Assembly (NCBI GenBank): GCA_016184115.1 | Contig: JACPDH010000070.1 | Coordinates: 1-60,785 of the forward strand | Length of the DNA stretch: 60,785 bases | Reading direction: 5' to 3' | Source: Acidobacteriota bacterium | GTDB taxonomy: Bacteria; Acidobacteriota; Thermoanaerobaculia; Gp7-AA8 | Part shown: positions 1 through 60,785 of the stretch, one piece after another | Layout of the letters: each line of letters begins with the position of its first letter | Numbering within the stretch: position 1 is the stretch's first letter | Program-made: the position numbers and the translations under genes | Notes under the pieces: generated by a model | What the model saw: the letters and a program-made list of their open reading frames with translations, nothing else | The model's database searches: none | What the model was told of the DNA's origin: nothing

Positions 1-1044
1 AACGTCGCGGCGCCCGTCGAGGTATCGTTTGCCCTCGTTGGTGTTGAAGAGGATGTTGAGCGCGTCGGTCGAGCGGTCGGAGATCGCGACGACGAAGTCC
101 GTGTTCATCACGTTGTGAATGAGCGGGATGTGCTTGTCGCCTATTCCCTGGATGTTGTGCTCTCCGAATCCGTTTGCGAGCATCGTGGGGCACTCGAGTG
201 CCTCAGCGGCCACGATCGCGGCGCCATGCTTCGCTTTCATGTGGTCGCCTGCGCCGATCGTGCCGGCCGAGCCGGTCGCCGAGACGAACGCGCGGAGGCG
301 CAGGTCGGGATTCGCGCTCTGCATCGATTCGAACACCGACGCGCCGGCGCGCCCCGTGCACGCGTAATGCACGAGGTAGTTCGCGAACTCGGCAAACTGG
401 TTGAAGATGATGTTCGACGGGTCGGCATCGAGCTCGTGGCACTTGTCGTAAATCTCCTTGACGTTGCTCTCGGTGCCGGGCGTGCGGATGATGTCGGCCT
501 GGTCGGTCACCCAACGCTCGAGCCAGGCGAAGCGCTCGCGGCTCATGCCTGCGGGAAGCACCGCGACGCCGCGGCATTGCATGATTCGAGAGATCGCGAC
601 TCCGCCGCGACAGTAGTTGCCGGTCGACGGCCAGACGGCGCGATGACGCGTCGGATCGAACTGGCCGGTCACGATGCGCGGCGCGAGACAGCCGTACGCC
701 GCGAGCACCTTGTGCGCCGCGATCATCGGAAACGGCTTGCCGAAGAGAACGGCGATCTTCGCCTTCACGCCGGTGAGCGACTCCGGCAGCACGACGTGGG
801 CCGGAAGCTGGGCACGCTCACGACCGCCACGGTCGTTGAACCAGTGAACCCGGTACAGGTTCAGAGGATGTGCGCTCTGCGGATCGATTCCCGCGAGCTG
901 CGCGATGATTCCGGCAGGAATCGTCGAAGGGTCGGCAAGCTCCGAGAACTTCGGAAGCGCGATCTTCGCGTCGGTGAACCGGCGGATCGTGTTGTCGTAG
1001 GTCTGCTGGTCGACGATGGTGGTGTTGAGGCCAAGGTGAGGCAT
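1..1044 (-). CDS. PLP-dependent fold-type II lyase (partial, 3' end outside window)
   Basis: A 348-codon open frame begins at the ATG at 1044 and is still open at base 1, so the C-terminus lies left of the window. The start follows GGAG with 6-nt spacing. The product looks like the pyridoxal-phosphate beta-family (threonine/diaminopropionate lyase, cysteine synthase fold). The segment [12 protein letters not shown] probably holds the PLP lysine, [11 protein letters not shown] is an Asn-containing loop binding substrate or cofactor, and [15 protein letters not shown] is the glycine-rich phosphate loop. A conserved-looking [14 protein letters not shown] stretch follows. It lies downstream of an SsnA-like amidohydrolase and an XdhD-like hydroxylase on the same strand, the position ygeX-type lyases take in purine loci, although it does not look like a close YgeX orthologue. 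The substrate is unknown. Confidence 0.85.
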
Positions 1045-1106
1045 GCGTGCTCCGTCTGATTCGTGTCGGAAATCGTCGTTCGCCGGTGGAGTGAGGGGTG
1101 AACCGA

Positions 1107-1126
1107 CCCACCGCTCCCGCGGTGGG
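1107..1126 (-). other. Short intercistronic hairpin
   Basis: An 8-bp perfect inverted repeat (CCCACCGC / GCGGTGGG) with a 4-nt loop sits between the amidohydrolase and the PLP lyase genes. No T-run follows on the minus strand, so it is more likely an mRNA processing or attenuation structure than a true terminator. Confidence 0.35.
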
Positions 1127-1222
1127 CTGTCCAGACGCTGCCGCTTCCGCGGCCAGGTTCGCCGCGAGCTCGGCTCATGAGAAGGACAGAGAGGGACCCG
1201 CTCGTCCGCTTGCGCTCGATTC

Positions 1223-2299
1223 TCAACTCAGCCTCTCCATCGTCTCCCACAACCGTGCCGCCTGCTCCGCCGCCTCGGTGCGGATCGAATTGATGTCGCC
1301 GCTGACCAGCTTCCCCCCCCGCACGACCTCGCGCTCGCCAACGCGCATCGACATGAGCACGCCGTCTTCCCAGAGCGTCTCGTCCATCGCGTCGTCGGGA
1401 AGGCGCAATGCCTCGCGCACGAGATCCCGACCTGCTTCGATCCTGCGCAACACGCTTGCAGGGCGGTCACCCTGGAACGGCGCCTCCTCCAGCAGCGCGC
1501 TGATCTCTTCGTGCATTCGCGAAGGGTAGCCGTCAGTGCCGAGTGCGACGAGATCGGATTGCGCGAGTCCCCTCGGGTAGCCGACGCCGTTGCCTTGATT
1601 CGACCGGGGGTTCTGCACGAGCCAGAGCCCTGCCTCTGCGGCACGTTTCACTTGGAACTCGCTGAGATGCACGCCGTGTGCGAGGATCGAGCCGGCGGGA
1701 AGCGCCGCGAGATCGAGCAGCCGCTCGAATGGTCCGGCGTAACCGCGCTTCACGGCGTCCTCGACGTCTGCGCGATCTTCGGCGACGTGCACGTGCATGA
1801 CGGCTCCCAGGTCGCGGCAGAGCTCGCCCGCTTGTCGCACCGTGTCGTCGGAGACCGTGAATGACGCATGGAGTGCGACGGCCCCGGCAACGAGACTGCG
1901 CCTGTTCGAGAGGATGAAGCGACGCGACTCCGCGAGCCCGCGCATCGCTTCGTCGCGCCCGCCGTTGCGCTCCGTGGCGCCGTAGCAGAGGAGCGCCCGC
2001 ATGCCGAGCTCCTCACATGCGTCGGCGAGGATGTCGAGCGAGCCTTCGATGAAGTTCGGCGACTCATGGTGATCGATGAGCGTCGATGTGCCGGCGAGGA
2101 GCGCGTCGGAAACGTAGAAACGTGCCGCGGCGCGGAGCGAATCGGCGTCGAGCGCACGGTCGAGCCGCCACCAGATCTTCTCGAGGATCTCGACGAAGCT
2201 CGCCGGCTTGACCGAAGGCTGCGGCATGCCGAGAGGTGCGAGCCCGCTGTAGATGTGCGTATGGCAATTGACGCGCGCGAGGCTCGTCGATCGCGTCAT
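1223..2299 (-). CDS. SsnA-like amidohydrolase, short form
   Basis: A 358-residue metal-dependent hydrolase of the amidohydrolase superfamily. The start at 2299 overlaps the xdhD-like stop as ATGA, implying translational coupling; an upstream extension of the frame is arginine-rich shadow sequence. Visible motifs in order: HTH metal pair at about residues 13-15 ([10 protein letters not shown]), a His in [15 protein letters not shown], and the metal aspartate in [10 protein letters not shown]. The HxH pair lies almost at the N-terminus, so the N-terminal half of the usual flanking beta-sandwich is missing; SsnA proteins are about 440 residues. The context (xdhC, xdhD-like, PLP lyase) matches purine loci where SsnA is proposed to open or deaminate an oxidised purine intermediate. 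The substrate is inferred only. Confidence 0.85.
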
Positions 2300-4938
2300 C
2301 GCGCATCCGCTTTCTCTCGCGCTGGCGTACTGGCCCGGAGGCCGATGCCAAGCGCGCGGGCGGCGGGAGACTCCCGCATCGGGAGCTCGAAGCGGCGGAT
2401 GCCATCGAACGCGTGCAGTGCTCCGGCAACCGCGGCCGCGGTCGGCACCAGGCCGATCTCGCCGACGCCTTTCGCTCCGAATGGCCCTTCCGGCTCGCTC
2501 TCTTCGACGAGAATCACCTCGGTTTTCGGCATATGCCGCGCACGGAGTGCGCCGATGTCGCGCAGCCGGAAGCTCTGCGGCATCCCGTCGGGACATGGCA
2601 GGTCTTCGGTGAGGGCGTAGCCTAACCCCATGTGAATCGAACCCTCGACCTGTCCCTCGCAGAGCGCGGGGTTGATCGCGCGCCCGACGTCGTGTGCCGC
2701 GACGAAGGTGTCGAGCCTGCCTTCCTCGTCGAGGATGCAGAGCTGCGTGGCGAAGCCGTACGCGGTGTGGGTCTTGATTCTGTCGGTTCTCGTGCTAGGC
2801 GCGGTGGTGTCGTCGATCAGCACCTCTCCGGCGTAGACCTTGCCGGAAAGTGCGGCGAGAGACCCATGCACGACGAGATCGATGCGCAGCTTCTCGGCTG
2901 CGTCGATGACCGCGCGACCGCCGAAGAGCGTCGCGCGGGAACCGGTCGTCTGCCCACAGCCGAGCTCGAAGGTCGAATCGACCTTCGGATGAAACGACGT
3001 GTGAGGGAGGCCCGTCACTTCCACCGCGCACTGAACGAGCACCGTGAGAAGGCCCTGGCCCATTTCTGTGTAGCCGTTGTAGAGCGAGACCGTTTCGTCA
3101 TTCTCGACGACGAGGCGGACGCGTCCCCACTCCTTCGCACCGTTGCCGATGCCGGAGTTCTTGATGCCGCAGCCGATGCCGACGGCGCGCCCCGCCGCGC
3201 GCTCTGCGTAGTAGCGATCTCTCACGGCGAGGAGAGTCTTTCGGATGCCGACCGACTTTTCGAAGACCTGACCCGTCGAAAAGAGATCGCCGACGTCGAC
3301 GACATTGCGCCAGCGAATCTCCCAACCGTCGATGCCCACCTTTTCCGCGAGCATGTCGAGGCAGCCGTCCATCGCAAAATGCGCCTGCGGCGCCCCGAAG
3401 CCGCGCATCGCCCCGCATGGCGGATTGTTCGTTGCCACGGCCAGTGCTTCGACGTCGACGTCTGGCACGCGGTAGGGGCCGCACGAGTGGCCGCCGGCGC
3501 GCTCGAGCACTTTCGAGCCGACCGACGCGTAGGCGCCCGTGTCGCCAACCATTCGCGCCTTGACCGCGGTGAGTCTTCCCTCCGCGTCGCAGCCGACCGT
3601 GTACTCCATCGTGATCGGATGCCGTTTCGGATGGATTCGGATCGACTCTTCGCGGCTCAGCGTGATCTTGACCGGCCGGCCGGTCAGCTGGCACATGAGT
3701 GCGGTCTGCGACTGCACCGACATGTCCTCCTTGCCACCGAATGCGCCGCCGTTAGGCACGAGCACCGCGTGGACGGCGTCTTCGGAGACCCCGAGGAAGC
3801 TCGCGACCTGACGACGATCGTCGAAGATCCCCTGTCCTTGTGAAAAGAGGCGGAACCGGCCGTTCTCGATCGGCTCGACGAGTGCACTCTCCGGCTCGAG
3901 ATAGAGATGCTCGATCCGCTGTGTCTTCCAGGTGCCGCTGACGACGTGGGCGCTCGCTGTGAGCGCAGTGTCCGCATCGCCTCGCTTCACGATCGTCTTC
4001 GAGAGGATGTTCGGGTAGTCGGGATTGACCTGCGGCGCGCCTTCCTTCATCGCGTCGAAAGGATCGAGAACGGGGGTGAGCAGTTCGTACTCGACCGCGA
4101 CGAGTCTTGCCGCGGCCCGTGCGGTCGCGCGGTCTTCCGCGGCGACGACCGCGACGATGTCGCCGACGCAGCGAACTTCCTCGCCCTCGGCGACGATTCC
4201 AGGCCAGTCGTTGTGGAGGAGGCCGTACCAGCGATTGCCCCGTACGTCCTTTGCGGTCGCGACACGTACGACGCCGGAATGTGCCTCCGCGGAGCTCACA
4301 TCGATCTTGACGACCTTCGCGCGCGCATGGGGTGAGAGGACGAGTGCGCCGTGAAGCATGCCGGGCAGGGTCATGTCGTCGACGAACTTCTGGTCGCCGA
4401 GCGTGAGCTCCGACCCGGTGAACTTACGGAGACGCGCTCCAACGCGCGCATCCTCGCACGGTTCGGGCAGACCCTCGCCGCGCTTTGCCCTGGCGACGAG
4501 CTCGATCGCGTCGATGATCTTCACGTAGCCGGTGCAGCGACAGAGGTGCACGTCGAGCGCATGCGCGATCTCGTCGCGCGTCGGGCGCCGATTCTGATCG
4601 GTGATGTGCTTCGCGCGCATCGCGAAGCCGGGAATGCAAAAGCCGCACTGAAGTCCCGCGGCGGCGACGAAGCTGTCTGCGAGGATCTTTCTCTCCTCGT
4701 CGTCGAGTCCCTCGAGCGTGACGATCTCCGCGCCCTGTGCCCTCGTCGCGGGAATGCAGCAGGTGAGCTGCGGCCGCGCGTTCATCAGGACGAGGCAACA
4801 GCCGCACTGGCCCTGCGGTTGGCAGCCATCCTTCGTCGAGTAGATGCCGCAGCGGTTGCGGAGCGCGTCGAGAAGGCTCTCACCTTCACGAGTCTCGATC
4901 TTGCGTGGCTGACCATTGAGGACGAATTCGACCGGCAT
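2296..4938 (-). CDS. xdhD: XdhD-like molybdenum hydroxylase (fused 2Fe-2S and Mo-binding domains)
   Basis: An 880-residue enzyme of the xanthine dehydrogenase family. The N-terminal plant-type [2Fe-2S] domain has C39, C45, C48 and C60; the second [2Fe-2S] domain has C98, C101, C133 and C135. A linker of about 30 residues leads to the aldehyde oxidase/xanthine dehydrogenase Mo domain (from about 165). Mo-site signatures visible: FSQGQGIFDDR, the substrate-side Arg in GAMRGFGAPQ and the base Glu in GAKGVGEIG. There is no FAD domain. This two-module fusion is the architecture of E. coli XdhD and the so-called selenium-dependent xanthine dehydrogenases; the selenium requirement cannot be read from sequence. 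It starts after GAGGG with 6-nt spacing, is preceded by xdhC and overlaps the next gene by 4 nt. It likely hydroxylates hypoxanthine, xanthine or a related purine in the cytoplasm. Confidence 0.88.
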   Translation of the reverse strand: MPVEFVLNGQPRKIETREGESLLDALRNRCGIYSTKDGCQPQGQCGCCLVLMNARPQLTCCIPATRAQGAEIVTLEGLDDEERKILADSFVAAAGLQCGFCIPGFAMRAKHITDQNRRPTRDEIAHALDVHLCRCTGYVKIIDAIELVARAKRGEGLPEPCEDARVGARLRKFTGSELTLGDQKFVDDMTLPGMLHGALVLSPHARAKVVKIDVSSAEAHSGVVRVATAKDVRGNRWYGLLHNDWPGIVAEGEEVRCVGDIVAVVAAEDRATARAAARLVAVEYELLTPVLDPFDAMKEGAPQVNPDYPNILSKTIVKRGDADTALTASAHVVSGTWKTQRIEHLYLEPESALVEPIENGRFRLFSQGQGIFDDRRQVASFLGVSEDAVHAVLVPNGGAFGGKEDMSVQSQTALMCQLTGRPVKITLSREESIRIHPKRHPITMEYTVGCDAEGRLTAVKARMVGDTGAYASVGSKVLERAGGHSCGPYRVPDVDVEALAVATNNPPCGAMRGFGAPQAHFAMDGCLDMLAEKVGIDGWEIRWRNVVDVGDLFSTGQVFEKSVGIRKTLLAVRDRYYAERAAGRAVGIGCGIKNSGIGNGAKEWGRVRLVVENDETVSLYNGYTEMGQGLLTVLVQCAVEVTGLPHTSFHPKVDSTFELGCGQTTGSRATLFGGRAVIDAAEKLRIDLVVHGSLAALSGKVYAGEVLIDDTTAPSTRTDRIKTHTAYGFATQLCILDEEGRLDTFVAAHDVGRAINPALCEGQVEGSIHMGLGYALTEDLPCPDGMPQSFRLRDIGALRARHMPKTEVILVEESEPEGPFGAKGVGEIGLVPTAAAVAGALHAFDGIRRFELPMRESPAARALGIGLRASTPAREKADAR

Positions 4939-4990
4939 TGACTGCCCTCGGGTGCGTACTGCGCCGAGGTCAAGGATAGCTGCTGTGGGA

Positions 4991-5056
4991 CGAATTGAGA
5001 ATTGAGAATCGGGGATTGGAAGATGCGATCCTCAACTCCGCATTTTCGATTCTCGT
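4991..5056. repeat. Imperfect palindrome at the xdhC 3' end
   Basis: GAGAATCG at 5004-5011 pairs with CGATTCTC at 5047-5054, flanked by further partial pairing built from GAAT/GAGA words. The element encodes the last residues of XdhC, so it appears to have inserted at or replaced the gene's end. It resembles the other GAAC/GAAT-word palindromes at 5862, 19035 and 60173. Confidence 0.5.
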
Positions 5057-5820
5057 GCGGAATCCCGTTTCTCCAGCAACTGCGCGGCAATGGAGATCGC
5101 GATCTCGGCGGGATGGTTCGATCCGATCGGAAGGCCGACGGGGCAGAGGAAGGCCTCCTGCGATTCGGGGGGCAGACCTGCGGACGCGATGTCATTCTTG
5201 AGTATGTTCGCTTTCGCGCGGCTGCCGATGACGCCAAGAAATGGGAAACGGCGGGTGCGGAGAATCTCGACGAGGATTGGCGAATCGGTCGCGTGTCCCA
5301 TCGTCATCAGTACGACGAATGCGTCGTCGGGGAGAAACGCCACCTCTCCCGCGAGGTTCGTCGAAAGCGTCTTCGTGAGGCGAGCGCTCGCTGGAATCGT
5401 CTCGAGCCATTCTGCCCTGGTGTCGAGGCATTGGACGCGGCAGTCGAGCGTGCAGAGTAGCGGGACGAGTGCCTGCGCAATGTGCCCGGCGCCGAAGACG
5501 ACGACGTTCCAGGAAGCGACATTGAACGCCTCGAAATAGAGCTTCACGGCGCCGCCGCAGGTCATGCCGACGTCTCGGTTGAGCTGCCAGTTGACGAAGT
5601 GCGTGCTTTCCGTCGCCTCACCGAGCATCCGAAGAGCCTCATCGATTGCCTTCTTCTCGACGCGTCCTCCGCCGACGGTGCCGCTGTGCAGTCCATCCTC
5701 CGTGACGATCATCTTCGATCCTCGATCGTTAGGCACGCTGCCGACGGCGTCGACAACCGTGACGGCGACGACCGGCCTTCCGGCGGCGATGAGCTCATTG
5801 AGGGTCTCGAAGAAGGTCAT
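5032..5820 (-). CDS. xdhC: XdhC/CoxI-family molybdenum hydroxylase maturation factor
   Basis: A 262-residue XdhC-family protein. These bind molybdenum cofactor, promote its sulfuration and insert it into xanthine dehydrogenase-type apoenzymes. The N-terminal XdhC/CoxI domain (about 1-95) has SVPNDRGSKMIV, GTVGGGRVE and the cysteine motif MTCGGAVKLY; the C-terminal Rossmann domain begins with VVFGAGHIAQALVPLL. It is first in the operon, 93 nt before the hydroxylase it should mature. A -10-like TATCCT lies 6 nt before the ATG, so the transcript may be leaderless. The last residues are encoded inside a palindromic repeat and may be non-native. Confidence 0.9.
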   Translation of the reverse strand: MTFFETLNELIAAGRPVVAVTVVDAVGSVPNDRGSKMIVTEDGLHSGTVGGGRVEKKAIDEALRMLGEATESTHFVNWQLNRDVGMTCGGAVKLYFEAFNVASWNVVVFGAGHIAQALVPLLCTLDCRVQCLDTRAEWLETIPASARLTKTLSTNLAGEVAFLPDDAFVVLMTMGHATDSPILVEILRTRRFPFLGVIGSRAKANILKNDIASAGLPPESQEAFLCPVGLPIGSNHPAEIAISIAAQLLEKRDSARESKMRS

Positions 5821-5826
5821 CGGGTC

Positions 5827-5832
5827 AGGATA
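5827..5832 (-). promoter_or_regulatory. Candidate leaderless promoter of the xdhC operon
   Basis: TATCCT (minus strand) ends exactly 6 nt before the xdhC ATG, which would put the transcription start at or next to the start codon. No good -35 hexamer and no Shine-Dalgarno sequence are visible. The same spacing occurs at several other genes in the window. Confidence 0.4.
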
Positions 5833-5861
5833 ACGCGGGGGAGCATGCGAATGAACACGAC

Positions 5862-5999
5862 GAATGCAGAACGCAGAATGCAGAGCGGAAGAATGTAGAA
5901 CGTCAGACCCAGTCGGTTGAGAGAGTCGCTCGAACGAACTGCATTCCGTTCTTCATTCAACGTTCCGCATTCTGCGTTCCGCGTTCGTTGCGTTCCGCG
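5862..5999. repeat. Long imperfect palindrome of GAAC/GAAT words
   Basis: The left arm, starting around 5870 (AACGCAGAATGC), is complementary to GCATTCTGCGTT around 5968-5979, and pairing continues inward through GAACG/CGTTC words. It fills the space between the divergent xdhC and decarboxylase genes, directly upstream of a TAGAAT box near 6002. Confidence 0.6.
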
Positions 6000-6047
6000 T
6001 TTAGAATCCGAGGCCGAACGGCAACGACACTGCGATCCGGAGGCACC

Positions 6048-7472
6048 ATGTCCCGACCCTCGACATCCGATCTACCCTCCGTCCTCGCGCTCGCCCACGA
6101 GCGAGCGCTCGCCTACCTCGCCTCGATTCCCGAGCGACCCGTCTTTCCGCGGGTATCGCTCGAGGAGGCGCTTCGCGCGTTCGAGTTGCCACTACCTGAC
6201 GAGGGCGAGCCGGCGAGCGCGGTGATCGAAGCTCTCGCGACGGCCGGCGAGCTCGCCGCGGTTGCCTCGTCGAGCCCGCGCTATTTCGGCTACGTGATCG
6301 GCGGGACGTTGCCCGCCGCGGTCGCCGCCGACTGGCTTACGTCGGCGTGGGACCAGAACGCGGGACTCTGGTCCGCGACGCCCGCGGCGTCGGCCGTGGA
6401 GCAGGTCGTCGCCGGATGGATCATCGATCTGTTAGGCCTCCCTGCGGGGTCGAGCGTCGGTTTCGTGACCGGCTGTCAGATGGCGAACTTTACCTGCCTG
6501 GCGGCGGCGCGGCATGCGGTGCTGCGCCGCGCCGGATGGAATGTCGAGACGGACGGGCTTCACGGCGCGCCGCGCATTCGCGTGATCGCGAGCGCGGAGG
6601 CGCACGTCACGATCCACGGGGCGCTGAGGATGCTTGGGCTCGGCACCGCCGTGATCGAGCCGGTGGAAACGGATGCGCAGGGACGGATGGTCGCGGCGAA
6701 GTTGCGCGACGCGCTCCGTGGTGTCGAGGGCCCGACGATCGTCTGCACGCAGGCGGGAAATGTGAACACCGGCGCGTTCGATCCGATCGCGGAAATCGTC
6801 GAGGCAGCGCACGAGAAGAATGCCTGGGTTCACGTCGACGGCGCGTTTGGACTCTGGGCCGCCGTATCGCCGTCGCGAGAGCATCTGGTGAAGGGGGTGG
6901 CGAGCGCCGATTCCTGGGCGACTGACGCGCACAAGTGGCTCAATGTCCCATACGACAGCGGCCTCGCGATCGTGGCACACGCCGAAGATCACTTCGGCGC
7001 AATGAGCCTCAAGGCGGAGTATCTGGAGAAGACGGCGACGTCGCTCCGCGAGCCGCTAGACTGGGTTCCCGAATTCTCGCGTCGTGCGCGCGGCTTTGCG
7101 CTCTGGGCTGCGCTTCGATCGCTCGGCCGGCACGGCCTAACCGAGATGATCGACCGAGGCTGCGCCCTCGCCAGGCTTGCCGGCGAGCTCCTCGCACGGG
7201 AACCGGGAATCGAGATCCTTAACGACGTCGTCCTGAACCAGACGCTGATCCGATTCCACGGCGACGACCTCGCCGGCGACGACCAGCTCACGCGCGACGT
7301 GATCGTGCGAGCTCAGGATGAACGCACGTGTTGGCTCTCCGGCACGCGCTGGCACGACAAGGAAGCGATGCGCTTCTCCGTCTCGAACTGGTCGACGACC
7401 GAGCGCGACATCGAGATGACGGTTGCGTCGATCGTGAGGTGTTACCGAGAGGCGAGAAGCGAGCGACAGTAG
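6048..7472 (+). CDS. PLP-dependent group II amino-acid decarboxylase
   Basis: A 474-residue protein of the pyridoxal-dependent decarboxylase family (aromatic-L-amino-acid / glutamate decarboxylase type, fold type I). The ATG at 6048 follows CCGGAGG and is preferred over an upstream in-frame ATG within the palindrome. K296 in DAHKWLNVPYDSG is the Schiff-base lysine; HVDGAFGLWA holds the cofactor aspartate, and SAEAHVTIHGALRMLGLG carries the conserved His that stacks on PLP. SSPRYFGYVIGG near the N-terminus is typical of bacterial members. It should convert an L-amino acid to the amine plus CO2. The substrate cannot be told from sequence; aromatic amino acids are the most common for close relatives. 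It stands alone, convergent with the flavoprotein gene at 7604. Confidence 0.85.
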   Translation: MSRPSTSDLPSVLALAHERALAYLASIPERPVFPRVSLEEALRAFELPLPDEGEPASAVIEALATAGELAAVASSSPRYFGYVIGGTLPAAVAADWLTSAWDQNAGLWSATPAASAVEQVVAGWIIDLLGLPAGSSVGFVTGCQMANFTCLAAARHAVLRRAGWNVETDGLHGAPRIRVIASAEAHVTIHGALRMLGLGTAVIEPVETDAQGRMVAAKLRDALRGVEGPTIVCTQAGNVNTGAFDPIAEIVEAAHEKNAWVHVDGAFGLWAAVSPSREHLVKGVASADSWATDAHKWLNVPYDSGLAIVAHAEDHFGAMSLKAEYLEKTATSLREPLDWVPEFSRRARGFALWAALRSLGRHGLTEMIDRGCALARLAGELLAREPGIEILNDVVLNQTLIRFHGDDLAGDDQLTRDVIVRAQDERTCWLSGTRWHDKEAMRFSVSNWSTTERDIEMTVASIVRCYREARSERQ

Positions 7473-7514
7473 GCGCGGAACGGGCCTTCGTGGCGAGGGC
7501 CTCCGGCCGTCGCG

Positions 7515-7534
7515 CGCGCCGCGTCCGCGGCGCG
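7515..7534. terminator. GC-rich hairpin between convergent genes
   Basis: A 9-bp perfect stem (CGCGCCGCG / CGCGGCGCG) with a 2-nt loop lies between the convergent decarboxylase and nitronate monooxygenase genes. It has no T-run, so if it terminates transcription it is not a classic intrinsic terminator. Confidence 0.35.
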
Positions 7535-7603
7535 ATGAGCTCGAGTGAGCGATGCGGCGCTGCCGCGCCGCCACGGAGTCGGGGCGCCTCCGCCACTATG
7601 CGG

Positions 7604-9016
7604 TTACACGATCGCGTCGATCACGTCCTTGGCCGTGTAGCCCGACTCGCCTGGACGGATGAAGCGCGCGACGGTGCGAAGATCGTCGCCCGCGGTGACG
7701 AGTGGGGCCTCGATCGTGCCGTCGCGACGTAGCTGTCCCTGTCCGACATTCGCGAGCAGCGCGTTGCAGAGACATTTGCGCCCCTCGGTCGCTTCGATCG
7801 TGCCCCCCTTCGCGAGGTAGGCCTCGACCGGTTCCGCCGGGCAGCGGTAGCCGATTTTTCCGTCGGCGGATCGGTAGACCTCGCGCAGGAATCCGAGATC
7901 GCATACGCGCTTCCGCGATTCGTAGACGGCTGGATCGCTGAGCGTTCCGGCCCGCTGCGCGACTTTGAACGGGAATCCGGTCGGTGAGGCTAGCCGATCG
8001 GTCACGACACGGGCGCGGCCGCCGGCCGCGTCGTCGAGGATCGCCTGACGCAGATCGCTGCGCAGGCCTGACTCCGCGCAGAAGGCGAACGCGGTACCGA
8101 CCTGAACTCCGACGGCGCCGCGCTCGAGAGCTTCGGCTAGCTTTTCTCGTGTTGCCCGGCCACCTGCGAGCCAGAACGGGAGCCCGAGCTCCCGCAGCTT
8201 TTCGAGGTCGACCTCGTCCCGATCGCCGTATTGCGGCTCACCCGCATCGTTCAGGCGCAACTGACCGCGCGGAGGCGCGTTGTGGCCCCCCGCCGTTGGC
8301 CCTTCGACGATGAAGCCGTCGACGCGGCCGTTCGATCGCTTGAGCATCGTCGACGCGAGCGCATTCGACGATACGATCGGGAAAAAGCTGGGGCGCGCGA
8401 GCGGCGGGAGACCATCGAAGAAATCCGCCGGGTCGAATTGGGCCGCAACCGCGTCGTGCCCCTCGTTCCCGGTGACCTGCAGTTCGTAGCTCGCCGGCTC
8501 GTGGTTCGCCAGCCGGTCGAGAACGCCAGGAATGCGCGTCGCGATCCCCGCTCCCATCAGGACGCACGTGACTCCCGCAAGCATCGCGCCGTAAATCGAT
8601 GGGAGATGGGGGAGCTGGATCTTCTCGAGGTAGTTGATGCCGACCGGATTGTCGTGCCCTTCGCGGGCGAGAAAGACCTCGACGAAATTCCCGACGATGC
8701 AGAGCTCCGCGAGTGACCGGCTCTCCTTCACCGAGTGCATCGGCACCGGCTTGTACGGCTCGCCGGCCGGCTTTCCTCCATCGACGAAGTACTTCTGCCA
8801 GATCCGCTCGGCCATCTCTCGAACGGGGAAGTTCTGCAGCGCACGGCGAATGCTCCCGTCGCTGTCGCCGTCCTGGAGTCTTCTCGCGAGGAGCGTGTCG
8901 AGCGCGATGCCCGAAACGACGCCTAACTGTCCGAGCGACGAGACCGCGCGCGCAAGTCTCCACGACGAGACTCCTGCCCCCATTCCACCCTGGATGATCT
9001 TTGGCCAGCCTGACAT
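7604..9016 (-). CDS. Nitronate monooxygenase / PfaD-like flavoprotein
   Basis: A 470-residue FMN-dependent TIM-barrel protein of the 2-nitropropane dioxygenase / PfaD enoyl-reductase group. The start at 9016 gives the typical N-terminus MSGWPKIIQGGMGAGVS; a longer frame exists but adds non-homologous-looking sequence. Motifs include IIQGGMG (flavin), VTCVLMGAG, GFIVEGPTAGGHN, PFWLAGGRAT and GAVGVQVGTAFAFCAESG (phosphate binding). An extra C-terminal region of about 100 residues with Cys (YRCPAEP, GRKCLCN) is seen in the longer members. A GATAAT box lies 9 nt before the ATG. It may oxidise nitronates or act as an enoyl reductase; no polyketide or polyunsaturated fatty acid genes are adjacent, so the first is preferred weakly. 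Confidence 0.8.
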   Translation of the reverse strand: MSGWPKIIQGGMGAGVSSWRLARAVSSLGQLGVVSGIALDTLLARRLQDGDSDGSIRRALQNFPVREMAERIWQKYFVDGGKPAGEPYKPVPMHSVKESRSLAELCIVGNFVEVFLAREGHDNPVGINYLEKIQLPHLPSIYGAMLAGVTCVLMGAGIATRIPGVLDRLANHEPASYELQVTGNEGHDAVAAQFDPADFFDGLPPLARPSFFPIVSSNALASTMLKRSNGRVDGFIVEGPTAGGHNAPPRGQLRLNDAGEPQYGDRDEVDLEKLRELGLPFWLAGGRATREKLAEALERGAVGVQVGTAFAFCAESGLRSDLRQAILDDAAGGRARVVTDRLASPTGFPFKVAQRAGTLSDPAVYESRKRVCDLGFLREVYRSADGKIGYRCPAEPVEAYLAKGGTIEATEGRKCLCNALLANVGQGQLRRDGTIEAPLVTAGDDLRTVARFIRPGESGYTAKDVIDAIV

Positions 9017-9118
9017 GCGACCGGCATTATCGGCCCAGGGAGCGCAATCACACCGGACTTTCGTCACAGGAGGGTGTGAGCTTGGGAAGGTGAAAATGAA
9101 TGGTGAATGTTCTTCCGT

Positions 9119-11578
9119 CTACGCCTCCCGTCCCCGCGTGTTTCCGAGGAGGAAATCGATCTCGTCCGCCGGGAGCGGGTGACTGAAGAGAAATCCCTGC
9201 TGGTGCTCGCAATCGCGCGCCCTGAGGAACTCCGCCTGCGTCTCGGTCTCCACCCCTTCGGCGACGACGGTGAGCTTGAGCTGATGCGCCAGTGCGATCA
9301 CGGCACTGATGATCATCGAGTCCGCACCGCCGCGCTCGATGTCGCGTACGAAGCGCTGATCGATCTTGAGTGAGTCGATCGGAAAACGGCTGAGGTAGCT
9401 GAGCGATGAGTAGCCGGTGCCGAAGTCGTCGATCGAGATCCTGATTCCCTTCGCTTTGAGTGAGCGGAGGATCTCGAGCGCCGCCTCGGGGTTGCGCATC
9501 GCCACACTCTCCGTGATCTCGAGCTCGAGCAACTGCGGCGGTACGCCCGTGTCGCGGAGCACCCGGTCGACCATCTCTTCGAAGTCGGCCTGCTGGAACT
9601 GGATGCTGCTCAGGTTCACGGCGACGCGAAGGTCGGGGCTGACCACATGCCACTGCGCCGCGCGACGGCATGCTTCGCGCATTACCCATTCACCGATCGG
9701 AACGATGAGGTGCGCGCGCTCCGCGACCGGGATGAACTCCGCCGGAAGCAGGAGCCCCCGTTCCGGGTGATTCCATCGCACGAGTGCCTCGAGTGCGACG
9801 ACCTCGCCGGTGCGCGATTCGATTTGCGGCTGGAAGTGAACGACGAACTCCTTCCGGTCGAGCGCGCGGCGGAGGTCGGATTCGAGCGTCATCTGCGCGA
9901 CTGCCCTCTCGCTACTCGCGAGCGAGCAGAAAACGAAGCGGTTCCGGCCAAGCTCCTTCGCGTGGTACATCGAGATGTCTGCCTTGCGAAGTAGCGTGTC
10001 ATGGTCGACGCCATCCTCCGGGTACATCGCGATTCCGATGCTCGCCGAGATGTAGATCTCGCGCCCTTCGAGCAGGTAGGGTCTCGTGAGCGTCGTGAGG
10101 ATCTTCTCGGCGACGAGGGCCGCATCCGCCTTAGAGTGCATCGAGCCGGCAACGATCGTGAACTCGTCGCCTCCGAGCCGCGCGACGGTGTCTTCAGGCC
10201 GGAGGATGCGCTCGATGCGAAACGCCACGAGCTGCAGCAGCTGATTGCCGACGGCGTGCCCTCGCGTGTCGTTGATCGCCTTGAAATTGTCGAGGTCGAG
10301 AAACATCACTGCCACCTGCCGGCGCGTTCGCTTCGACGCTTCGATCGCCATGTCGAGCCTGGTCCGAAACTGCTCCGGGTTAGGGAGACCCGTTAGGCCG
10401 TCATGGTGCGCCTGGTAGGCGACCCGCTCTTCGGCGAGTTTTCTCGCCGTGACGTCGAAGATCGTCCCCTCGATGACCGGCGGCCTTCCCGGAACGTCAT
10501 CGATGAGACTCAGGTTCTCGACGACCCAGATCGGCGATCCGTCGCGTTGGCGTACGACGACCTCGATGTTCGACAGCGTCTTCTCGTCGATCAGACGGCG
10601 ATAGAGCCCGTCGCGCTCCCTCACGTCGAGAAGTGGGTCGACGCCGGAATCGGCGAGGAACTGCTCGCGCCCCTCGTAGCCGAGAATCCGTGCGTACGCG
10701 TCGTTGCACTCGACGACGCGCCCCTCGATCGTGCCGCGGAAGATCCCCGCGAGGTTTCTCTCGAAGAGCACCTTGTACTGTTGATTCAGGTCGCGCAGTG
10801 CCGCGAGCGTCTCGTGCTCGAACGAGACGTCGACGATCGTGCCGCGTGTCGAGACGATCTTCCCCGAGGAGTCGCGGAGGGCCGTCGCCGAGAGACGCGC
10901 GATCACGCGGCGCCCATCCTTCGTGATCATCGCGTAGTCGATGTTGCGAAGCTCGCCCGTTGCCTCCAGCACGTCCATGTTCCGGTCGAACGACTCGCGC
11001 TGCTCAGGGGCGATCACGTCGCGAAGCGACTTGTGGCCTACGAGCTCGGTGTACTCGTAACCGAGCATCGCGAGCTCGGCGTTGTTGACCGCGTGAAATG
11101 TTCCGTCGGGCCCCAGGCGGTGGAACCCGATTGGCGCGTTCTGAAAGAAATCGCGATAGCGCTCCTCATCCTCTCGCAGACGGCGTCCCGACTCGAGCTC
11201 GGCCGTGACGTCACGGATCACTCCGATGAACTCGCTGCCGTGGGCTCCGACGTACTCGCCATAACTGATCTCGAGCTCGACGATCGTTCCATCCTTGCGA
11301 AGGCCGGGAAATCTCACCTTACGCCTGAGATGCGTCCCCTCCTCCAGGTGGCGCCGCAGTCCCTCGCGATGGCGCTCGCGCAACGGTTCGGGAATGATCG
11401 TCGTCAGATTCTGACCGATGAGCTCGTCCGGTTCGTAGCCGAAGATCGTGCTCACGGCGGCGTTTGCGGAGAGAACCGTCCCCGACTCATCGATGCAGAT
11501 GATTCCGTCGCTCGCCGACTCGACGATATGCCGATACCGGAGGTGGTTCGTATCAGGCGAAGTGCCATCTTGTGCCAA
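9119..11578 (-). CDS. PAS-PAS-PAS-GGDEF-EAL cyclic-di-GMP protein
   Basis: An 819-residue signalling protein, start chosen at the TTG at 11578 because AGGAGG precedes it by 4 nt; the open frame runs further upstream only as arginine-rich shadow. Three PAS domains (about 12-135, 140-260, 262-385; signatures GYEPDELIG, GYEYTELVG, GYEGREQFL) lead to a GGDEF domain with intact RLGGDEF near residue 470 and an EAL domain with intact EALVRW near 597 and DDFGTGYSSL. Both output domains look catalytically competent, so it may make and degrade c-di-GMP depending on its PAS inputs. No transmembrane segment or signal peptide is visible, so it is cytoplasmic. Confidence 0.9.
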   Translation of the reverse strand: MAQDGTSPDTNHLRYRHIVESASDGIICIDESGTVLSANAAVSTIFGYEPDELIGQNLTTIIPEPLRERHREGLRRHLEEGTHLRRKVRFPGLRKDGTIVELEISYGEYVGAHGSEFIGVIRDVTAELESGRRLREDEERYRDFFQNAPIGFHRLGPDGTFHAVNNAELAMLGYEYTELVGHKSLRDVIAPEQRESFDRNMDVLEATGELRNIDYAMITKDGRRVIARLSATALRDSSGKIVSTRGTIVDVSFEHETLAALRDLNQQYKVLFERNLAGIFRGTIEGRVVECNDAYARILGYEGREQFLADSGVDPLLDVRERDGLYRRLIDEKTLSNIEVVVRQRDGSPIWVVENLSLIDDVPGRPPVIEGTIFDVTARKLAEERVAYQAHHDGLTGLPNPEQFRTRLDMAIEASKRTRRQVAVMFLDLDNFKAINDTRGHAVGNQLLQLVAFRIERILRPEDTVARLGGDEFTIVAGSMHSKADAALVAEKILTTLTRPYLLEGREIYISASIGIAMYPEDGVDHDTLLRKADISMYHAKELGRNRFVFCSLASSERAVAQMTLESDLRRALDRKEFVVHFQPQIESRTGEVVALEALVRWNHPERGLLLPAEFIPVAERAHLIVPIGEWVMREACRRAAQWHVVSPDLRVAVNLSSIQFQQADFEEMVDRVLRDTGVPPQLLELEITESVAMRNPEAALEILRSLKAKGIRISIDDFGTGYSSLSYLSRFPIDSLKIDQRFVRDIERGGADSMIISAVIALAHQLKLTVVAEGVETETQAEFLRARDCEHQQGFLFSHPLPADEIDFLLGNTRGREA

Positions 11579-11688
11579 GGATCCTCCTGCCGGACTCGTA
11601 ACCGGCGGAAGCCTGACTTTATTAGTGGATCCAGCGAGGTGACAATTCCGTGATCCAGCGCACGAAATCGTAGGTTTTCGGCGGAGCT

Positions 11689-12918
11689 TCAGCCTGCGTG
11701 GACCGGGCGCGAAGTGTGCCGCGCATGTCTCGATGAATCGCGGAGCGAGAGGCCGGTGACGAGAATCAGCATCGAGATCACGATTCGGGCGAGGAACGCG
11801 ATGCCCGGCGCGCCCGCATCCGCCCGATCGCCCCCGAGCTGCAGCACGTCGACGGCAAGCGCGATGGCGAGCGCGGTTCCCGGCGCGAGCAGCGGGAGCA
11901 ACGACGCGATGCGATGCCTCTTGCCGGGCAGCATCGCGACAACGACGAGCAGTGGAACCGCCCAACTGAGCCCGAGGATGCCTGTCGCGAGGCTTCCTGG
12001 GATCGCCGCGACGAGGGCGTCCACACGTTCACGGCTGAACGGGGCGAGGAGTTCCGCCGCGCCGAGTGCGACCACGAGCGCAGGCCCTGCCAGCACGAAG
12101 GCCGCGCGCCGAGTCGCAGTTCTCACTCCACACTCGAGATCGCGCACGAATGCTCCGGCGACGATCGCCGCGAGCACCACCAGCGCCTCGTTCCCCGTCA
12201 TCGCCGCGCCGCAAAGCATCAACGACGCGAACGGGACGAGCCTCGGCTCCTTCGCGCAGCTGAAGAGAGAAAGCGCTCCGAGCGTGGCGAAGACGGTTCG
12301 CACCACCTCCGCCCCATCGGCCGAAGGCCATTGCACGAGCGACATCGCGACCGCCGCGTACCAGACGGCGGCGATCATCCACGCTCGGCGGAGAGGCGCA
12401 TGGATCGCGAGCAGCGATGCGACGAGCGGGAGAGCCGCGAGAAGCCAGAGCACGCCGAGCAGCGGCGCGCGCTCATCTCGTGCCACGTCGAGGAACGTCG
12501 GGAGCCCTCGACCGAGTGCGAGGAACGCGACTCCCGCTCCATGCATGTCGATGTCTGTCGCGGGCCCACGTGGGCCCGCCAGCGCGGTCGTGAGGTAGAC
12601 GGTGGGGATGAAGACGACGATCGCCGCGGGGAATCCGGGGTAGGCGTTTTCGGGCCCGGGTGACTCGGGAAGCCGGCAGAGCAACCAACCGACGACGGCG
12701 CTCGCAGCCACGAGCGGAACGACGAAGGTCGCGAGCGACAGCGGGATCGACGCAGCGCCGATGACGTTGGCGGCAATCGACGCCCCGACCAGACCGCAGA
12801 GGAGCGCGCTCGCGAGGCGCGTGGGACGACCGAGCTCGCGAATGACCGGAAGCCAGGCGGCGAAGATCCCGGCGCCGAAGACGACTGCGACGACTGCGAG
12901 CAGCGCTCCGCCCGTCAT
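11689..12918 (-). CDS. Multi-pass membrane protein of unknown function
   Basis: About 409 residues with 9-11 hydrophobic helices and almost no long soluble loop. The ATG at 12918 is chosen because GGAG lies 9 nt upstream; a GTG seven codons earlier is possible. No transporter or enzyme motif is recognised. A loop with several acidic residues (TDIDMHGAG) between early helices and the general layout recall polytopic glycosyltransferase-like or dolichol-mannose family membrane proteins, but I cannot support that. It is divergent from the ABC/peptidase gene at 13179. Confidence 0.7.
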   Translation of the reverse strand: MTGGALLAVVAVVFGAGIFAAWLPVIRELGRPTRLASALLCGLVGASIAANVIGAASIPLSLATFVVPLVAASAVVGWLLCRLPESPGPENAYPGFPAAIVVFIPTVYLTTALAGPRGPATDIDMHGAGVAFLALGRGLPTFLDVARDERAPLLGVLWLLAALPLVASLLAIHAPLRRAWMIAAVWYAAVAMSLVQWPSADGAEVVRTVFATLGALSLFSCAKEPRLVPFASLMLCGAAMTGNEALVVLAAIVAGAFVRDLECGVRTATRRAAFVLAGPALVVALGAAELLAPFSRERVDALVAAIPGSLATGILGLSWAVPLLVVVAMLPGKRHRIASLLPLLAPGTALAIALAVDVLQLGGDRADAGAPGIAFLARIVISMLILVTGLSLRDSSRHARHTSRPVHAG

Positions 12919-13178
12919 CGTGGCCGCTCCAGAGCGCACGCCGGCCTCGCGCCCGACACGCCACGCGAATCGTCGCTTCGATCGATCATGCGAAAGATAC
13001 GGATGGCGACGCGATTCCGTCGTATCGGAGTGACTGAAGTTGGAACGTTCGAGGCGCGAATCGCTCGTTCCGCGTCCGTCGCCGCAGGCGACTCGAGACG
13101 CTGTCCACCTCCACGCCTTCGCTGCGTATTGATCTTTGAAACCAGCCTCACGTTTTCGCGTAAACGAGATCTCGACAC

Positions 13179-16100
13179 ATGCTGATCGAAATCATCCGAT
13201 TCGAGTGGCGGTACCACACGAGGCAGGCGACGTTCATCGTTGCTGCCGCGCTCTTCTTCGCCGCCGGCTTCATCACGACTGCGACCGGCTTCGGGCCTGC
13301 GAACGTTCACGTCAATTCGCCCTACAGCATCACGCAGTCAGTCGGCCTCCTCTCACTACTGTCGGTGTTCGTTCTCGCGGTCTTCTGCGGCAATGCCGTG
13401 GTCCGTGATCGAGAACTGAGAACCGAAGAGCTCGTCTTTACGACACCCGTGACGAAGCTCGAGTTCCTGCTTGGGCGCTTTGCGGGCTCGCTCCTCGCGG
13501 CGTTTACGACCTTCATCCTCTGCGCTCCCGGCATGCTCCTCGCGCTCGCGCTCCCGGTGCACGAAGCCTCGGCGATCGGACCGATCGACCTCGTCTCGTA
13601 CCTGTGGGCACTCGCGATCGTCGGAGCTCCGAACTTCGTCGTGGCCGCAGTGATTCTTTTCGTCGTCGCGACGTTGACGCGCAGCATGCTCGCAAGCTAC
13701 GCAGCGGCGGTCGCGGTCTACGTGCTCTACTTCGTCGCGTCCGCGCTCGCGGGCTCGCCGCTCATGGCGGCTTCGGTGCCGGGCGCCGCGGGCGACATGC
13801 AGTTCGCCTCGCTCGTCGATCCGTTCGCGCTGTCGGCGTTTTTCGAGCAGACGCGATTCTGGACGCCGGCGGAGCGGAACGTCCGCCAGCTCGCGCTGAG
13901 CGGAAACGTCCTGCTCAACCGTCTCGCCTGGGTTGGTGTTGCCGCAGCGAGCTGGGCCGCGCTCTTCCGCCTCTTCGCCTTCCGCGTCATTGCGAAAAGG
14001 AAAGGGCGTGCCATCGGAGCCGAACCTCCGAGCCACGCGACAGGATCCGTTTCGGAGCGTGTCGTCGTCGAGCCCGGGAAGGGCGCGCGCGCGACCTGGT
14101 CCGCGTTCGTCTCGTCGACCTGGATCGAAGTCCGCACGATCGTTGGCAGCGTGCCGTTCCTCGCGCTGAACCTTCTTTGGGGGGCGCTTTCCGCGACGGA
14201 GATCTGGTCGGACGTTACGCAGGGCGAATACGGCTCGGGGATGATTGCCACGACGGGAATCGTCCTCGCGCCGATGATGCAGCCTCTCTCGCTCATCGCG
14301 ACGGTGGTCCTCATCTACTACGGGGCCGAAGTGATCTGGCGCGAGCGCTCGACGTCGCTCTCGCCGCTTCTCGACGCCACTCCCGCGCCTGGCGTCGTGT
14401 TCGTCGCCTCGAAATGGATCGCCCTGTGTATGCTCGCCGGGACGCTGCTCGTGACCGGCATCGCAACCGGCGTCGCGGTGCAGTTCGCGCGCGGCGGTGC
14501 GTCGTTTGATCCAGGAGTTGCACTCGGATTCGCCTGGGTCGCGTTCGTTCCCCTCGCGCTCTTCGCCGCAGCCTCGGTCGCGGTGCACACCGTAAGTCCC
14601 GGACGCTTTGTCGGGATCTTCGCGCTCGTCCTTCTCGCCTTCTACTCGCGGCGCGGGGACCTCGTCGGCCTCGAGCACAACCTCTGGCGATACGGCGCGA
14701 TGCCGCCCGTCGTGCACACGGAGATGAACGGTTTCGGCGACTACCTCACGCCGTTCAATGCGTACGCCGCGATGTGGGGCACGGCGGCCGCGATTCTCCT
14801 CCTCGTCGCCGCTCTCGTTTGGAGACGCGAGCCTGGTGGACGGCGCCGCACTCCGTTGGGATTGCTTCGCGCCGCCTCACAGACGTCGCGGCTCGCGATC
14901 GTGTCGCTCGCGGGCGTGGCGATCGCGATCGGCGGCTGGATCTTCTGGAACACCAACGTCCTCGGCCGTTATGAGAGCTCCCAGGCGCTGCTCGACTGGA
15001 AGGGGGACTACGAGAAGACATGGAAGCGGATCGAGGGTGTCGCGCAGCCTTCCGTCACACACGTCGAGGCGCGGCTCGACATCCGTCCGGAGGATCGGAG
15101 CTACCGGGTGAGGGGGCGCTACGAGGTCGTCAACGACGGTTCGAGCGCGATTCCGGAGCTGTTCGTCACGATCCGGAGAGAGGGACGTGTCGACGCAATT
15201 GCCGCGTCTGGCGCGAGCCTTACGACGCGTGACGAGCGCTTTGGCCTCTACCGACTCGGCTTCGACGCGCCGCTCCAGCCGGGAGCGAAGGCCGCGCTCA
15301 CGTTCGACGTGACGTTCGAGAACCGAGGGTTTGCCGATGGAGCGCCTGCCACCTCGATCGTGGAGAACGGCAACTGGATTCCGGGATGGGTCTGCCTTCC
15401 TTCGTTAGGCTACCGACCGGGCTTCGAGCTCCCCGATGCGCGCGACAGAAAGAAACGCGGACTCGCTCCGCGCGTCGCGAAGCCGGCCGTGCACGGCGAT
15501 CTCGCGGATGAGGCACAGCTCGCCGACGACCGCGTGACGTTCGATCTCACCCTCTCGACCGCGCCCGATCAGATCGCGATCACGTCGGGGCGTCTCGTGC
15601 GCGAGTGGAACGAGGACGGGCGGCGAGTCTTCCGCTACATCTCGGAAGCACCCATCGCGAACAGGGTCAATTTCATGTCGGCTCGCTACGAAGTTGCACG
15701 CGAACAGCACGGCGACGTCGCCGTGGAGGTCTACTACCAGCGCGGGCATGACCGGCATGTCGCACGGATGCTGCGCGCAACGAGTGACACGCTCGACTAC
15801 ATGCAGGGGAATGTCGCCCCGTACCCTCACCGGCAGCTTCGGATCGTCGAGATCCCTTCGTACTTTTTCTTCGGCGGATTCGCGCAGCCCGATACCGTCG
15901 TCCTCGTCGACAAGCGAGCGTTTCTCAAAGACGTCCGCGACGACTCGCCGGTCGACATCGTCTACCGCCGCGTCGCGCACGAGGTGGCACACCAGTGGTG
16001 GGGGATCGGGCTCACTCCGGTCACGGCTCCGGGAGCGTCCGCGATCGTCGAGTCGCTCACGAAGTACAGCGAGCTGATGGTGATGCGCCGCGAGCTCGGG

Positions 16101-16760
16101 CCGGCAATGGTGAGGAACCTGCTCGTCCTCGAGCTCGATCGGTACCTTGCAGGGCGTGCCGATGCCGTCCCTCCCGAGCCAGCGCTCGACCGCGTCGAAG
16201 ACGAGGCCCACATCTACTACGGCAAGGGTGTGCTGGTGATGAACGCGATCGCCGACCTGATTGGAGAGGAAGCGACGAATCGCGCGCTTCGCGCGTTCTA
16301 TGAGGCGGAGCACGGTGCGGGCCGCGCGGCGACTTCCGCCGATCTCGTCGCGAGTGTGCGCTCCGAAACGCCCGAGCCTCTCCGCCCTCTCGTCAGCCAG
16401 TGGATGAGCGAAGTCGTTCTCTACGACGTCGGCATCGAGTCGGCGATGGCGACGGAACGTGCCGACGGACGCTGGGAGCTTGCCGTCCGCGTGAGAGCGG
16501 GCAAGACGAAGGTCGCGATTGACGGCAGCGAGGCGCCGGTTGCGATGGACGAGCCGGTCACGATCGCAGTCTATGCGGACGACGACGAGGCGAATTCGCT
16601 CGGATCGACGAAAGAACTGCTTCGCGATGGTGTCCACGAAGTGCGCCGCGTCGTTGACCGAGAGCCGCGCGTCGTCGTGATCGATCCGATGATGTGTTTG
16701 ATCGATCGTGACCGCTTCGACAACGTTAGGCAGGTGAAGGGTCGGGGACGAAGGCCTTGA
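13179..16760 (+). CDS. ABC-2 permease fused to M1-family aminopeptidase domain
   Basis: A 1193-residue fusion. Residues 1 to about 590 form two ABC-2-type permease halves with about 12 hydrophobic helices (first helix TFIVAAALFFAAGFITTATG); VRDRELRTEELVFTTPV is the usual cytoplasmic coupling segment. The C-terminal half is an M1 (gluzincin) domain facing the periplasm: H934-E935-V-A-H938 in HEVAHQWWG and a third zinc Glu at about 958 in VESLTKYSE. The GAMEN exopeptidase motif is not obvious. Known relatives usually sit next to an ABC ATPase; none is in this window. The role is unknown; it may couple peptide cleavage to export or act in envelope maintenance. Confidence 0.88.
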   Translation: MLIEIIRFEWRYHTRQATFIVAAALFFAAGFITTATGFGPANVHVNSPYSITQSVGLLSLLSVFVLAVFCGNAVVRDRELRTEELVFTTPVTKLEFLLGRFAGSLLAAFTTFILCAPGMLLALALPVHEASAIGPIDLVSYLWALAIVGAPNFVVAAVILFVVATLTRSMLASYAAAVAVYVLYFVASALAGSPLMAASVPGAAGDMQFASLVDPFALSAFFEQTRFWTPAERNVRQLALSGNVLLNRLAWVGVAAASWAALFRLFAFRVIAKRKGRAIGAEPPSHATGSVSERVVVEPGKGARATWSAFVSSTWIEVRTIVGSVPFLALNLLWGALSATEIWSDVTQGEYGSGMIATTGIVLAPMMQPLSLIATVVLIYYGAEVIWRERSTSLSPLLDATPAPGVVFVASKWIALCMLAGTLLVTGIATGVAVQFARGGASFDPGVALGFAWVAFVPLALFAAASVAVHTVSPGRFVGIFALVLLAFYSRRGDLVGLEHNLWRYGAMPPVVHTEMNGFGDYLTPFNAYAAMWGTAAAILLLVAALVWRREPGGRRRTPLGLLRAASQTSRLAIVSLAGVAIAIGGWIFWNTNVLGRYESSQALLDWKGDYEKTWKRIEGVAQPSVTHVEARLDIRPEDRSYRVRGRYEVVNDGSSAIPELFVTIRREGRVDAIAASGASLTTRDERFGLYRLGFDAPLQPGAKAALTFDVTFENRGFADGAPATSIVENGNWIPGWVCLPSLGYRPGFELPDARDRKKRGLAPRVAKPAVHGDLADEAQLADDRVTFDLTLSTAPDQIAITSGRLVREWNEDGRRVFRYISEAPIANRVNFMSARYEVAREQHGDVAVEVYYQRGHDRHVARMLRATSDTLDYMQGNVAPYPHRQLRIVEIPSYFFFGGFAQPDTVVLVDKRAFLKDVRDDSPVDIVYRRVAHEVAHQWWGIGLTPVTAPGASAIVESLTKYSELMVMRRELGPAMVRNLLVLELDRYLAGRADAVPPEPALDRVEDEAHIYYGKGVLVMNAIADLIGEEATNRALRAFYEAEHGAGRAATSADLVASVRSETPEPLRPLVSQWMSEVVLYDVGIESAMATERADGRWELAVRVRAGKTKVAIDGSEAPVAMDEPVTIAVYADDDEANSLGSTKELLRDGVHEVRRVVDREPRVVVIDPMMCLIDRDRFDNVRQVKGRGRRP

Positions 16761-16859
16761 GTTTTGATCCCTTGAGCATCGGTCGTCGCCAGTCGCGGGT
16801 GAAGTCTGGTTTCCCACGTTCTCGTTCGGCGCTCCAACTTCAGCTACCATCGGTGCGCA

Positions 16860-17675
16860 ATGTCGCGAACGCATTCGGCCGTCGACGTCCTTCACCGGTT
16901 GAGATTGATGCGGTCCTGCGTCCATCTGCTGAAATGCCCGGTGCTTTTACTCGCGCTTTCTGCGCTCGTCACCCTTTCCATCTCCGCGGCTGAGCTTCGC
17001 GTGCACGCTGCCGCCAGCCTCTCCGACGTGCTTCGGGAGATCGGTAATGCCTGGCAGACACAGGGAGGAGCGGCGCTGAGTCTCAATTTCGGAGGATCGA
17101 GTCTTCTCGCGCGGCAGATCGAGGAAGGCGCACCGGGAGACCTCTTCTTCTCTGCCGACGAGGCAAAGCTCGACGCGCTCGACCGGAAGGGGCTCGTGGT
17201 TCGCGAAAGCCGTCGTGTCATCTTGTCGAACGCGCTCGTCGTAATCGTGCCGATGAAGTCGCGTGCGAGCGTGAAGAGCGTCGCGGATCTCGCGGCGCCC
17301 GGGATCGCCCGGATTGCCCTCGCGGAGCCGTCGACGGTCCCCGCCGGGATCTACGCAAGGCAATGGCTCGAGCGCGTGGGCGCCTGGTCGAATGTCGCAG
17401 CGAAGGTCGTTGCGACTGAGAACGTTCGCGGCGCGCTTCTCGCCGTGGAAGGAGGCAACGTCGACGCTGGTATCGTGTACGCGACTGATGCCCGCATTGC
17501 GAAAGGAGCGCGAGTCGCATTCATGGTGGGCGGTCCCGGCGCGCCATCGATTTCGTATCCCATCACCGTTCTTGCGGAGTCGAAGAGCCGCGCCGAGGCG
17601 CATCGGTTCATCGCGTTTCTGGAAAAGCCCGAAGTGAAAACGATTTTCGTGAAGCACGGCTTCGTTGTGAAGTAG
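16860..17675 (+). CDS. modA: Molybdate-binding periplasmic protein ModA
   Basis: A 271-residue solute-binding protein for molybdate/tungstate. A hydrophobic signal segment (PVLLLALSALVTLSISAAE) precedes the mature start LRVHAAASLSDVL, the classic ModA N-terminus with the oxyanion-binding Ser. NFGGSSLLARQIEEGAPGDLFFSAD and GNVDAGIVYATDA are further family signatures. The first ATG is used here; the ATG at 16908 would give a more standard signal peptide and may be the real start. It is 5 nt from modB, in the operon modABC. Confidence 0.92.
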   Translation: MSRTHSAVDVLHRLRLMRSCVHLLKCPVLLLALSALVTLSISAAELRVHAAASLSDVLREIGNAWQTQGGAALSLNFGGSSLLARQIEEGAPGDLFFSADEAKLDALDRKGLVVRESRRVILSNALVVIVPMKSRASVKSVADLAAPGIARIALAEPSTVPAGIYARQWLERVGAWSNVAAKVVATENVRGALLAVEGGNVDAGIVYATDARIAKGARVAFMVGGPGAPSISYPITVLAESKSRAEAHRFIAFLEKPEVKTIFVKHGFVVK

Positions 17676-17680
17676 CGGCG

Positions 17681-18343
17681 ATGGGAGACACCGCGCAGAT
17701 CGTCTGGTTCACGCTCCGCGTCGCAGCAGGGGCGACGCTCCTGCTCGTACCTCCCGGAACGCTCCTCGCGTGGCTCCTGGCACGGCGCGACTTTCGAGGC
17801 AAAGCACTCGTCGAAACGCTCGTCGCGCTACCGCTCGTGATTCCACCCGTCGCGACCGGCCTCATCCTGCTCAAGCTCTTCTCCCGCCGCTCTCCCCTCG
17901 GCGGGTTCCTCCACGATCTTGGAATCGACGTCGTGTTCACCTGGCGCGGAGTCGTCCTTGCCATGCTGGTCATGGCGCTTCCGCTATACGTGCGGACAAC
18001 GCGCGTCGCCTTCGAGCAGGTCGACCACCGCCTCGAGGGTATCGCGCGGACACTCGGTGCGCGTGAGCTCCGCGTCTTCGCGACGATCACGCTTCCACTC
18101 GCGCTCCGCGGCGTCATTGGTGGAGCGATTCTCGCCTTCGCCCGAGCCCTCGGTGAATTTGGCGCGACCGTGATGGTCGCCGGTGCGATCCCAGGAGAGA
18201 CAGCAACGCTTTCGGTCTCGATCTACAATTTCGTCCAGCTCGCGCACGACAGCGACGCGATGAAGCTCGTCGTCATCTCCGCCGTCATCGCGTTCGTCGC
18301 CGTCTGGCTGAGCGAGCTCATCCTGCGGAGGCGCGCGGCATGA
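17681..18343 (+). CDS. modB: Molybdate ABC transporter permease ModB
   Basis: 220 residues with five or six membrane helices. The cytoplasmic EAA loop that docks on ModC is visible as EGIARTLGARELRVFATITLP, followed by RALGEFGATVMVAG, the ModB/CysT signature. The stop overlaps the modC start (ATGA), so the two should be made in step. Confidence 0.93.
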   Translation: MGDTAQIVWFTLRVAAGATLLLVPPGTLLAWLLARRDFRGKALVETLVALPLVIPPVATGLILLKLFSRRSPLGGFLHDLGIDVVFTWRGVVLAMLVMALPLYVRTTRVAFEQVDHRLEGIARTLGARELRVFATITLPLALRGVIGGAILAFARALGEFGATVMVAGAIPGETATLSVSIYNFVQLAHDSDAMKLVVISAVIAFVAVWLSELILRRRAA

Positions 18344-19002
18344 CGATCCGTTTCGAGGGAGTGCGCCTTCCTTTGCCGCACTTCGACCTCGAGCTCGACT
18401 TCGCCGCGACGTCGGCGCGGCTCGCGCTCTTCGGCCCGTCGGGCGCGGGGAAGACGTCGCTGCTCGAGCTGCTGACCGGGATGCGCCACGCGGAGCAGGG
18501 GAGGATCGTCATTGGTGACCGAGTCCTCTGTGACGTTGCAGGCGGCGTCTTCGTCGCGCCATCGGATAGGGCGATCGGCTACGCGCCGCAGGACGATTGC
18601 GTCTTCCCCCATCTCATGGTCGAAGCGAACGTCGCGTATGGCGTCCATGACCAGGGTGGCCGCGCGAAGGCGGCAACACTGATCGACGCCTTTGGCCTCG
18701 GCCCGATGCGCCGCACGCGAGCGGGACGGCTGTCGGGAGGAGAAAAGCGTCGTGTCGCGATTGCGCGTGCACTCGCCGCGTCGCCGCGCCTCATCGTGCT
18801 CGACGAACCGTTCGCTGGAATCGACCTGCCTCTCAAAGAGAAGCTGATCGATTTCCTCCGCGAGCAGCAGCGCGAGACGGGCGTCCCGATGATCGTCGTC
18901 ACCCACGAACGCGCTGAAGCGCTCGCCCTGGCAGACGAGGTAATCGTGCTCGAGCGAGGGAAGGTCGTGGGGCAGGGAGGGGTGGGGGAGCTGCTCCGGT
19001 AG
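18340..19002 (+). CDS. modC: Molybdate ABC transporter ATPase ModC (short form)
   Basis: A 220-residue ATPase: Walker A GPSGAGKTS, Q-loop YAPQDDCVFPHL, signature LSGGEKRR, Walker B LIVLDEPF and switch His in VVTHERAEA. It ends right after the nucleotide-binding domain. The C-terminal Mop/TOBE domain of E. coli ModC (about 350 residues) is absent, so molybdate feedback inhibition through that domain is not expected. The cluster would feed the Mo hydroxylase encoded at 2296-4938. Confidence 0.93.
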   Translation: MTIRFEGVRLPLPHFDLELDFAATSARLALFGPSGAGKTSLLELLTGMRHAEQGRIVIGDRVLCDVAGGVFVAPSDRAIGYAPQDDCVFPHLMVEANVAYGVHDQGGRAKAATLIDAFGLGPMRRTRAGRLSGGEKRRVAIARALAASPRLIVLDEPFAGIDLPLKEKLIDFLREQQRETGVPMIVVTHERAEALALADEVIVLERGKVVGQGGVGELLR

Positions 19003-19034
19003 ATTCCGGATGGCTGCGTGTTTGCGAGGAGTCC

Positions 19035-19119
19035 GAAGTGAGAAGTTGGAACTTTGAACGTCGAATCCAGAAATGGGCTCTTTCTGGGTTCATCGTTCGG
19101 TGTTCTAACTTCTCACTTC
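19035..19119. repeat. Long near-perfect palindrome after modC
   Basis: 18-nt arms at 19035-19052 and 19102-19119 match with one difference that is G-U compatible. Pairing continues inward through GAACG/CGTTC and GAATCCAGAAA/TTTCTGGGTTC, giving a hairpin of about 85 nt with a very small loop. It could end modABC transcription. It belongs to the same GAAC-word family as 5862-5999 and 60173-60267. Confidence 0.7.
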
Positions 19120-19205
19120 GATTTTGCCTTTTTCACCGAAATTCGCCTTCCCCACACAGGCGTTACCCCCTCCCGGACAAACGTCCTTTTCGGAGGGGAG
19201 CCACC

Positions 19206-20864
19206 TTGTTCACCAAGCGAATCGCAGCAACTCTCGTCGCGGTCGCGGCGCTCGTCGCGGCCTCACCCGACGCCCGTGCCTGCACCAACATCCTCGTCAC
19301 GAAGGGAGCGTCGGCCGACGGGTCGACGATGATCACCTACGCGGCCGACTCGCACGAGCTTTACGGCGAGCTCTACTACACCCCCGCGCGCATCCACGCA
19401 CCCGGCGCGATGCGCGAGATCATCGAGTGGGACACCGGCAAATTCCTCGGTCGCATTCCGCAGCCAGCGCAAACCTACTCCGTTGTCGGCAACATCAACG
19501 AGTTCCAGGTTGCCATCGGAGAGACGACGTTCGGTGGACGAAAAGAGCTCGAGGGCCCTTCGGGGATCATCGACTACGGCTCGATGATGTACATCGCACT
19601 CGAGCGCGCGAAGACGGCGCGCCAGGCAGTCGAAGTGATCGGTGCACTCTTCGAAGAATACGGTTACGCGTCGTCCGGTGAGTCGTTCTCGATCTCCGAT
19701 CCCAACGAAGTCTGGATCATGGAGATGATCGGCAAGGGAGAGAAGCAGAAGGGCGCGCTCTGGGTCGCCCGGCGCCTCCCTGACGGAACGATCTCCGCGC
19801 ACGCCAACCAGTCGCGCATCCGCCAGTTCCCGCTCAACGATCCGGCGACGACGCTTTACGCGAAGGACGTCATTTCGTTCGCTCGCGAGAAAGGGTGGTT
19901 CAAGGGGAAAGACGCGGAGTTCAGCTTCGCCGACGCCTACGCGCCGCTCGACTTCGGTGCCCTCCGTTTCTGTGAGGCGCGAGTCTGGAGTGTCTTCCGC
20001 CGCGTGGCGCCCTCGATGGAGTTCTCGATCGATTACGTGAAGGCGAAGCCGGGCGCCGAGCCGCTTCCGCTCTGGGTCAAGCCCGACAAGAAAGTCTCGC
20101 TCCGCGACACGATGTGGCTGATGCGCGACCACTACGAGGGAACCGAATTCGACATGACGAAGGGAATCGGCGCGGGGCCGTTCAAGCTCCCGTACCGCTG
20201 GCGCCCGATGGAGTGGGAGTTCGAGGGGAAGAAGTACGTTCACGAGCGCGCGATCTCGACGCAGCAGACCGGCTTCTCGTTCGTGACTCAATCGCGGTCG
20301 TGGCTTCCGAATGCGATCGGCGGCATCCTTTGGTTCGGCTTCGACGACACCTACAGCACCGTCTACACGCCGATGTACTGCGGCATCCGCGACGTGCCAA
20401 GGAGCTGGGCAGTCGGCAGCGGTAACTTCAAGGAGTTTTCGTGGGACTCGGGGTTCTGGGTCTTCAATTTCGTGTCGAATTGGGCCTACTCGCGCTACAG
20501 CGACATGATCGTCGACATCCAGCAGGTCCAGGGAGAGCTCGAGAGCCAGTTCATGGCGCAGCAGCCCGAGATCGAGAAGGCGGCGGTCGACCTTTACAAC
20601 CGCGCTCCCGGTCTGGCGCGCGACTACCTCACCGACTACTCCGTGACCCAGGGTGAGATGGTGACGAAGCGCTGGCGCAAGCTCGGCGAGCACCTGCTCT
20701 GGAAATACCTCGACGGCAATGTCCGCGATGCGCAGGGAGGGGTCACGCACCCTGCCTACTGTGAGCCGTGGTACCGCGCGATCGTCGCGGAGAACGGCGA
20801 GGGCCTGAAGGAAACGCCCTTCCCGCCGCAGCCTGAAGCGCCAGTGCCGGCTCCGGCGCCGTAA
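19206..20864 (+). CDS. Secreted C69-family dipeptidase
   Basis: A 552-residue Ntn-type cysteine peptidase of family C69/U34 (PepD-like). The TTG at 19206 is chosen because GGAGGGGAG lies 7 nt upstream and because it gives a clean signal peptide (KRIAATLVAVAALVAASPDARA). The catalytic cysteine, first residue of CTNILVTKGASADGST, follows directly after the predicted cleavage site, so removal of the signal peptide would itself expose the N-terminal nucleophile. TYAADSHELYGEL and WIMEMIGKG fit the family. The long C-terminal part (about 330-552) is typical of bacterial secreted members. The C-terminus ends in a Pro-Ala-rich tail. It should hydrolyse dipeptides outside the cytoplasm. Confidence 0.85.
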   Translation: MFTKRIAATLVAVAALVAASPDARACTNILVTKGASADGSTMITYAADSHELYGELYYTPARIHAPGAMREIIEWDTGKFLGRIPQPAQTYSVVGNINEFQVAIGETTFGGRKELEGPSGIIDYGSMMYIALERAKTARQAVEVIGALFEEYGYASSGESFSISDPNEVWIMEMIGKGEKQKGALWVARRLPDGTISAHANQSRIRQFPLNDPATTLYAKDVISFAREKGWFKGKDAEFSFADAYAPLDFGALRFCEARVWSVFRRVAPSMEFSIDYVKAKPGAEPLPLWVKPDKKVSLRDTMWLMRDHYEGTEFDMTKGIGAGPFKLPYRWRPMEWEFEGKKYVHERAISTQQTGFSFVTQSRSWLPNAIGGILWFGFDDTYSTVYTPMYCGIRDVPRSWAVGSGNFKEFSWDSGFWVFNFVSNWAYSRYSDMIVDIQQVQGELESQFMAQQPEIEKAAVDLYNRAPGLARDYLTDYSVTQGEMVTKRWRKLGEHLLWKYLDGNVRDAQGGVTHPAYCEPWYRAIVAENGEGLKETPFPPQPEAPVPAPAP

Positions 20865-20948
20865 GGCGGGTTTGAGTTCAAAGGTCAAAGAAGGCAGTTG
20901 GATCGGCCATAGGCCAGGGGCCAACCGCCAGAGCAGGCAAAGTTGCGC

Positions 20949-20972
20949 AGCCCGCGGTAAAAGCCGCGGGCT
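20949..20972 (+). terminator. Hairpin downstream of the C69 dipeptidase gene
   Basis: AGCCCGCGG and CCGCGGGCT form a 9-bp stem with a 6-nt loop, followed by a T-rich stretch (gttctgcttctt). It lies 85 nt past the dipeptidase stop codon and could be its terminator. Confidence 0.5.
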
Positions 20973-21140
20973 GTTCTGCTTCTTGAGACGAATGGCCGTT
21001 CACGGGCTCGGGCGCGTTCACGTTCACGGGAGAAGCGGGGCTCGGGGAGCGACGTCGAGATCGGTGCGAGGTTGGCCGACCTGCCGAGGGAATGCCACGT
21101 TTTCATCAACTGAAAGGGACGTCAGCGGAGTACCGTCACT

Positions 21141-21156
21141 CCTCGCTTCGCTCGGA

Positions 21157-21161
<5 letters not shown>
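21141..21161. repeat. Half copy of the GTCATCCCGAGCGAAGCGAGG repeat
   Basis: CCTCGCTTCGCTCGGAATGAC matches one arm of the inverted-repeat family found complete at 32297-32422 and 53917-54027. The proposed start codon of the purine permease lies inside it. Confidence 0.6.
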
Positions 21162-23507
<2,346 letters not shown>

Positions 23508-23597
23508 CCTTCCGTTCCGCCTGCTCCGGCGATTGGCCTTTGGCCTCCTGCCCGTTTTGCTAAGATACGCCCCCGTGACCCGCCTGGAGGAGATCCT

Positions 23598-26162
23598 TTG
23601 ATTGCCCGACTCATTGAGCGCGCGACCGCGCTGATCCTGCGCCGGCCGTGGGCGATTCTCATTCTCACGCTGGCAATCGTGGTCGTGTCGGTTGGAGTAG
23701 CTGCCCGCATGGAGCTCGACCCCGACGTACTCAACCTCATGCCCGAGAACAACCGGGAGGTCAACGAGTTCCGATCGATCATCCGCGAGACGGGAACGCT
23801 CGACTTTCATGTCATCGTCGTGAACTTTCCGAAGAGCTCGCGTCCCGACAGCTACGGGCCGATTCTCGACAGCATCGGGGAGTCGCTCGAGAAGTCGCCG
23901 ATGGTCGAGAGCGTCACCTGGAAGATCCCCGACCCGATGTCGCTGGTCGACCGCGTTCTTCCGTGGTCGATGGTCGTCCTCGACCAGACGCAACTCGATG
24001 CGGTCGCGGAGAAGCTGACGGACGAGAGCATCCGCTCGTCGATCGCGCGCAACAAGGCGCTGCTGCAGACGCCCCAATCGCCCGTTGCCGAAGAGCTGAT
24101 CCGTGTCGACCCCTTCAATCTCCTGCCGATTTACCTCGAGATGTTCAAGCGAGCAGGGGGCGGCGCGAAGATCGATTTCACGAGCGGTTACTACGTTTCC
24201 TCCGACCAGACCACGGCACTCGTCATCGCGAAACCTCGCAAGGCGGCACAGGACCTTCCGTTCAGCAGGAAGATGATGGAGGAGACGTACGAGATCACGA
24301 CGCGCGCCTCGAACGAGTTTCGCGCCGCAAACCCGGAGGTGCCGTTGCCGACGTACGGCTTCACCGGCGGCTACGCGATTGCCGCGGCCGACGAGAAAAT
24401 CATCCGGCGAGACATGGCGCTCAATAGTGTCGCGTCGATGGTCGGCGTCCTCCTCCTCTATCTCTACGCCTACCGCCGCCCGTCAGCGATGATCTACGCC
24501 GCCGTTCCAATGACCGCGGCGATCGTAATCACATTTGCGTTAGGCGTGCTGACGTTCGGCACCCTCTCGGCGGCGAGCACGGGCTTCGCCGCGCTGCTCG
24601 CGGGTCTGGGGCTCGATTTCATGACGGTGCTCTACGAGCGCTACGTCGACGAGCGGAACCACGGCGCGAGCGTGATCGACTCGGTCAAGGTGCTGATGCG
24701 CCATGGCCTGCCGGGAGTCGTCGTCGGCGCGCTGACGACCGCGGCGACGTTCTACGCCTTCCTTGCCACCGATTTCCGCGGCATGACGGAGCTCGGCTTC
24801 CTCACCGGGAGCGGGATTCTCGTGTTTCTCCTCTGCGTCGTCTTCGTGCTTCCCGCGCTGCTCGTGATCATCGAACGGCACCGCGAAGGGAAACGGCGGC
24901 TGCGGGTCCACGCCTTCGGATCGGGGAAGATCGTCATCGCAAGCCTGAAGCGCCCGAAGCAGGTGATCGTCGCGTGGACCGTTTGTTTCGTCATCTTCGG
25001 CTTTGCCGCGAAGGACGTGAAGTTCAGCGACAGCCTGCAGAATCTCCGCTCGAAGGGAAACGTGCCGCTCGCCCTTCAGGAGTATGTGACGAACAAGTTC
25101 GGTCAGTCATTCGACTTCATGATGTACGGGGTCGAAGGGAAGACGCCGGCGGAGGCGATCGCGAAAACCGAGGCGGCGATGGCCGATCTCGATGCGCTCG
25201 TCAAGGACGGGACGATCGGGTCGTACCAGGCGATCACGACGTTCATGCCGAGCGAAGAGAAACAGGAGAAGGCGATCGCGCGGCTTGCCGCGGGCGCGGA
25301 TGGCGAGTTCGCGAGTGCGCGCATCGAGGCGACGTTGAGAGCGGCGCTCGCGGAGCACGATTTCCGCCCCGACGTCTACGACGATTATCTCGACCTCTTC
25401 TCGAAGGCCCTCCGGCCCGAAAGGCCACTCACGGTCGACGAGCTCGATCGGCTGGGACTTGGCGAAGGCTTGCAGCGTTTCGTCAAGAAGACGAAGACGG
25501 GGACGATGTCGATCGTCTACGTCTATCCGGTGACCGACAAGTGGCCCAGGGTGCTCCCTGACGGACTGCAGGAGTTCCGCAAGAAGCATTCGGAAGGCGC
25601 GCTCACAGGCGTGAACCTCGTCTCCGAGGCGTTGCGGAACATTACGTACGCCGATGCGACGCGTGCGAGCTTGCTGGGTCTCGTGCTCGTCTTCGGGCTC
25701 GTCTGGATTGGCTTCCGTTCGTTTTCTCGCGCCTGCCTCGTCTTTGTGCCCTTCATCGTCGGCTGCGTCTGCATGCTCGGCTGCATGGCAATCTTCAATC
25801 TCGATTTCAACTTCATGAACATATTCGCGGGACTGATGCTCGTTGGCACCGCGACCGACTACGCGATCTACATGATTCAGCGGTACGACGAGGCCCCGGA
25901 GCATTTCTCGCGAACCGCCACCGAAACAGGCCGCGCGGTCGTGCTCGCCGCGTTGATGTCGATCGTCGGATTCGCGACGTTCGCAATCTCGCACTATCCC
26001 GGAGTCCGCTCGCTCGGAATCGCCTCGGTCGTCGGCATCGCGCTCAGCTGCCTTGCGTCGATCACGCTACTGCCGGCGCTGCTGATCAGCGGCAAGTTCC
26101 GGCACCCCCGCGCGTCGATGCTCGGCGAGCCCGAGCCGGAGGACGAAGCCTCTGGAGTCTGA
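23598..26162 (+). CDS. RND/MMPL-family exporter (HpnN-like)
   Basis: 854 residues with the RND superfamily layout: one N-terminal helix, a large periplasmic loop (about 40-270), six helices, a short loop, then helix 7, a second large loop (about 475-680) and six more helices. TTG at 23598 is the start, after GGAGGAGA with 4-nt spacing. GLGLDFMTVLYERYVDERNHG and GTATDYAIYMIQRYDE at equivalent places in the two halves carry the proton-relay Asp residues. The length and two-loop layout fit the hopanoid-associated transporter HpnN, which moves lipids between membranes; no hopanoid genes are nearby, so a general lipid exporter is the safe call. A TAAGAT box lies upstream near 23571. Confidence 0.82.
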   Translation: MIARLIERATALILRRPWAILILTLAIVVVSVGVAARMELDPDVLNLMPENNREVNEFRSIIRETGTLDFHVIVVNFPKSSRPDSYGPILDSIGESLEKSPMVESVTWKIPDPMSLVDRVLPWSMVVLDQTQLDAVAEKLTDESIRSSIARNKALLQTPQSPVAEELIRVDPFNLLPIYLEMFKRAGGGAKIDFTSGYYVSSDQTTALVIAKPRKAAQDLPFSRKMMEETYEITTRASNEFRAANPEVPLPTYGFTGGYAIAAADEKIIRRDMALNSVASMVGVLLLYLYAYRRPSAMIYAAVPMTAAIVITFALGVLTFGTLSAASTGFAALLAGLGLDFMTVLYERYVDERNHGASVIDSVKVLMRHGLPGVVVGALTTAATFYAFLATDFRGMTELGFLTGSGILVFLLCVVFVLPALLVIIERHREGKRRLRVHAFGSGKIVIASLKRPKQVIVAWTVCFVIFGFAAKDVKFSDSLQNLRSKGNVPLALQEYVTNKFGQSFDFMMYGVEGKTPAEAIAKTEAAMADLDALVKDGTIGSYQAITTFMPSEEKQEKAIARLAAGADGEFASARIEATLRAALAEHDFRPDVYDDYLDLFSKALRPERPLTVDELDRLGLGEGLQRFVKKTKTGTMSIVYVYPVTDKWPRVLPDGLQEFRKKHSEGALTGVNLVSEALRNITYADATRASLLGLVLVFGLVWIGFRSFSRACLVFVPFIVGCVCMLGCMAIFNLDFNFMNIFAGLMLVGTATDYAIYMIQRYDEAPEHFSRTATETGRAVVLAALMSIVGFATFAISHYPGVRSLGIASVVGIALSCLASITLLPALLISGKFRHPRASMLGEPEPEDEASGV

Positions 26163-26230
26163 GTTGATCGCTCGGCACGCAGACTTCGACGCAGAGATCG
26201 TGCACGGCACACATCGGATCGTGTAGTTGC

Positions 26231-26470
26231 CCGGCTATCCACTCGTCCCGAAGGGACGACGGAGAGTAGCCGGTGGCAAGCCCCGCGGAGCGGGGCGCCG
26301 CCACCGGATGACCGTCGAACATTGTTCCGCGCCCCGGAGGGGCGCCGGAGCTCGTATGTGATCCGCACGGCTCCGGCGCCCCTCCGGGGCGCTTGTCATT
26401 TGTACGCTCGTGACCGGTGGCTGCGCTTCGCTTGCCACCGGCTACTCTCCGCCATCCCGCTTCGCGGGAT
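26231..26470. repeat. Nested palindromic repeat cluster between convergent genes
   Basis: Two perfect inverted repeats are nested: a 22-bp outer pair (26260-26281 with 26430-26451) and a 23-bp inner pair (26329-26351 with 26370-26392). Small hairpins (GTCCCGAAGGGAC, GCCCCGCGGAGCGGGGC, ATCCCGCTTCGCGGGAT) sit at the edges. It fills most of the 371-nt gap between the RND exporter and the SNF2 gene, which converge on it. No gene is visible in the gap. Confidence 0.8.
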
Positions 26471-26533
26471 GGAAGGCGGCGCCCATGAAAACGCACTGCC
26501 CGATGCGAAACGGTGCGCGCGGCGTCTCTCGCC

Positions 26534-29500
26534 TCACTCCCCGAGATCGTCCCGCAGCAGCTCCTTCAACTGTTCCCGCGTGAACTGTTTCGCGAGCGTC
26601 GGGTCATCCTCGCGCACCAGATCCGAGGCGAGCTCTCCCTTGCGCGCGATCATCGCGTCGATTTTTTCCTCGAGCGTCCCCTTCGTAATGAGCTTGATGA
26701 CCTGAACGCCGCGATTCTGGCCTAACCGATGAACCCGGTCCGTTGCCTGGTCCTCGCGTGCCTGGTTCCACCAGCGGTCGTAGTGGATGACGACCGAAGC
26801 CGGCGTGAGGTCGATTCCGACTCCTCCGGCGCGGAGGCTCGCCGTGAAGACGCGGCAGTCGGGATCGTCGCGAAAACGCCGCGTCATCGCGCCGCGGTCC
26901 TTCGTGTCTCCCTTGATCGTCGCGAAATCGATTCCGCTTCGCTCCAGATGCGTTTCGATCAGGCGGAGCATGCCGACGTACTGGCTGAAGACGACGACCT
27001 TCAAGCCGCTGTCGAGCGATTCGCCGAGGAGCTCGCGGAAGAGCTCCCACTTGCCCGACGAGAAGCGGTCGGGGTCGGGGCCGTCGTGGAAGAGCGCCGG
27101 ATGGTTGCAAACCTGTTTGAGGTAGTTCAGCACGGCGAAGACGTGGAGATACGAGAGACGGCGCCCGCTGGCGAGGTCGTCGGCGACGCTCTTGCCGCGT
27201 CCGGCGAGAACCTCGCGGTAAAGCGCCTTCTGTTCGTCAGTCAGCTCGCAGTGGCGGACGTCGACGATCTTCTCGGGGAGCTCGGTGAGAACCTGCGCCT
27301 TCGTGCGGCGCAACACGAACGGGTCGATCAGGCGGGCGAGGCGGTCGCGTGCACCGGGGAGGTCGCGCTCGATCGGGATCGCGAAGTGGCGCTCGAACGA
27401 CGCTTCTCCCGGGAGGTATCCCGGCTGGACGAAGTCGAGGAGCGTGCGAAGCTCGCCGACGTGGTTCTCGACCGGCGTGCCGGTGAGGCCTAACGCGATG
27501 CGGCGCGGCAGCATGGCGAGTGCCTGATGCGTCGCCGTCGTGCGGTTCTTGATCGTCTGAATCTCGTCGAGGACGAGAAGGTCCCAGTGCGTCCGCGCGA
27601 GCGCCGCGGCGTGGTTGCGCGCAATGCCGTACGACGCGAGGACGATCCGCGCCCCGCCCGGAACTCCGCCCGTGTAGCTCTCCACCTGAAGGTCGGGCAT
27701 GTACTCGCCGAGCTTCGTCTTCCAGTGATCGAGCACCGACGTGGGGCAGACGACGAGAATCCTGGCGAGCGGATCCTCCGCGGTAATCGCACGCACGAGC
27801 GCCATCGCCTGGTGCGTCTTGCCGAGACCCATGTCGTCGCAGAGAAGCCCGCCGAAGCTCTGGCGGTCGAGGAACCAGAGCCACTTGAAGCCGGTCTGCT
27901 GGTAGCTGTAGAGATCGATCCCGAGTGCCGAAGCGTCGGGCGCCTCGCCGCCCGCGCGAAGCGACGCAAGATCCTCGAGCGCCTGCGCGCTCGTCGGGTC
28001 GCCAGTGACGCGAAGAGTCGAGACCGCGCTGCGGATGCGGAGCCACTCGATCGGCCGGACGCGGACGCTCTTCTGCTTCGATCCGGAGAATCGTTCCTTC
28101 GGCAGGTCGTCGATCCAGGCGAATGCCGGTGAAGCTGCCGCCACCCATTTCGCCCCCACCATGATCACGTGCTGCTTTTTCTTCCTTGCCGCGACGACGT
28201 CGGCGAGCGCGATGGTCGCCCCTTCGACGCTCCACCTCACGGCGAGCTCGTACTCGCCATCGGCAGCGGAGAGTACTTCGACGTCCATGGCATCGTCGAC
28301 GTCGGCGGGGCGCGCCTCGCGGAGCGCAGGGTCGACGAGCTCTACTGGATGGGCGGCGATCGCTTCGCGGTGCCTGCGCAGAAACGCGAAGACCTCGTCA
28401 TGCGGAATGGTCGTCTCGCGCTCGAGCGAGATCCCCGACGCCGAGGGGACCCAGGCGCCTCCGAAGGAGAGCACGGCCTGCGCCTGTGCCGGCTTTTCCG
28501 GGAAGAGTCGCGGTGCGTCGGCCAGCGTCGCGAAGAGGCTCGCCTCGGGGAAGTGGAACCATCGGCCGAACGAGCTCGCGTCGAGACCCGATCGGTCGAA
28601 GACCTGACCCCGTGCGAGGATGGCGGGGACGAAGCGCAGTCCGCCCGTCGGCGTGAGAGCGATCCGCAGCGACGGGTGCGCGGCACCTTCTTCGCGCCGG
28701 AAGCCGCTGCGGGCGAGGATCATCGCGGCGTCAGCGTGTTGCAGCAGCGCCGCCATAGCGTCGGCCGTCAGCTTGAAGACGAGCGACACGTCTGCCGTCT
28801 CGTGCCGCAGCGCGAACGTGCCGTCGACCGAAGCGAGCGTCGTTCCTTCCGTGGAGTCGCCGAGAAGATCGAAGAGCGAACGAGAGACGCGGAACCAGAA
28901 CGACGACTCCCAGAGCTGACGGGCGGTCGGCGCGACGCCACGTTTCTCGAGTGCCGCCTCCTGCGTCGTTCGCGTCTCCTTCATCAGGCGAGTCTCGCGT
29001 CCGTCGCGGCTCGCTTCGACTGGAATCTCGGACGGTCGGCATTCCGCGGGCCACGCCGAGAAGGCGAGGGTCAGCTCGCGCTCCTCGGGGCTCTCGAGCC
29101 GTAGCTCGAATCGGACGTCGCCGGCGACGGCGCTCTGCGCGATGCGTGCATCGCCTTCGCGGTCGAAGAGATGCTCGAGTCTGGCGCCGTCGAGTCCCGT
29201 TTGCATCCCTTTCGCCACCACGAACCAGAGGCTCGACTCGAAACGCTCGGAGCGGAGGCGGAGGAACGCGCCGTTTTCGTCGAGCTCCACGCTCTGCGCA
29301 AAGAGGAGAGCGAGATGGCGGCAGAGGTCGGTTGCCGACTGCCGGTGGGGACATGTGCATTGATAGGCGGCCGGCTCCCCCGATTCGATGCGGAGGAACG
29401 AGGTGTAGCTGCGTCCTCCAGGCTCGTGCATGCGCGCGCTCGACCCGTCGCGGAAGTAGAGGAGGTCAGTCACGACGACCGGGCACGGTACCTTCCGGAC

Positions 29501-29557
29501 CAGCGCGAGCGTGTCGCGGGAGAACCAGCGGTCGAGATTGTTCGGAAGGGCGCGCAT
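26534..29557 (-). CDS. SWIM zinc-finger SNF2-family ATPase
   Basis: 1007 residues. A SWIM zinc finger lies near residues 60-85 (CTCPHRQSATDLCRHL, CxCx(n)CxH). A middle region of about 450 residues without recognised motifs follows, then the SNF2 two-lobed motor: motif I DDMGLGKT, motif II as VLDEIQ in place of DEAH, motif III LTGTPVEN, and helicase C motifs V-VI SLRAGGVGIDLTPAS and QATDRVHRLGQ. Such proteins use ATP to move on or remodel DNA-protein complexes; bacterial members are poorly characterised. The ATG at 29557 is used; an in-frame ATG at 29629 would overlap the divergent kinase gene. Confidence 0.88.
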   Translation of the reverse strand: MRALPNNLDRWFSRDTLALVRKVPCPVVVTDLLYFRDGSSARMHEPGGRSYTSFLRIESGEPAAYQCTCPHRQSATDLCRHLALLFAQSVELDENGAFLRLRSERFESSLWFVVAKGMQTGLDGARLEHLFDREGDARIAQSAVAGDVRFELRLESPEERELTLAFSAWPAECRPSEIPVEASRDGRETRLMKETRTTQEAALEKRGVAPTARQLWESSFWFRVSRSLFDLLGDSTEGTTLASVDGTFALRHETADVSLVFKLTADAMAALLQHADAAMILARSGFRREEGAAHPSLRIALTPTGGLRFVPAILARGQVFDRSGLDASSFGRWFHFPEASLFATLADAPRLFPEKPAQAQAVLSFGGAWVPSASGISLERETTIPHDEVFAFLRRHREAIAAHPVELVDPALREARPADVDDAMDVEVLSAADGEYELAVRWSVEGATIALADVVAARKKKQHVIMVGAKWVAAASPAFAWIDDLPKERFSGSKQKSVRVRPIEWLRIRSAVSTLRVTGDPTSAQALEDLASLRAGGEAPDASALGIDLYSYQQTGFKWLWFLDRQSFGGLLCDDMGLGKTHQAMALVRAITAEDPLARILVVCPTSVLDHWKTKLGEYMPDLQVESYTGGVPGGARIVLASYGIARNHAAALARTHWDLLVLDEIQTIKNRTTATHQALAMLPRRIALGLTGTPVENHVGELRTLLDFVQPGYLPGEASFERHFAIPIERDLPGARDRLARLIDPFVLRRTKAQVLTELPEKIVDVRHCELTDEQKALYREVLAGRGKSVADDLASGRRLSYLHVFAVLNYLKQVCNHPALFHDGPDPDRFSSGKWELFRELLGESLDSGLKVVVFSQYVGMLRLIETHLERSGIDFATIKGDTKDRGAMTRRFRDDPDCRVFTASLRAGGVGIDLTPASVVIHYDRWWNQAREDQATDRVHRLGQNRGVQVIKLITKGTLEEKIDAMIARKGELASDLVREDDPTLAKQFTREQLKELLRDDLGE

Positions 29558-29608
29558 GGGTGGGGGTTGGGGACGATAGCACGAAGGAATGTCGAATGCG
29601 GATTGAGG

Positions 29609-29614
29609 TATGCT
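29609..29614 (+). promoter_or_regulatory. Candidate leaderless promoter of the kinase gene
   Basis: TATGCT ends 7 nt before the ATG at 29622. There is no Shine-Dalgarno at useful distance, which favours a leaderless transcript starting at or near that ATG and argues against the earlier in-frame ATG at 29610. Confidence 0.35.
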
Positions 29615-29621
29615 CTTGGCC

Positions 29622-32132
29622 ATGCTCACAGCGGGATCCCTGGTCGGGCACTACGAGATCGTGGGCCCGATCGGCGCCGGAGGCATGGGAGAGGTTTACC
29701 GCGCGCGTGACTCGCGCCTCCGTCGCGAGGTTGCGATCAAGATCCTCCCGGCTGAGCTTGCATCCGATGCCGAGCGCGTCCGTCGCTTCGAGCAGGAGGT
29801 GCTTGCCTCCGGCATGCTCAATCACCCGAACGTTCTCACGGTGTACGACGTTGGATCGCACGAGGATTCGCCGTTCCTCGTCTGCGAGCTTCTCGAGGGG
29901 CGCACGTTGCGCGACATCGTACCGACGCGCCCAGGGTTGCGAAGGACTGTCGACTACGCGGTCCAGATCGCGAACGGGCTTGCAGCGGCGCACGAGAAGG
30001 GGATCGTGCATCGCGACCTCAAGCCGGAGAACATCGTGGTTCTCGCCGACGGCCGGGTGAAGCTTCTCGATTTTGGCCTCGCGAAGCTTCTAGCATCGAA
30101 GGATGCGGGCTTCGACGAGAACAAGACCGAGCAGCGAAACATGACGAGTGCTGGGACTGTCGTGGGAACGGTTGGTTACATGTCTCCCGAGCAAGTTCGC
30201 GGTGAGGTCGTCGATCACCGCTCCGACATCTTCTCGCTCGGCGTCGTGCTCCACGAGCTTCTGGGTGGCGCGACACCATTCCAGCGGCGCTCGGCCGTCG
30301 AAACGATGAACGCGATCATTCACGACGATCCGCCGCCTCTCAGCGATGTTCCTCCAGGCGCCGTGCGCGTTCTGCAGCATGCACTCGAAAAGAATCCCGC
30401 CAATCGCTTCCAGACGGCAAAGGACTTCGCGTTCGCCATGGAGACGATCGGGAGCAGCGATGGAGTGCAGGCGATCTCGACGAGAAAGAAGGCAGCGAAG
30501 GTCAAGTCGGATTCCGTCGCTGTCGCGGTTCCGGCCGAGCCCCCGCTCTACCGCAGGATGACCTTCCGCCGGGGCTTCATCATGAGCGCGCGATTCGCAC
30601 CCGACGGGTCGGTGATCTACGGCGCGGCATGGGAAGACAAGCCGCTCGAAGTCTTTTCGTCGTACCAGACCGGCCCCGAGGCCAGGCCGTTAGGCCTCGT
30701 CGACTGCGACATCCTTTCAGTATCGGAGTCGGGCGAGCTCGCGATCTCGATGGGGCGCCGTTTCATGGGGGTCGGTTACGCGACGACGGGGCTGCTCGCG
30801 CGCGTCCCGCTCGCCGGGGGAGCGCCGCGGCGCGTCTGTCAGGACGTTCAGGAAGCCGACTGGACGCGCGATGGAAAGAACTTCCTCCTCACGCGGCGCG
30901 TCGAGGGGTACTACCGGATCGAGTCGCCAATCGGCAACGTCATCTACAAGACGCCGCGGTGGGTCTCGCGTGCGAAGTTCTCGCCGAACGAGGAGATGAT
31001 CGGTTTCATCGAGCATCCGCTCTGGGGAGACGACGCGGGATCGCTGGTGATCATCGACCGCGACGGCAAGACGATCGTCCGCGGCAGCGAGTCGTGGAAC
31101 AGTACGTCGGGGCTCTCGTGGACCCCGAAAGGTGACGAGGTCTGGTTCACCGGTGAGGCGATCGGCAAGGGACGCGGCCGCGACATCATGGCGGTCTCGA
31201 CGAGCGGCAAGTCGCGCGTCGTGCTTCCCGTGCCCGGACGACTGACGCTCCACGACATCAGCGGCGACGGCAGAGTCCTCGTCGCCATCGAGAACGGCAG
31301 GCGCGAAGCAGTTGCCGGAGCTCGCGGCGAGACGCAGGAGCGAAACCTCTCGTGGTTCGACTGGTCTCGCCTCTGCGGCATCAGCCGCGACGGCAGCTTC
31401 ATCGCCTTCGAGGAACAGGCCGCGGGCGTGCAGGGGCTCAACACGGTCTTCATCCGCACGACCGACGGCGCACCGGCGGTCCGAATCGGCGAGGGTCGCG
31501 CGCGCGGGAATCCGATCTCGCCCGACGGCGAATGGCTCGCGATCGCCGTCGGCTCGCCGCCCCACCTCGAGGTCGTCCCGATCGGCGTCGGCGAGCCGCG
31601 CATCGTTCGCTCCGATCTCATCGAGCTTTCGGCGTGGCAGTTCCATCCCGACATGCAGCGACTCATCGTGCTCGGCAACTATGCGGGAACGTCGAAGCAG
31701 CTCTTCGACGTGGAGATCGATGGTGACAACAAGGCGCAGCCTCTCACCGAAGGGATCGCCTTCAGCGGTGCGTTTACGCTCTCGCACGACGGCCGGACGA
31801 TCGCCGCGGGCACGGACCATCACGTCATGCTGATCCCGGTGGAGAAAGGCGAGCCGGTGGCACTGCAGGGAAGCAAGCAGGGCGATGTGCCGCTCGAGTG
31901 GACCGACGACAATACCGCAATCTTCGTCTCCGAGCGCGGCCAGGCGACGCTCAAGGTCTGCAGGATCGACCTCACCACAGGCGATCGCCAGGCCTGGTTG
32001 CCGATCCATCCCGATGATCCCGCCGGAATCCTCGACATCATGCCTGTCCACATCACACCCGACGGGAAGAACTACGCCTTCGGCTACAGGCGCCTGCTCT
32101 CGGATCTCTACATCGTGACCGGTCTGATCTAG
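29622..32132 (+). CDS. Ser/Thr protein kinase with TolB-like beta-propeller
   Basis: 836 residues. The kinase domain (about 8-270) is complete: glycine loop IGAGGMGEVYRARD, VAIKI lysine, HRDLKPEN catalytic loop, DFGLAKL, and the activation segment ending MSPEQVRGEVVDHRSDIFSLG. The C-terminal part (about 310-836) has repeated SPDG / SPNE / SHDG blade motifs of a WD40/TolB propeller. No membrane helix is visible in the linker, so unlike most relatives (and the paralog at 35845) it seems soluble. The start at 29622 is preferred. The propeller probably binds a ligand or protein; the target is unknown. Confidence 0.88.
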   Translation: MLTAGSLVGHYEIVGPIGAGGMGEVYRARDSRLRREVAIKILPAELASDAERVRRFEQEVLASGMLNHPNVLTVYDVGSHEDSPFLVCELLEGRTLRDIVPTRPGLRRTVDYAVQIANGLAAAHEKGIVHRDLKPENIVVLADGRVKLLDFGLAKLLASKDAGFDENKTEQRNMTSAGTVVGTVGYMSPEQVRGEVVDHRSDIFSLGVVLHELLGGATPFQRRSAVETMNAIIHDDPPPLSDVPPGAVRVLQHALEKNPANRFQTAKDFAFAMETIGSSDGVQAISTRKKAAKVKSDSVAVAVPAEPPLYRRMTFRRGFIMSARFAPDGSVIYGAAWEDKPLEVFSSYQTGPEARPLGLVDCDILSVSESGELAISMGRRFMGVGYATTGLLARVPLAGGAPRRVCQDVQEADWTRDGKNFLLTRRVEGYYRIESPIGNVIYKTPRWVSRAKFSPNEEMIGFIEHPLWGDDAGSLVIIDRDGKTIVRGSESWNSTSGLSWTPKGDEVWFTGEAIGKGRGRDIMAVSTSGKSRVVLPVPGRLTLHDISGDGRVLVAIENGRREAVAGARGETQERNLSWFDWSRLCGISRDGSFIAFEEQAAGVQGLNTVFIRTTDGAPAVRIGEGRARGNPISPDGEWLAIAVGSPPHLEVVPIGVGEPRIVRSDLIELSAWQFHPDMQRLIVLGNYAGTSKQLFDVEIDGDNKAQPLTEGIAFSGAFTLSHDGRTIAAGTDHHVMLIPVEKGEPVALQGSKQGDVPLEWTDDNTAIFVSERGQATLKVCRIDLTTGDRQAWLPIHPDDPAGILDIMPVHITPDGKNYAFGYRRLLSDLYIVTGLI

Positions 32133-32197
32133 TGGCCTGGATTGGAGAGACTGGCGCCTATTCCTCCAATACAGGCCGCCGACCGCTTCGATTACGA

Positions 32198-32224
32198 GTT
32201 AGGCGCATTGCGGGTAGGAGTTAG
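32198..32224. other. Intergenic GTTAGGC and GTTAGGG words
   Basis: In the gap after the kinase gene one exact GTTAGGC (32198-32204) is followed by a GTTAGGG. Apart from this and the repeat at 32297, the gap 32133-32543 holds no visible gene. Confidence 0.5.
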
Positions 32225-32296
32225 GGCTGTGGAAGATGAGTGTTGAGCCCAGAAATGGCACTCGTCGATCACCGATGACCAGAGGGTGCGCGAATT

Positions 32297-32422
32297 GTCA
32301 TCCCGACGAGCAGAGCGAGGAGGGATCTCGCAGGTTGGTACCCGTGTGCAACGCGCCACTTCGCCAGTGGCGAGCAAGTCTCAACCTGAGAGGTCCCTCC
32401 TCGCTTCGCTCGTCGGGACGAC
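32297..32422. repeat. Inverted repeat of the GTCATCCCGA...GCGAGG family
   Basis: The outer arm starts GTCATCCCGACGAG and continues through GCGAGGAGGGATCTCGCAGG; the opposite arm CAACCTGAGAGGTCCC... ends GCTCGTCGGGACGAC. Arms are about 40 nt with a few mismatches and a loop of about 45 nt. A second copy is at 53917-54027 and a half copy at 21141-21161. Confidence 0.8.
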
Positions 32423-32543
32423 ATCAGGTCCCGGCGTGGCAAACTGTAGGCTACTTTCGCAGCAGAGAAGGGCGCTCGCGGTCGTTTCTGGAATCGAGGC
32501 TCGTCGTTCGAAGATCGGACTGCAAGATGATGGAGGCTCTGCC

Positions 32544-32899
32544 GTGAGGGTGGTCCTGTTCGGTGGCCGCGGAATGGTGGGACAGGGAGTGCTGCGTGAA
32601 TGCCTCGCCGATGACGGCGTCGAGTGCGTGCTCGCGATCGGGGGCAGCTTGACCGGTCAGCGGCACGAGAAGCTGCGCGAGCTCGTTCATCGAGACATGC
32701 TCGACTACTCCGCGCTCGAAGGCGAGCTTGCCGGTTGCGACGCCTGCTTCTTCCGCTGCATCCGCTACTGAAGGCGCTCTTCCCGAAATACATCACGACG
32801 ACGCAGCAATTTGGGCGCGCCATGATCGAGATCGCACGGCACGGTCATACGAAGCACGTGCTCGAAAGCGCCGACATCGACGCCGTAGGTGACGGCTGA
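32544..32899 (+). pseudogene. Decayed NAD(P)-binding epimerase/oxidoreductase gene
   Basis: GTG at 32544 follows GGAGG at good spacing and opens with a Rossmann start, RVVLFGGRGMVGQGVLREC, typical of small NAD(P)-dependent epimerase-like (HTATIP2/YwnB-type) proteins. After CDACFFR the frame meets a stop at 32769-32771. Family C-terminal sequence then continues in another frame: LLKALFPKYITTTQQFGRAMIEIARHG to LESADIDAVG, stopping at 32899. Full-length relatives are 210-220 residues; here only about 115 codons remain. The middle (about 100 residues) has therefore been deleted with a frame change. It is non-functional in this form. Confidence 0.75.
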
Positions 32900-32956
32900 G
32901 CTCGCGGGAACAACAGCGCGGCGCCGTGTCGCGTGGTGCGCGCATGGCGTCTCTCC

Positions 32957-34651
32957 TCATGGGCGACGCGGGCGTTCCATCGTTTCCAGAATGTGGCGCG
33001 TCATGCCGATCGCGAGCTCGTGCTCTCCCATGAACACCGTGCCGGCGTTCTCCGCGCGGAGCAGCTCCGCTTCCTCATCGCTGTGCGTGCGAATGACGAT
33101 CTCGATGTTCGGATTCAGCATGCGCGAGACTTCGATCATGCGGCGGATGTTGACGGTGTCGGGCGTCGCAATGACGAGCATGGCGGCACGAGCCACGTGT
33201 CCCTGAATCAACACAGCCGGCTCGGACGCGTCACCCGATACCGCGTTGAGCCCGCGCTCGCGAAGGCGTTCCACTTTCTCGCGATTCGCCTCGACGACGA
33301 CGAACGGGATCTTGCGTTCGAGCAGCGCGTTTGCGATCCGGAATCCGACACGGCCGTAGCCGACGAGCACGACCTGCCCGGTGAGCAGCGCTTCGTCGGT
33401 CTCGATCGGAAGCTCGGACAGTGGATCGGCGCTCCGCTCGAACTTCCGTGCGAGGCTCGAGCGCGCGCGAAGCCACCGTTGCGCCGGCCCTACGCAAGCG
33501 AACATCACCGGATTGAGCGCAATCGAGATGAGCGAGGCGGCGAGGATCAGGCTCTGCGCCTCCGCTTGCATGAGGCCGAGCGACACGCCGAGCGCGGCAA
33601 GGATGAACGAGAACTCGCCGATCTGCGCCAGGCTCCCGCCGACGGTGAGCGCCGTGTTGAGCGGGTAGCGGAACGCGACGACGATCGCAATCGCCGCGAG
33701 TGTCTTCCCGAGCATCACGATCACCACGACCGCGACGACCGCCAGCGGCTTCGCGACGAGCACGCGCGGATCGAAGAGCATCCCGACCGAAACGAAAAAA
33801 AGCACGGAGAATGCGTCTTGAAGCGGCAGCGAGTCGCCGGCCGCGCGGTGGCTCAGCGCGGACTCGCGCATCATCATTCCGGCGAAGAACGCGCCGAGGG
33901 CGAATGAAACGCCAAACAGGCGTGACGAGCCGTATGCGATGCCGACGGCAGCCGCGATGACGCAGAGCGTGAAGAGCTCCCTCGAGCCCGTCTTCGCGAC
34001 CATCCAGAGGATTCGCGGAAAAACGCGTCGCCCGACGACGAGCATGAGCGCAACGAAGGCCGCGACCTTCGCCAGCGTCACCCCGATCGCCGAGAGCGCG
34101 GAGATTGATGCATCCCCAGTCCCGGCGAGCAGCGGCGCAAGCGGCGGCAGGAGAACGAGGACGAGCACCGTGACGAGGTCTTCGACGACGAGCCACCCGA
34201 CTGCGATCTTTCCATTGAACGACTCGAGCTGTCCTCGGCTTTCGAGCGCGCGGAGCAGCACGACGGTGCTCGCGACCGAAAGGCAGAGACCGAAGACGAC
34301 CGCCTCACCGACCGTCCATCCCCAGTACGTCGCGAGGAGCGAGCCGAGCGCGGTCGCGACGGCGATCTGTGCGACCGCACCCGGCAGCGCGATCGCACGG
34401 ACCGATTTCAGATCGTCGAGCGAAAAGTGGAGGCCGACGCCGAACATCAGAAGCATCACGCCGATCTCGGCGAGCTGGCCGGCGAGCGCCACGTCCGCGA
34501 CGAAGCCCCGTGTGTTAGGCCCAATCACGATGCCCGCGAATAGATAGCCGACGAGCGGTGGTAGTTTCAGCTTCGCGGCGATCAGCCCGAAGACGAATGC
34601 GAGGCCGAGACTTGCGGCGATCGTCGTGATGAGGCTCAGTTGGTGGCCCAT
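32957..34651 (-). CDS. CPA2 cation:proton antiporter with TrkA-N domain (YbaL/KefB-like)
   Basis: 564 residues. The N-terminal about 390 residues form 12-13 helices of a Na+/H+ exchanger domain, with GYLFAGIVIGP near the start and SFALGAFFAGMMMRES. The C-terminal TrkA-N (RCK) Rossmann domain opens VVLVGYGRVGFRIANALLE and should bind NAD(H) or a nucleotide to gate ion flow. Residual ligand-sensing features of KefC are not clear, and the length fits YbaL/RosB better. It probably exports K+ in exchange for H+. It is a second potassium-linked system in the window, about 16 kb from kup and not linked to it. Confidence 0.88.
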   Translation of the reverse strand: MGHQLSLITTIAASLGLAFVFGLIAAKLKLPPLVGYLFAGIVIGPNTRGFVADVALAGQLAEIGVMLLMFGVGLHFSLDDLKSVRAIALPGAVAQIAVATALGSLLATYWGWTVGEAVVFGLCLSVASTVVLLRALESRGQLESFNGKIAVGWLVVEDLVTVLVLVLLPPLAPLLAGTGDASISALSAIGVTLAKVAAFVALMLVVGRRVFPRILWMVAKTGSRELFTLCVIAAAVGIAYGSSRLFGVSFALGAFFAGMMMRESALSHRAAGDSLPLQDAFSVLFFVSVGMLFDPRVLVAKPLAVVAVVVIVMLGKTLAAIAIVVAFRYPLNTALTVGGSLAQIGEFSFILAALGVSLGLMQAEAQSLILAASLISIALNPVMFACVGPAQRWLRARSSLARKFERSADPLSELPIETDEALLTGQVVLVGYGRVGFRIANALLERKIPFVVVEANREKVERLRERGLNAVSGDASEPAVLIQGHVARAAMLVIATPDTVNIRRMIEVSRMLNPNIEIVIRTHSDEEAELLRAENAGTVFMGEHELAIGMTRHILETMERPRRP

Positions 34652-34742
34652 GTCCGTGATTCACAGAGTACAGGGGGAGGGCGTGATCGCGCGAGTCGCC
34701 TCTGCGCGCGTTCTCGTACCGGGACGCCGCATCGGCGCATGC

Positions 34743-34771
34743 CTGACCAGGGCGTCGCGCCATAGTAAACT
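34743..34771 (+). promoter_or_regulatory. Candidate sigma-70-like leaderless promoter
   Basis: CTGACC (34743-34748), a 17-nt spacer and TAAACT (34766-34771) form a fair -35/-10 pair. The -10 ends 6 nt before the ATG at 34778, so the mRNA would start at or next to the start codon. No Shine-Dalgarno sequence is present. Confidence 0.5.
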
Positions 34772-34777
34772 CTCGAC

Positions 34778-35818
34778 ATGCCTTCAATCGGTGCCCGGGC
34801 GGCGCTCGTCGCGACGGTCCTCCTCTGCCTGTCGGCGACCGGGTGCATTTCGTTCGGCGGCGCGTCCGAGATCGACGAGGTCGCACCGCCCCCTTCCGTC
34901 GTCGAGTCGCTCGAGATTCTCCACGACGCCTCGCGCGACCGCGACGTGCCGATCAAGATCTACGCTCCGCGCGAAGGCGACGGCCCGTTTCCCGTGATCC
35001 TCGTCTCGCACGGCCTCGGATCCTCGCGGCAGGGTTACGTCTACCTCGGACGAGAGTGGGCGTCTCGCGGCTATGTTTCGATACACCTGCAGCACCCTGG
35101 CAGTGACAGCGAGCTGTTGCGTACGAAGGGGTTTTTCGCGATCTATCGCGCCGCGTACGACGCGCACGAGTACGCAGCGCGGCCACGCGACGTCAGTTTC
35201 GTGATCGACACACTCGAGCGGCGCGCGAGCTCAGGGAGCGGAGATCTCTGGAGCAAGCTCGATCTGGACAAGTTAGGCGTCGCGGGTCATTCGTACGGCG
35301 CGCACACGGCGCTGACGCTCGCGGGGATGCTCGTGAACTTTCCCGATGCTCCCGCCAGCAGCTTTCGCGACGATCGAGTCAAGGCGGTGCTGATTCTGTC
35401 GCCACCCTCGATGGAGTGGTCGCCGACCCCGGAAGAGTTTGCCCCGATTCACGTGCCTTCGTTGCACATGAGCGGAACGCGCGACACGTCGCGGATCTGG
35501 AAGACGACGCTCGCGCACCGTCGGCGCGCCTACGACAGCATCGCGGGAGCGCCGCGCTATTTCCTGAATCTCGACGGCGGCACGCATCAAACCTTTGCCG
35601 ACAATGAAACGATCGCGCTCGCGAAACGGAACGGGCGGCTCGACCGCAACGATTTCCCGATTCTGCGGAAGCGCGACGCGAGGCACCAGCGGCGTGTCGA
35701 GCTCATCGTCGAGTACAGCGACCTCTTCTGGGGCGCGTACCTGCGGGGCTCGGAGACGGCGAGAGCACAGCTGCAGTCGGCGACGCCGGTCGGCGCAACG
35801 CTCGAACGAGAAGAGTGA
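34778..35818 (+). CDS. Alpha/beta-hydrolase lipoprotein (PAF-acetylhydrolase / dienelactone hydrolase-like)
   Basis: 346 residues. A lipoprotein signal with lipobox LSATGC (Cys at about 24) puts it on a membrane surface. The hydrolase core has VSHGLGSSRQGYVYLGREWASRG (oxyanion region), the nucleophile elbow GHSYGAHTAL with the catalytic Ser, an Asp candidate in HMSGTRDTSR, and the His candidate in LDGGTHQTFAD. It resembles predicted platelet-activating-factor acetylhydrolase-like or chlorophyllase-like esterases. The substrate is unknown. It is read divergently from the antiporter gene. Confidence 0.82.
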   Translation: MPSIGARAALVATVLLCLSATGCISFGGASEIDEVAPPPSVVESLEILHDASRDRDVPIKIYAPREGDGPFPVILVSHGLGSSRQGYVYLGREWASRGYVSIHLQHPGSDSELLRTKGFFAIYRAAYDAHEYAARPRDVSFVIDTLERRASSGSGDLWSKLDLDKLGVAGHSYGAHTALTLAGMLVNFPDAPASSFRDDRVKAVLILSPPSMEWSPTPEEFAPIHVPSLHMSGTRDTSRIWKTTLAHRRRAYDSIAGAPRYFLNLDGGTHQTFADNETIALAKRNGRLDRNDFPILRKRDARHQRRVELIVEYSDLFWGAYLRGSETARAQLQSATPVGATLEREE

Positions 35819-35844
35819 TCCTGGCCCGCATTTCGTGCTTGGCT

Positions 35845-38490
35845 TCACTCCTTCAGGAATAGCCCGCGCCAGTCGGTGATGAGCGACGTCGGCGTGTCGG
35901 TTCGCGGGACGATGCTGTTGACGAGGAAGCGCCCGTCGCGACTGACGTCGAACTGCGCGAGCGTGTCGGGGCGCATGCTTACCGAGAACAACGGGACCGG
36001 CGTCGCGGCGTTGAATCCAGACTCGGTTCTGATCGCCGCGCTCATGATTCTGGTGTCGGCCGAGAGGAAGAAGAGCTCGCTCCCGTCATGCGACCAGCAG
36101 GGCTGCGTGCCTCCCGCCGTCGAGATCTGCCACTTCCCGTTTCCGCGCGGGTAGGACTGAACGAATACTTCCGCTTTCCCGTTCTCGTCCGAGAAGTACG
36201 CGATCCATTTTCCGTCGGGAGAAAACCGTGCGGCGCCTTCCGCGGCGGGCGATGCGAGAAACGGCGTCGTGGTTTTCGTCGCGAGCGAGAAGAGAGTGAT
36301 GTCGGTCGACGCCCGCTGATTTTCGCTTGCCGTCATCTCGATTGCGAGCGTCGCGCCGTCCGGGCTGACGTCCGTGGGGAACTCGTTCTGGTCGGCGCTC
36401 GTCGTCAGCGGTTTCGCTTCGCCTCCCGCCGCGGGCACGGTCGTGACGTCCGCTCCCGTACCTCTCGTGCTCAAGAAGAAGAAGATCGACCTGTCGTCGT
36501 GACTCCAGAGCGGTGAGCTTTCATTCAGTGCGTCGAAGGTTAGGCGCGTCATCCCTGGGCGCTCCGTCTCGAGGAGCCAGATGTCGCCCTTTCCGCTCGA
36601 GTCGCTCTTGTCGACCGCGACCCTTCGCCCATCGTGTGAGAGGCGTGGTGACCAGTAATATCCGGGCTCCCCAAGGGCTCCGAGCCGCCTTCCCTCGCGG
36701 TCGAGCCAGACGAGCTCGGAGAGGTCTTCGCTCCCGTGCTCGACGAAGACGAGAGCTCCCGAGTCGGCGACCGCAAAGTAGGCCGACAGCCCGAAGTTCG
36801 AGATCTGTATGGGAGCGATCGAAATGGCGTCACCTTCGACCTTCGCGTTTTTCTCATCGAAGCGCTGCGCTCGCAGTACTCCTTCGCGAACGTAGAAGAG
36901 GTAGCCGTCCTGCACGTAGGCACCGTTCGTTTCCGCTGTGACGACGAAGGTTGGCTTCTCACTCGCGTCGAGCGAGCCGACCCAGAGCCCCGGCTTTTCT
37001 TTGGCGGTGTCCTCCGGAACTGCGAGAAAGAGGAACCGCTTCTGATCGGGAAGAAAAAGCGGCCAGACATGCGTCCGGTGCCCCAGTGCCTTGGGATCGG
37101 TGACCGGGGTGGGCGGCGCCCCGCCACCCGACGACGTTCTGTAGATCGGGCCCTCGCGCGCGGCCGCGTAGAGGATCGCACCGTGCTCGTTCCAGCTGCC
37201 GCCCCAGGCATCTGCCTTTTCGACGAGCGTTTCCGGCTGTCCGCCCGACACGGCGACCTTCATCAGCTTCGACTGTCCCGTGTATCCCACGAACCGTCCG
37301 TCTGGCGACCAGAATGGTGCCCTGCCTCCCTTGGTTCCCTCGAGCAGCCGTGACTTCGGCTCGCTGAATCTCCTGACCCAGATCGCAGACTCTCCGCCGG
37401 GGAGCGGCGCTGAATACGCGAGTGTCGATCCGTCGGGAGAGATCGCAGGCGGCCCCGAGTAGTAGTTCATGTTGCTCGGCAGCACGATCGACGCGCGATA
37501 GACGCCCGTCTTCGTCGCGTTCCTCTCGAGGAAGAACGCGAGGATGCTCGCGGCGACGAGAAGGAGAGCGACCGCAACGTAGAGTCCCATCTCCCGGCGC
37601 TTCCGCCGTGCGATGACCGGAGCGCCAACTCCCGCCTGCGATCCGGCGCTCGAGATCCACCGAAGCTCCTCGCCGATGTCGTGCGCGCTCTGCATCCGGT
37701 CGTCGCGGTCCTTTTCGAGACACTTCTGGATGACGTGCTCGAGCGCAGGTGGCGTGAGCGGCTGCACCTGGCTGAGAGGCTGAGGCTGAGTGCTCACGAT
37801 CGCGGCGATGAGCGACGTCTTGGTCTTCCCGTCGAAGGCGCGTCGCCCTGTCGCCATTTCGTAAAGGACCGCACCGAAGGAGAAGATGTCGGTTCGCGCG
37901 TCGGCGTCCTCCCCCTCGAGCTGCTCGGGCGACATGTACTGAAACGTGCCGACGATCGTTCCTTCGCGCGTGAGGGGCTTCTGCTGGGTCGCGTCGTCGA
38001 GCGTCAGGCCGGCCTGCGTGAGTTTCGCGAGCCCGAAGTCGAGCAGCTTCGCGCCCGACTTCGTCAGCATGACGTTCGCAGGTTTCAGGTCGCGGTGGAT
38101 CACTCCTTGCCGGTGTGCCTTGTCGAGCGCTTCGGCGATCTGCTGTCCGATGCGGAGCACATCGTGGAGCGGAAGCGGGCCGCGGGCGATCCGATCGGCG
38201 AGGCTTTCGCCTTCGAGGAGCTCCATCACGAGATAGTCGATCCCATCCTCATGCCCGACGTCGAAGAGTGCGCAGATGTTGGGATGACTGAGCTGCGAGA
38301 TCGTCTTTGCCTCGCGTTCGAATCGGCTGCGAAATTGCGAACTCGACGCGAATTCGGATGGGAGAATCTTGATCGCGACGTTGCGGTCGAGCCGCGTGTC
38401 GCGACCGCGCCAGACCTCTCCCATTCCTCCCGCACCGATACGCGAGACGATCTCGTACGGCCCGAGACGCCGTCCGGGGGCCACGTCCAT
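35845..38490 (-). CDS. Membrane Ser/Thr protein kinase with TolB-like beta-propeller
   Basis: 881 residues. The kinase domain (about 10-275) has IGAGGMGEVWRGRD, VAIKI, HRDLKPANV, DFGLAKL and MSPEQLEGEDADARTD, all catalytic residues intact. A single helix (GLYVAVALLLVAASILAFFL) at about 305-325 is followed by a large C-terminal domain with repeated SPDG-type blades (ISPDGSTLAYS, WSPDGRFVGYT, FSPDGKWIAYF), expected to be outside the membrane. It is the standard Acidobacteriota kinase-propeller design and a paralog of the protein at 29622. Start ATG 38490 follows AGGAGGAGA with about 5-nt spacing. It probably relays an envelope signal to cytoplasmic targets. Confidence 0.9.
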   Translation of the reverse strand: MDVAPGRRLGPYEIVSRIGAGGMGEVWRGRDTRLDRNVAIKILPSEFASSSQFRSRFEREAKTISQLSHPNICALFDVGHEDGIDYLVMELLEGESLADRIARGPLPLHDVLRIGQQIAEALDKAHRQGVIHRDLKPANVMLTKSGAKLLDFGLAKLTQAGLTLDDATQQKPLTREGTIVGTFQYMSPEQLEGEDADARTDIFSFGAVLYEMATGRRAFDGKTKTSLIAAIVSTQPQPLSQVQPLTPPALEHVIQKCLEKDRDDRMQSAHDIGEELRWISSAGSQAGVGAPVIARRKRREMGLYVAVALLLVAASILAFFLERNATKTGVYRASIVLPSNMNYYSGPPAISPDGSTLAYSAPLPGGESAIWVRRFSEPKSRLLEGTKGGRAPFWSPDGRFVGYTGQSKLMKVAVSGGQPETLVEKADAWGGSWNEHGAILYAAAREGPIYRTSSGGGAPPTPVTDPKALGHRTHVWPLFLPDQKRFLFLAVPEDTAKEKPGLWVGSLDASEKPTFVVTAETNGAYVQDGYLFYVREGVLRAQRFDEKNAKVEGDAISIAPIQISNFGLSAYFAVADSGALVFVEHGSEDLSELVWLDREGRRLGALGEPGYYWSPRLSHDGRRVAVDKSDSSGKGDIWLLETERPGMTRLTFDALNESSPLWSHDDRSIFFFLSTRGTGADVTTVPAAGGEAKPLTTSADQNEFPTDVSPDGATLAIEMTASENQRASTDITLFSLATKTTTPFLASPAAEGAARFSPDGKWIAYFSDENGKAEVFVQSYPRGNGKWQISTAGGTQPCWSHDGSELFFLSADTRIMSAAIRTESGFNAATPVPLFSVSMRPDTLAQFDVSRDGRFLVNSIVPRTDTPTSLITDWRGLFLKE

Positions 38491-38600
38491 GCACTCTCCT
38501 CCTATGTGAATGCTTGATTATGACGTGAATCGCGAAATCGAACGACAAATCGGGAGCAGCGTCGCAAGCGTCACCGTGCGGGCGACAGACGCGGAACCTA

Positions 38601-38823
38601 AGTACTGCTCCCCGGAAATAGGTGGCCAGTCGCTGGTAGCGCTTGCCCGCGAGATCGAGGAGCGAGGAGGAGGCGATGCGGGGCCATCGCTGACGACGAG
38701 CGACGATGAGATCGCGGGGCAACCGCTCCTCGACGATGTCCCAGCATCGCCTCGTCGTCGCTTCGCGCGATCGAGGCCGTCGCGCTCTCAACGACTGGCC
38801 ACTTATTTCCGGGGAGCAGTACT
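38601..38823. mobile_element. MITE-like 223-bp palindromic element
   Basis: 32-nt terminal inverted repeats at 38601-38632 and 38792-38823 differ at one position; each end begins AGTACTGCTCCCCGGAAATA. The interior is also an imperfect palindrome (for example GAGGCGATGC against GCATCGCCTC). No coding region is believable inside. The size, near-identical ends and intergenic place between divergent genes (38491-39000) fit a non-autonomous miniature element or a large REP/BIME-like unit. A target-site duplication could not be made out. Confidence 0.7.
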
Positions 38824-39000
38824 GAGCGTTCGTTCGCGCGTTGGTTCCCGAGATCGTCTGAAGAGATCGTCCAAGGAGTGACGCGCGACATGCAATTCGT
38901 TTCGATTTGGAAATCTCGATCTGTGAATTTTCCAGCCGAGCCGCGCTCCCTTGAAACCTTTTGACGGCGATTCCGAATCCACGAACGGCGGTCGCGACCA

Positions 39001-39639
39001 ATGCGCGCAATTCTCGTACACGGCATGTTCCGCACACCGGTGTCGATGCTCCTCCTTGGGCGCAGGCTCGCCCGGGCAGGCTTCGTCGTCTCGTACTTCG
39101 GTTATTCCGCGTCGTTCGAGCGAACCTCCGCGATGGCGGCGCGCCTCGCACGGCGAGTGCGCGACGTCTCCGATGGCGACTACGTGCTCGTCAGTCACTC
39201 GCTCGGCGCCGTGCTGATCCGCCTCGCGCTTCCGGAGCTTGCAGACATGCCGCCTCGCGGCTGTTTCTTTCTCGCGCCGCCAAGCCGTGCCTGCCACCTC
39301 GCACATCACTTCGTCGAGCGCTTCCCGCTGCTCCGGCTTCTCACGCGCGATGCGGGAGTCAAACTCGCCGACCCGTTCTTCATGCGCGCGCTGCCGATGC
39401 CGCCAGTCATGACGAAGGTCTACGCCGGAACCGCAGGTCCGGCCGGTCCGAGGACTCCGTTCGGCGGGGCGGTGAACGACGGAGTCCTTACAGTCGACGA
39501 TACGCGGATCGCGGGGCGGCCGCTCGTCGAGGTGAACGCGATCCACACGCTGATCATGAATTCGAGAGTCGTATGCGACGACATCATCGCGACGGCGACG
39601 TCGATCGAAGCGCCGGCGGACGGTGCCGTCGCGACTTGA
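39001..39639 (+). CDS. Small alpha/beta-hydrolase (lipase-like)
   Basis: 212 residues beginning with strand-loop RAILVHGMFRTPVSM, the HG oxyanion motif of lipases, and the nucleophile elbow VSHSLGAVLIRLAL with Ser at about 68. The His may be in NAIHTLIMNS near residue 183. No signal peptide, so it is cytoplasmic. Similar short proteins are annotated as alpha/beta hydrolases or triacylglycerol lipase-like; no specific substrate can be named. There is no clear Shine-Dalgarno sequence. Confidence 0.72.
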   Translation: MRAILVHGMFRTPVSMLLLGRRLARAGFVVSYFGYSASFERTSAMAARLARRVRDVSDGDYVLVSHSLGAVLIRLALPELADMPPRGCFFLAPPSRACHLAHHFVERFPLLRLLTRDAGVKLADPFFMRALPMPPVMTKVYAGTAGPAGPRTPFGGAVNDGVLTVDDTRIAGRPLVEVNAIHTLIMNSRVVCDDIIATATSIEAPADGAVAT

Positions 39640-39870
39640 GCATGGAGGGCAGTGAAGTGCGAGATTGCGCGAGAGGCGGTCGTGCCAAACGGATCGGCAC
39701 CACGAGGCGGCGCCTCGCGCTCTCCATTCAACGATCGTCCGATTCGCGTTTCTCGATTTCCGATTCGGTTTTCCGTCCGCTTGTTACGTTTGACGCGCAC
39801 ACGTCGCCCTTTTGCGCGTTGGTGACATCTTTCGTGCCGGAGTGCTCTACAACTTGCGCAGGAGAGCGCC

Positions 39871-40677
39871 GTGATCGACCTCGCTGAACATCTCATTGCG
39901 CATGCCCGAGTGCCAGGCTTCGAGATCTCGGAGGAGGTTTGGGAGCAGGGATGGGTCCTCCACGCGCACGTCCACGAGCGTCCGCACTTCGTCGTGATCT
40001 TCGAGGGCGAGTGTCGCGAGCACGAAGTGTCGGGCAGCAGAGTGATGGATCGTTCATCGGTGATGTACTTCCCTGCAGGCCTCTGCCATGCAGTCGAGTT
40101 CAAGCGGAAGACGACGCTGCTTTCAATCGAGATCGACGAGGAGCGTGGGCCGATGGCCGGCGCGCTCTTTGGAGATGCGACGCCCGCGACAGTCGTTGCG
40201 AGCGGCGAGATCTTTCCGCTCGCGCTTCGGATTCGTGACGAGTTGCACAACCGCCGCAGCTCGACCGACGTAGCACTCGAAGGCCTCGCGCTCGAGCTCA
40301 TGGCGACGGCCTCGCGGCTCCTCGGCTCGCGACCGGGACCGAGAGCTCCGGAATGGGCCGGCGAGGCGCGAAAGATCATCGACGAGCGGTACATGGACAA
40401 GCTGCGGCTCACCGATCTGGCGCGCGCGCTCGGCGTCTCCGCGATCAGCCTCGCCGACGGATTCCGCCGCGCGTTCGACTGCTCCGTCGGCGACTACCTT
40501 CGTAGGAAGCGAGTCGAGCGTGCGATCGAGATGCTCGTCGGGTCGAGCCTCTCGTTAGGCGAGATCGCGATCGGAACCGGCTTCTGCGACCAGTCGCATT
40601 TCGTCCGCGTCTTCAAAGCGCAGACTGGCATGACTCCATCGCGATACCGCCGGAACCACACACCCTCCGTGAGCTGA
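39871..40677 (+). CDS. AraC-family transcriptional regulator
   Basis: 268 residues. The GTG at 39871 is supported by AGGAG 6 nt upstream. The N-terminal cupin-like sensing domain (about 1-110) has HAHVHERPHFVVIFEG and MYFPAGLCHAVEF, the His-rich pattern of cupins. The C-terminal AraC domain (about 165-265) has two helix-turn-helix units, LRLTDLARALGVSAISLADGF and LSLGEIAIGTGFCDQSHFVRV, then FKAQTGMTPSRYRR. No metabolic gene is next to it; the neighbours are a hydrolase and a phosphatase on the other strand. Confidence 0.87.
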   Translation: MIDLAEHLIAHARVPGFEISEEVWEQGWVLHAHVHERPHFVVIFEGECREHEVSGSRVMDRSSVMYFPAGLCHAVEFKRKTTLLSIEIDEERGPMAGALFGDATPATVVASGEIFPLALRIRDELHNRRSSTDVALEGLALELMATASRLLGSRPGPRAPEWAGEARKIIDERYMDKLRLTDLARALGVSAISLADGFRRAFDCSVGDYLRRKRVERAIEMLVGSSLSLGEIAIGTGFCDQSHFVRVFKAQTGMTPSRYRRNHTPSVS

Positions 40678-40758
40678 TCGGCGCGACGGACGCGTATCAG
40701 TGAGCCGAACCACGCTCAATGGCCTCCGGTTAGGGACGAACGACTGGCAGTCAGGTCG

Positions 40759-41640
40759 TCACTCCGCCGCCGCCGTCTTGCGCAGAGCCTTCATCTTCGC
40801 GTCGAACTTCTCCTGCGCGCCCTTGCCCGAGCCTGCGGTCAGCGCGCGCTCCCACGAGCCGTAGACGGGGTTGGGGAGGATGAACCACTTCGTGCCGAAC
40901 CAGTCGCCGAAGCGCTCGAAGATCTCTTGGCGCGCTTCGGGCGACTTGCCGTTCGCGCTGACGAAGTCGTTGAAGTCGTCTCCCAGCAGCAGGAGAACGC
41001 GGTGCTCCGCTGCGACGAAGAGCCGGCGGGTCGACTTGTCGGACGTCCAGTCGGGACGCTCGGCGACCGTCAGAAGCGTGTCGAGATTCTCGTCGAACGG
41101 AAATCCCAGCCTTCGGAGGTTGTCGCGCGTTGCCGCCTCGAGCTTGACGTCCTGGTTCGTGACGTAGAAAACGCGAACGCCGCGCGAGGTCGCGTACTGA
41201 AGGAAGTCTCTTGCGCCAGGAACCGCGCTGACCTTACCGGAACGGACGAATGCTTCCCAGCGCTCTTCCTGATGAAGCTGGCGGGCCTCGAGCAACTCGG
41301 CCTCGTAGACCGAGTTGTCGATGCACGTTTCGTCGATGTCGAGGATCACGGCGGGACGGAGCGACGTGGCGGGGGCCGTCGTCGACTCGGAGACGGCCTG
41401 CCATGCCGGATCGGCCAGCGCCATGTCGAGCGCGCGCTTCGCGTTCACGTACACCTGCTGCGCCGCCGCGCGGTACTCGACGGAGCTCTGCATCCAGATG
41501 ACCCCCTGCAACGTCTCCTGGCCGTAGTACTCGTTCTCCGTGGGCGTTGCCGAGGGTGGCGCCGCGACCGGAACGTTCGTCGAATGTGCGCACGACAGCG
41601 CCGTCATGCAGAGGATTCCGAGCAGTGCTCTTCCGTTCAT
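40759..41640 (-). CDS. Class C acid phosphatase / 5'-nucleotidase lipoprotein, e(P4) family
   Basis: 293 residues. A lipoprotein signal ends at lipobox TALSC (Cys at about 17). The HAD-type core has DIDETCID with the nucleophile and general-acid Asp residues, VFYVTNQD as the second HAD motif, and LLLLGDDFNDF as the acidic metal motif. This matches e(P4)-like outer-membrane phosphatases that dephosphorylate nucleotides such as NMN or AMP outside the cytoplasm. It could supply nucleosides to uptake systems; the window's purine permease takes bases, so the link is weak. Confidence 0.87.
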   Translation of the reverse strand: MNGRALLGILCMTALSCAHSTNVPVAAPPSATPTENEYYGQETLQGVIWMQSSVEYRAAAQQVYVNAKRALDMALADPAWQAVSESTTAPATSLRPAVILDIDETCIDNSVYEAELLEARQLHQEERWEAFVRSGKVSAVPGARDFLQYATSRGVRVFYVTNQDVKLEAATRDNLRRLGFPFDENLDTLLTVAERPDWTSDKSTRRLFVAAEHRVLLLLGDDFNDFVSANGKSPEARQEIFERFGDWFGTKWFILPNPVYGSWERALTAGSGKGAQEKFDAKMKALRKTAAAE

Positions 41641-41847
41641 TTGTGTCTCTCTTCCCGTGTCGTTCGTCCCCCGCGCCCGGACGGCCCATGGGGAGCGTGC
41701 ATTCTAGTGCGAGAGACGGGGGTGCTTCCCACCAACTTTACGTGGGGTTCCCGCGATTGCCGGTCCGCGCAGCTTACGCCGGTCTCCTGCCTGCTATGAC
41801 CTTTGACCTCTGACCCTTGGCCTTTGTTCCATGGCCTCTCGAGCGTG

Positions 41848-42741
41848 TTACGGCAGTTCGATGTTCTTCACCGCGAATGACCGGCGCGCCATCGACTTCG
41901 GCGTTCGCAGCGCGATCTTCAACGCCCAGTCGGCCGCGGGAGTCGCGCCGTAGGTCGACAGCACGGTGAGTCCGTCCGACTCGCGCGCGTATACGCGCTG
42001 AGACTCTCCGGCACCATCGAGGAACGAGAATTCGTGGATCGTCTTGCCGGGATCCTTCACCTTCAGGACGACCTCGCCCTCTTCGGGAGTCAAGAACGAG
42101 CTCTCGAAGCTCTCGATCATCCACTTGATGGTTTCGGCGTCGCTGCCTTCCTTCTTCAACTGTTCGGCGCGCGCCTTCGAGGCCTTCTTCTTCTCCGCCT
42201 CCAACAGTGCGGGACTGAGCACCGAGATCTCGACTCCGCTCGCCTTGAGCGCCTTGTTCGCGACGGGCTTTCCGGCGAGCGCCGTGAATTTCGGCAACGT
42301 CGCGACGGCACCGGAGTCTTTCGTCGGCATGTAGAGCTCGACTTCGCCGCGAAGCTCGGTTAGGCGTGTCGCGTCGCGCGTTGGATTGAGCAGCGTGAGA
42401 TCGATGCTCGCGGGACCGGTTGCCGCATCGGCTCGAATGTAGGATCCGGTCGTCGACGAGAAGGCTGGCGGGCTTGCCTCGCGGTCGATCAGATCGCGAC
42501 CGGTATCGTCGATCGCCTTGATGACGGTGACCCGGGCGGCCGACACGTCGGACGCCTTCGTCCCTGCAAGCTCGAGGCTGATGGAGAGCTGGGAGAACAT
42601 CGTCGTCGTTCTCCGGTCGTGGATCTGGCTCACCGTCGCGTCGACCGGCGTCGCGGCCGAGCTCCATCCCTTCTTCGATTGCGCGTAGATCGGCGCGACG
42701 GCGCCGAGGGCGATTGCGATCGTGATTCCTGGTTTGAACAT
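41848..42741 (-). CDS. Secreted protein of unknown function (paralog B of a tandem pair)
   Basis: 297 residues with an N-terminal signal (GITIAIALGAVAPIYAQS). The ATG at 42741 is preferred because AGAGGAA lies 7 nt upstream. The body alternates beta-rich segments with one charged helical stretch (EAEKKKASKARAEQLKKEG). It shares layout with the next gene upstream: LTLLNPTRDATRLTELRGEVELYMPTKD against LRNPARSAKSLRIAGNVELFVPSKD, and the ending FAVKNIELP against FELKNVALP. I do not recognise the family. The protein is likely periplasmic or outer-membrane associated. Confidence 0.8.
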   Translation of the reverse strand: MFKPGITIAIALGAVAPIYAQSKKGWSSAATPVDATVSQIHDRRTTTMFSQLSISLELAGTKASDVSAARVTVIKAIDDTGRDLIDREASPPAFSSTTGSYIRADAATGPASIDLTLLNPTRDATRLTELRGEVELYMPTKDSGAVATLPKFTALAGKPVANKALKASGVEISVLSPALLEAEKKKASKARAEQLKKEGSDAETIKWMIESFESSFLTPEEGEVVLKVKDPGKTIHEFSFLDGAGESQRVYARESDGLTVLSTYGATPAADWALKIALRTPKSMARRSFAVKNIELP

Positions 42742-42763
42742 GGCGCGATTCCTCTCGTCTCGG

Positions 42764-43666
42764 TTAGGGCAGAGCGACATTCTTCAGCTCGAAGGGAATC
42801 GACATCGTCGACTTCTTCGTCAGCAAGGTCAGCTCGAGAACGGCGTCGGGCGGTACCGGCTCCGACGGCGAGGCGACCATGATGGTCTCGCCGCCCGAAG
42901 TGCTCGACGAGCGGGAGGGAATCGACACCTCGCTTCCATCCGGCTTCAGAAGGCGGACCTGGAGAATGCGATCCATCTCCGGTTCTTTGCCCGCAATGAT
43001 CACGGCGCCTTCCGACGGTGTGCCGCCTCCGAGCTCCCGCAGCGCCTTCGCGAGCTCGATCATGGCGTCGATCTCGGCGTCACTCACTCCCTCCTTCTTC
43101 GCCTGCGCGCGAGTCTCGGCGATCTTCGCGTCGTCGAGCTTGCCGGCGCCGCTTCTCTCCTCGTATTTTTTCGGCGAGAGAAGCGTGAAGGAGAGCTTCT
43201 CGGCTTTGAGCGCCTTCGCGCTCAGCGGCTTGTCGAGCTTCGTCAGCGGCTTGTCGATCTTCACGATCGAGCTCGGGTCTTTCGACGGGACGAAGAGCTC
43301 GACGTTACCCGCGATGCGCAGCGACTTTGCCGAGCGCGCTGGGTTGCGGAGCGTGACGGAGAGCTCACCCATGTTCCAGTCACGCGGGCGGAAGTCGGCG
43401 GGCTCGCCTCCCCGCATGAGCGCAGTTCCCTTGTCGTCCGTCGCTGACTTGACCACTACGCGCGCCTGCGCCACCTTCTCGAGACCCGATCCCGTGAGAA
43501 CGAGTTTGAGCTCGAGGTTGCCGCCGAAGTTGCCGACGCGAGAGCGGCTGTCGGAAACCTCTTTGACCTCGATGCCGACGCCGCTCTGAGCATGGGCCAT
43601 CCCGGCCGCGGTCCCGGCGACCAGCAGAATGAGTGAGAAGCGGGCGACGGTGCCTGTGCTGCGCAT
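42764..43666 (-). CDS. Secreted protein of unknown function (paralog A of a tandem pair)
   Basis: 300 residues with a signal peptide (FSLILLVAGTAAGMAHAQ). Start ATG 43666 follows GGAGG with 6-nt spacing. It is a clear paralog of the gene 22 nt downstream; both have an Ig-like beta first half (GGNLELKLVLTGSGLEKV), an NP.R...L...VELF.P.KD core and a C-terminal F.xKN(V/I)xLP tail. The near absence of spacing suggests co-transcription, possibly forming a hetero-complex. No enzyme motif is visible. Confidence 0.82.
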   Translation of the reverse strand: MRSTGTVARFSLILLVAGTAAGMAHAQSGVGIEVKEVSDSRSRVGNFGGNLELKLVLTGSGLEKVAQARVVVKSATDDKGTALMRGGEPADFRPRDWNMGELSVTLRNPARSAKSLRIAGNVELFVPSKDPSSIVKIDKPLTKLDKPLSAKALKAEKLSFTLLSPKKYEERSGAGKLDDAKIAETRAQAKKEGVSDAEIDAMIELAKALRELGGGTPSEGAVIIAGKEPEMDRILQVRLLKPDGSEVSIPSRSSSTSGGETIMVASPSEPVPPDAVLELTLLTKKSTMSIPFELKNVALP

Positions 43667-43724
43667 CGTGAACCTCCAGTTGTAAGGAACCGGATGAGGA
43701 TAGCACGCGCGCCAGGGAAGAGCG

Positions 43725-44645
43725 TCAGCGAGGGGCGGGGAGCTTACTCAGCGGCGGCGCGGGAACGCGCGGGCCTTCATGTCCGATGACGGGGTCGAAT
43801 CGCGTACCCGACTCCCATGCCTCGCGCGCGGCGGCGATCTCCTCCATGTCTCTCGCGACGAAGTTCCACCAGATCACGATCGGCGACTCGAGTGGCCTTC
43901 CACCAATGACGACGATTCGGGCGCCTTCGCGCGATCGGATCTCGATGGATGCGCGGCCGGCAGGCGCGAAGTAGAGCGTGTTGATCCCGGCGGGCCGTCC
44001 TTCGATCTCCGCGTCGCCCGCCGCGAGGAAGAACCCATGCTCGAATCCGCGGTCGAGATCGAGCCCGGTCGAGGCTTCTGGGTGACATCTGATCTCGGCG
44101 CCTAACATATCGGAGTAGCGCCTGACGGGCGACTCGGCGCCGGCGAGCGCGCCGATGAAGACGCTGGCGTGTCCGCCGGGTACGTCGAATCGCGGAACGT
44201 CAGCCGCATGCTCGAACGATGGCGCCACGTTGCGGCTCGCGTCGGGCAGGGCGACCCAGAGCTGCACGCCGTCGAGGCGGCCGCCGTTCGACGCCGGGGT
44301 TCTCTCGGCGTGCGCGATCCCGCGACCCGCGGTCATCACGTTCACGCCTCCCGCGCGAACGATCGAGTCGTACCCCAGGCTGTCGTAGTGCTCGAGCTCC
44401 CCGTCGAGGAGCCACGAAACGGTCTGGATGCCGATGTGAGGGTGCGGAAGCGCATCCATCGGTCGCGCTTCGGAGAAGGTGAGGGGGCCGTAGCGGTCGA
44501 GAAAGCACCAGGGGCCGATCGTCCGCCGCTCGCGCACCGGAAGAACGCGTCGCACCGCGAGCGCACCGAGATACGTAGGGCGACTCGGAATCACGTCGAG
44601 CCGCGCGCCGGTTTCGCTCGCACCTGATCCATCGCCATTCGTCAT
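43725..44645 (-). CDS. Pirin-family bicupin protein
   Basis: 306 residues. The N-terminal cupin has the pirin metal motif in LPHPHIGIQTVSWLLDGELEH (His-x-His-x4-... plus later His/Glu in RGIAHAERTP), and RRTIGPWCFLDRYGP is the family start. The C-terminal cupin is less conserved. Pirins bind Fe and act as quercetinases or as redox-sensitive partners of regulators; which applies here is unknown. A TAGAAT box 6 nt before the ATG suggests a leaderless mRNA. It is read toward the paralog pair on the same strand, 58 nt away. Confidence 0.88.
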   Translation of the reverse strand: MTNGDGSGASETGARLDVIPSRPTYLGALAVRRVLPVRERRTIGPWCFLDRYGPLTFSEARPMDALPHPHIGIQTVSWLLDGELEHYDSLGYDSIVRAGGVNVMTAGRGIAHAERTPASNGGRLDGVQLWVALPDASRNVAPSFEHAADVPRFDVPGGHASVFIGALAGAESPVRRYSDMLGAEIRCHPEASTGLDLDRGFEHGFFLAAGDAEIEGRPAGINTLYFAPAGRASIEIRSREGARIVVIGGRPLESPIVIWWNFVARDMEEIAAAREAWESGTRFDPVIGHEGPRVPAPPLSKLPAPR

Positions 44646-44651
44646 GGATGA

Positions 44652-44657
44652 ATTCTA
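44652..44657 (-). promoter_or_regulatory. Candidate leaderless promoter of the pirin gene
   Basis: TAGAAT (minus strand) ends exactly 6 nt before the pirin ATG. No Shine-Dalgarno or good -35 is visible. Confidence 0.4.
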
Positions 44658-45044
44658 ACGGATGCCGTGCCGAGAGGTGATGATGCTACCTCACGGGCAC
44701 CCCGTGTCGTTTCTCCGCTGCCTAACGTACAAACCGTGACAACTGCTTCGCACCGGCGGCGCGTGCAATCCGTGACGCTTCGGTCACCGCCAGTTGCACG
44801 ATTCGAAGCGACTCGCGTCGGCGATCGCGACGTCCGATCCGGCGCGTCGTACGCCTCGGTCGAATTCGCCGAATCGAGGGTCGTCGTACGCGAGCGGGTG
44901 AATGCGACAAACCCGCGATTCGCAGCGGGTTCACCGATCCGTGCAGTCGGGACCGCTCCGTGCACTCGATGGAGGAACGATCTCGACGCTGCACTACGCG
45001 AGTAGCGGCGTCATTTGTACAAACGGAACTCGAGGGAGGATCAG
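44658..45044. other. Intergenic region between pirin and TonB-receptor genes
   Basis: About 390 nt without a credible gene. It contains an exact GCCTAAC (44720-44726), and a two-step stem in which GTGCAA (44763-44768) pairs with TTGCAC (44794-44799) around GTGAC/GTCAC (44772-44776 and 44783-44787). A second small hairpin AACCCGC/GCGGGTT follows near 44909. The receptor's ribosome-binding site GAGGGAGGA ends it. No known riboswitch consensus was recognised. Confidence 0.45.
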
Positions 45045-48023
45045 ATGAGACCTAACAGTCGTTGGATATTCAGCTTTACGGTCATGTTGCTTCTGCTCGG
45101 CGCGTTCGGCGCCGCCGGTCAGGGGACGACGGGATCGCTCAACGGTTCGGTGATGCATGAAGGGGGACCGCTCCCCGGCGTCACGATCACCGTGAAGTCG
45201 CCATCACTACAGGGTGAGCGCATCGCCGTTTCGAACGTGAATGGCGACTACAACTTCCCTGCACTGCCTCCGGGCGACTACTCGGTCACCTTCGAGATGG
45301 ACGGCATGGCGGCCATCACGAAGACGACGAAGGTCGGTCTCGGTAAGACCGAGCGGGTCAATGCGGCACTGCAGTTGTCAGCGGTCGCCGAGGCGATCAC
45401 CGTCACTGCTGCCGCCCCCGCTGTTCTCGAGACGACCGAAGTCCAGTCGAACTACGACTCCGGACTCGTCGAGGATCTGCCGATCGCTCGAACGATCCAG
45501 GGGACGGTTCTCCTGGCTCCCGGCGTCACGTCGAACGGCCCTGGAAGCACGAACGCGAACCCCGTGCTCGTCATCGGCGGCGGTTACGCCTACGACTCGC
45601 TCTTCCTCGTCAACGGCGCGGTGACGAACGAGAACCTCCGCGGCCAGACCGACAACCTCTTCATCGAGGACGCGATCCAGGAAACGACGGTCACCGTCGG
45701 ATCGGTCTCGGCCGAGTACGGCCGCTTCACAGGCGGCGTCGTCTCGGCGATCACGAAGTCGGGCGGCAACGAGTTCTCGGGGAGCTTCCGCGACAGCTTT
45801 ACGAACCCCTCGTGGGACAAGACGAGCGACTTTGGCGAGGCGCAGCAGGAGAGCGTCACCGACGAGACGTACGAGGCGACGCTGGGAGGCCGCATCGTTC
45901 GCGACCGTCTCTGGTTCTTCGGCGCCGGACGCTACGTCGAACAGAGCTTCCCCGCCTTTTTTACCGATGGCGGACTCAACCCCGTGGGGCCGATTTCCCG
46001 TCCCACGACGGTCCAGACCGACGAGCGTTATGAGATCAAACTCACCGGGCAGCTCTCGCCGAAGCACAGCCTCGTCGGCTCGTACCTGAGCTACGAGGTC
46101 GACCAGACGCCTCACTGTGCATTCGGCTGCTGGGACGAGAGCACGATGGACCTCAACGGCCGCCAGCTGCCGCGCGAGATGATCACCGCGCAGTACAACG
46201 GCATCATCAGCAGCAACCTCCTGCTGGAAGCAGGCTACTCCACGCGCGACCTGCAGTTCGTCGGCAGCGGTGGCGAGCACCTTACGTCGTACTTCAACGA
46301 CCCGCGCGACATCGCGCTCGGCACGTGGGCGTATGACTACACCGTCGCCGGTGGCGCATGGGGCGCACCAATTTTCTGCGGAATCTGCGACCCCGAAGTT
46401 CGCGAGAACGAGTACTACGTTCTGAAATCGACCTATTACATGGCGACGGCGGGAGCCGGCACGCACAACATCGTCGGCGGCTACGAGAACTTCACCGAGA
46501 GCCGCGTATCGAACAACTACCAGTCGGGCAGCAACTTCGGCATCTACGTCTTCTCGACCTCGCCCGAGTTCGAAGCGGACGGCACGTTCCGTCCGATCAT
46601 CAGTGCCGGCGACCTGCTCCGCTGGTCGCCGATCGCGGTTCTCTCGAAGGGCTCGGATTTCACGACCGATTCGTTCTTCGTCAACGACAAGTGGGATCTC
46701 AGCAACAAGTGGAGCTTCAACATCGGCGTCCGCTACGACGTCAACGACGGCAAGGACAGTGCCGGCAACCAGATCTCGGATGACAGCGCGTTCAGCCCGA
46801 GAATCGGCGCGATCTACGACATCAAGGGTGACGGGCGCATGCGCGTCAACGCGAGCTATTCGAAGTACGTCTCGCGCATCCAGGAGACGATCGGCGGCGC
46901 CGGTGGCGGCGGAACGCCGAGCGCGATCTACTATCTCTATGACGGGCCGCAGATCGGCGGCATTGGCTCGGGTCTCGGCTCCTTCGACGTCCTCGAGCAG
47001 TTCTTCGTCTGGTTCCTCGGCATCGGTGGCACGAGCAATACCAGCAACCTCGTCGGCGCCACGGTTCCGGGCGTCAACACGCGGTTCAACGGGTCGCTGA
47101 AGTCGCCTAACACAGAAGAATTCACCTTCGGCTTCGGCACCCAGATCGGATCGAAGGGCTTCATCCGCGCCGACGTGATCGACCGCGAGTGGGGCGACTT
47201 CTACACCACGACGACGACTCCGGGCGACCAGATCACGGTCCTCGGCAATGATCTCGACATGCTCACCTACACCAACACCGACAAGCTCGAGCGCAGCTAC
47301 CAGGCGGTTCAGCTCCAGGGGAGCTATCGCGTCAGCGACCGTTTCAACATTGGCGCGAACTACACCTGGTCCGAGGCGAAGGGCAACGACGTCGGCGAGA
47401 CGGCCGGTGGCGGCCCTGCCACTTCGCTGGCCCAGACCTATCCCGAGTACCGGGCGTTCGCGCAGAACAACCCGAGCGGCTTCCTGCCGACTGACCAGAC
47501 CCACAAGGCGCGGCTCTGGCTCTCGTACGACCAGCCGCTCGGCGCGTTCGGCAACCTGAACTTCAGCCTTCTCGAGCGTTTCGACACCGGTCTCCCGTAC
47601 TCCGCCACGGCGAACGTCAACGTGGCGGACTACGTCGACAACCCCGGCTACGCGACGCCGCCGGCGACTGTCATCTACTTCTTCAGCGATCGCGGAGAGT
47701 ACCGCTTCGACGACACCACCGCGACCGACCTCTCGCTCAACTGGGAGCTCCCGATCAGCAAGATGAATGTCTTTCTGCAGGCGGAGCTCCTCAACGCGTT
47801 CAACGAGCAGGCCCAGGTTGGTGGCGGCGCCGCGGTCACGGTGACCAGTGCGTTCGACCCGTTCACCGAGAGGCCCGTCGAGTGTCCGGCGGGCACCCCG
47901 ACGGCCACCTGCGCGGCGAACGGCCAGCACTGGAGGAAGTCGACTGCCTTCGGTGATGCTACCGGAGCGGCGTCGTACCAGTTGCCGCTCACCTATCGCT
48001 TCTCCGCCGGCATCCGCTTCTGA
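45045..48023 (+). CDS. TonB-dependent receptor with carboxypeptidase-regulatory N-domain (Oar/SusC-like)
   Basis: 992 residues. ATG 45045 follows GAGGGAGGA. A signal peptide (FTVMLLLLGAFGAAGQ) leads to a CarboxypepD_reg beta-sandwich (about 30-115; GVTITVKSPSLQGE, SNVNGDYNFPALPPGDYSV), a plug domain (about 125-240; LAPGVTSNG, SAEYGRFTGGVVSAITKSGGN) and a large beta-barrel ending RFSAGIRF with the C-terminal aromatic needed for Bam insertion. It should import a large ligand (glycan, peptide or siderophore) across the outer membrane using TonB. No SusD-like lipoprotein is adjacent. It is a single-gene unit closed by the terminator at 48048. Confidence 0.9.
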   Translation: MRPNSRWIFSFTVMLLLLGAFGAAGQGTTGSLNGSVMHEGGPLPGVTITVKSPSLQGERIAVSNVNGDYNFPALPPGDYSVTFEMDGMAAITKTTKVGLGKTERVNAALQLSAVAEAITVTAAAPAVLETTEVQSNYDSGLVEDLPIARTIQGTVLLAPGVTSNGPGSTNANPVLVIGGGYAYDSLFLVNGAVTNENLRGQTDNLFIEDAIQETTVTVGSVSAEYGRFTGGVVSAITKSGGNEFSGSFRDSFTNPSWDKTSDFGEAQQESVTDETYEATLGGRIVRDRLWFFGAGRYVEQSFPAFFTDGGLNPVGPISRPTTVQTDERYEIKLTGQLSPKHSLVGSYLSYEVDQTPHCAFGCWDESTMDLNGRQLPREMITAQYNGIISSNLLLEAGYSTRDLQFVGSGGEHLTSYFNDPRDIALGTWAYDYTVAGGAWGAPIFCGICDPEVRENEYYVLKSTYYMATAGAGTHNIVGGYENFTESRVSNNYQSGSNFGIYVFSTSPEFEADGTFRPIISAGDLLRWSPIAVLSKGSDFTTDSFFVNDKWDLSNKWSFNIGVRYDVNDGKDSAGNQISDDSAFSPRIGAIYDIKGDGRMRVNASYSKYVSRIQETIGGAGGGGTPSAIYYLYDGPQIGGIGSGLGSFDVLEQFFVWFLGIGGTSNTSNLVGATVPGVNTRFNGSLKSPNTEEFTFGFGTQIGSKGFIRADVIDREWGDFYTTTTTPGDQITVLGNDLDMLTYTNTDKLERSYQAVQLQGSYRVSDRFNIGANYTWSEAKGNDVGETAGGGPATSLAQTYPEYRAFAQNNPSGFLPTDQTHKARLWLSYDQPLGAFGNLNFSLLERFDTGLPYSATANVNVADYVDNPGYATPPATVIYFFSDRGEYRFDDTTATDLSLNWELPISKMNVFLQAELLNAFNEQAQVGGGAAVTVTSAFDPFTERPVECPAGTPTATCAANGQHWRKSTAFGDATGAASYQLPLTYRFSAGIRF

Positions 48024-48047
48024 TTGCCGGTTAGGTCGTAATCATCC

Positions 48048-48084
48048 TGCAGGGGCACGGCATGCCGTGCCCCTGCATTATTTT
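48048..48084 (+). terminator. Strong intrinsic terminator of the TonB-receptor gene
   Basis: A perfect 30-nt palindrome (48048-48077, stem core GGGGCACGGCA / TGCCGTGCCCC) is followed by TTATTTT. It lies 25 nt past the stop codon and could also serve the convergent response-regulator gene. Confidence 0.85.
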
Positions 48085-48140
48085 CCGAGAGAGTGCGCTG
48101 CGGGCGCCGGGTGGTCAGTGCGAGCCTCGTCGCAAGGCTG

Positions 48141-48836
48141 TCACTCCTCGATCGGCTCGGCGATGAACCGGTAGCCGATCCACGGCTCGGTCACGATGAA
48201 GCGGGGCGATGCCGGGTCAGGCTCGATCTTCTTCCGAAGTGACGCCACGTGAACGCGCACCGTGTCGGGAGTCGTCGTCGGCGTGTCGCGCCAGACGCGC
48301 GCGATGATCTGGTCGGTCGTCACGACTTTCCCGGCGCACGAGGCGAGGATCGCGAGCAGCGCGAACTCCGTCGGTGTTAGGCGTATTTCCTCGTCGCCTC
48401 GCAGGACCCGACGGCGATCGAAATCGACGGTAAGGCCGGTAAAGCAGAGTCGCGACCGGCTCTCCATCCCGCTTCTGCGGAGCTGCGCCCGTACGCGGGC
48501 GAGCAGTTCGGCGACCGAGAACGGTTTGGCGACGAAGTCGTCGGCGCCCAGGTCGAGCGCGCGGACGCGATCGGCCTCACCGCCGCGTACGGAGAGGACG
48601 ATGATCGGTGTCGTCGATGTCTTGCGCATCGTCGTGATCAACTCGAAGCCGTCGATTCCCGGCATCGCGAGGTCGGTGAGGACGAGATCGGGCTTGTCGC
48701 TGCGTGCGACGGCGAGCCCCTCGCGCCCGTTGCTCGCCTCGATCACGTCGTAGCTCTCGCCGCGAAGCTGCGCGACGATCGACCGGCGGATCGCCGGGTC
48801 GTCTTCGACGACGAGGATGCGCGAGCTGCCGAGCAT
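48141..48836 (-). CDS. OmpR/KdpE-family response regulator
   Basis: 231 residues. The receiver domain (about 1-120) has the acidic pair in VVEDD, phosphoacceptor Asp in LVLTDLAMPG, the switch Ser in VLSVRGG and Lys in FVAKPFS. The winged-helix DNA-binding domain (about 130-228) has LTPTEFALLAILASCAG and the recognition helix region PDTVRVHVASLRKKIE, close to KdpE. ATG 48836 overlaps the sensor's stop (TGATG), so the pair is translationally coupled. The four-copy direct repeat at 50520-50559 is its likely binding site. Confidence 0.9.
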   Translation of the reverse strand: MLGSSRILVVEDDPAIRRSIVAQLRGESYDVIEASNGREGLAVARSDKPDLVLTDLAMPGIDGFELITTMRKTSTTPIIVLSVRGGEADRVRALDLGADDFVAKPFSVAELLARVRAQLRRSGMESRSRLCFTGLTVDFDRRRVLRGDEEIRLTPTEFALLAILASCAGKVVTTDQIIARVWRDTPTTTPDTVRVHVASLRKKIEPDPASPRFIVTEPWIGYRFIAEPIEE

Positions 48837-50344
48837 CACGGCGCCGCCTCGGTCGTCATGCGCGCTCCGGGCGCGTCGAGGCGGGCGATCGTCCCCCCTC
48901 CCTCGCGCTCGAACCACTCGACGCTTCCACCGCTCAATGCGGCGAGCGTGCGCGCGAGCTCGATTCCGAGGCCGCCACCGTCGATCTTCGGAGCCTGGAT
49001 CGTCCTCACCCGCTTCGCCTGTTCGGCGGTTAGGCCGGCGCCGCGGTCTCCGATCTCGATCCAGACGCGGCCCGGAACCTCGGCCGACGGCATGGCGCGG
49101 AGCTCGATCGCCGTTCCTGCGGGTGCCGCATCGTCGGCGTTCTCGATGAGGTTGATGACGATCTCGAGTGCGAGAGACGGGTCGACGAAAAGGTCGAGCG
49201 TATCGTCCGCGACCGTCGTCTGGATCGGACGAGCGTCGGTGATCGTTGGGAGCGCCTCCCGCGCGGAGCGGAACAGGTCGGCGGCAGGTGTCGGCTCGCT
49301 GCGCGGCGACACGATGCCCGCCTCGAAGCGGGCAAGCGACAAGAGGTTGTCGATCCGGCGATGAAGTCGCGCGACCTCGTCGCGAATCGCGCGAACGTGA
49401 GATCTCGCGCCTTCGGAGTCGGGCCCCGCGCGCTCGAGTGCCTCGCTCTCCACCGCGAGCACGGTGAGCGGCGACTTCAGGTCGTGCGAGACCGCCTGCA
49501 GTAACGACGATTTGAGCTCGTTTGCCTGACCGAGCGCTTCGACGTGCGCGCTCTCGCGCATGAATCGCTCGCGCTCGATCGCAAACGACAGGAGGTTCGC
49601 CGCGGAGTCGAGCGCAGTTCGCGTCTGCACCGCGCCGCGGGCGATGAGCGCCGCACGCACCCTGCCGCTCGCGGTCAACGGAACGCAGACGTCGCTTCCA
49701 TAGGGAGAGGGGATGTCGGTCGTCCTGCCATGCCTGCCGACCCCCGCGACGATGTCCTCGACCTCGTCGGTCATCGGCTCCCCGGTCCACGACAGCACTT
49801 GCTGCTGTTGGGGCGATGCCCCGAAGAGAATCACACCGCCGCTCGCGGCGCCGATGCGCTGGAGGTAGCGGCTCGTCGCCGTGCCGATCTCTTCGTTCCC
49901 TCCCGCCCCGCGTAACAGCGAGACGCTCATCTCATAGAGCGCCTCGATCTCTTCGCGGCTGGCGCGCGCGTTCTCGCCCTGCTGCCGCTCGCGAACCAGC
50001 AGCCTGTTGGCGAGCAGTGAGGTAAGCAGGAAGGTCGTGAGGGCGATCCAGTTCTCCGGATCGTCGACGACGAGTGTGTGTTTCGGAGGGAAGAAAAAGA
50101 AGTTGTAAACGAGCGTTGCGGCGATCGCGGTGATCGTCGCGATCGGGAGAGGCTGTCGTGATGCGACCAGGAGCACGCCGACGAGCAGCACGAAGCCCGC
50201 GCCCGCCGGATTCAGCTGCAATGCCATCGCGCTCGCGCTCAGCAACGCGACGAGGAGCAGCGATCGTCCGAGCCGTGCCGCGAAGAACTTCACGACGTCA
50301 GCGCGCGTCGACCGCCCGCGCTCGAGAATCCCGGACTTGATCAT
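48836..50344 (-). CDS. KdpD-like sensor histidine kinase lacking the KdpD/Usp N-domain
   Basis: 502 residues. Four membrane helices of the KdpD DUF4118 type come first (GRSLLLVALLSASAMALQ; FVLLVGVLLVAS; TITAIAATLVYNFFFFPP; LTTFLLTSLLANRLL), then a GAF domain (about 135-260), HisKA with H287 in VSHDLKSPLT, and HATPase_c (N-box LIENADDA, G-boxes GDRGAGL and GGGLGIELA). E. coli KdpD is about 894 residues; its long cytoplasmic KdpD and Usp domains are missing, so this is a short form. The start is uncertain: ATG 50344 overlaps a small upstream frame; GTG at 50293 would avoid that. It pairs with the regulator next door. Confidence 0.88.
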   Translation of the reverse strand: MIKSGILERGRSTRADVVKFFAARLGRSLLLVALLSASAMALQLNPAGAGFVLLVGVLLVASRQPLPIATITAIAATLVYNFFFFPPKHTLVVDDPENWIALTTFLLTSLLANRLLVRERQQGENARASREEIEALYEMSVSLLRGAGGNEEIGTATSRYLQRIGAASGGVILFGASPQQQQVLSWTGEPMTDEVEDIVAGVGRHGRTTDIPSPYGSDVCVPLTASGRVRAALIARGAVQTRTALDSAANLLSFAIERERFMRESAHVEALGQANELKSSLLQAVSHDLKSPLTVLAVESEALERAGPDSEGARSHVRAIRDEVARLHRRIDNLLSLARFEAGIVSPRSEPTPAADLFRSAREALPTITDARPIQTTVADDTLDLFVDPSLALEIVINLIENADDAAPAGTAIELRAMPSAEVPGRVWIEIGDRGAGLTAEQAKRVRTIQAPKIDGGGLGIELARTLAALSGGSVEWFEREGGGTIARLDAPGARMTTEAAP

Positions 50345-50465
50345 CCGCGCAGCTTCTCACGCCGAAGACGCCGAGCGCGATCGCCGCGACGATGATCGCC
50401 GCGAGGATCCAGTCCTCGAACGTGGTTCCGACGAGGCGCGCGATCTGGCGAATGATCCATCGCAT
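50298..50465 (-). CDS. Candidate 55-residue single-span membrane protein
   Basis: A short frame (ATG 50465 to TGA 50298) encodes a basic amphipathic start (RWIIRQIARLVGTTFEDW), one clear helix (ILAAIIVAAIALGVFGV) and a charged tail. It lies between the operator and the sensor kinase gene and overlaps that gene's annotated start by 47 nt, or stops 4 nt before an alternative GTG start of the kinase. The other frames here are arginine-rich, so the hydrophobic frame stands out. The ribosome-binding site (GAAGG) is too close to be convincing. It is not KdpF by sequence, but has a similar size class and position. Confidence 0.45.
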   Translation of the reverse strand: MRWIIRQIARLVGTTFEDWILAAIIVAAIALGVFGVRSCADDQVRDSRARAVDAR

Positions 50466-50519
50466 CCCCTTCTACAACCGGGCGCCGTGGCCGGTGTCGT
50501 GTTGATTCTCGCATTGAAT

Positions 50520-50559
50520 CGTCAAGCGCGCATTAGGACGGCATTAAGAGTTCATTAAG
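50520..50559 (-). promoter_or_regulatory. Four direct repeats at 11-bp spacing: probable response-regulator operator
   Basis: Read on the minus strand: CTTAATG (50559-50553), CTTAATG (50548-50542), CCTAATG (50537-50531) and CTTGACG (50526-50520), each separated by 4 nt. The last contains TTGACG, a good -35 hexamer for the sensor/regulator operon. Direct repeats one helical turn apart and overlapping -35 are the standard binding mode of OmpR/PhoB/KdpE-family regulators. The site lies between the two-component operon and the divergent kup gene, so it may control both. Confidence 0.7.
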
Positions 50560-50648
50560 CACGAATTTCAGTGGCGATTCGACCGCTACCTTGATCGAGG
50601 AGACGCAGACGGCATCCACCGTCGCGCGCCCTCGCGAGGAGGTATTGA

Positions 50649-52553
50649 TTGTCAAGCGATGCATCGGCGCACCGAGCGGCGGCGCCGGGTGGGACCAGAC
50701 TTCTTTCTCTTTCGTTGCTCGCACTCGGAATCGTCTACGGCGATATCGGGACGAGCCCGCTCTACGCACTTCGCGAATGTTTCAATGGGCCGCACGCGGT
50801 TCCGGTCTCGACAGAGAACATCCTCGGGGTGCTCTCTCTGATCTTCTGGACTCTCGTCACCATCGTCACGATCAAGTACCACGTCTACGTCCTTCGTTTC
50901 GACAATCGCGGTGAAGGAGGAATCCTCGCGCTTCTCGGCCTGATCGGATTGACCAACAAGCGTCGGAAGCGTGCGAAGTTCGCGATGGTCGGGCTTGGCG
51001 TGTTCGGTGCCGCGCTTCTTTACGGCGACGGGATGATCACTCCCGCAATCTCGGTGCTCAGTGCGGTCGAAGGGCTCGAAGTGGCGACGCCTTTGTTCAA
51101 GCCATACGTCATCCCGATCACGATCGCCATTCTCGTGCTTCTCTTCGCCTTTCAGAGGAAGGGGACGGCGGGAGTCGGGATGGTGTTCGGTCCGATCACT
51201 CTCTGCTGGTTCGCAGTGCTCACGGTGCTTGGCGTCCGAGGAATCATGCTCGAGCCACGCGTGCTCGCGTCGCTCAATCCCGTGCACGCGTGGACGTTCT
51301 TCGCGAACAACGGCTTTCATGGCTTTCTGGTGCTCGGCGCGGTTTTTCTCGTTGCCACCGGAGGCGAGGCGCTTTACGCCGATCTGGGACACTTTGGAGA
51401 ACGGGCGATTCAGATCGACTGGTTCTTCATCGCGGGCCCCGCGCTGATGATCCAGTACCTTGGCCAGGGAGGGCTTCTGATCAGCCAGCCCGCGACGGCG
51501 GTGAACCCGTTTTACCTTCTCGCGCCGAGCTGGAGCGTTTACCCTCTCGTCGTGCTCGCGACCTGCGCGACGATCATCGCGTCGCAGGCAATCATCTCGG
51601 GAGCGTTCTCGCTCACGCGGCAGGCGATTCAGCTCGGATACCTTCCGCGAATGGAGATCATCCACACGTCGAAGGAAGAGATCGGGCAGATCTACATGCC
51701 AACCGTGAACTGGGGACTGATGGTCGCGACGATCGCGCTCGTCGTCGGTTTCGGTTCCTCGAGCAACATCGCGGGAGCGTACGGCGTTGCGGTCAGCACG
51801 ACGATGGTCATCACGACGCTGCTCGCCTACGTCGTCGCACGCGATCTTCGCGGCTGGAGCAGGCTCGCGGCGATGAGCGTGACAGTGGCACTGCTCGTCG
51901 GCGACATCGCGTTTCTCGTCGCCAACTATTTCAAAGTCGCGGACGGCGGCTGGTTCCCTCTCCTGATCGCTTCGGTCGTATTTGCGGCGATGACGACCTG
52001 GCGACTCGGTCGCGACACACTCACGGCGAAGCTGCAGGAAGGCGCGCTTTCCCAGGAGATGTTCGTCGATTCGCTTCGACGCCGCCCCCCGATCCGCGTG
52101 CCGGGAACCGCGGTCTTCATGCACCGCAATCCGACCGCGGTGCCGTCATCGCTTCTCCACGCGCTCAAGCACTTCAAGTCACTTCACGAGCGGGTCATCC
52201 TTCTCTCGCTCACGAGCGAAGAGGTGTCGCACGTCGGTGACGCAGAGCGACTCGAGCTCGCAGACCTAGGGGAGGGAATCCACCGGCTCGAGGCGCACTA
52301 CGGGTACATGGAAGACGTCGACGTGCCGGCTCTGCTCGAGCGCGCGGCGGCGAAGGGTATCGTCGTACCGCCGATGGAGACGACGTACTTCCTCGGCAGG
52401 GAGACGCTCGTCAGCGGTGGGCGAAAGAGCGGGCTGGCGCCATGGCGCGAGAAACTCTTTGCCTCGATGATGCGCAACGCAGCGGGAGCGGCTCGCTTCT
52501 TCAAGCTTCCGCCTAACCGCGTCGTCGAGCTCGGCGCCCAGATCGAGCTTTGA
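50649..52553 (+). CDS. kup: Kup-type potassium uptake protein
   Basis: 634 residues, about 12 membrane helices followed by a cytoplasmic domain of about 170 residues. LGIVYGDIGTSPLYALRE is the diagnostic Kup/HAK/KT start, RGEGGILALLGLIG, LYGDGMITPAISVLSAVEGLE and GTGGEALYADLGHFG-like ATGGEALYADLGHFG follow. The TTG start at 50649 is supported by GAGGAGG 6-7 nt upstream. It should carry out K+/H+ symport across the inner membrane. It is divergent from the KdpDE-like pair, and no kdpFABC genes are present in the window. Confidence 0.93.
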   Translation: MSSDASAHRAAAPGGTRLLSLSLLALGIVYGDIGTSPLYALRECFNGPHAVPVSTENILGVLSLIFWTLVTIVTIKYHVYVLRFDNRGEGGILALLGLIGLTNKRRKRAKFAMVGLGVFGAALLYGDGMITPAISVLSAVEGLEVATPLFKPYVIPITIAILVLLFAFQRKGTAGVGMVFGPITLCWFAVLTVLGVRGIMLEPRVLASLNPVHAWTFFANNGFHGFLVLGAVFLVATGGEALYADLGHFGERAIQIDWFFIAGPALMIQYLGQGGLLISQPATAVNPFYLLAPSWSVYPLVVLATCATIIASQAIISGAFSLTRQAIQLGYLPRMEIIHTSKEEIGQIYMPTVNWGLMVATIALVVGFGSSSNIAGAYGVAVSTTMVITTLLAYVVARDLRGWSRLAAMSVTVALLVGDIAFLVANYFKVADGGWFPLLIASVVFAAMTTWRLGRDTLTAKLQEGALSQEMFVDSLRRRPPIRVPGTAVFMHRNPTAVPSSLLHALKHFKSLHERVILLSLTSEEVSHVGDAERLELADLGEGIHRLEAHYGYMEDVDVPALLERAAAKGIVVPPMETTYFLGRETLVSGGRKSGLAPWREKLFASMMRNAAGAARFFKLPPNRVVELGAQIEL

Positions 52554-52758
52554 TCGGCGTGAGTCGGACGACGGTACGGGGCCGGGGGTGAAACGTCACT
52601 ACGCCGCGTGCGAAATTGGTGGATTCTCGCCCGCTTCGACGCTCGCGGGCGACAGGGGCCGGCGGGCGGCATGGTAGAGTTGAACCGTCCACCAGATCTC
52701 CCCGCGAGCTCACTCGAGGTGCCCCAGGACCGTTCGAAGCAGGTGAAGAGAAGAGCCG

Positions 52759-53073
52759 ATGGACCCTGATGACGATCTCGACCTCGACAGCACGCTCGTT
52801 CGGCGCGGGCGCGACGCGGAGACCTTCGACCAGGTCAGCGCGTTCGCGAAGGAGATCGAAGGGCGTTCGCTCGACAAGCTGCTCCTCGACCTTCCGGGTC
52901 TCGCTGCCCTTTCGGAGTGGAAGTTTCGACTCGCCTCACAGATGTTCGGCCGTCGCTACCGGCAGCTTCCCGCCGTCGAGAAGGCGCAGTTGAAGATCTT
53001 CGCCGAGGAGGTTGCCGCGTCGCAGGATGCGGAGCTCGCCTCGAAGATCCGCGCACTGATCGCGGAACGCTGA
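52759..53073 (+). CDS. Small acidic helical protein of unknown function
   Basis: 104 residues. ATG 52759 has GAAGAG about 6-8 nt upstream. The sequence is mostly helical, starting with an acidic run (MDPDDDLDLDS) and containing EWKFRLASQMFGRRYRQLP and KAQLKIFAEEVAASQDAELA. Codon choice (GAC, CTC, AAG) looks like a real gene. No family is recognised, and it has no signal peptide or membrane helix. Confidence 0.55.
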   Translation: MDPDDDLDLDSTLVRRGRDAETFDQVSAFAKEIEGRSLDKLLLDLPGLAALSEWKFRLASQMFGRRYRQLPAVEKAQLKIFAEEVAASQDAELASKIRALIAER

Positions 53074-53167
53074 CGACTCGCGACAAAGCGTGCGAGAATC
53101 GCGCCGGCATCGCGATCGGCGCGTTCGTTCGGTCGCGCTCGAAGGCGAGTCGCCGAGACCGAAACTG

Positions 53168-53788
53168 ATGTTTTCCTACGCAATCCTTGGGGCGGCCTTC
53201 GCGTTCGCCGCGGCAGTGCAGCCTGGGCAGTTCCAGGCGTACGTCATCGCGCGCGCAATCGCGAATGGCTGGCGGAGAACGCTGCCGGCGGCACTCTCGC
53301 CTCTGCTGAGCGACTTGTTCACCGTCACGATCGTTCTCGTGATCCTCACGAATGTCCCCGCGTCGTTCCTGCTCGCGTTGAGGCTCATCGGTGGCTTTTT
53401 CCTGCTCTATCTCGCATGGGGGGCGTTCCGGACATTTCGATCTGCAGCGCAATCGGAAGTTGCGCCCGCAGCTCCCGCGCACCGGACGGTGCTCGAGGCG
53501 GCGTTCGTGAACGTGCTGAATCCGAACCCGTACCTCGCATGGGCGCTCGTCCTCGGGCCGCTGCTCCTCGAGGCGTGGACGAAGAACCCGACATACGGTG
53601 TCGCGCTCGTCGTGTCGTTCTATGTGACGATCATCGTCGCGACGGCGGGAATCATCGTACTCGCCGCACTCGCCGGATCGCTTGGGCCGCGTGTCGCGCG
53701 CCTGCTCGTCGGACTCTCGGCGATCGCGCTCCTCGCATTCGCGGTCTACCAGCTCTACGCCGCGTCAGCGACGCTGCTTCGCGGCTGA
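53168..53788 (+). CDS. LysE-family amino-acid exporter
   Basis: 206 residues with six hydrophobic helices. FAAAVQPGQFQAYVIARAIANGWRR corresponds to the LysE/RhtB start (usually PGP at the first loop) and LRLIGGFFLLYLAWGAFRTF to its third-helix motif; FVNVLNPNPYLAWALVLGP is the conserved N-P loop. The ATG at 53168 fits the family N-terminus. It likely exports amino acids or derivatives. It is a single gene. Confidence 0.85.
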   Translation: MFSYAILGAAFAFAAAVQPGQFQAYVIARAIANGWRRTLPAALSPLLSDLFTVTIVLVILTNVPASFLLALRLIGGFFLLYLAWGAFRTFRSAAQSEVAPAAPAHRTVLEAAFVNVLNPNPYLAWALVLGPLLLEAWTKNPTYGVALVVSFYVTIIVATAGIIVLAALAGSLGPRVARLLVGLSAIALLAFAVYQLYAASATLLRG

Positions 53789-53916
53789 CTGTGCCGTCGA
53801 TTGCCTAACGAATCGCGTCTGCGATGGTCCCTGGGTTGGCGCGACCGCTTGGATACAGACGAGTCAGCGGTTTGTGCTACAGCGGACCGAGCATCGATTG
53901 CGAGCACGGGCCAGTT

Positions 53917-54027
53917 GTCATCCCGGCGAGCGAAGCGAGGAGGGATCTCGCAGGCTGGTACAAGCGAGGTATGTTTGGTCGAATGTTCGTCCGAACCTGA
54001 GAGGTCCCTCGCTCCGCTCGGGACGAC
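53917..54027. repeat. Inverted repeat of the GTCATCCCGA...GCGAGG family (second full copy)
   Basis: Begins GTCATCCCGGCGAGCGAAG and ends CGCTCGGGACGAC, with inner GAGGGATCTCGCAGG against CCTGAGAGGTCCCTC. It matches 32297-32422 in arms but not in loop. It sits in the 387-nt gene-free gap between the LysE gene and the convergent GNAT gene. Confidence 0.8.
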
Positions 54028-54175
54028 ACGCCCGATGCTGTAGCGCAAACCGCCGACTCGTCAGCAAGCTCGGGCCGTCCGGCCTTCGAAGTGCAATCAG
54101 CAGGATCGGTCGCGTCTTCGGTCTCCGCGCGCCTGAAACGGCGCATTCGCTGTCTGCGAGCGCGCCGCGCTGATC

Positions 54176-55006
54176 TCATTTCGCGAGTTGCCATTTCGTC
54201 CGCGTGTACGCGACGCGGAAGCCAGAGCGCTCCGCGTTGCGCTGCGAGCCGCTGCCTGGAAGCGCAACCATCATCGCGAGGTCGCAGCCCGACTGCGCCG
54301 CAAAGCGGAGGCGGTCGGACAGCATTGCGTTCTGCGCTCCGCGATTGCGGAATCCGGGTATCGTGCTCGCTCCGGCGAACAACGCGACTCCGTCATGGAT
54401 GTTCAGTCCCCCGGTCGCGACTGGCCGCCCGTCGATCTCAGCGAAGAAGGGAGTCGTGCAGCGGCTCTCCATCATCACGGCGCCGAGTGCGCGAACGAAT
54501 GCAGCGGCTTCGGCTGTTTCGCTCCACCCGCGTGCGGACGTCTCCGCCCACAACTCCGCCTCATCGCGTCTGGCGACTCGCGTTACTACACCATCGCTCC
54601 TGGGCGGGGATGAGTCGACGTCGAGATCGAGCGGCCGTACAAGAACGGTCGAGAGCTCAACGGGCTGATACCCGCGGGCGTTCAGAAGGGGAATCACCGA
54701 CGGGTCGGCGAGCGGGCTGACTTCGTGAAACACCTCGGCGCCGCGCTCGCGGAAGAACAGCTCGACCTTCCCTAACGTCTCTTCGCTCGCTCGAACGTCG
54801 ATGCCGAGCCCGAATGTCTGCGTGAGCGGCGATCCGACTCCGTCGAACATTGCGAACGTCCCGTCGACTTCGACCCAGCAGGCACCGCTGGCCGGATCGA
54901 CCCGCGACCGTGCGTCCACGAAGTCGGCGTTGCTCTTCCCTTCTGTGCGCTCGAGCCTGCGCGCGAGCTGCGTGTCGGAAAACGGCCAGGGTGCGGGATC
55001 GCCCAT
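54176..55006 (-). CDS. GNAT-family N-acetyltransferase
   Basis: 276 residues. ATG 55006 is preferred (GAGG 5 nt upstream) over a GTG two codons earlier. The C-terminal half (about 135-275) has the acetyl-CoA site: VATGGLNIHDGVALFAGASTIPGFRNRGAQNAML, with RNRGAQ in place of Q/RxxGxG/A. The N-terminal half may be a second, degenerate GNAT-like domain, given length and beta-rich pattern. The substrate is unknown. Confidence 0.82.
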   Translation of the reverse strand: MGDPAPWPFSDTQLARRLERTEGKSNADFVDARSRVDPASGACWVEVDGTFAMFDGVGSPLTQTFGLGIDVRASEETLGKVELFFRERGAEVFHEVSPLADPSVIPLLNARGYQPVELSTVLVRPLDLDVDSSPPRSDGVVTRVARRDEAELWAETSARGWSETAEAAAFVRALGAVMMESRCTTPFFAEIDGRPVATGGLNIHDGVALFAGASTIPGFRNRGAQNAMLSDRLRFAAQSGCDLAMMVALPGSGSQRNAERSGFRVAYTRTKWQLAK

Positions 55007-55298
55007 CGTCACCTCATCTCATTCGTTCCGTTGCGTGCGGCCTCTACGTCGTGAGCTCCGCCGTCTACGCATCTCGGGAGATTGGCGCGATCATACCGGT
55101 TAGACTTCGACGATCCGAGTCGAAATAGGCCCGCGGTGGGCGCGGCGCCTCGATGGAACGACACGAGACCACGAACATGGACCGTGCGGAGCGCATTGAA
55201 GGGAATTCGGGCGGCCGCTAGAGACACGAATCGCGACTCATGCCGGACGACACGACGCGGCAGTTGGTGCCGTGATGGGACGCGATCGAGGCGACCGG

Positions 55299-55514
55299 TC
55301 AGCAGCGGGTCTTGAGAATCGAAGACGCCTGACGCTCGAGGGCAGGGCAGCAGGTCGTCCACATCGAGTCGAACCAGCCGTTGTCGAAGCCGTGGATTCT
55401 CACGGCGATGACGGCTCGCCCGTGTGTGGCGCAACGCAGCTCCGCTGTGCGCTCGAGGCGCTCGCGAAGCCGCACTCGCAACGTTTGCGACGGGTCCTTG
55501 ATCGTGATCGACAT
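55299..55514 (-). CDS. 71-residue Cys/His-containing protein of unknown function
   Basis: ATG 55514 has AGGA 3 nt upstream. The sequence contains LRCATHGRAVIAV, WFDSMWTTCCPALE and a final KTRC, so CxxH...CC...C could bind a metal such as zinc. Codon use matches neighbouring real genes. I believe similar short proteins occur in related genomes but cannot name a family. The flanking stretches 55007-55298 and 55515-55777 hold nothing I can support. Confidence 0.55.
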   Translation of the reverse strand: MSITIKDPSQTLRVRLRERLERTAELRCATHGRAVIAVRIHGFDNGWFDSMWTTCCPALERQASSILKTRC

Positions 55515-55777
55515 CGTTCCTGCAGGCTCTTCCACCATAGAGATTGGTCTCCCGCTCGAGAGAATGGGAAGCTAAGAGGAGTGAGTCCAGAGGAGCTGAC
55601 TTAGTTCAGACAGCCTGAAGCGCCGGAGAGAATGCCCCAACGTGCTGTCACAATACGCGCATCGGCGGGGAGAGTCACGGGACAATACCGCCGGCTCGAT
55701 TCTGGCTGCGGCGGCGCTTTGCGTTTGAGTCGCGAGTCGCAGCGCCTGCGAATCCCGCGCGACTCGCTGACGTGCTC

Positions 55778-55996
55778 CTATTTCTTCGTCCGTGTGAGGA
55801 GAAGCGCGGTGCCGGTCACGATCGCGGCGACGCCGGCCCAGACCGGAACCCTGATCGTCTCCTTGTCCTTCACCGAGACCTCGATCGGTCCGAGCTTCGC
55901 GTCGTGGGTCGTCTTCGTGTAGGTGAAGCCGCCATACACCAGGCCTAGGATTCCGGCCACGATCAGTACCACCGCGACAATTCTGAGTCCATTCAT
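55778..55996 (-). CDS. Small inner-membrane protein (DUF3185-like)
   Basis: 72 residues with two hydrophobic helices (RIVAVVLIVAGILGLVYGGF and VWAGVAAIVTGTALLL) around a short charged loop (KLGPIEVSVKDKETIRV). The start has an excellent AGGAGGT 6 nt upstream. This two-helix pattern matches DUF3185-type small membrane proteins found widely in Gram-negatives. The function is unknown. Confidence 0.85.
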   Translation of the reverse strand: MNGLRIVAVVLIVAGILGLVYGGFTYTKTTHDAKLGPIEVSVKDKETIRVPVWAGVAAIVTGTALLLTRTKK

Positions 55997-56164
55997 GGGG
56001 ACCTCCTCGTGCCGAAAACCCGGAGCTGTACGACGCTATCCTCAGCCAACGCGAATGCGCGAGATGTTGGAACTATCGAAGACGAGATCCTCGGTCGCGT
56101 TTCGAAACAGTGTGGGATGCGTTCAGTTTAGCATTGGGCCGCCGGGTGAAGGACCGAGCTGAGG

Positions 56165-56170
56165 TAGAAT
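56165..56170 (+). promoter_or_regulatory. Candidate leaderless promoter of the antitoxin gene
   Basis: TAGAAT ends 6 nt before the ATG at 56177. No Shine-Dalgarno sequence precedes the gene. Confidence 0.4.
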
Positions 56171-56176
56171 CCGAGC

Positions 56177-56416
56177 ATGAACCGACGAGTAGAAGAACTC
56201 TATCGGGCGGCGGCGGATCTTCCCGAGCGTGACCGCGCGGAACTGGCCGGGCTTCTCCTCGAGAGTCTCGAGGTCGAGGCGGACCAAGACGTAGAAATCG
56301 CCTGGGCTCAAGAGATTGAGAGGCGAATTCGGGAAATCGAGACCGGCGAAGTGACCACGATTCCCTGGGAAGAGGTTCGCGCCACGCTGCATGCCCGCCT
56401 TGCCGAAAAAGGTTGA
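56177..56416 (+). CDS. Antitoxin, addiction module component (TIGR02574-like)
   Basis: 79 residues. VEELYRAAADLPERDRAELAGLLLESLE is the helical start of the family of short antitoxins that pair with RelE/ParE-like toxins. The C-terminal half (AQEIERRIREIETGEVTTIPWEEVRATLHAR) carries the conserved W-EEV segment that wraps the toxin. It overlaps the toxin frame by 26 nt, the usual arrangement. The gene looks intact. Confidence 0.85.
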   Translation: MNRRVEELYRAAADLPERDRAELAGLLLESLEVEADQDVEIAWAQEIERRIREIETGEVTTIPWEEVRATLHARLAEKG

Positions 56417-56693
56417 TTTTCACCCCGCCGCAAGAGCGGAGTTGCTTCGGGCCGAGGATTGATACCTCGAACGAAGCACTGTGGCGGCGGAGGCGTTCGT
56501 TGCAGAGATCGATCACGCTATCGAGCGGATCTCCGAGGCCCCAGAGCGATACCCTGAGACGCGTCATGGCCGCCGAAGGTTTGTCCTCTTCAGTTTCCCG
56601 TTTGACGTCGTTTATCGCGCATCCGGAGAGAGAATCGAGATCATCGCAGTAGCGCATCACAGTCGGCGGCCAGGTTACTGGACCTCCCGGTGA
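56391..56693 (+). pseudogene. RelE/ParE-like toxin interrupted by an in-frame TGA
   Basis: From ATG 56391 the frame reads a RelE/ParE-type start (VDFHPAARAELLRAED), then TGA at 56460-56462, and continues without shift as YLERSTVAAEAFVAEIDHAIERI... to the family ending IEIIAVAHHSRRPGYW and a stop at 56693. The interrupted codon is where relatives usually have Trp (AEDWYLER), so a single TGG-to-TGA change explains it. A restart at GTG 56481 would give a 70-residue fragment lacking the first helix. It is probably inactive, though readthrough is possible. Confidence 0.78.
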
Positions 56694-56812
56694 CGGCGGC
56701 CCACTAACGCGCTGCGGCCGACATCAACGCGGCACACCGAGTGTTGAAAGCTGTTAGGGCGGCTCGGCCTCGTTTCTGCAGCTTATCGCGAGCATTGGGC
56801 GGAGTGACGGTC

Positions 56813-57784
56813 TCATCCGGGCGAGCCTCCGGCCACGATCCCCTCGCCGCGCAGACGACTGATGTCTTTTGTCGGTGCGCTCCCGAAGAAACGTCCATAT
56901 TCGCGGCTGAACTGCGACGCGCTGAGGTAGCCGACGCGCCGGCTCGCATCGCCGGCGTCCAGCATTGCAGTGAGCATGAGGCGCCGCGCCTCCTGGAGCC
57001 GGAGCGCTTTCTGGTACTGAAGCGGGCTCATCGATGTCACCGATTTGAACTGGCGATGAAACGCCGAGACGCTCATGTTCACGAGCTTCGCGAGATCGTC
57101 GATGTTGACCGGCTGGTCGAAGTTGTTTCGAAGCCACATTACCGCCCTGGAGACTCTCTGCACGCTCGACTCGGCGCGACCGATCTGCGCCAGGCGTCCG
57201 CCCATCGGACTTCGCAGCAGGCGGATGAGGATCTCGTCGACGACGAGCGGTGCGAGCAGTGAGGCGTCGTCCGGCTGAGCCATCAGCTCGAGAAGCCTGA
57301 TCGCAGCCTGGATCGTCGGCGTATCCGCTTGCCCGACGAGGACTGCGCGATCGTTGGTCACGCGAGGAATTCCGTGCGGATACACCTTCATCGTAAGCTC
57401 CGCGACTTTCTGCGGATCGAGGTCGATCTTCAGATTCAAGTACGGTTCCGCGGGACTGGCGCGCGTGATCTGCGCGGCGATTGGCAGGTCGACCGAGTAG
57501 ATCGCAACGCGCCCAGGCTGATACTCGTAGACCTCGTCACCAAGCAGCACGCTCTTGGCGCCCTGGGCTGCAATGCAGACCGAGGAGCACTGCATGGCGT
57601 GCGAGAGCTCCGTGTTCGCATGCGAGATACGAATCGCGAAGACGCCCGGGATGCGCAGTTCGAAGAGTCCATCGTACGGCGCATGCGTGGCGATCAGCTT
57701 CGCCAGGACGGTGAGATCGGATAGGTTTGAAGAGCGTGTCACGCGTTGTCGTCCTTCGTCATCTTCGTCTTCGTTCCTGAACAT
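56813..57784 (-). CDS. AraC-family regulator with AraC_N domain (YqhC-like)
   Basis: 323 residues. ATG 57784 is chosen, as the frame upstream is arginine-rich shadow. The N-terminal AraC_N domain (about 20-170) has [30 protein letters not shown] and [16 protein letters not shown], typical of the YqhC group. The C-terminal AraC domain (about 210-310) has [34 protein letters not shown]. It lies 47 nt after the aldo-keto reductase gene on the same strand; YqhC in E. coli controls an alcohol dehydrogenase and an aldo-keto reductase in response to aldehydes, so a like role is inferred. Confidence 0.87.
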
Positions 57785-57831
57785 GGGTGGACGCGGCCGC
57801 ATTCGCTGCCGCATACCGCGCGCACGCACGC

Positions 57832-59906
<2,075 letters not shown>

Positions 59907-60172
59907 GGCTGGTTTCTCCTGTCGGGTTTCGTTCGGCGGCTGCCGCGCCGTTGCGGCGTGCTTCGCGTCAACAGGAGGCAATCTAGGCTTTGGATGGCGA
60001 CATCCCTTGCCTGAAACTCCTGACGTTTGACACGATCCTGCTAACCCGGTCGGCGCCGGAAGCAGGGGGGCGGATCCTCGAGTCTCACGCAGGGAGGGGT
60101 GTGCGCGGCCTTCGCTATGTTAGGCGGAATGCGGGCTAGTCACAATGGAGTGAACTTAGGGGCGAAAGTCTC

Positions 60173-60267
60173 GAAGTTAGAATTTAGAACGAGGAATGTT
60201 GAACCCTGCGAATTCAGGTCGGAGCCCACTTCTGAGTTCAAACTTCATCGTTCATCGTTCTAACTTC
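60173..60267. repeat. Long imperfect palindrome of GAAC/GAAT words
   Basis: GAAGTTAGAA at 60173 onward is complementary to the end of GTTCTAACTTC (60257-60267), with inner partial pairing of AGAACGA/TCGTTC and TTGAACCC... words. It shares words with 19035-19119 (GAAC-C-CAGAA-TGGGCTC). It sits in the 539-nt gene-free gap between the dehydrogenase gene and cheW. Confidence 0.65.
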
Positions 60268-60411
60268 AGACTCTCCCTCTTGAGTTCTGGCCATTTGAGC
60301 TAACCAACGCGGCAACGAGCCACGCCCGGTCATGGCGAGCCGTGTTTCCAATCCATGCCGCCGATTCGATGGGAGGTAGGGAATTCCTCGTCTCAAACAC
60401 TCCTAAATTGT

Positions 60412-60417
60412 GATAAT
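60412..60417 (+). promoter_or_regulatory. Candidate extended -10 promoter upstream of cheW
   Basis: TGTGATAAT gives an extended -10 element (GATAAT at 60412-60417), 28 nt before the cheW ATG. No strong -35 is seen, which is usual for extended -10 promoters. Confidence 0.4.
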
Positions 60418-60445
60418 AGGCGAATCACCGGAGTCGGCGGATGCC

Positions 60446-60785
60446 ATGACTGAGGCGGTGGCCCACACGCACAGTCCCTACGCCGGAACGACGCATGTCG
60501 TCGTTCTCGTTCTGGACGAATTGCGCGTCGGCCTGCCGTTATCGTCGGTCGAGCGCGTCGTGCGTGTCGTCGAGTCCACGATGCTGCCAGGAGCACCCGA
60601 CGTCGTGCGCGGTGTCGTCAACGTGCAGGGACACGTAATTCCGGTGCTCGACGTGCGCAGTCGCTTTCGGTTGCCTGAGCGCGCGATCGCCCCGTCCGAC
60701 CTGATGGTGATTGCGCACACGACGCGACGGACGGTTGCGCTCGTGGTCGATTCCGTCACCGGCGTGCTCGACTGTTCCGGGTTGG
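60446..60785 (+). CDS. CheW-like chemotaxis coupling protein (partial, 3' end outside window)
   Basis: The frame opens at ATG 60446 (GGCGG about 6 nt upstream) and remains open at the right edge (113 codons). HVVVLVLDELRVGLPLSSVERVVRVVESTMLP and VRGVVNVQGHVIPVLDVRSRF are the CheW domain signatures; MVIAHTTRRTVALVVDSVTGVLD continues it. CheW links chemoreceptors to CheA. Whether this is a lone CheW or the first domain of a larger protein cannot be seen; chemotaxis genes may follow to the right. Confidence 0.87.
   Translation, partial: MTEAVAHTHSPYAGTTHVVVLVLDELRVGLPLSSVERVVRVVESTMLPGAPDVVRGVVNVQGHVIPVLDVRSRFRLPERAIAPSDLMVIAHTTRRTVALVVDSVTGVLDCSGL

Follow-up and report, generated by a model that had tools for sequence, protein, structure and literature searches.

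The analysis of a 60,785-nucleotide stretch of an acidobacterial genome (the window) points to a KdpE-type operator, CATTAAG-N4-CATTAAG at positions 50542–50559, which would be shared by the divergent promoters of a kup gene and a kinase operon, and through which the adjacent KdpDE-like pair probably activates both the Kup transporter and itself (probability of about 0.8). KdpDE is the textbook dedicated switch of the KdpFABC pump, with KdpE activating its kdp target, and Kup is usually regarded as constitutive. While the control of kdpFABC by KdpDE is already known, what appears to be new here is a KdpDE-like pair linked to Kup by the box. Our literature search found no paper on KdpE control of kup, although such papers may exist, and the only directly tested KdpE–kup case that was found is negative, the KdpE of Sinorhizobium fredii having bound the kdpFABC promoter and not the kup or trkA promoters (PMC9239096).

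Genes and repeats at the locus

The kup gene (50649–52553, plus strand) encodes a K+ uptake permease with the Pfam domains K_trans (9e-182) and K_trans_C (2.9e-48) over cut-off, as is the TIGR00794 model, and starts with TTG behind a Shine-Dalgarno-like GAGGAGG at 50636–50642. On the minus strand lies a histidine kinase of 502 aa (48836–50344), whose translation may actually begin downstream of 50298. Pfam finds in it the DUF4118 transmembrane domain, HisKA and HATPase_c expected of KdpD, and finds neither the N-terminal KdpD domain (PF02702) nor the Usp domain of the full-length protein. The kinase aligns only to residues 410–881 of the NCBIfam KdpD model, below the equivalog cut-off, and is best read as the counterpart of the C-terminal, histidine-kinase half of KdpD. 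Its partner (48141–48836, minus strand) is an OmpR-family response regulator of 231 aa with receiver and winged-helix domains (PF00072, PF00486), whose top PDB match is E. coli KdpE (4kny, 2e-56), with PmrA/BasR far lower. KdpE is likewise the best of all NCBIfam models, and we call the protein KdpE-like rather than KdpE because its 205 bits fall under the KdpE equivalog cut-off of 325. At the positions aligned to KdpE R193, R200 and T215, which are needed for DNA binding (PMC3264566), all three residues are identical.

The kinase operon opens with a small ORF of 55 aa (50298–50465, minus strand) containing one hydrophobic, putatively transmembrane stretch. A similar peptide occurs at the corresponding position in the relatives G001 and G016: against G001 the codon-position differences are 18/10/32, biased to the third position, and in G016 the peptide is kept at its start. 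The peptide has no Pfam match, on which ground its identification as KdpF was rejected; lying between operator and kinase, it may be a small protein that partners the kinase or Kup.

The 183-bp region from this ORF to kup contains four 7-mers at exact 11-bp steps, CGTCAAG (50520–50526), CATTAGG (50531–50537), CATTAAG (50542–50548) and CATTAAG (50553–50559) on the plus strand, which read CTTAATG, CTTAATG, CCTAATG and CTTGACG on the minus strand from 50559 to 50520, just as in the original prediction. Neither the 3-copy nor the 4-copy array was equalled in 1000 dinucleotide shuffles of the region (0/1000). The last two copies form the core operator (CTTAATG-N4-CTTAATG on the minus strand), and the first two (50520–50537) are putative accessory half-sites in the same 11-bp register. 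In E. coli, the KdpE half-sites TTTATA and TTTACA are separated by a 5-bp spacer at an 11-bp period (PMC3264566), and the core operator, written as TTAATG-N5-TTAATG, likewise consists of two T-rich 6-bp direct repeats. At up to 2 mismatches, the box has 2 matches in the window against 0.02 expected. Across the genome (4.42 Mb in 126 contigs, 97% complete, Thermoanaerobaculia of the Acidobacteriota), it occurs at up to 1 mismatch only here, its own overlap aside, and the next best match has 3 mismatches. At that level there are 21 box matches, fewer than the 74 of a reversed-pattern control, and we therefore claim no further targets in this genome.

Conservation of the box and promoter spacing at kup

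Orthologous pairs divergent from kup were found in G001 (kinase 76% and kup 79% identical) and G016 (68% and 72%), where the inner pair reads CATTAAGAGTTCGTTAAG and CGTTAAGACTCCATAAAG, respectively; part of the likeness in G001 may reflect general sequence relatedness. In G012, G002 and G008, a remoter kinase–regulator pair (about 45% and 63%) adjoins a kup of 72–76% identity, again with the box upstream of kup. Over these five other genomes, the box before the kup linked to a two-component system (TCS) has 1, 2, 1, 2 and 3 mismatches, and the shuffles as good for the five upstream regions number 0, 0, 0, 0 and 5 of 500. The match at the kup of G003 is weak (5 mismatches, 111/500 shuffles). 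TCS-linked kup genes, that of the window included, form a clade with a tree support of 1.0, of which 6/6 tree members stand beside a kinase–regulator pair. The upstream regions of 31 ordinary kup genes revealed no box (lowest p about 0.055), p-values that are conservative because the null set includes some true sites. A scan of contigs returned only the two closest relatives, both Thermoanaerobaculia MAGs, and a search of the phylum in a sample of 396 genomes yielded no equally strong match outside the class.

Lack of conservation of the repeats in sister genomes had been named as refuting the original prediction of a four-copy operator, and the prediction passed this test, though only for part of the array. 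The inner pair is kept in relatives, and the outer copies are not reliably so: at the two nearest orthologous loci, in G001 and G016, copy 1 survives in part (CGTGAAG, GATGAAG), whereas nothing of copy 2 is retained (TGCGGGG, CGGGTGG). The array itself is real, and the conserved unit is the two-half-site box at 50542–50559; the four-copy array was rejected as a functional unit.

The spacing between box and promoter was also found to be conserved. A putative kup −10 element, TACCTT (50587–50592, plus strand), starts 28 bases after the core operator, and a TANNNT element starts at exactly this distance past the box in five kup promoters of the same orientation (TACCTT in the window's genome, TAACCT in G001, TACCGT in G016, TAGACT in G012 and TACACT in G008), a common offset reached in 0/100000 mononucleotide shuffles. 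From this we infer that the box occupies about −57 to −40 of kup. The box of the window is in forward orientation towards the kinase and reversed towards kup; that of the G002 kup is forward, opposite to the other kup boxes, and is followed by TACACT after 22 bp. On the kinase side, the best candidate for a −10 element is TTCAAT (minus strand, 50518–50513), an uncertain assignment; in second-clade kinase promoters, an element resembling TTATCG, TTAGAG or TTCACT often stands, by eye, about 20 bp past the box. The TTGACG at the end of the array, which had been proposed as a −35 box, was rejected in this role for the kinase promoter, since no convincing −10 lies at 16–18 bp and the motif is absent in G016.

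The same box at other K+ genes of the class

A position weight matrix (PWM) trained on the window clade located forward-orientation boxes upstream of the kinase gene at 8 more loci. A further PWM was built from the boxes of kinase genes, kup and gene X, which encodes a 140-aa membrane protein, with the kdp and kimA loci left out of training. Against 100 shuffles per locus, 16/32 distinct kdp loci scored p ≤ 0.02, with boxes that point forward and mostly keep to consistent positions; about 15 are credible, the match in G024 (L093) having been discounted for its resemblance to coding sequence, and the Fisher value for kdp was left unused as it covers six duplicated loci. The box was also found in 6/12 kimA upstream regions at p ≤ 0.015, the KimA-like protein matching the solved KimA (PDB 6s3k, 1.9e-57), and in 5/7 loci of gene X at p ≤ 0.01, two of them training members. 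Some kinase, kdp and kimA loci have no clear box. The recurrence of the box in front of kdp, kimA and kinase genes, together with the features of the site itself, supports the proposal that the operator belongs to a KdpE-type regulator.

In most loci, the kinase–regulator pair has Kup, KimA or KdpFABC as a neighbour. KimA, a K+ importer of the APC superfamily with no counterpart gene in the window, is represented in relatives by a KimA-like gene that takes over the position of Kup next to a pair of this kind, an arrangement seen in many genomes (L083, L084, L086, L158 and others). Protein X (L081:8569-8991, L079:7798-8220 and relatives) is a hydrophobic protein of about 140 aa, encoded between regulator and kup or near kimA or kdp, which matched no known family and is a candidate for a new K+ regulon member. 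Elsewhere in the class, in another family (L131, L140, L145 and L148), kup and kdp operons are divergent with CTTGAYG-type 11-bp boxes between them, and one regulator may serve both. Upstream of kdpA in L128–L155, an extra small membrane-protein ORF appears to open the kdp operons, before the KdpF-like one.

Among 149 genomes, those with PF02702 chains are largely those with kdpA, 36 having both over cut-off, in keeping with the split KdpD of PMC11018627. In the family of the window, 10/18 genomes, that of the window included, are without PF02702 and kdpA and keep the kinase and regulator, a count in which some assemblies are incomplete; the deep nodes of the kinase–regulator tree are weak. 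The box is conserved in related soil bacteria and in relatives precedes other kinds of K+ importer as well, so that the regulator appears to have retained its role through exchanges of the transporter. We lean, by a little over even odds, towards a K+ regulon spanning the Thermoanaerobaculia, in which the KdpE-type box and the kinase-only KdpD are kept, KdpFABC, Kup and KimA are exchanged, protein X is added and the 55-aa peptide is a possible sensor accessory.

Alternative readings and the proposed K+ circuit

The genome carries two kup genes, and neither kdpA nor trkH was found in its 97% complete assembly, nor was any PF02702 domain over cut-off. The part of the original prediction that placed a KdpDE-like pair beside a divergent kup in the absence of kdpFABC is thereby supported, as the genome has no kdpA. 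It does have a second KdpDE-like pair, C78 (G000, L035:7458-9625), with the variant box CTTTAGCTCTCCTTTACG and a regulator that is 61% identical to that of the window and nearly the same in its recognition helix. No Kup, KimA or Kdp gene was found in the stretch retrieved around this pair, which may represent cross-talk or a separate target.

That the box serves the kinase operon only, with kup as a divergent bystander, is an unlikely reading. It would explain why some kinase genes without a divergent kup also have the box upstream, and the box faces the kinase in forward orientation, in agreement with the usage of KdpE in E. coli; yet in G012 and G002 a separate box, at a distance from the kinase promoter, stands before kup, the spacing to the kup −10 element is invariant in five genomes, and kdp and kimA promoters bear the box as well. 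This spacing, of 27 bp, and the weak −35 region also suit an activator, which speaks against an arrangement in which the regulator represses kup and releases it at low K+. Repression could be argued from a box that abuts the kup −35 region and is reversed relative to kdp promoters, but the box lies upstream of the core promoter rather than over it and KdpE activates its known kdp target, so that we consider repression improbable.

The site could alternatively belong to another OmpR-family regulator. PmrA boxes are CTTAAT-N5-CTTAAT-like and resemble it, and the close similarity of the C78 regulator would allow that paralog to act here. Such an assignment is nonetheless quite doubtful, given that the best solved relative of the window regulator is KdpE, with PmrA/BasR much lower, that occurrences of the box follow KdpE-like loci and K+ transporters, and that the box of the C78 operon is a different one. 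It is hardly credible that the periodicity arose by chance in an intergenic patch richer in AT: some perfect two-copy 7-mer pair at a period of 10–12 was reached in 44/1000 dinucleotide shuffles of the 183-bp region, but three and four copies never were, the box is unique in the genome, and its conservation in six genomes, across genera, refutes an accidental origin.

We therefore retain the reading in which a KdpDE-like system controls Kup and itself, the K+ circuit that was originally proposed and that is supported by the conserved box, the promoter spacing, the KdpE contact residues and the missing kdpA. Conservation of the box, its uniqueness in the genome, the promoter spacing and its presence at kdp, kimA and kinase promoters all come from sequence comparison. 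In the proposed mechanism, the short KdpD-like kinase would phosphorylate the adjacent KdpE-like regulator, presumably upon K+ limitation, and the phosphorylated regulator would bind the tandem box head-to-tail. Activation rather than repression would follow on both sides: on the plus strand at a predicted kup promoter, where the reversed box would stand immediately ahead of a weak −35 region, and on the minus strand at its own operon of small membrane peptide, kinase and regulator, towards which the box has the KdpE-like forward orientation. Cross-talk between pairs is possible because the C78 pair has a similar box.

Compared with the E. coli KdpD/KdpE–kdpFABC system, the locus shares a KdpE-like regulator with the counterparts of R193, R200 and T215 and tandem T-rich half-sites at an 11-bp period. 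It differs in its proposed target, Kup in a genome with no kdpA, in a kinase without the N-terminal KdpD/Usp part, and in a box that is common to divergent promoters and reversed towards kup. The S. fredii system is likewise one of KdpE-type regulation of K+ uptake, with the difference that kup is unbound there and is the proposed target here. The kinase also resembles the split KdpD, in which a serine-kinase chain and a TM/GAF/histidine-kinase chain are separate polypeptides (PMC11018627), in that it corresponds to the histidine-kinase chain and kdp-bearing relatives have PF02702 chains; it differs in persisting in a genome with neither kdpA nor a serine-kinase chain. The pair would represent KdpE together with one half of a split KdpD, the histidine-kinase half, now paired with Kup, the presumed loss of kdpFABC having come before or after this pairing.

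If this is true, a KdpDE-like pair without the Kdp pump drives Kup, and the regulator is found without its usual transporter. The circuit predicts an inducible Kup, and the box would allow K+-responsive genes, among them that of a small membrane protein not yet studied, to be recognised from sequence in a phylum with few cultured members.
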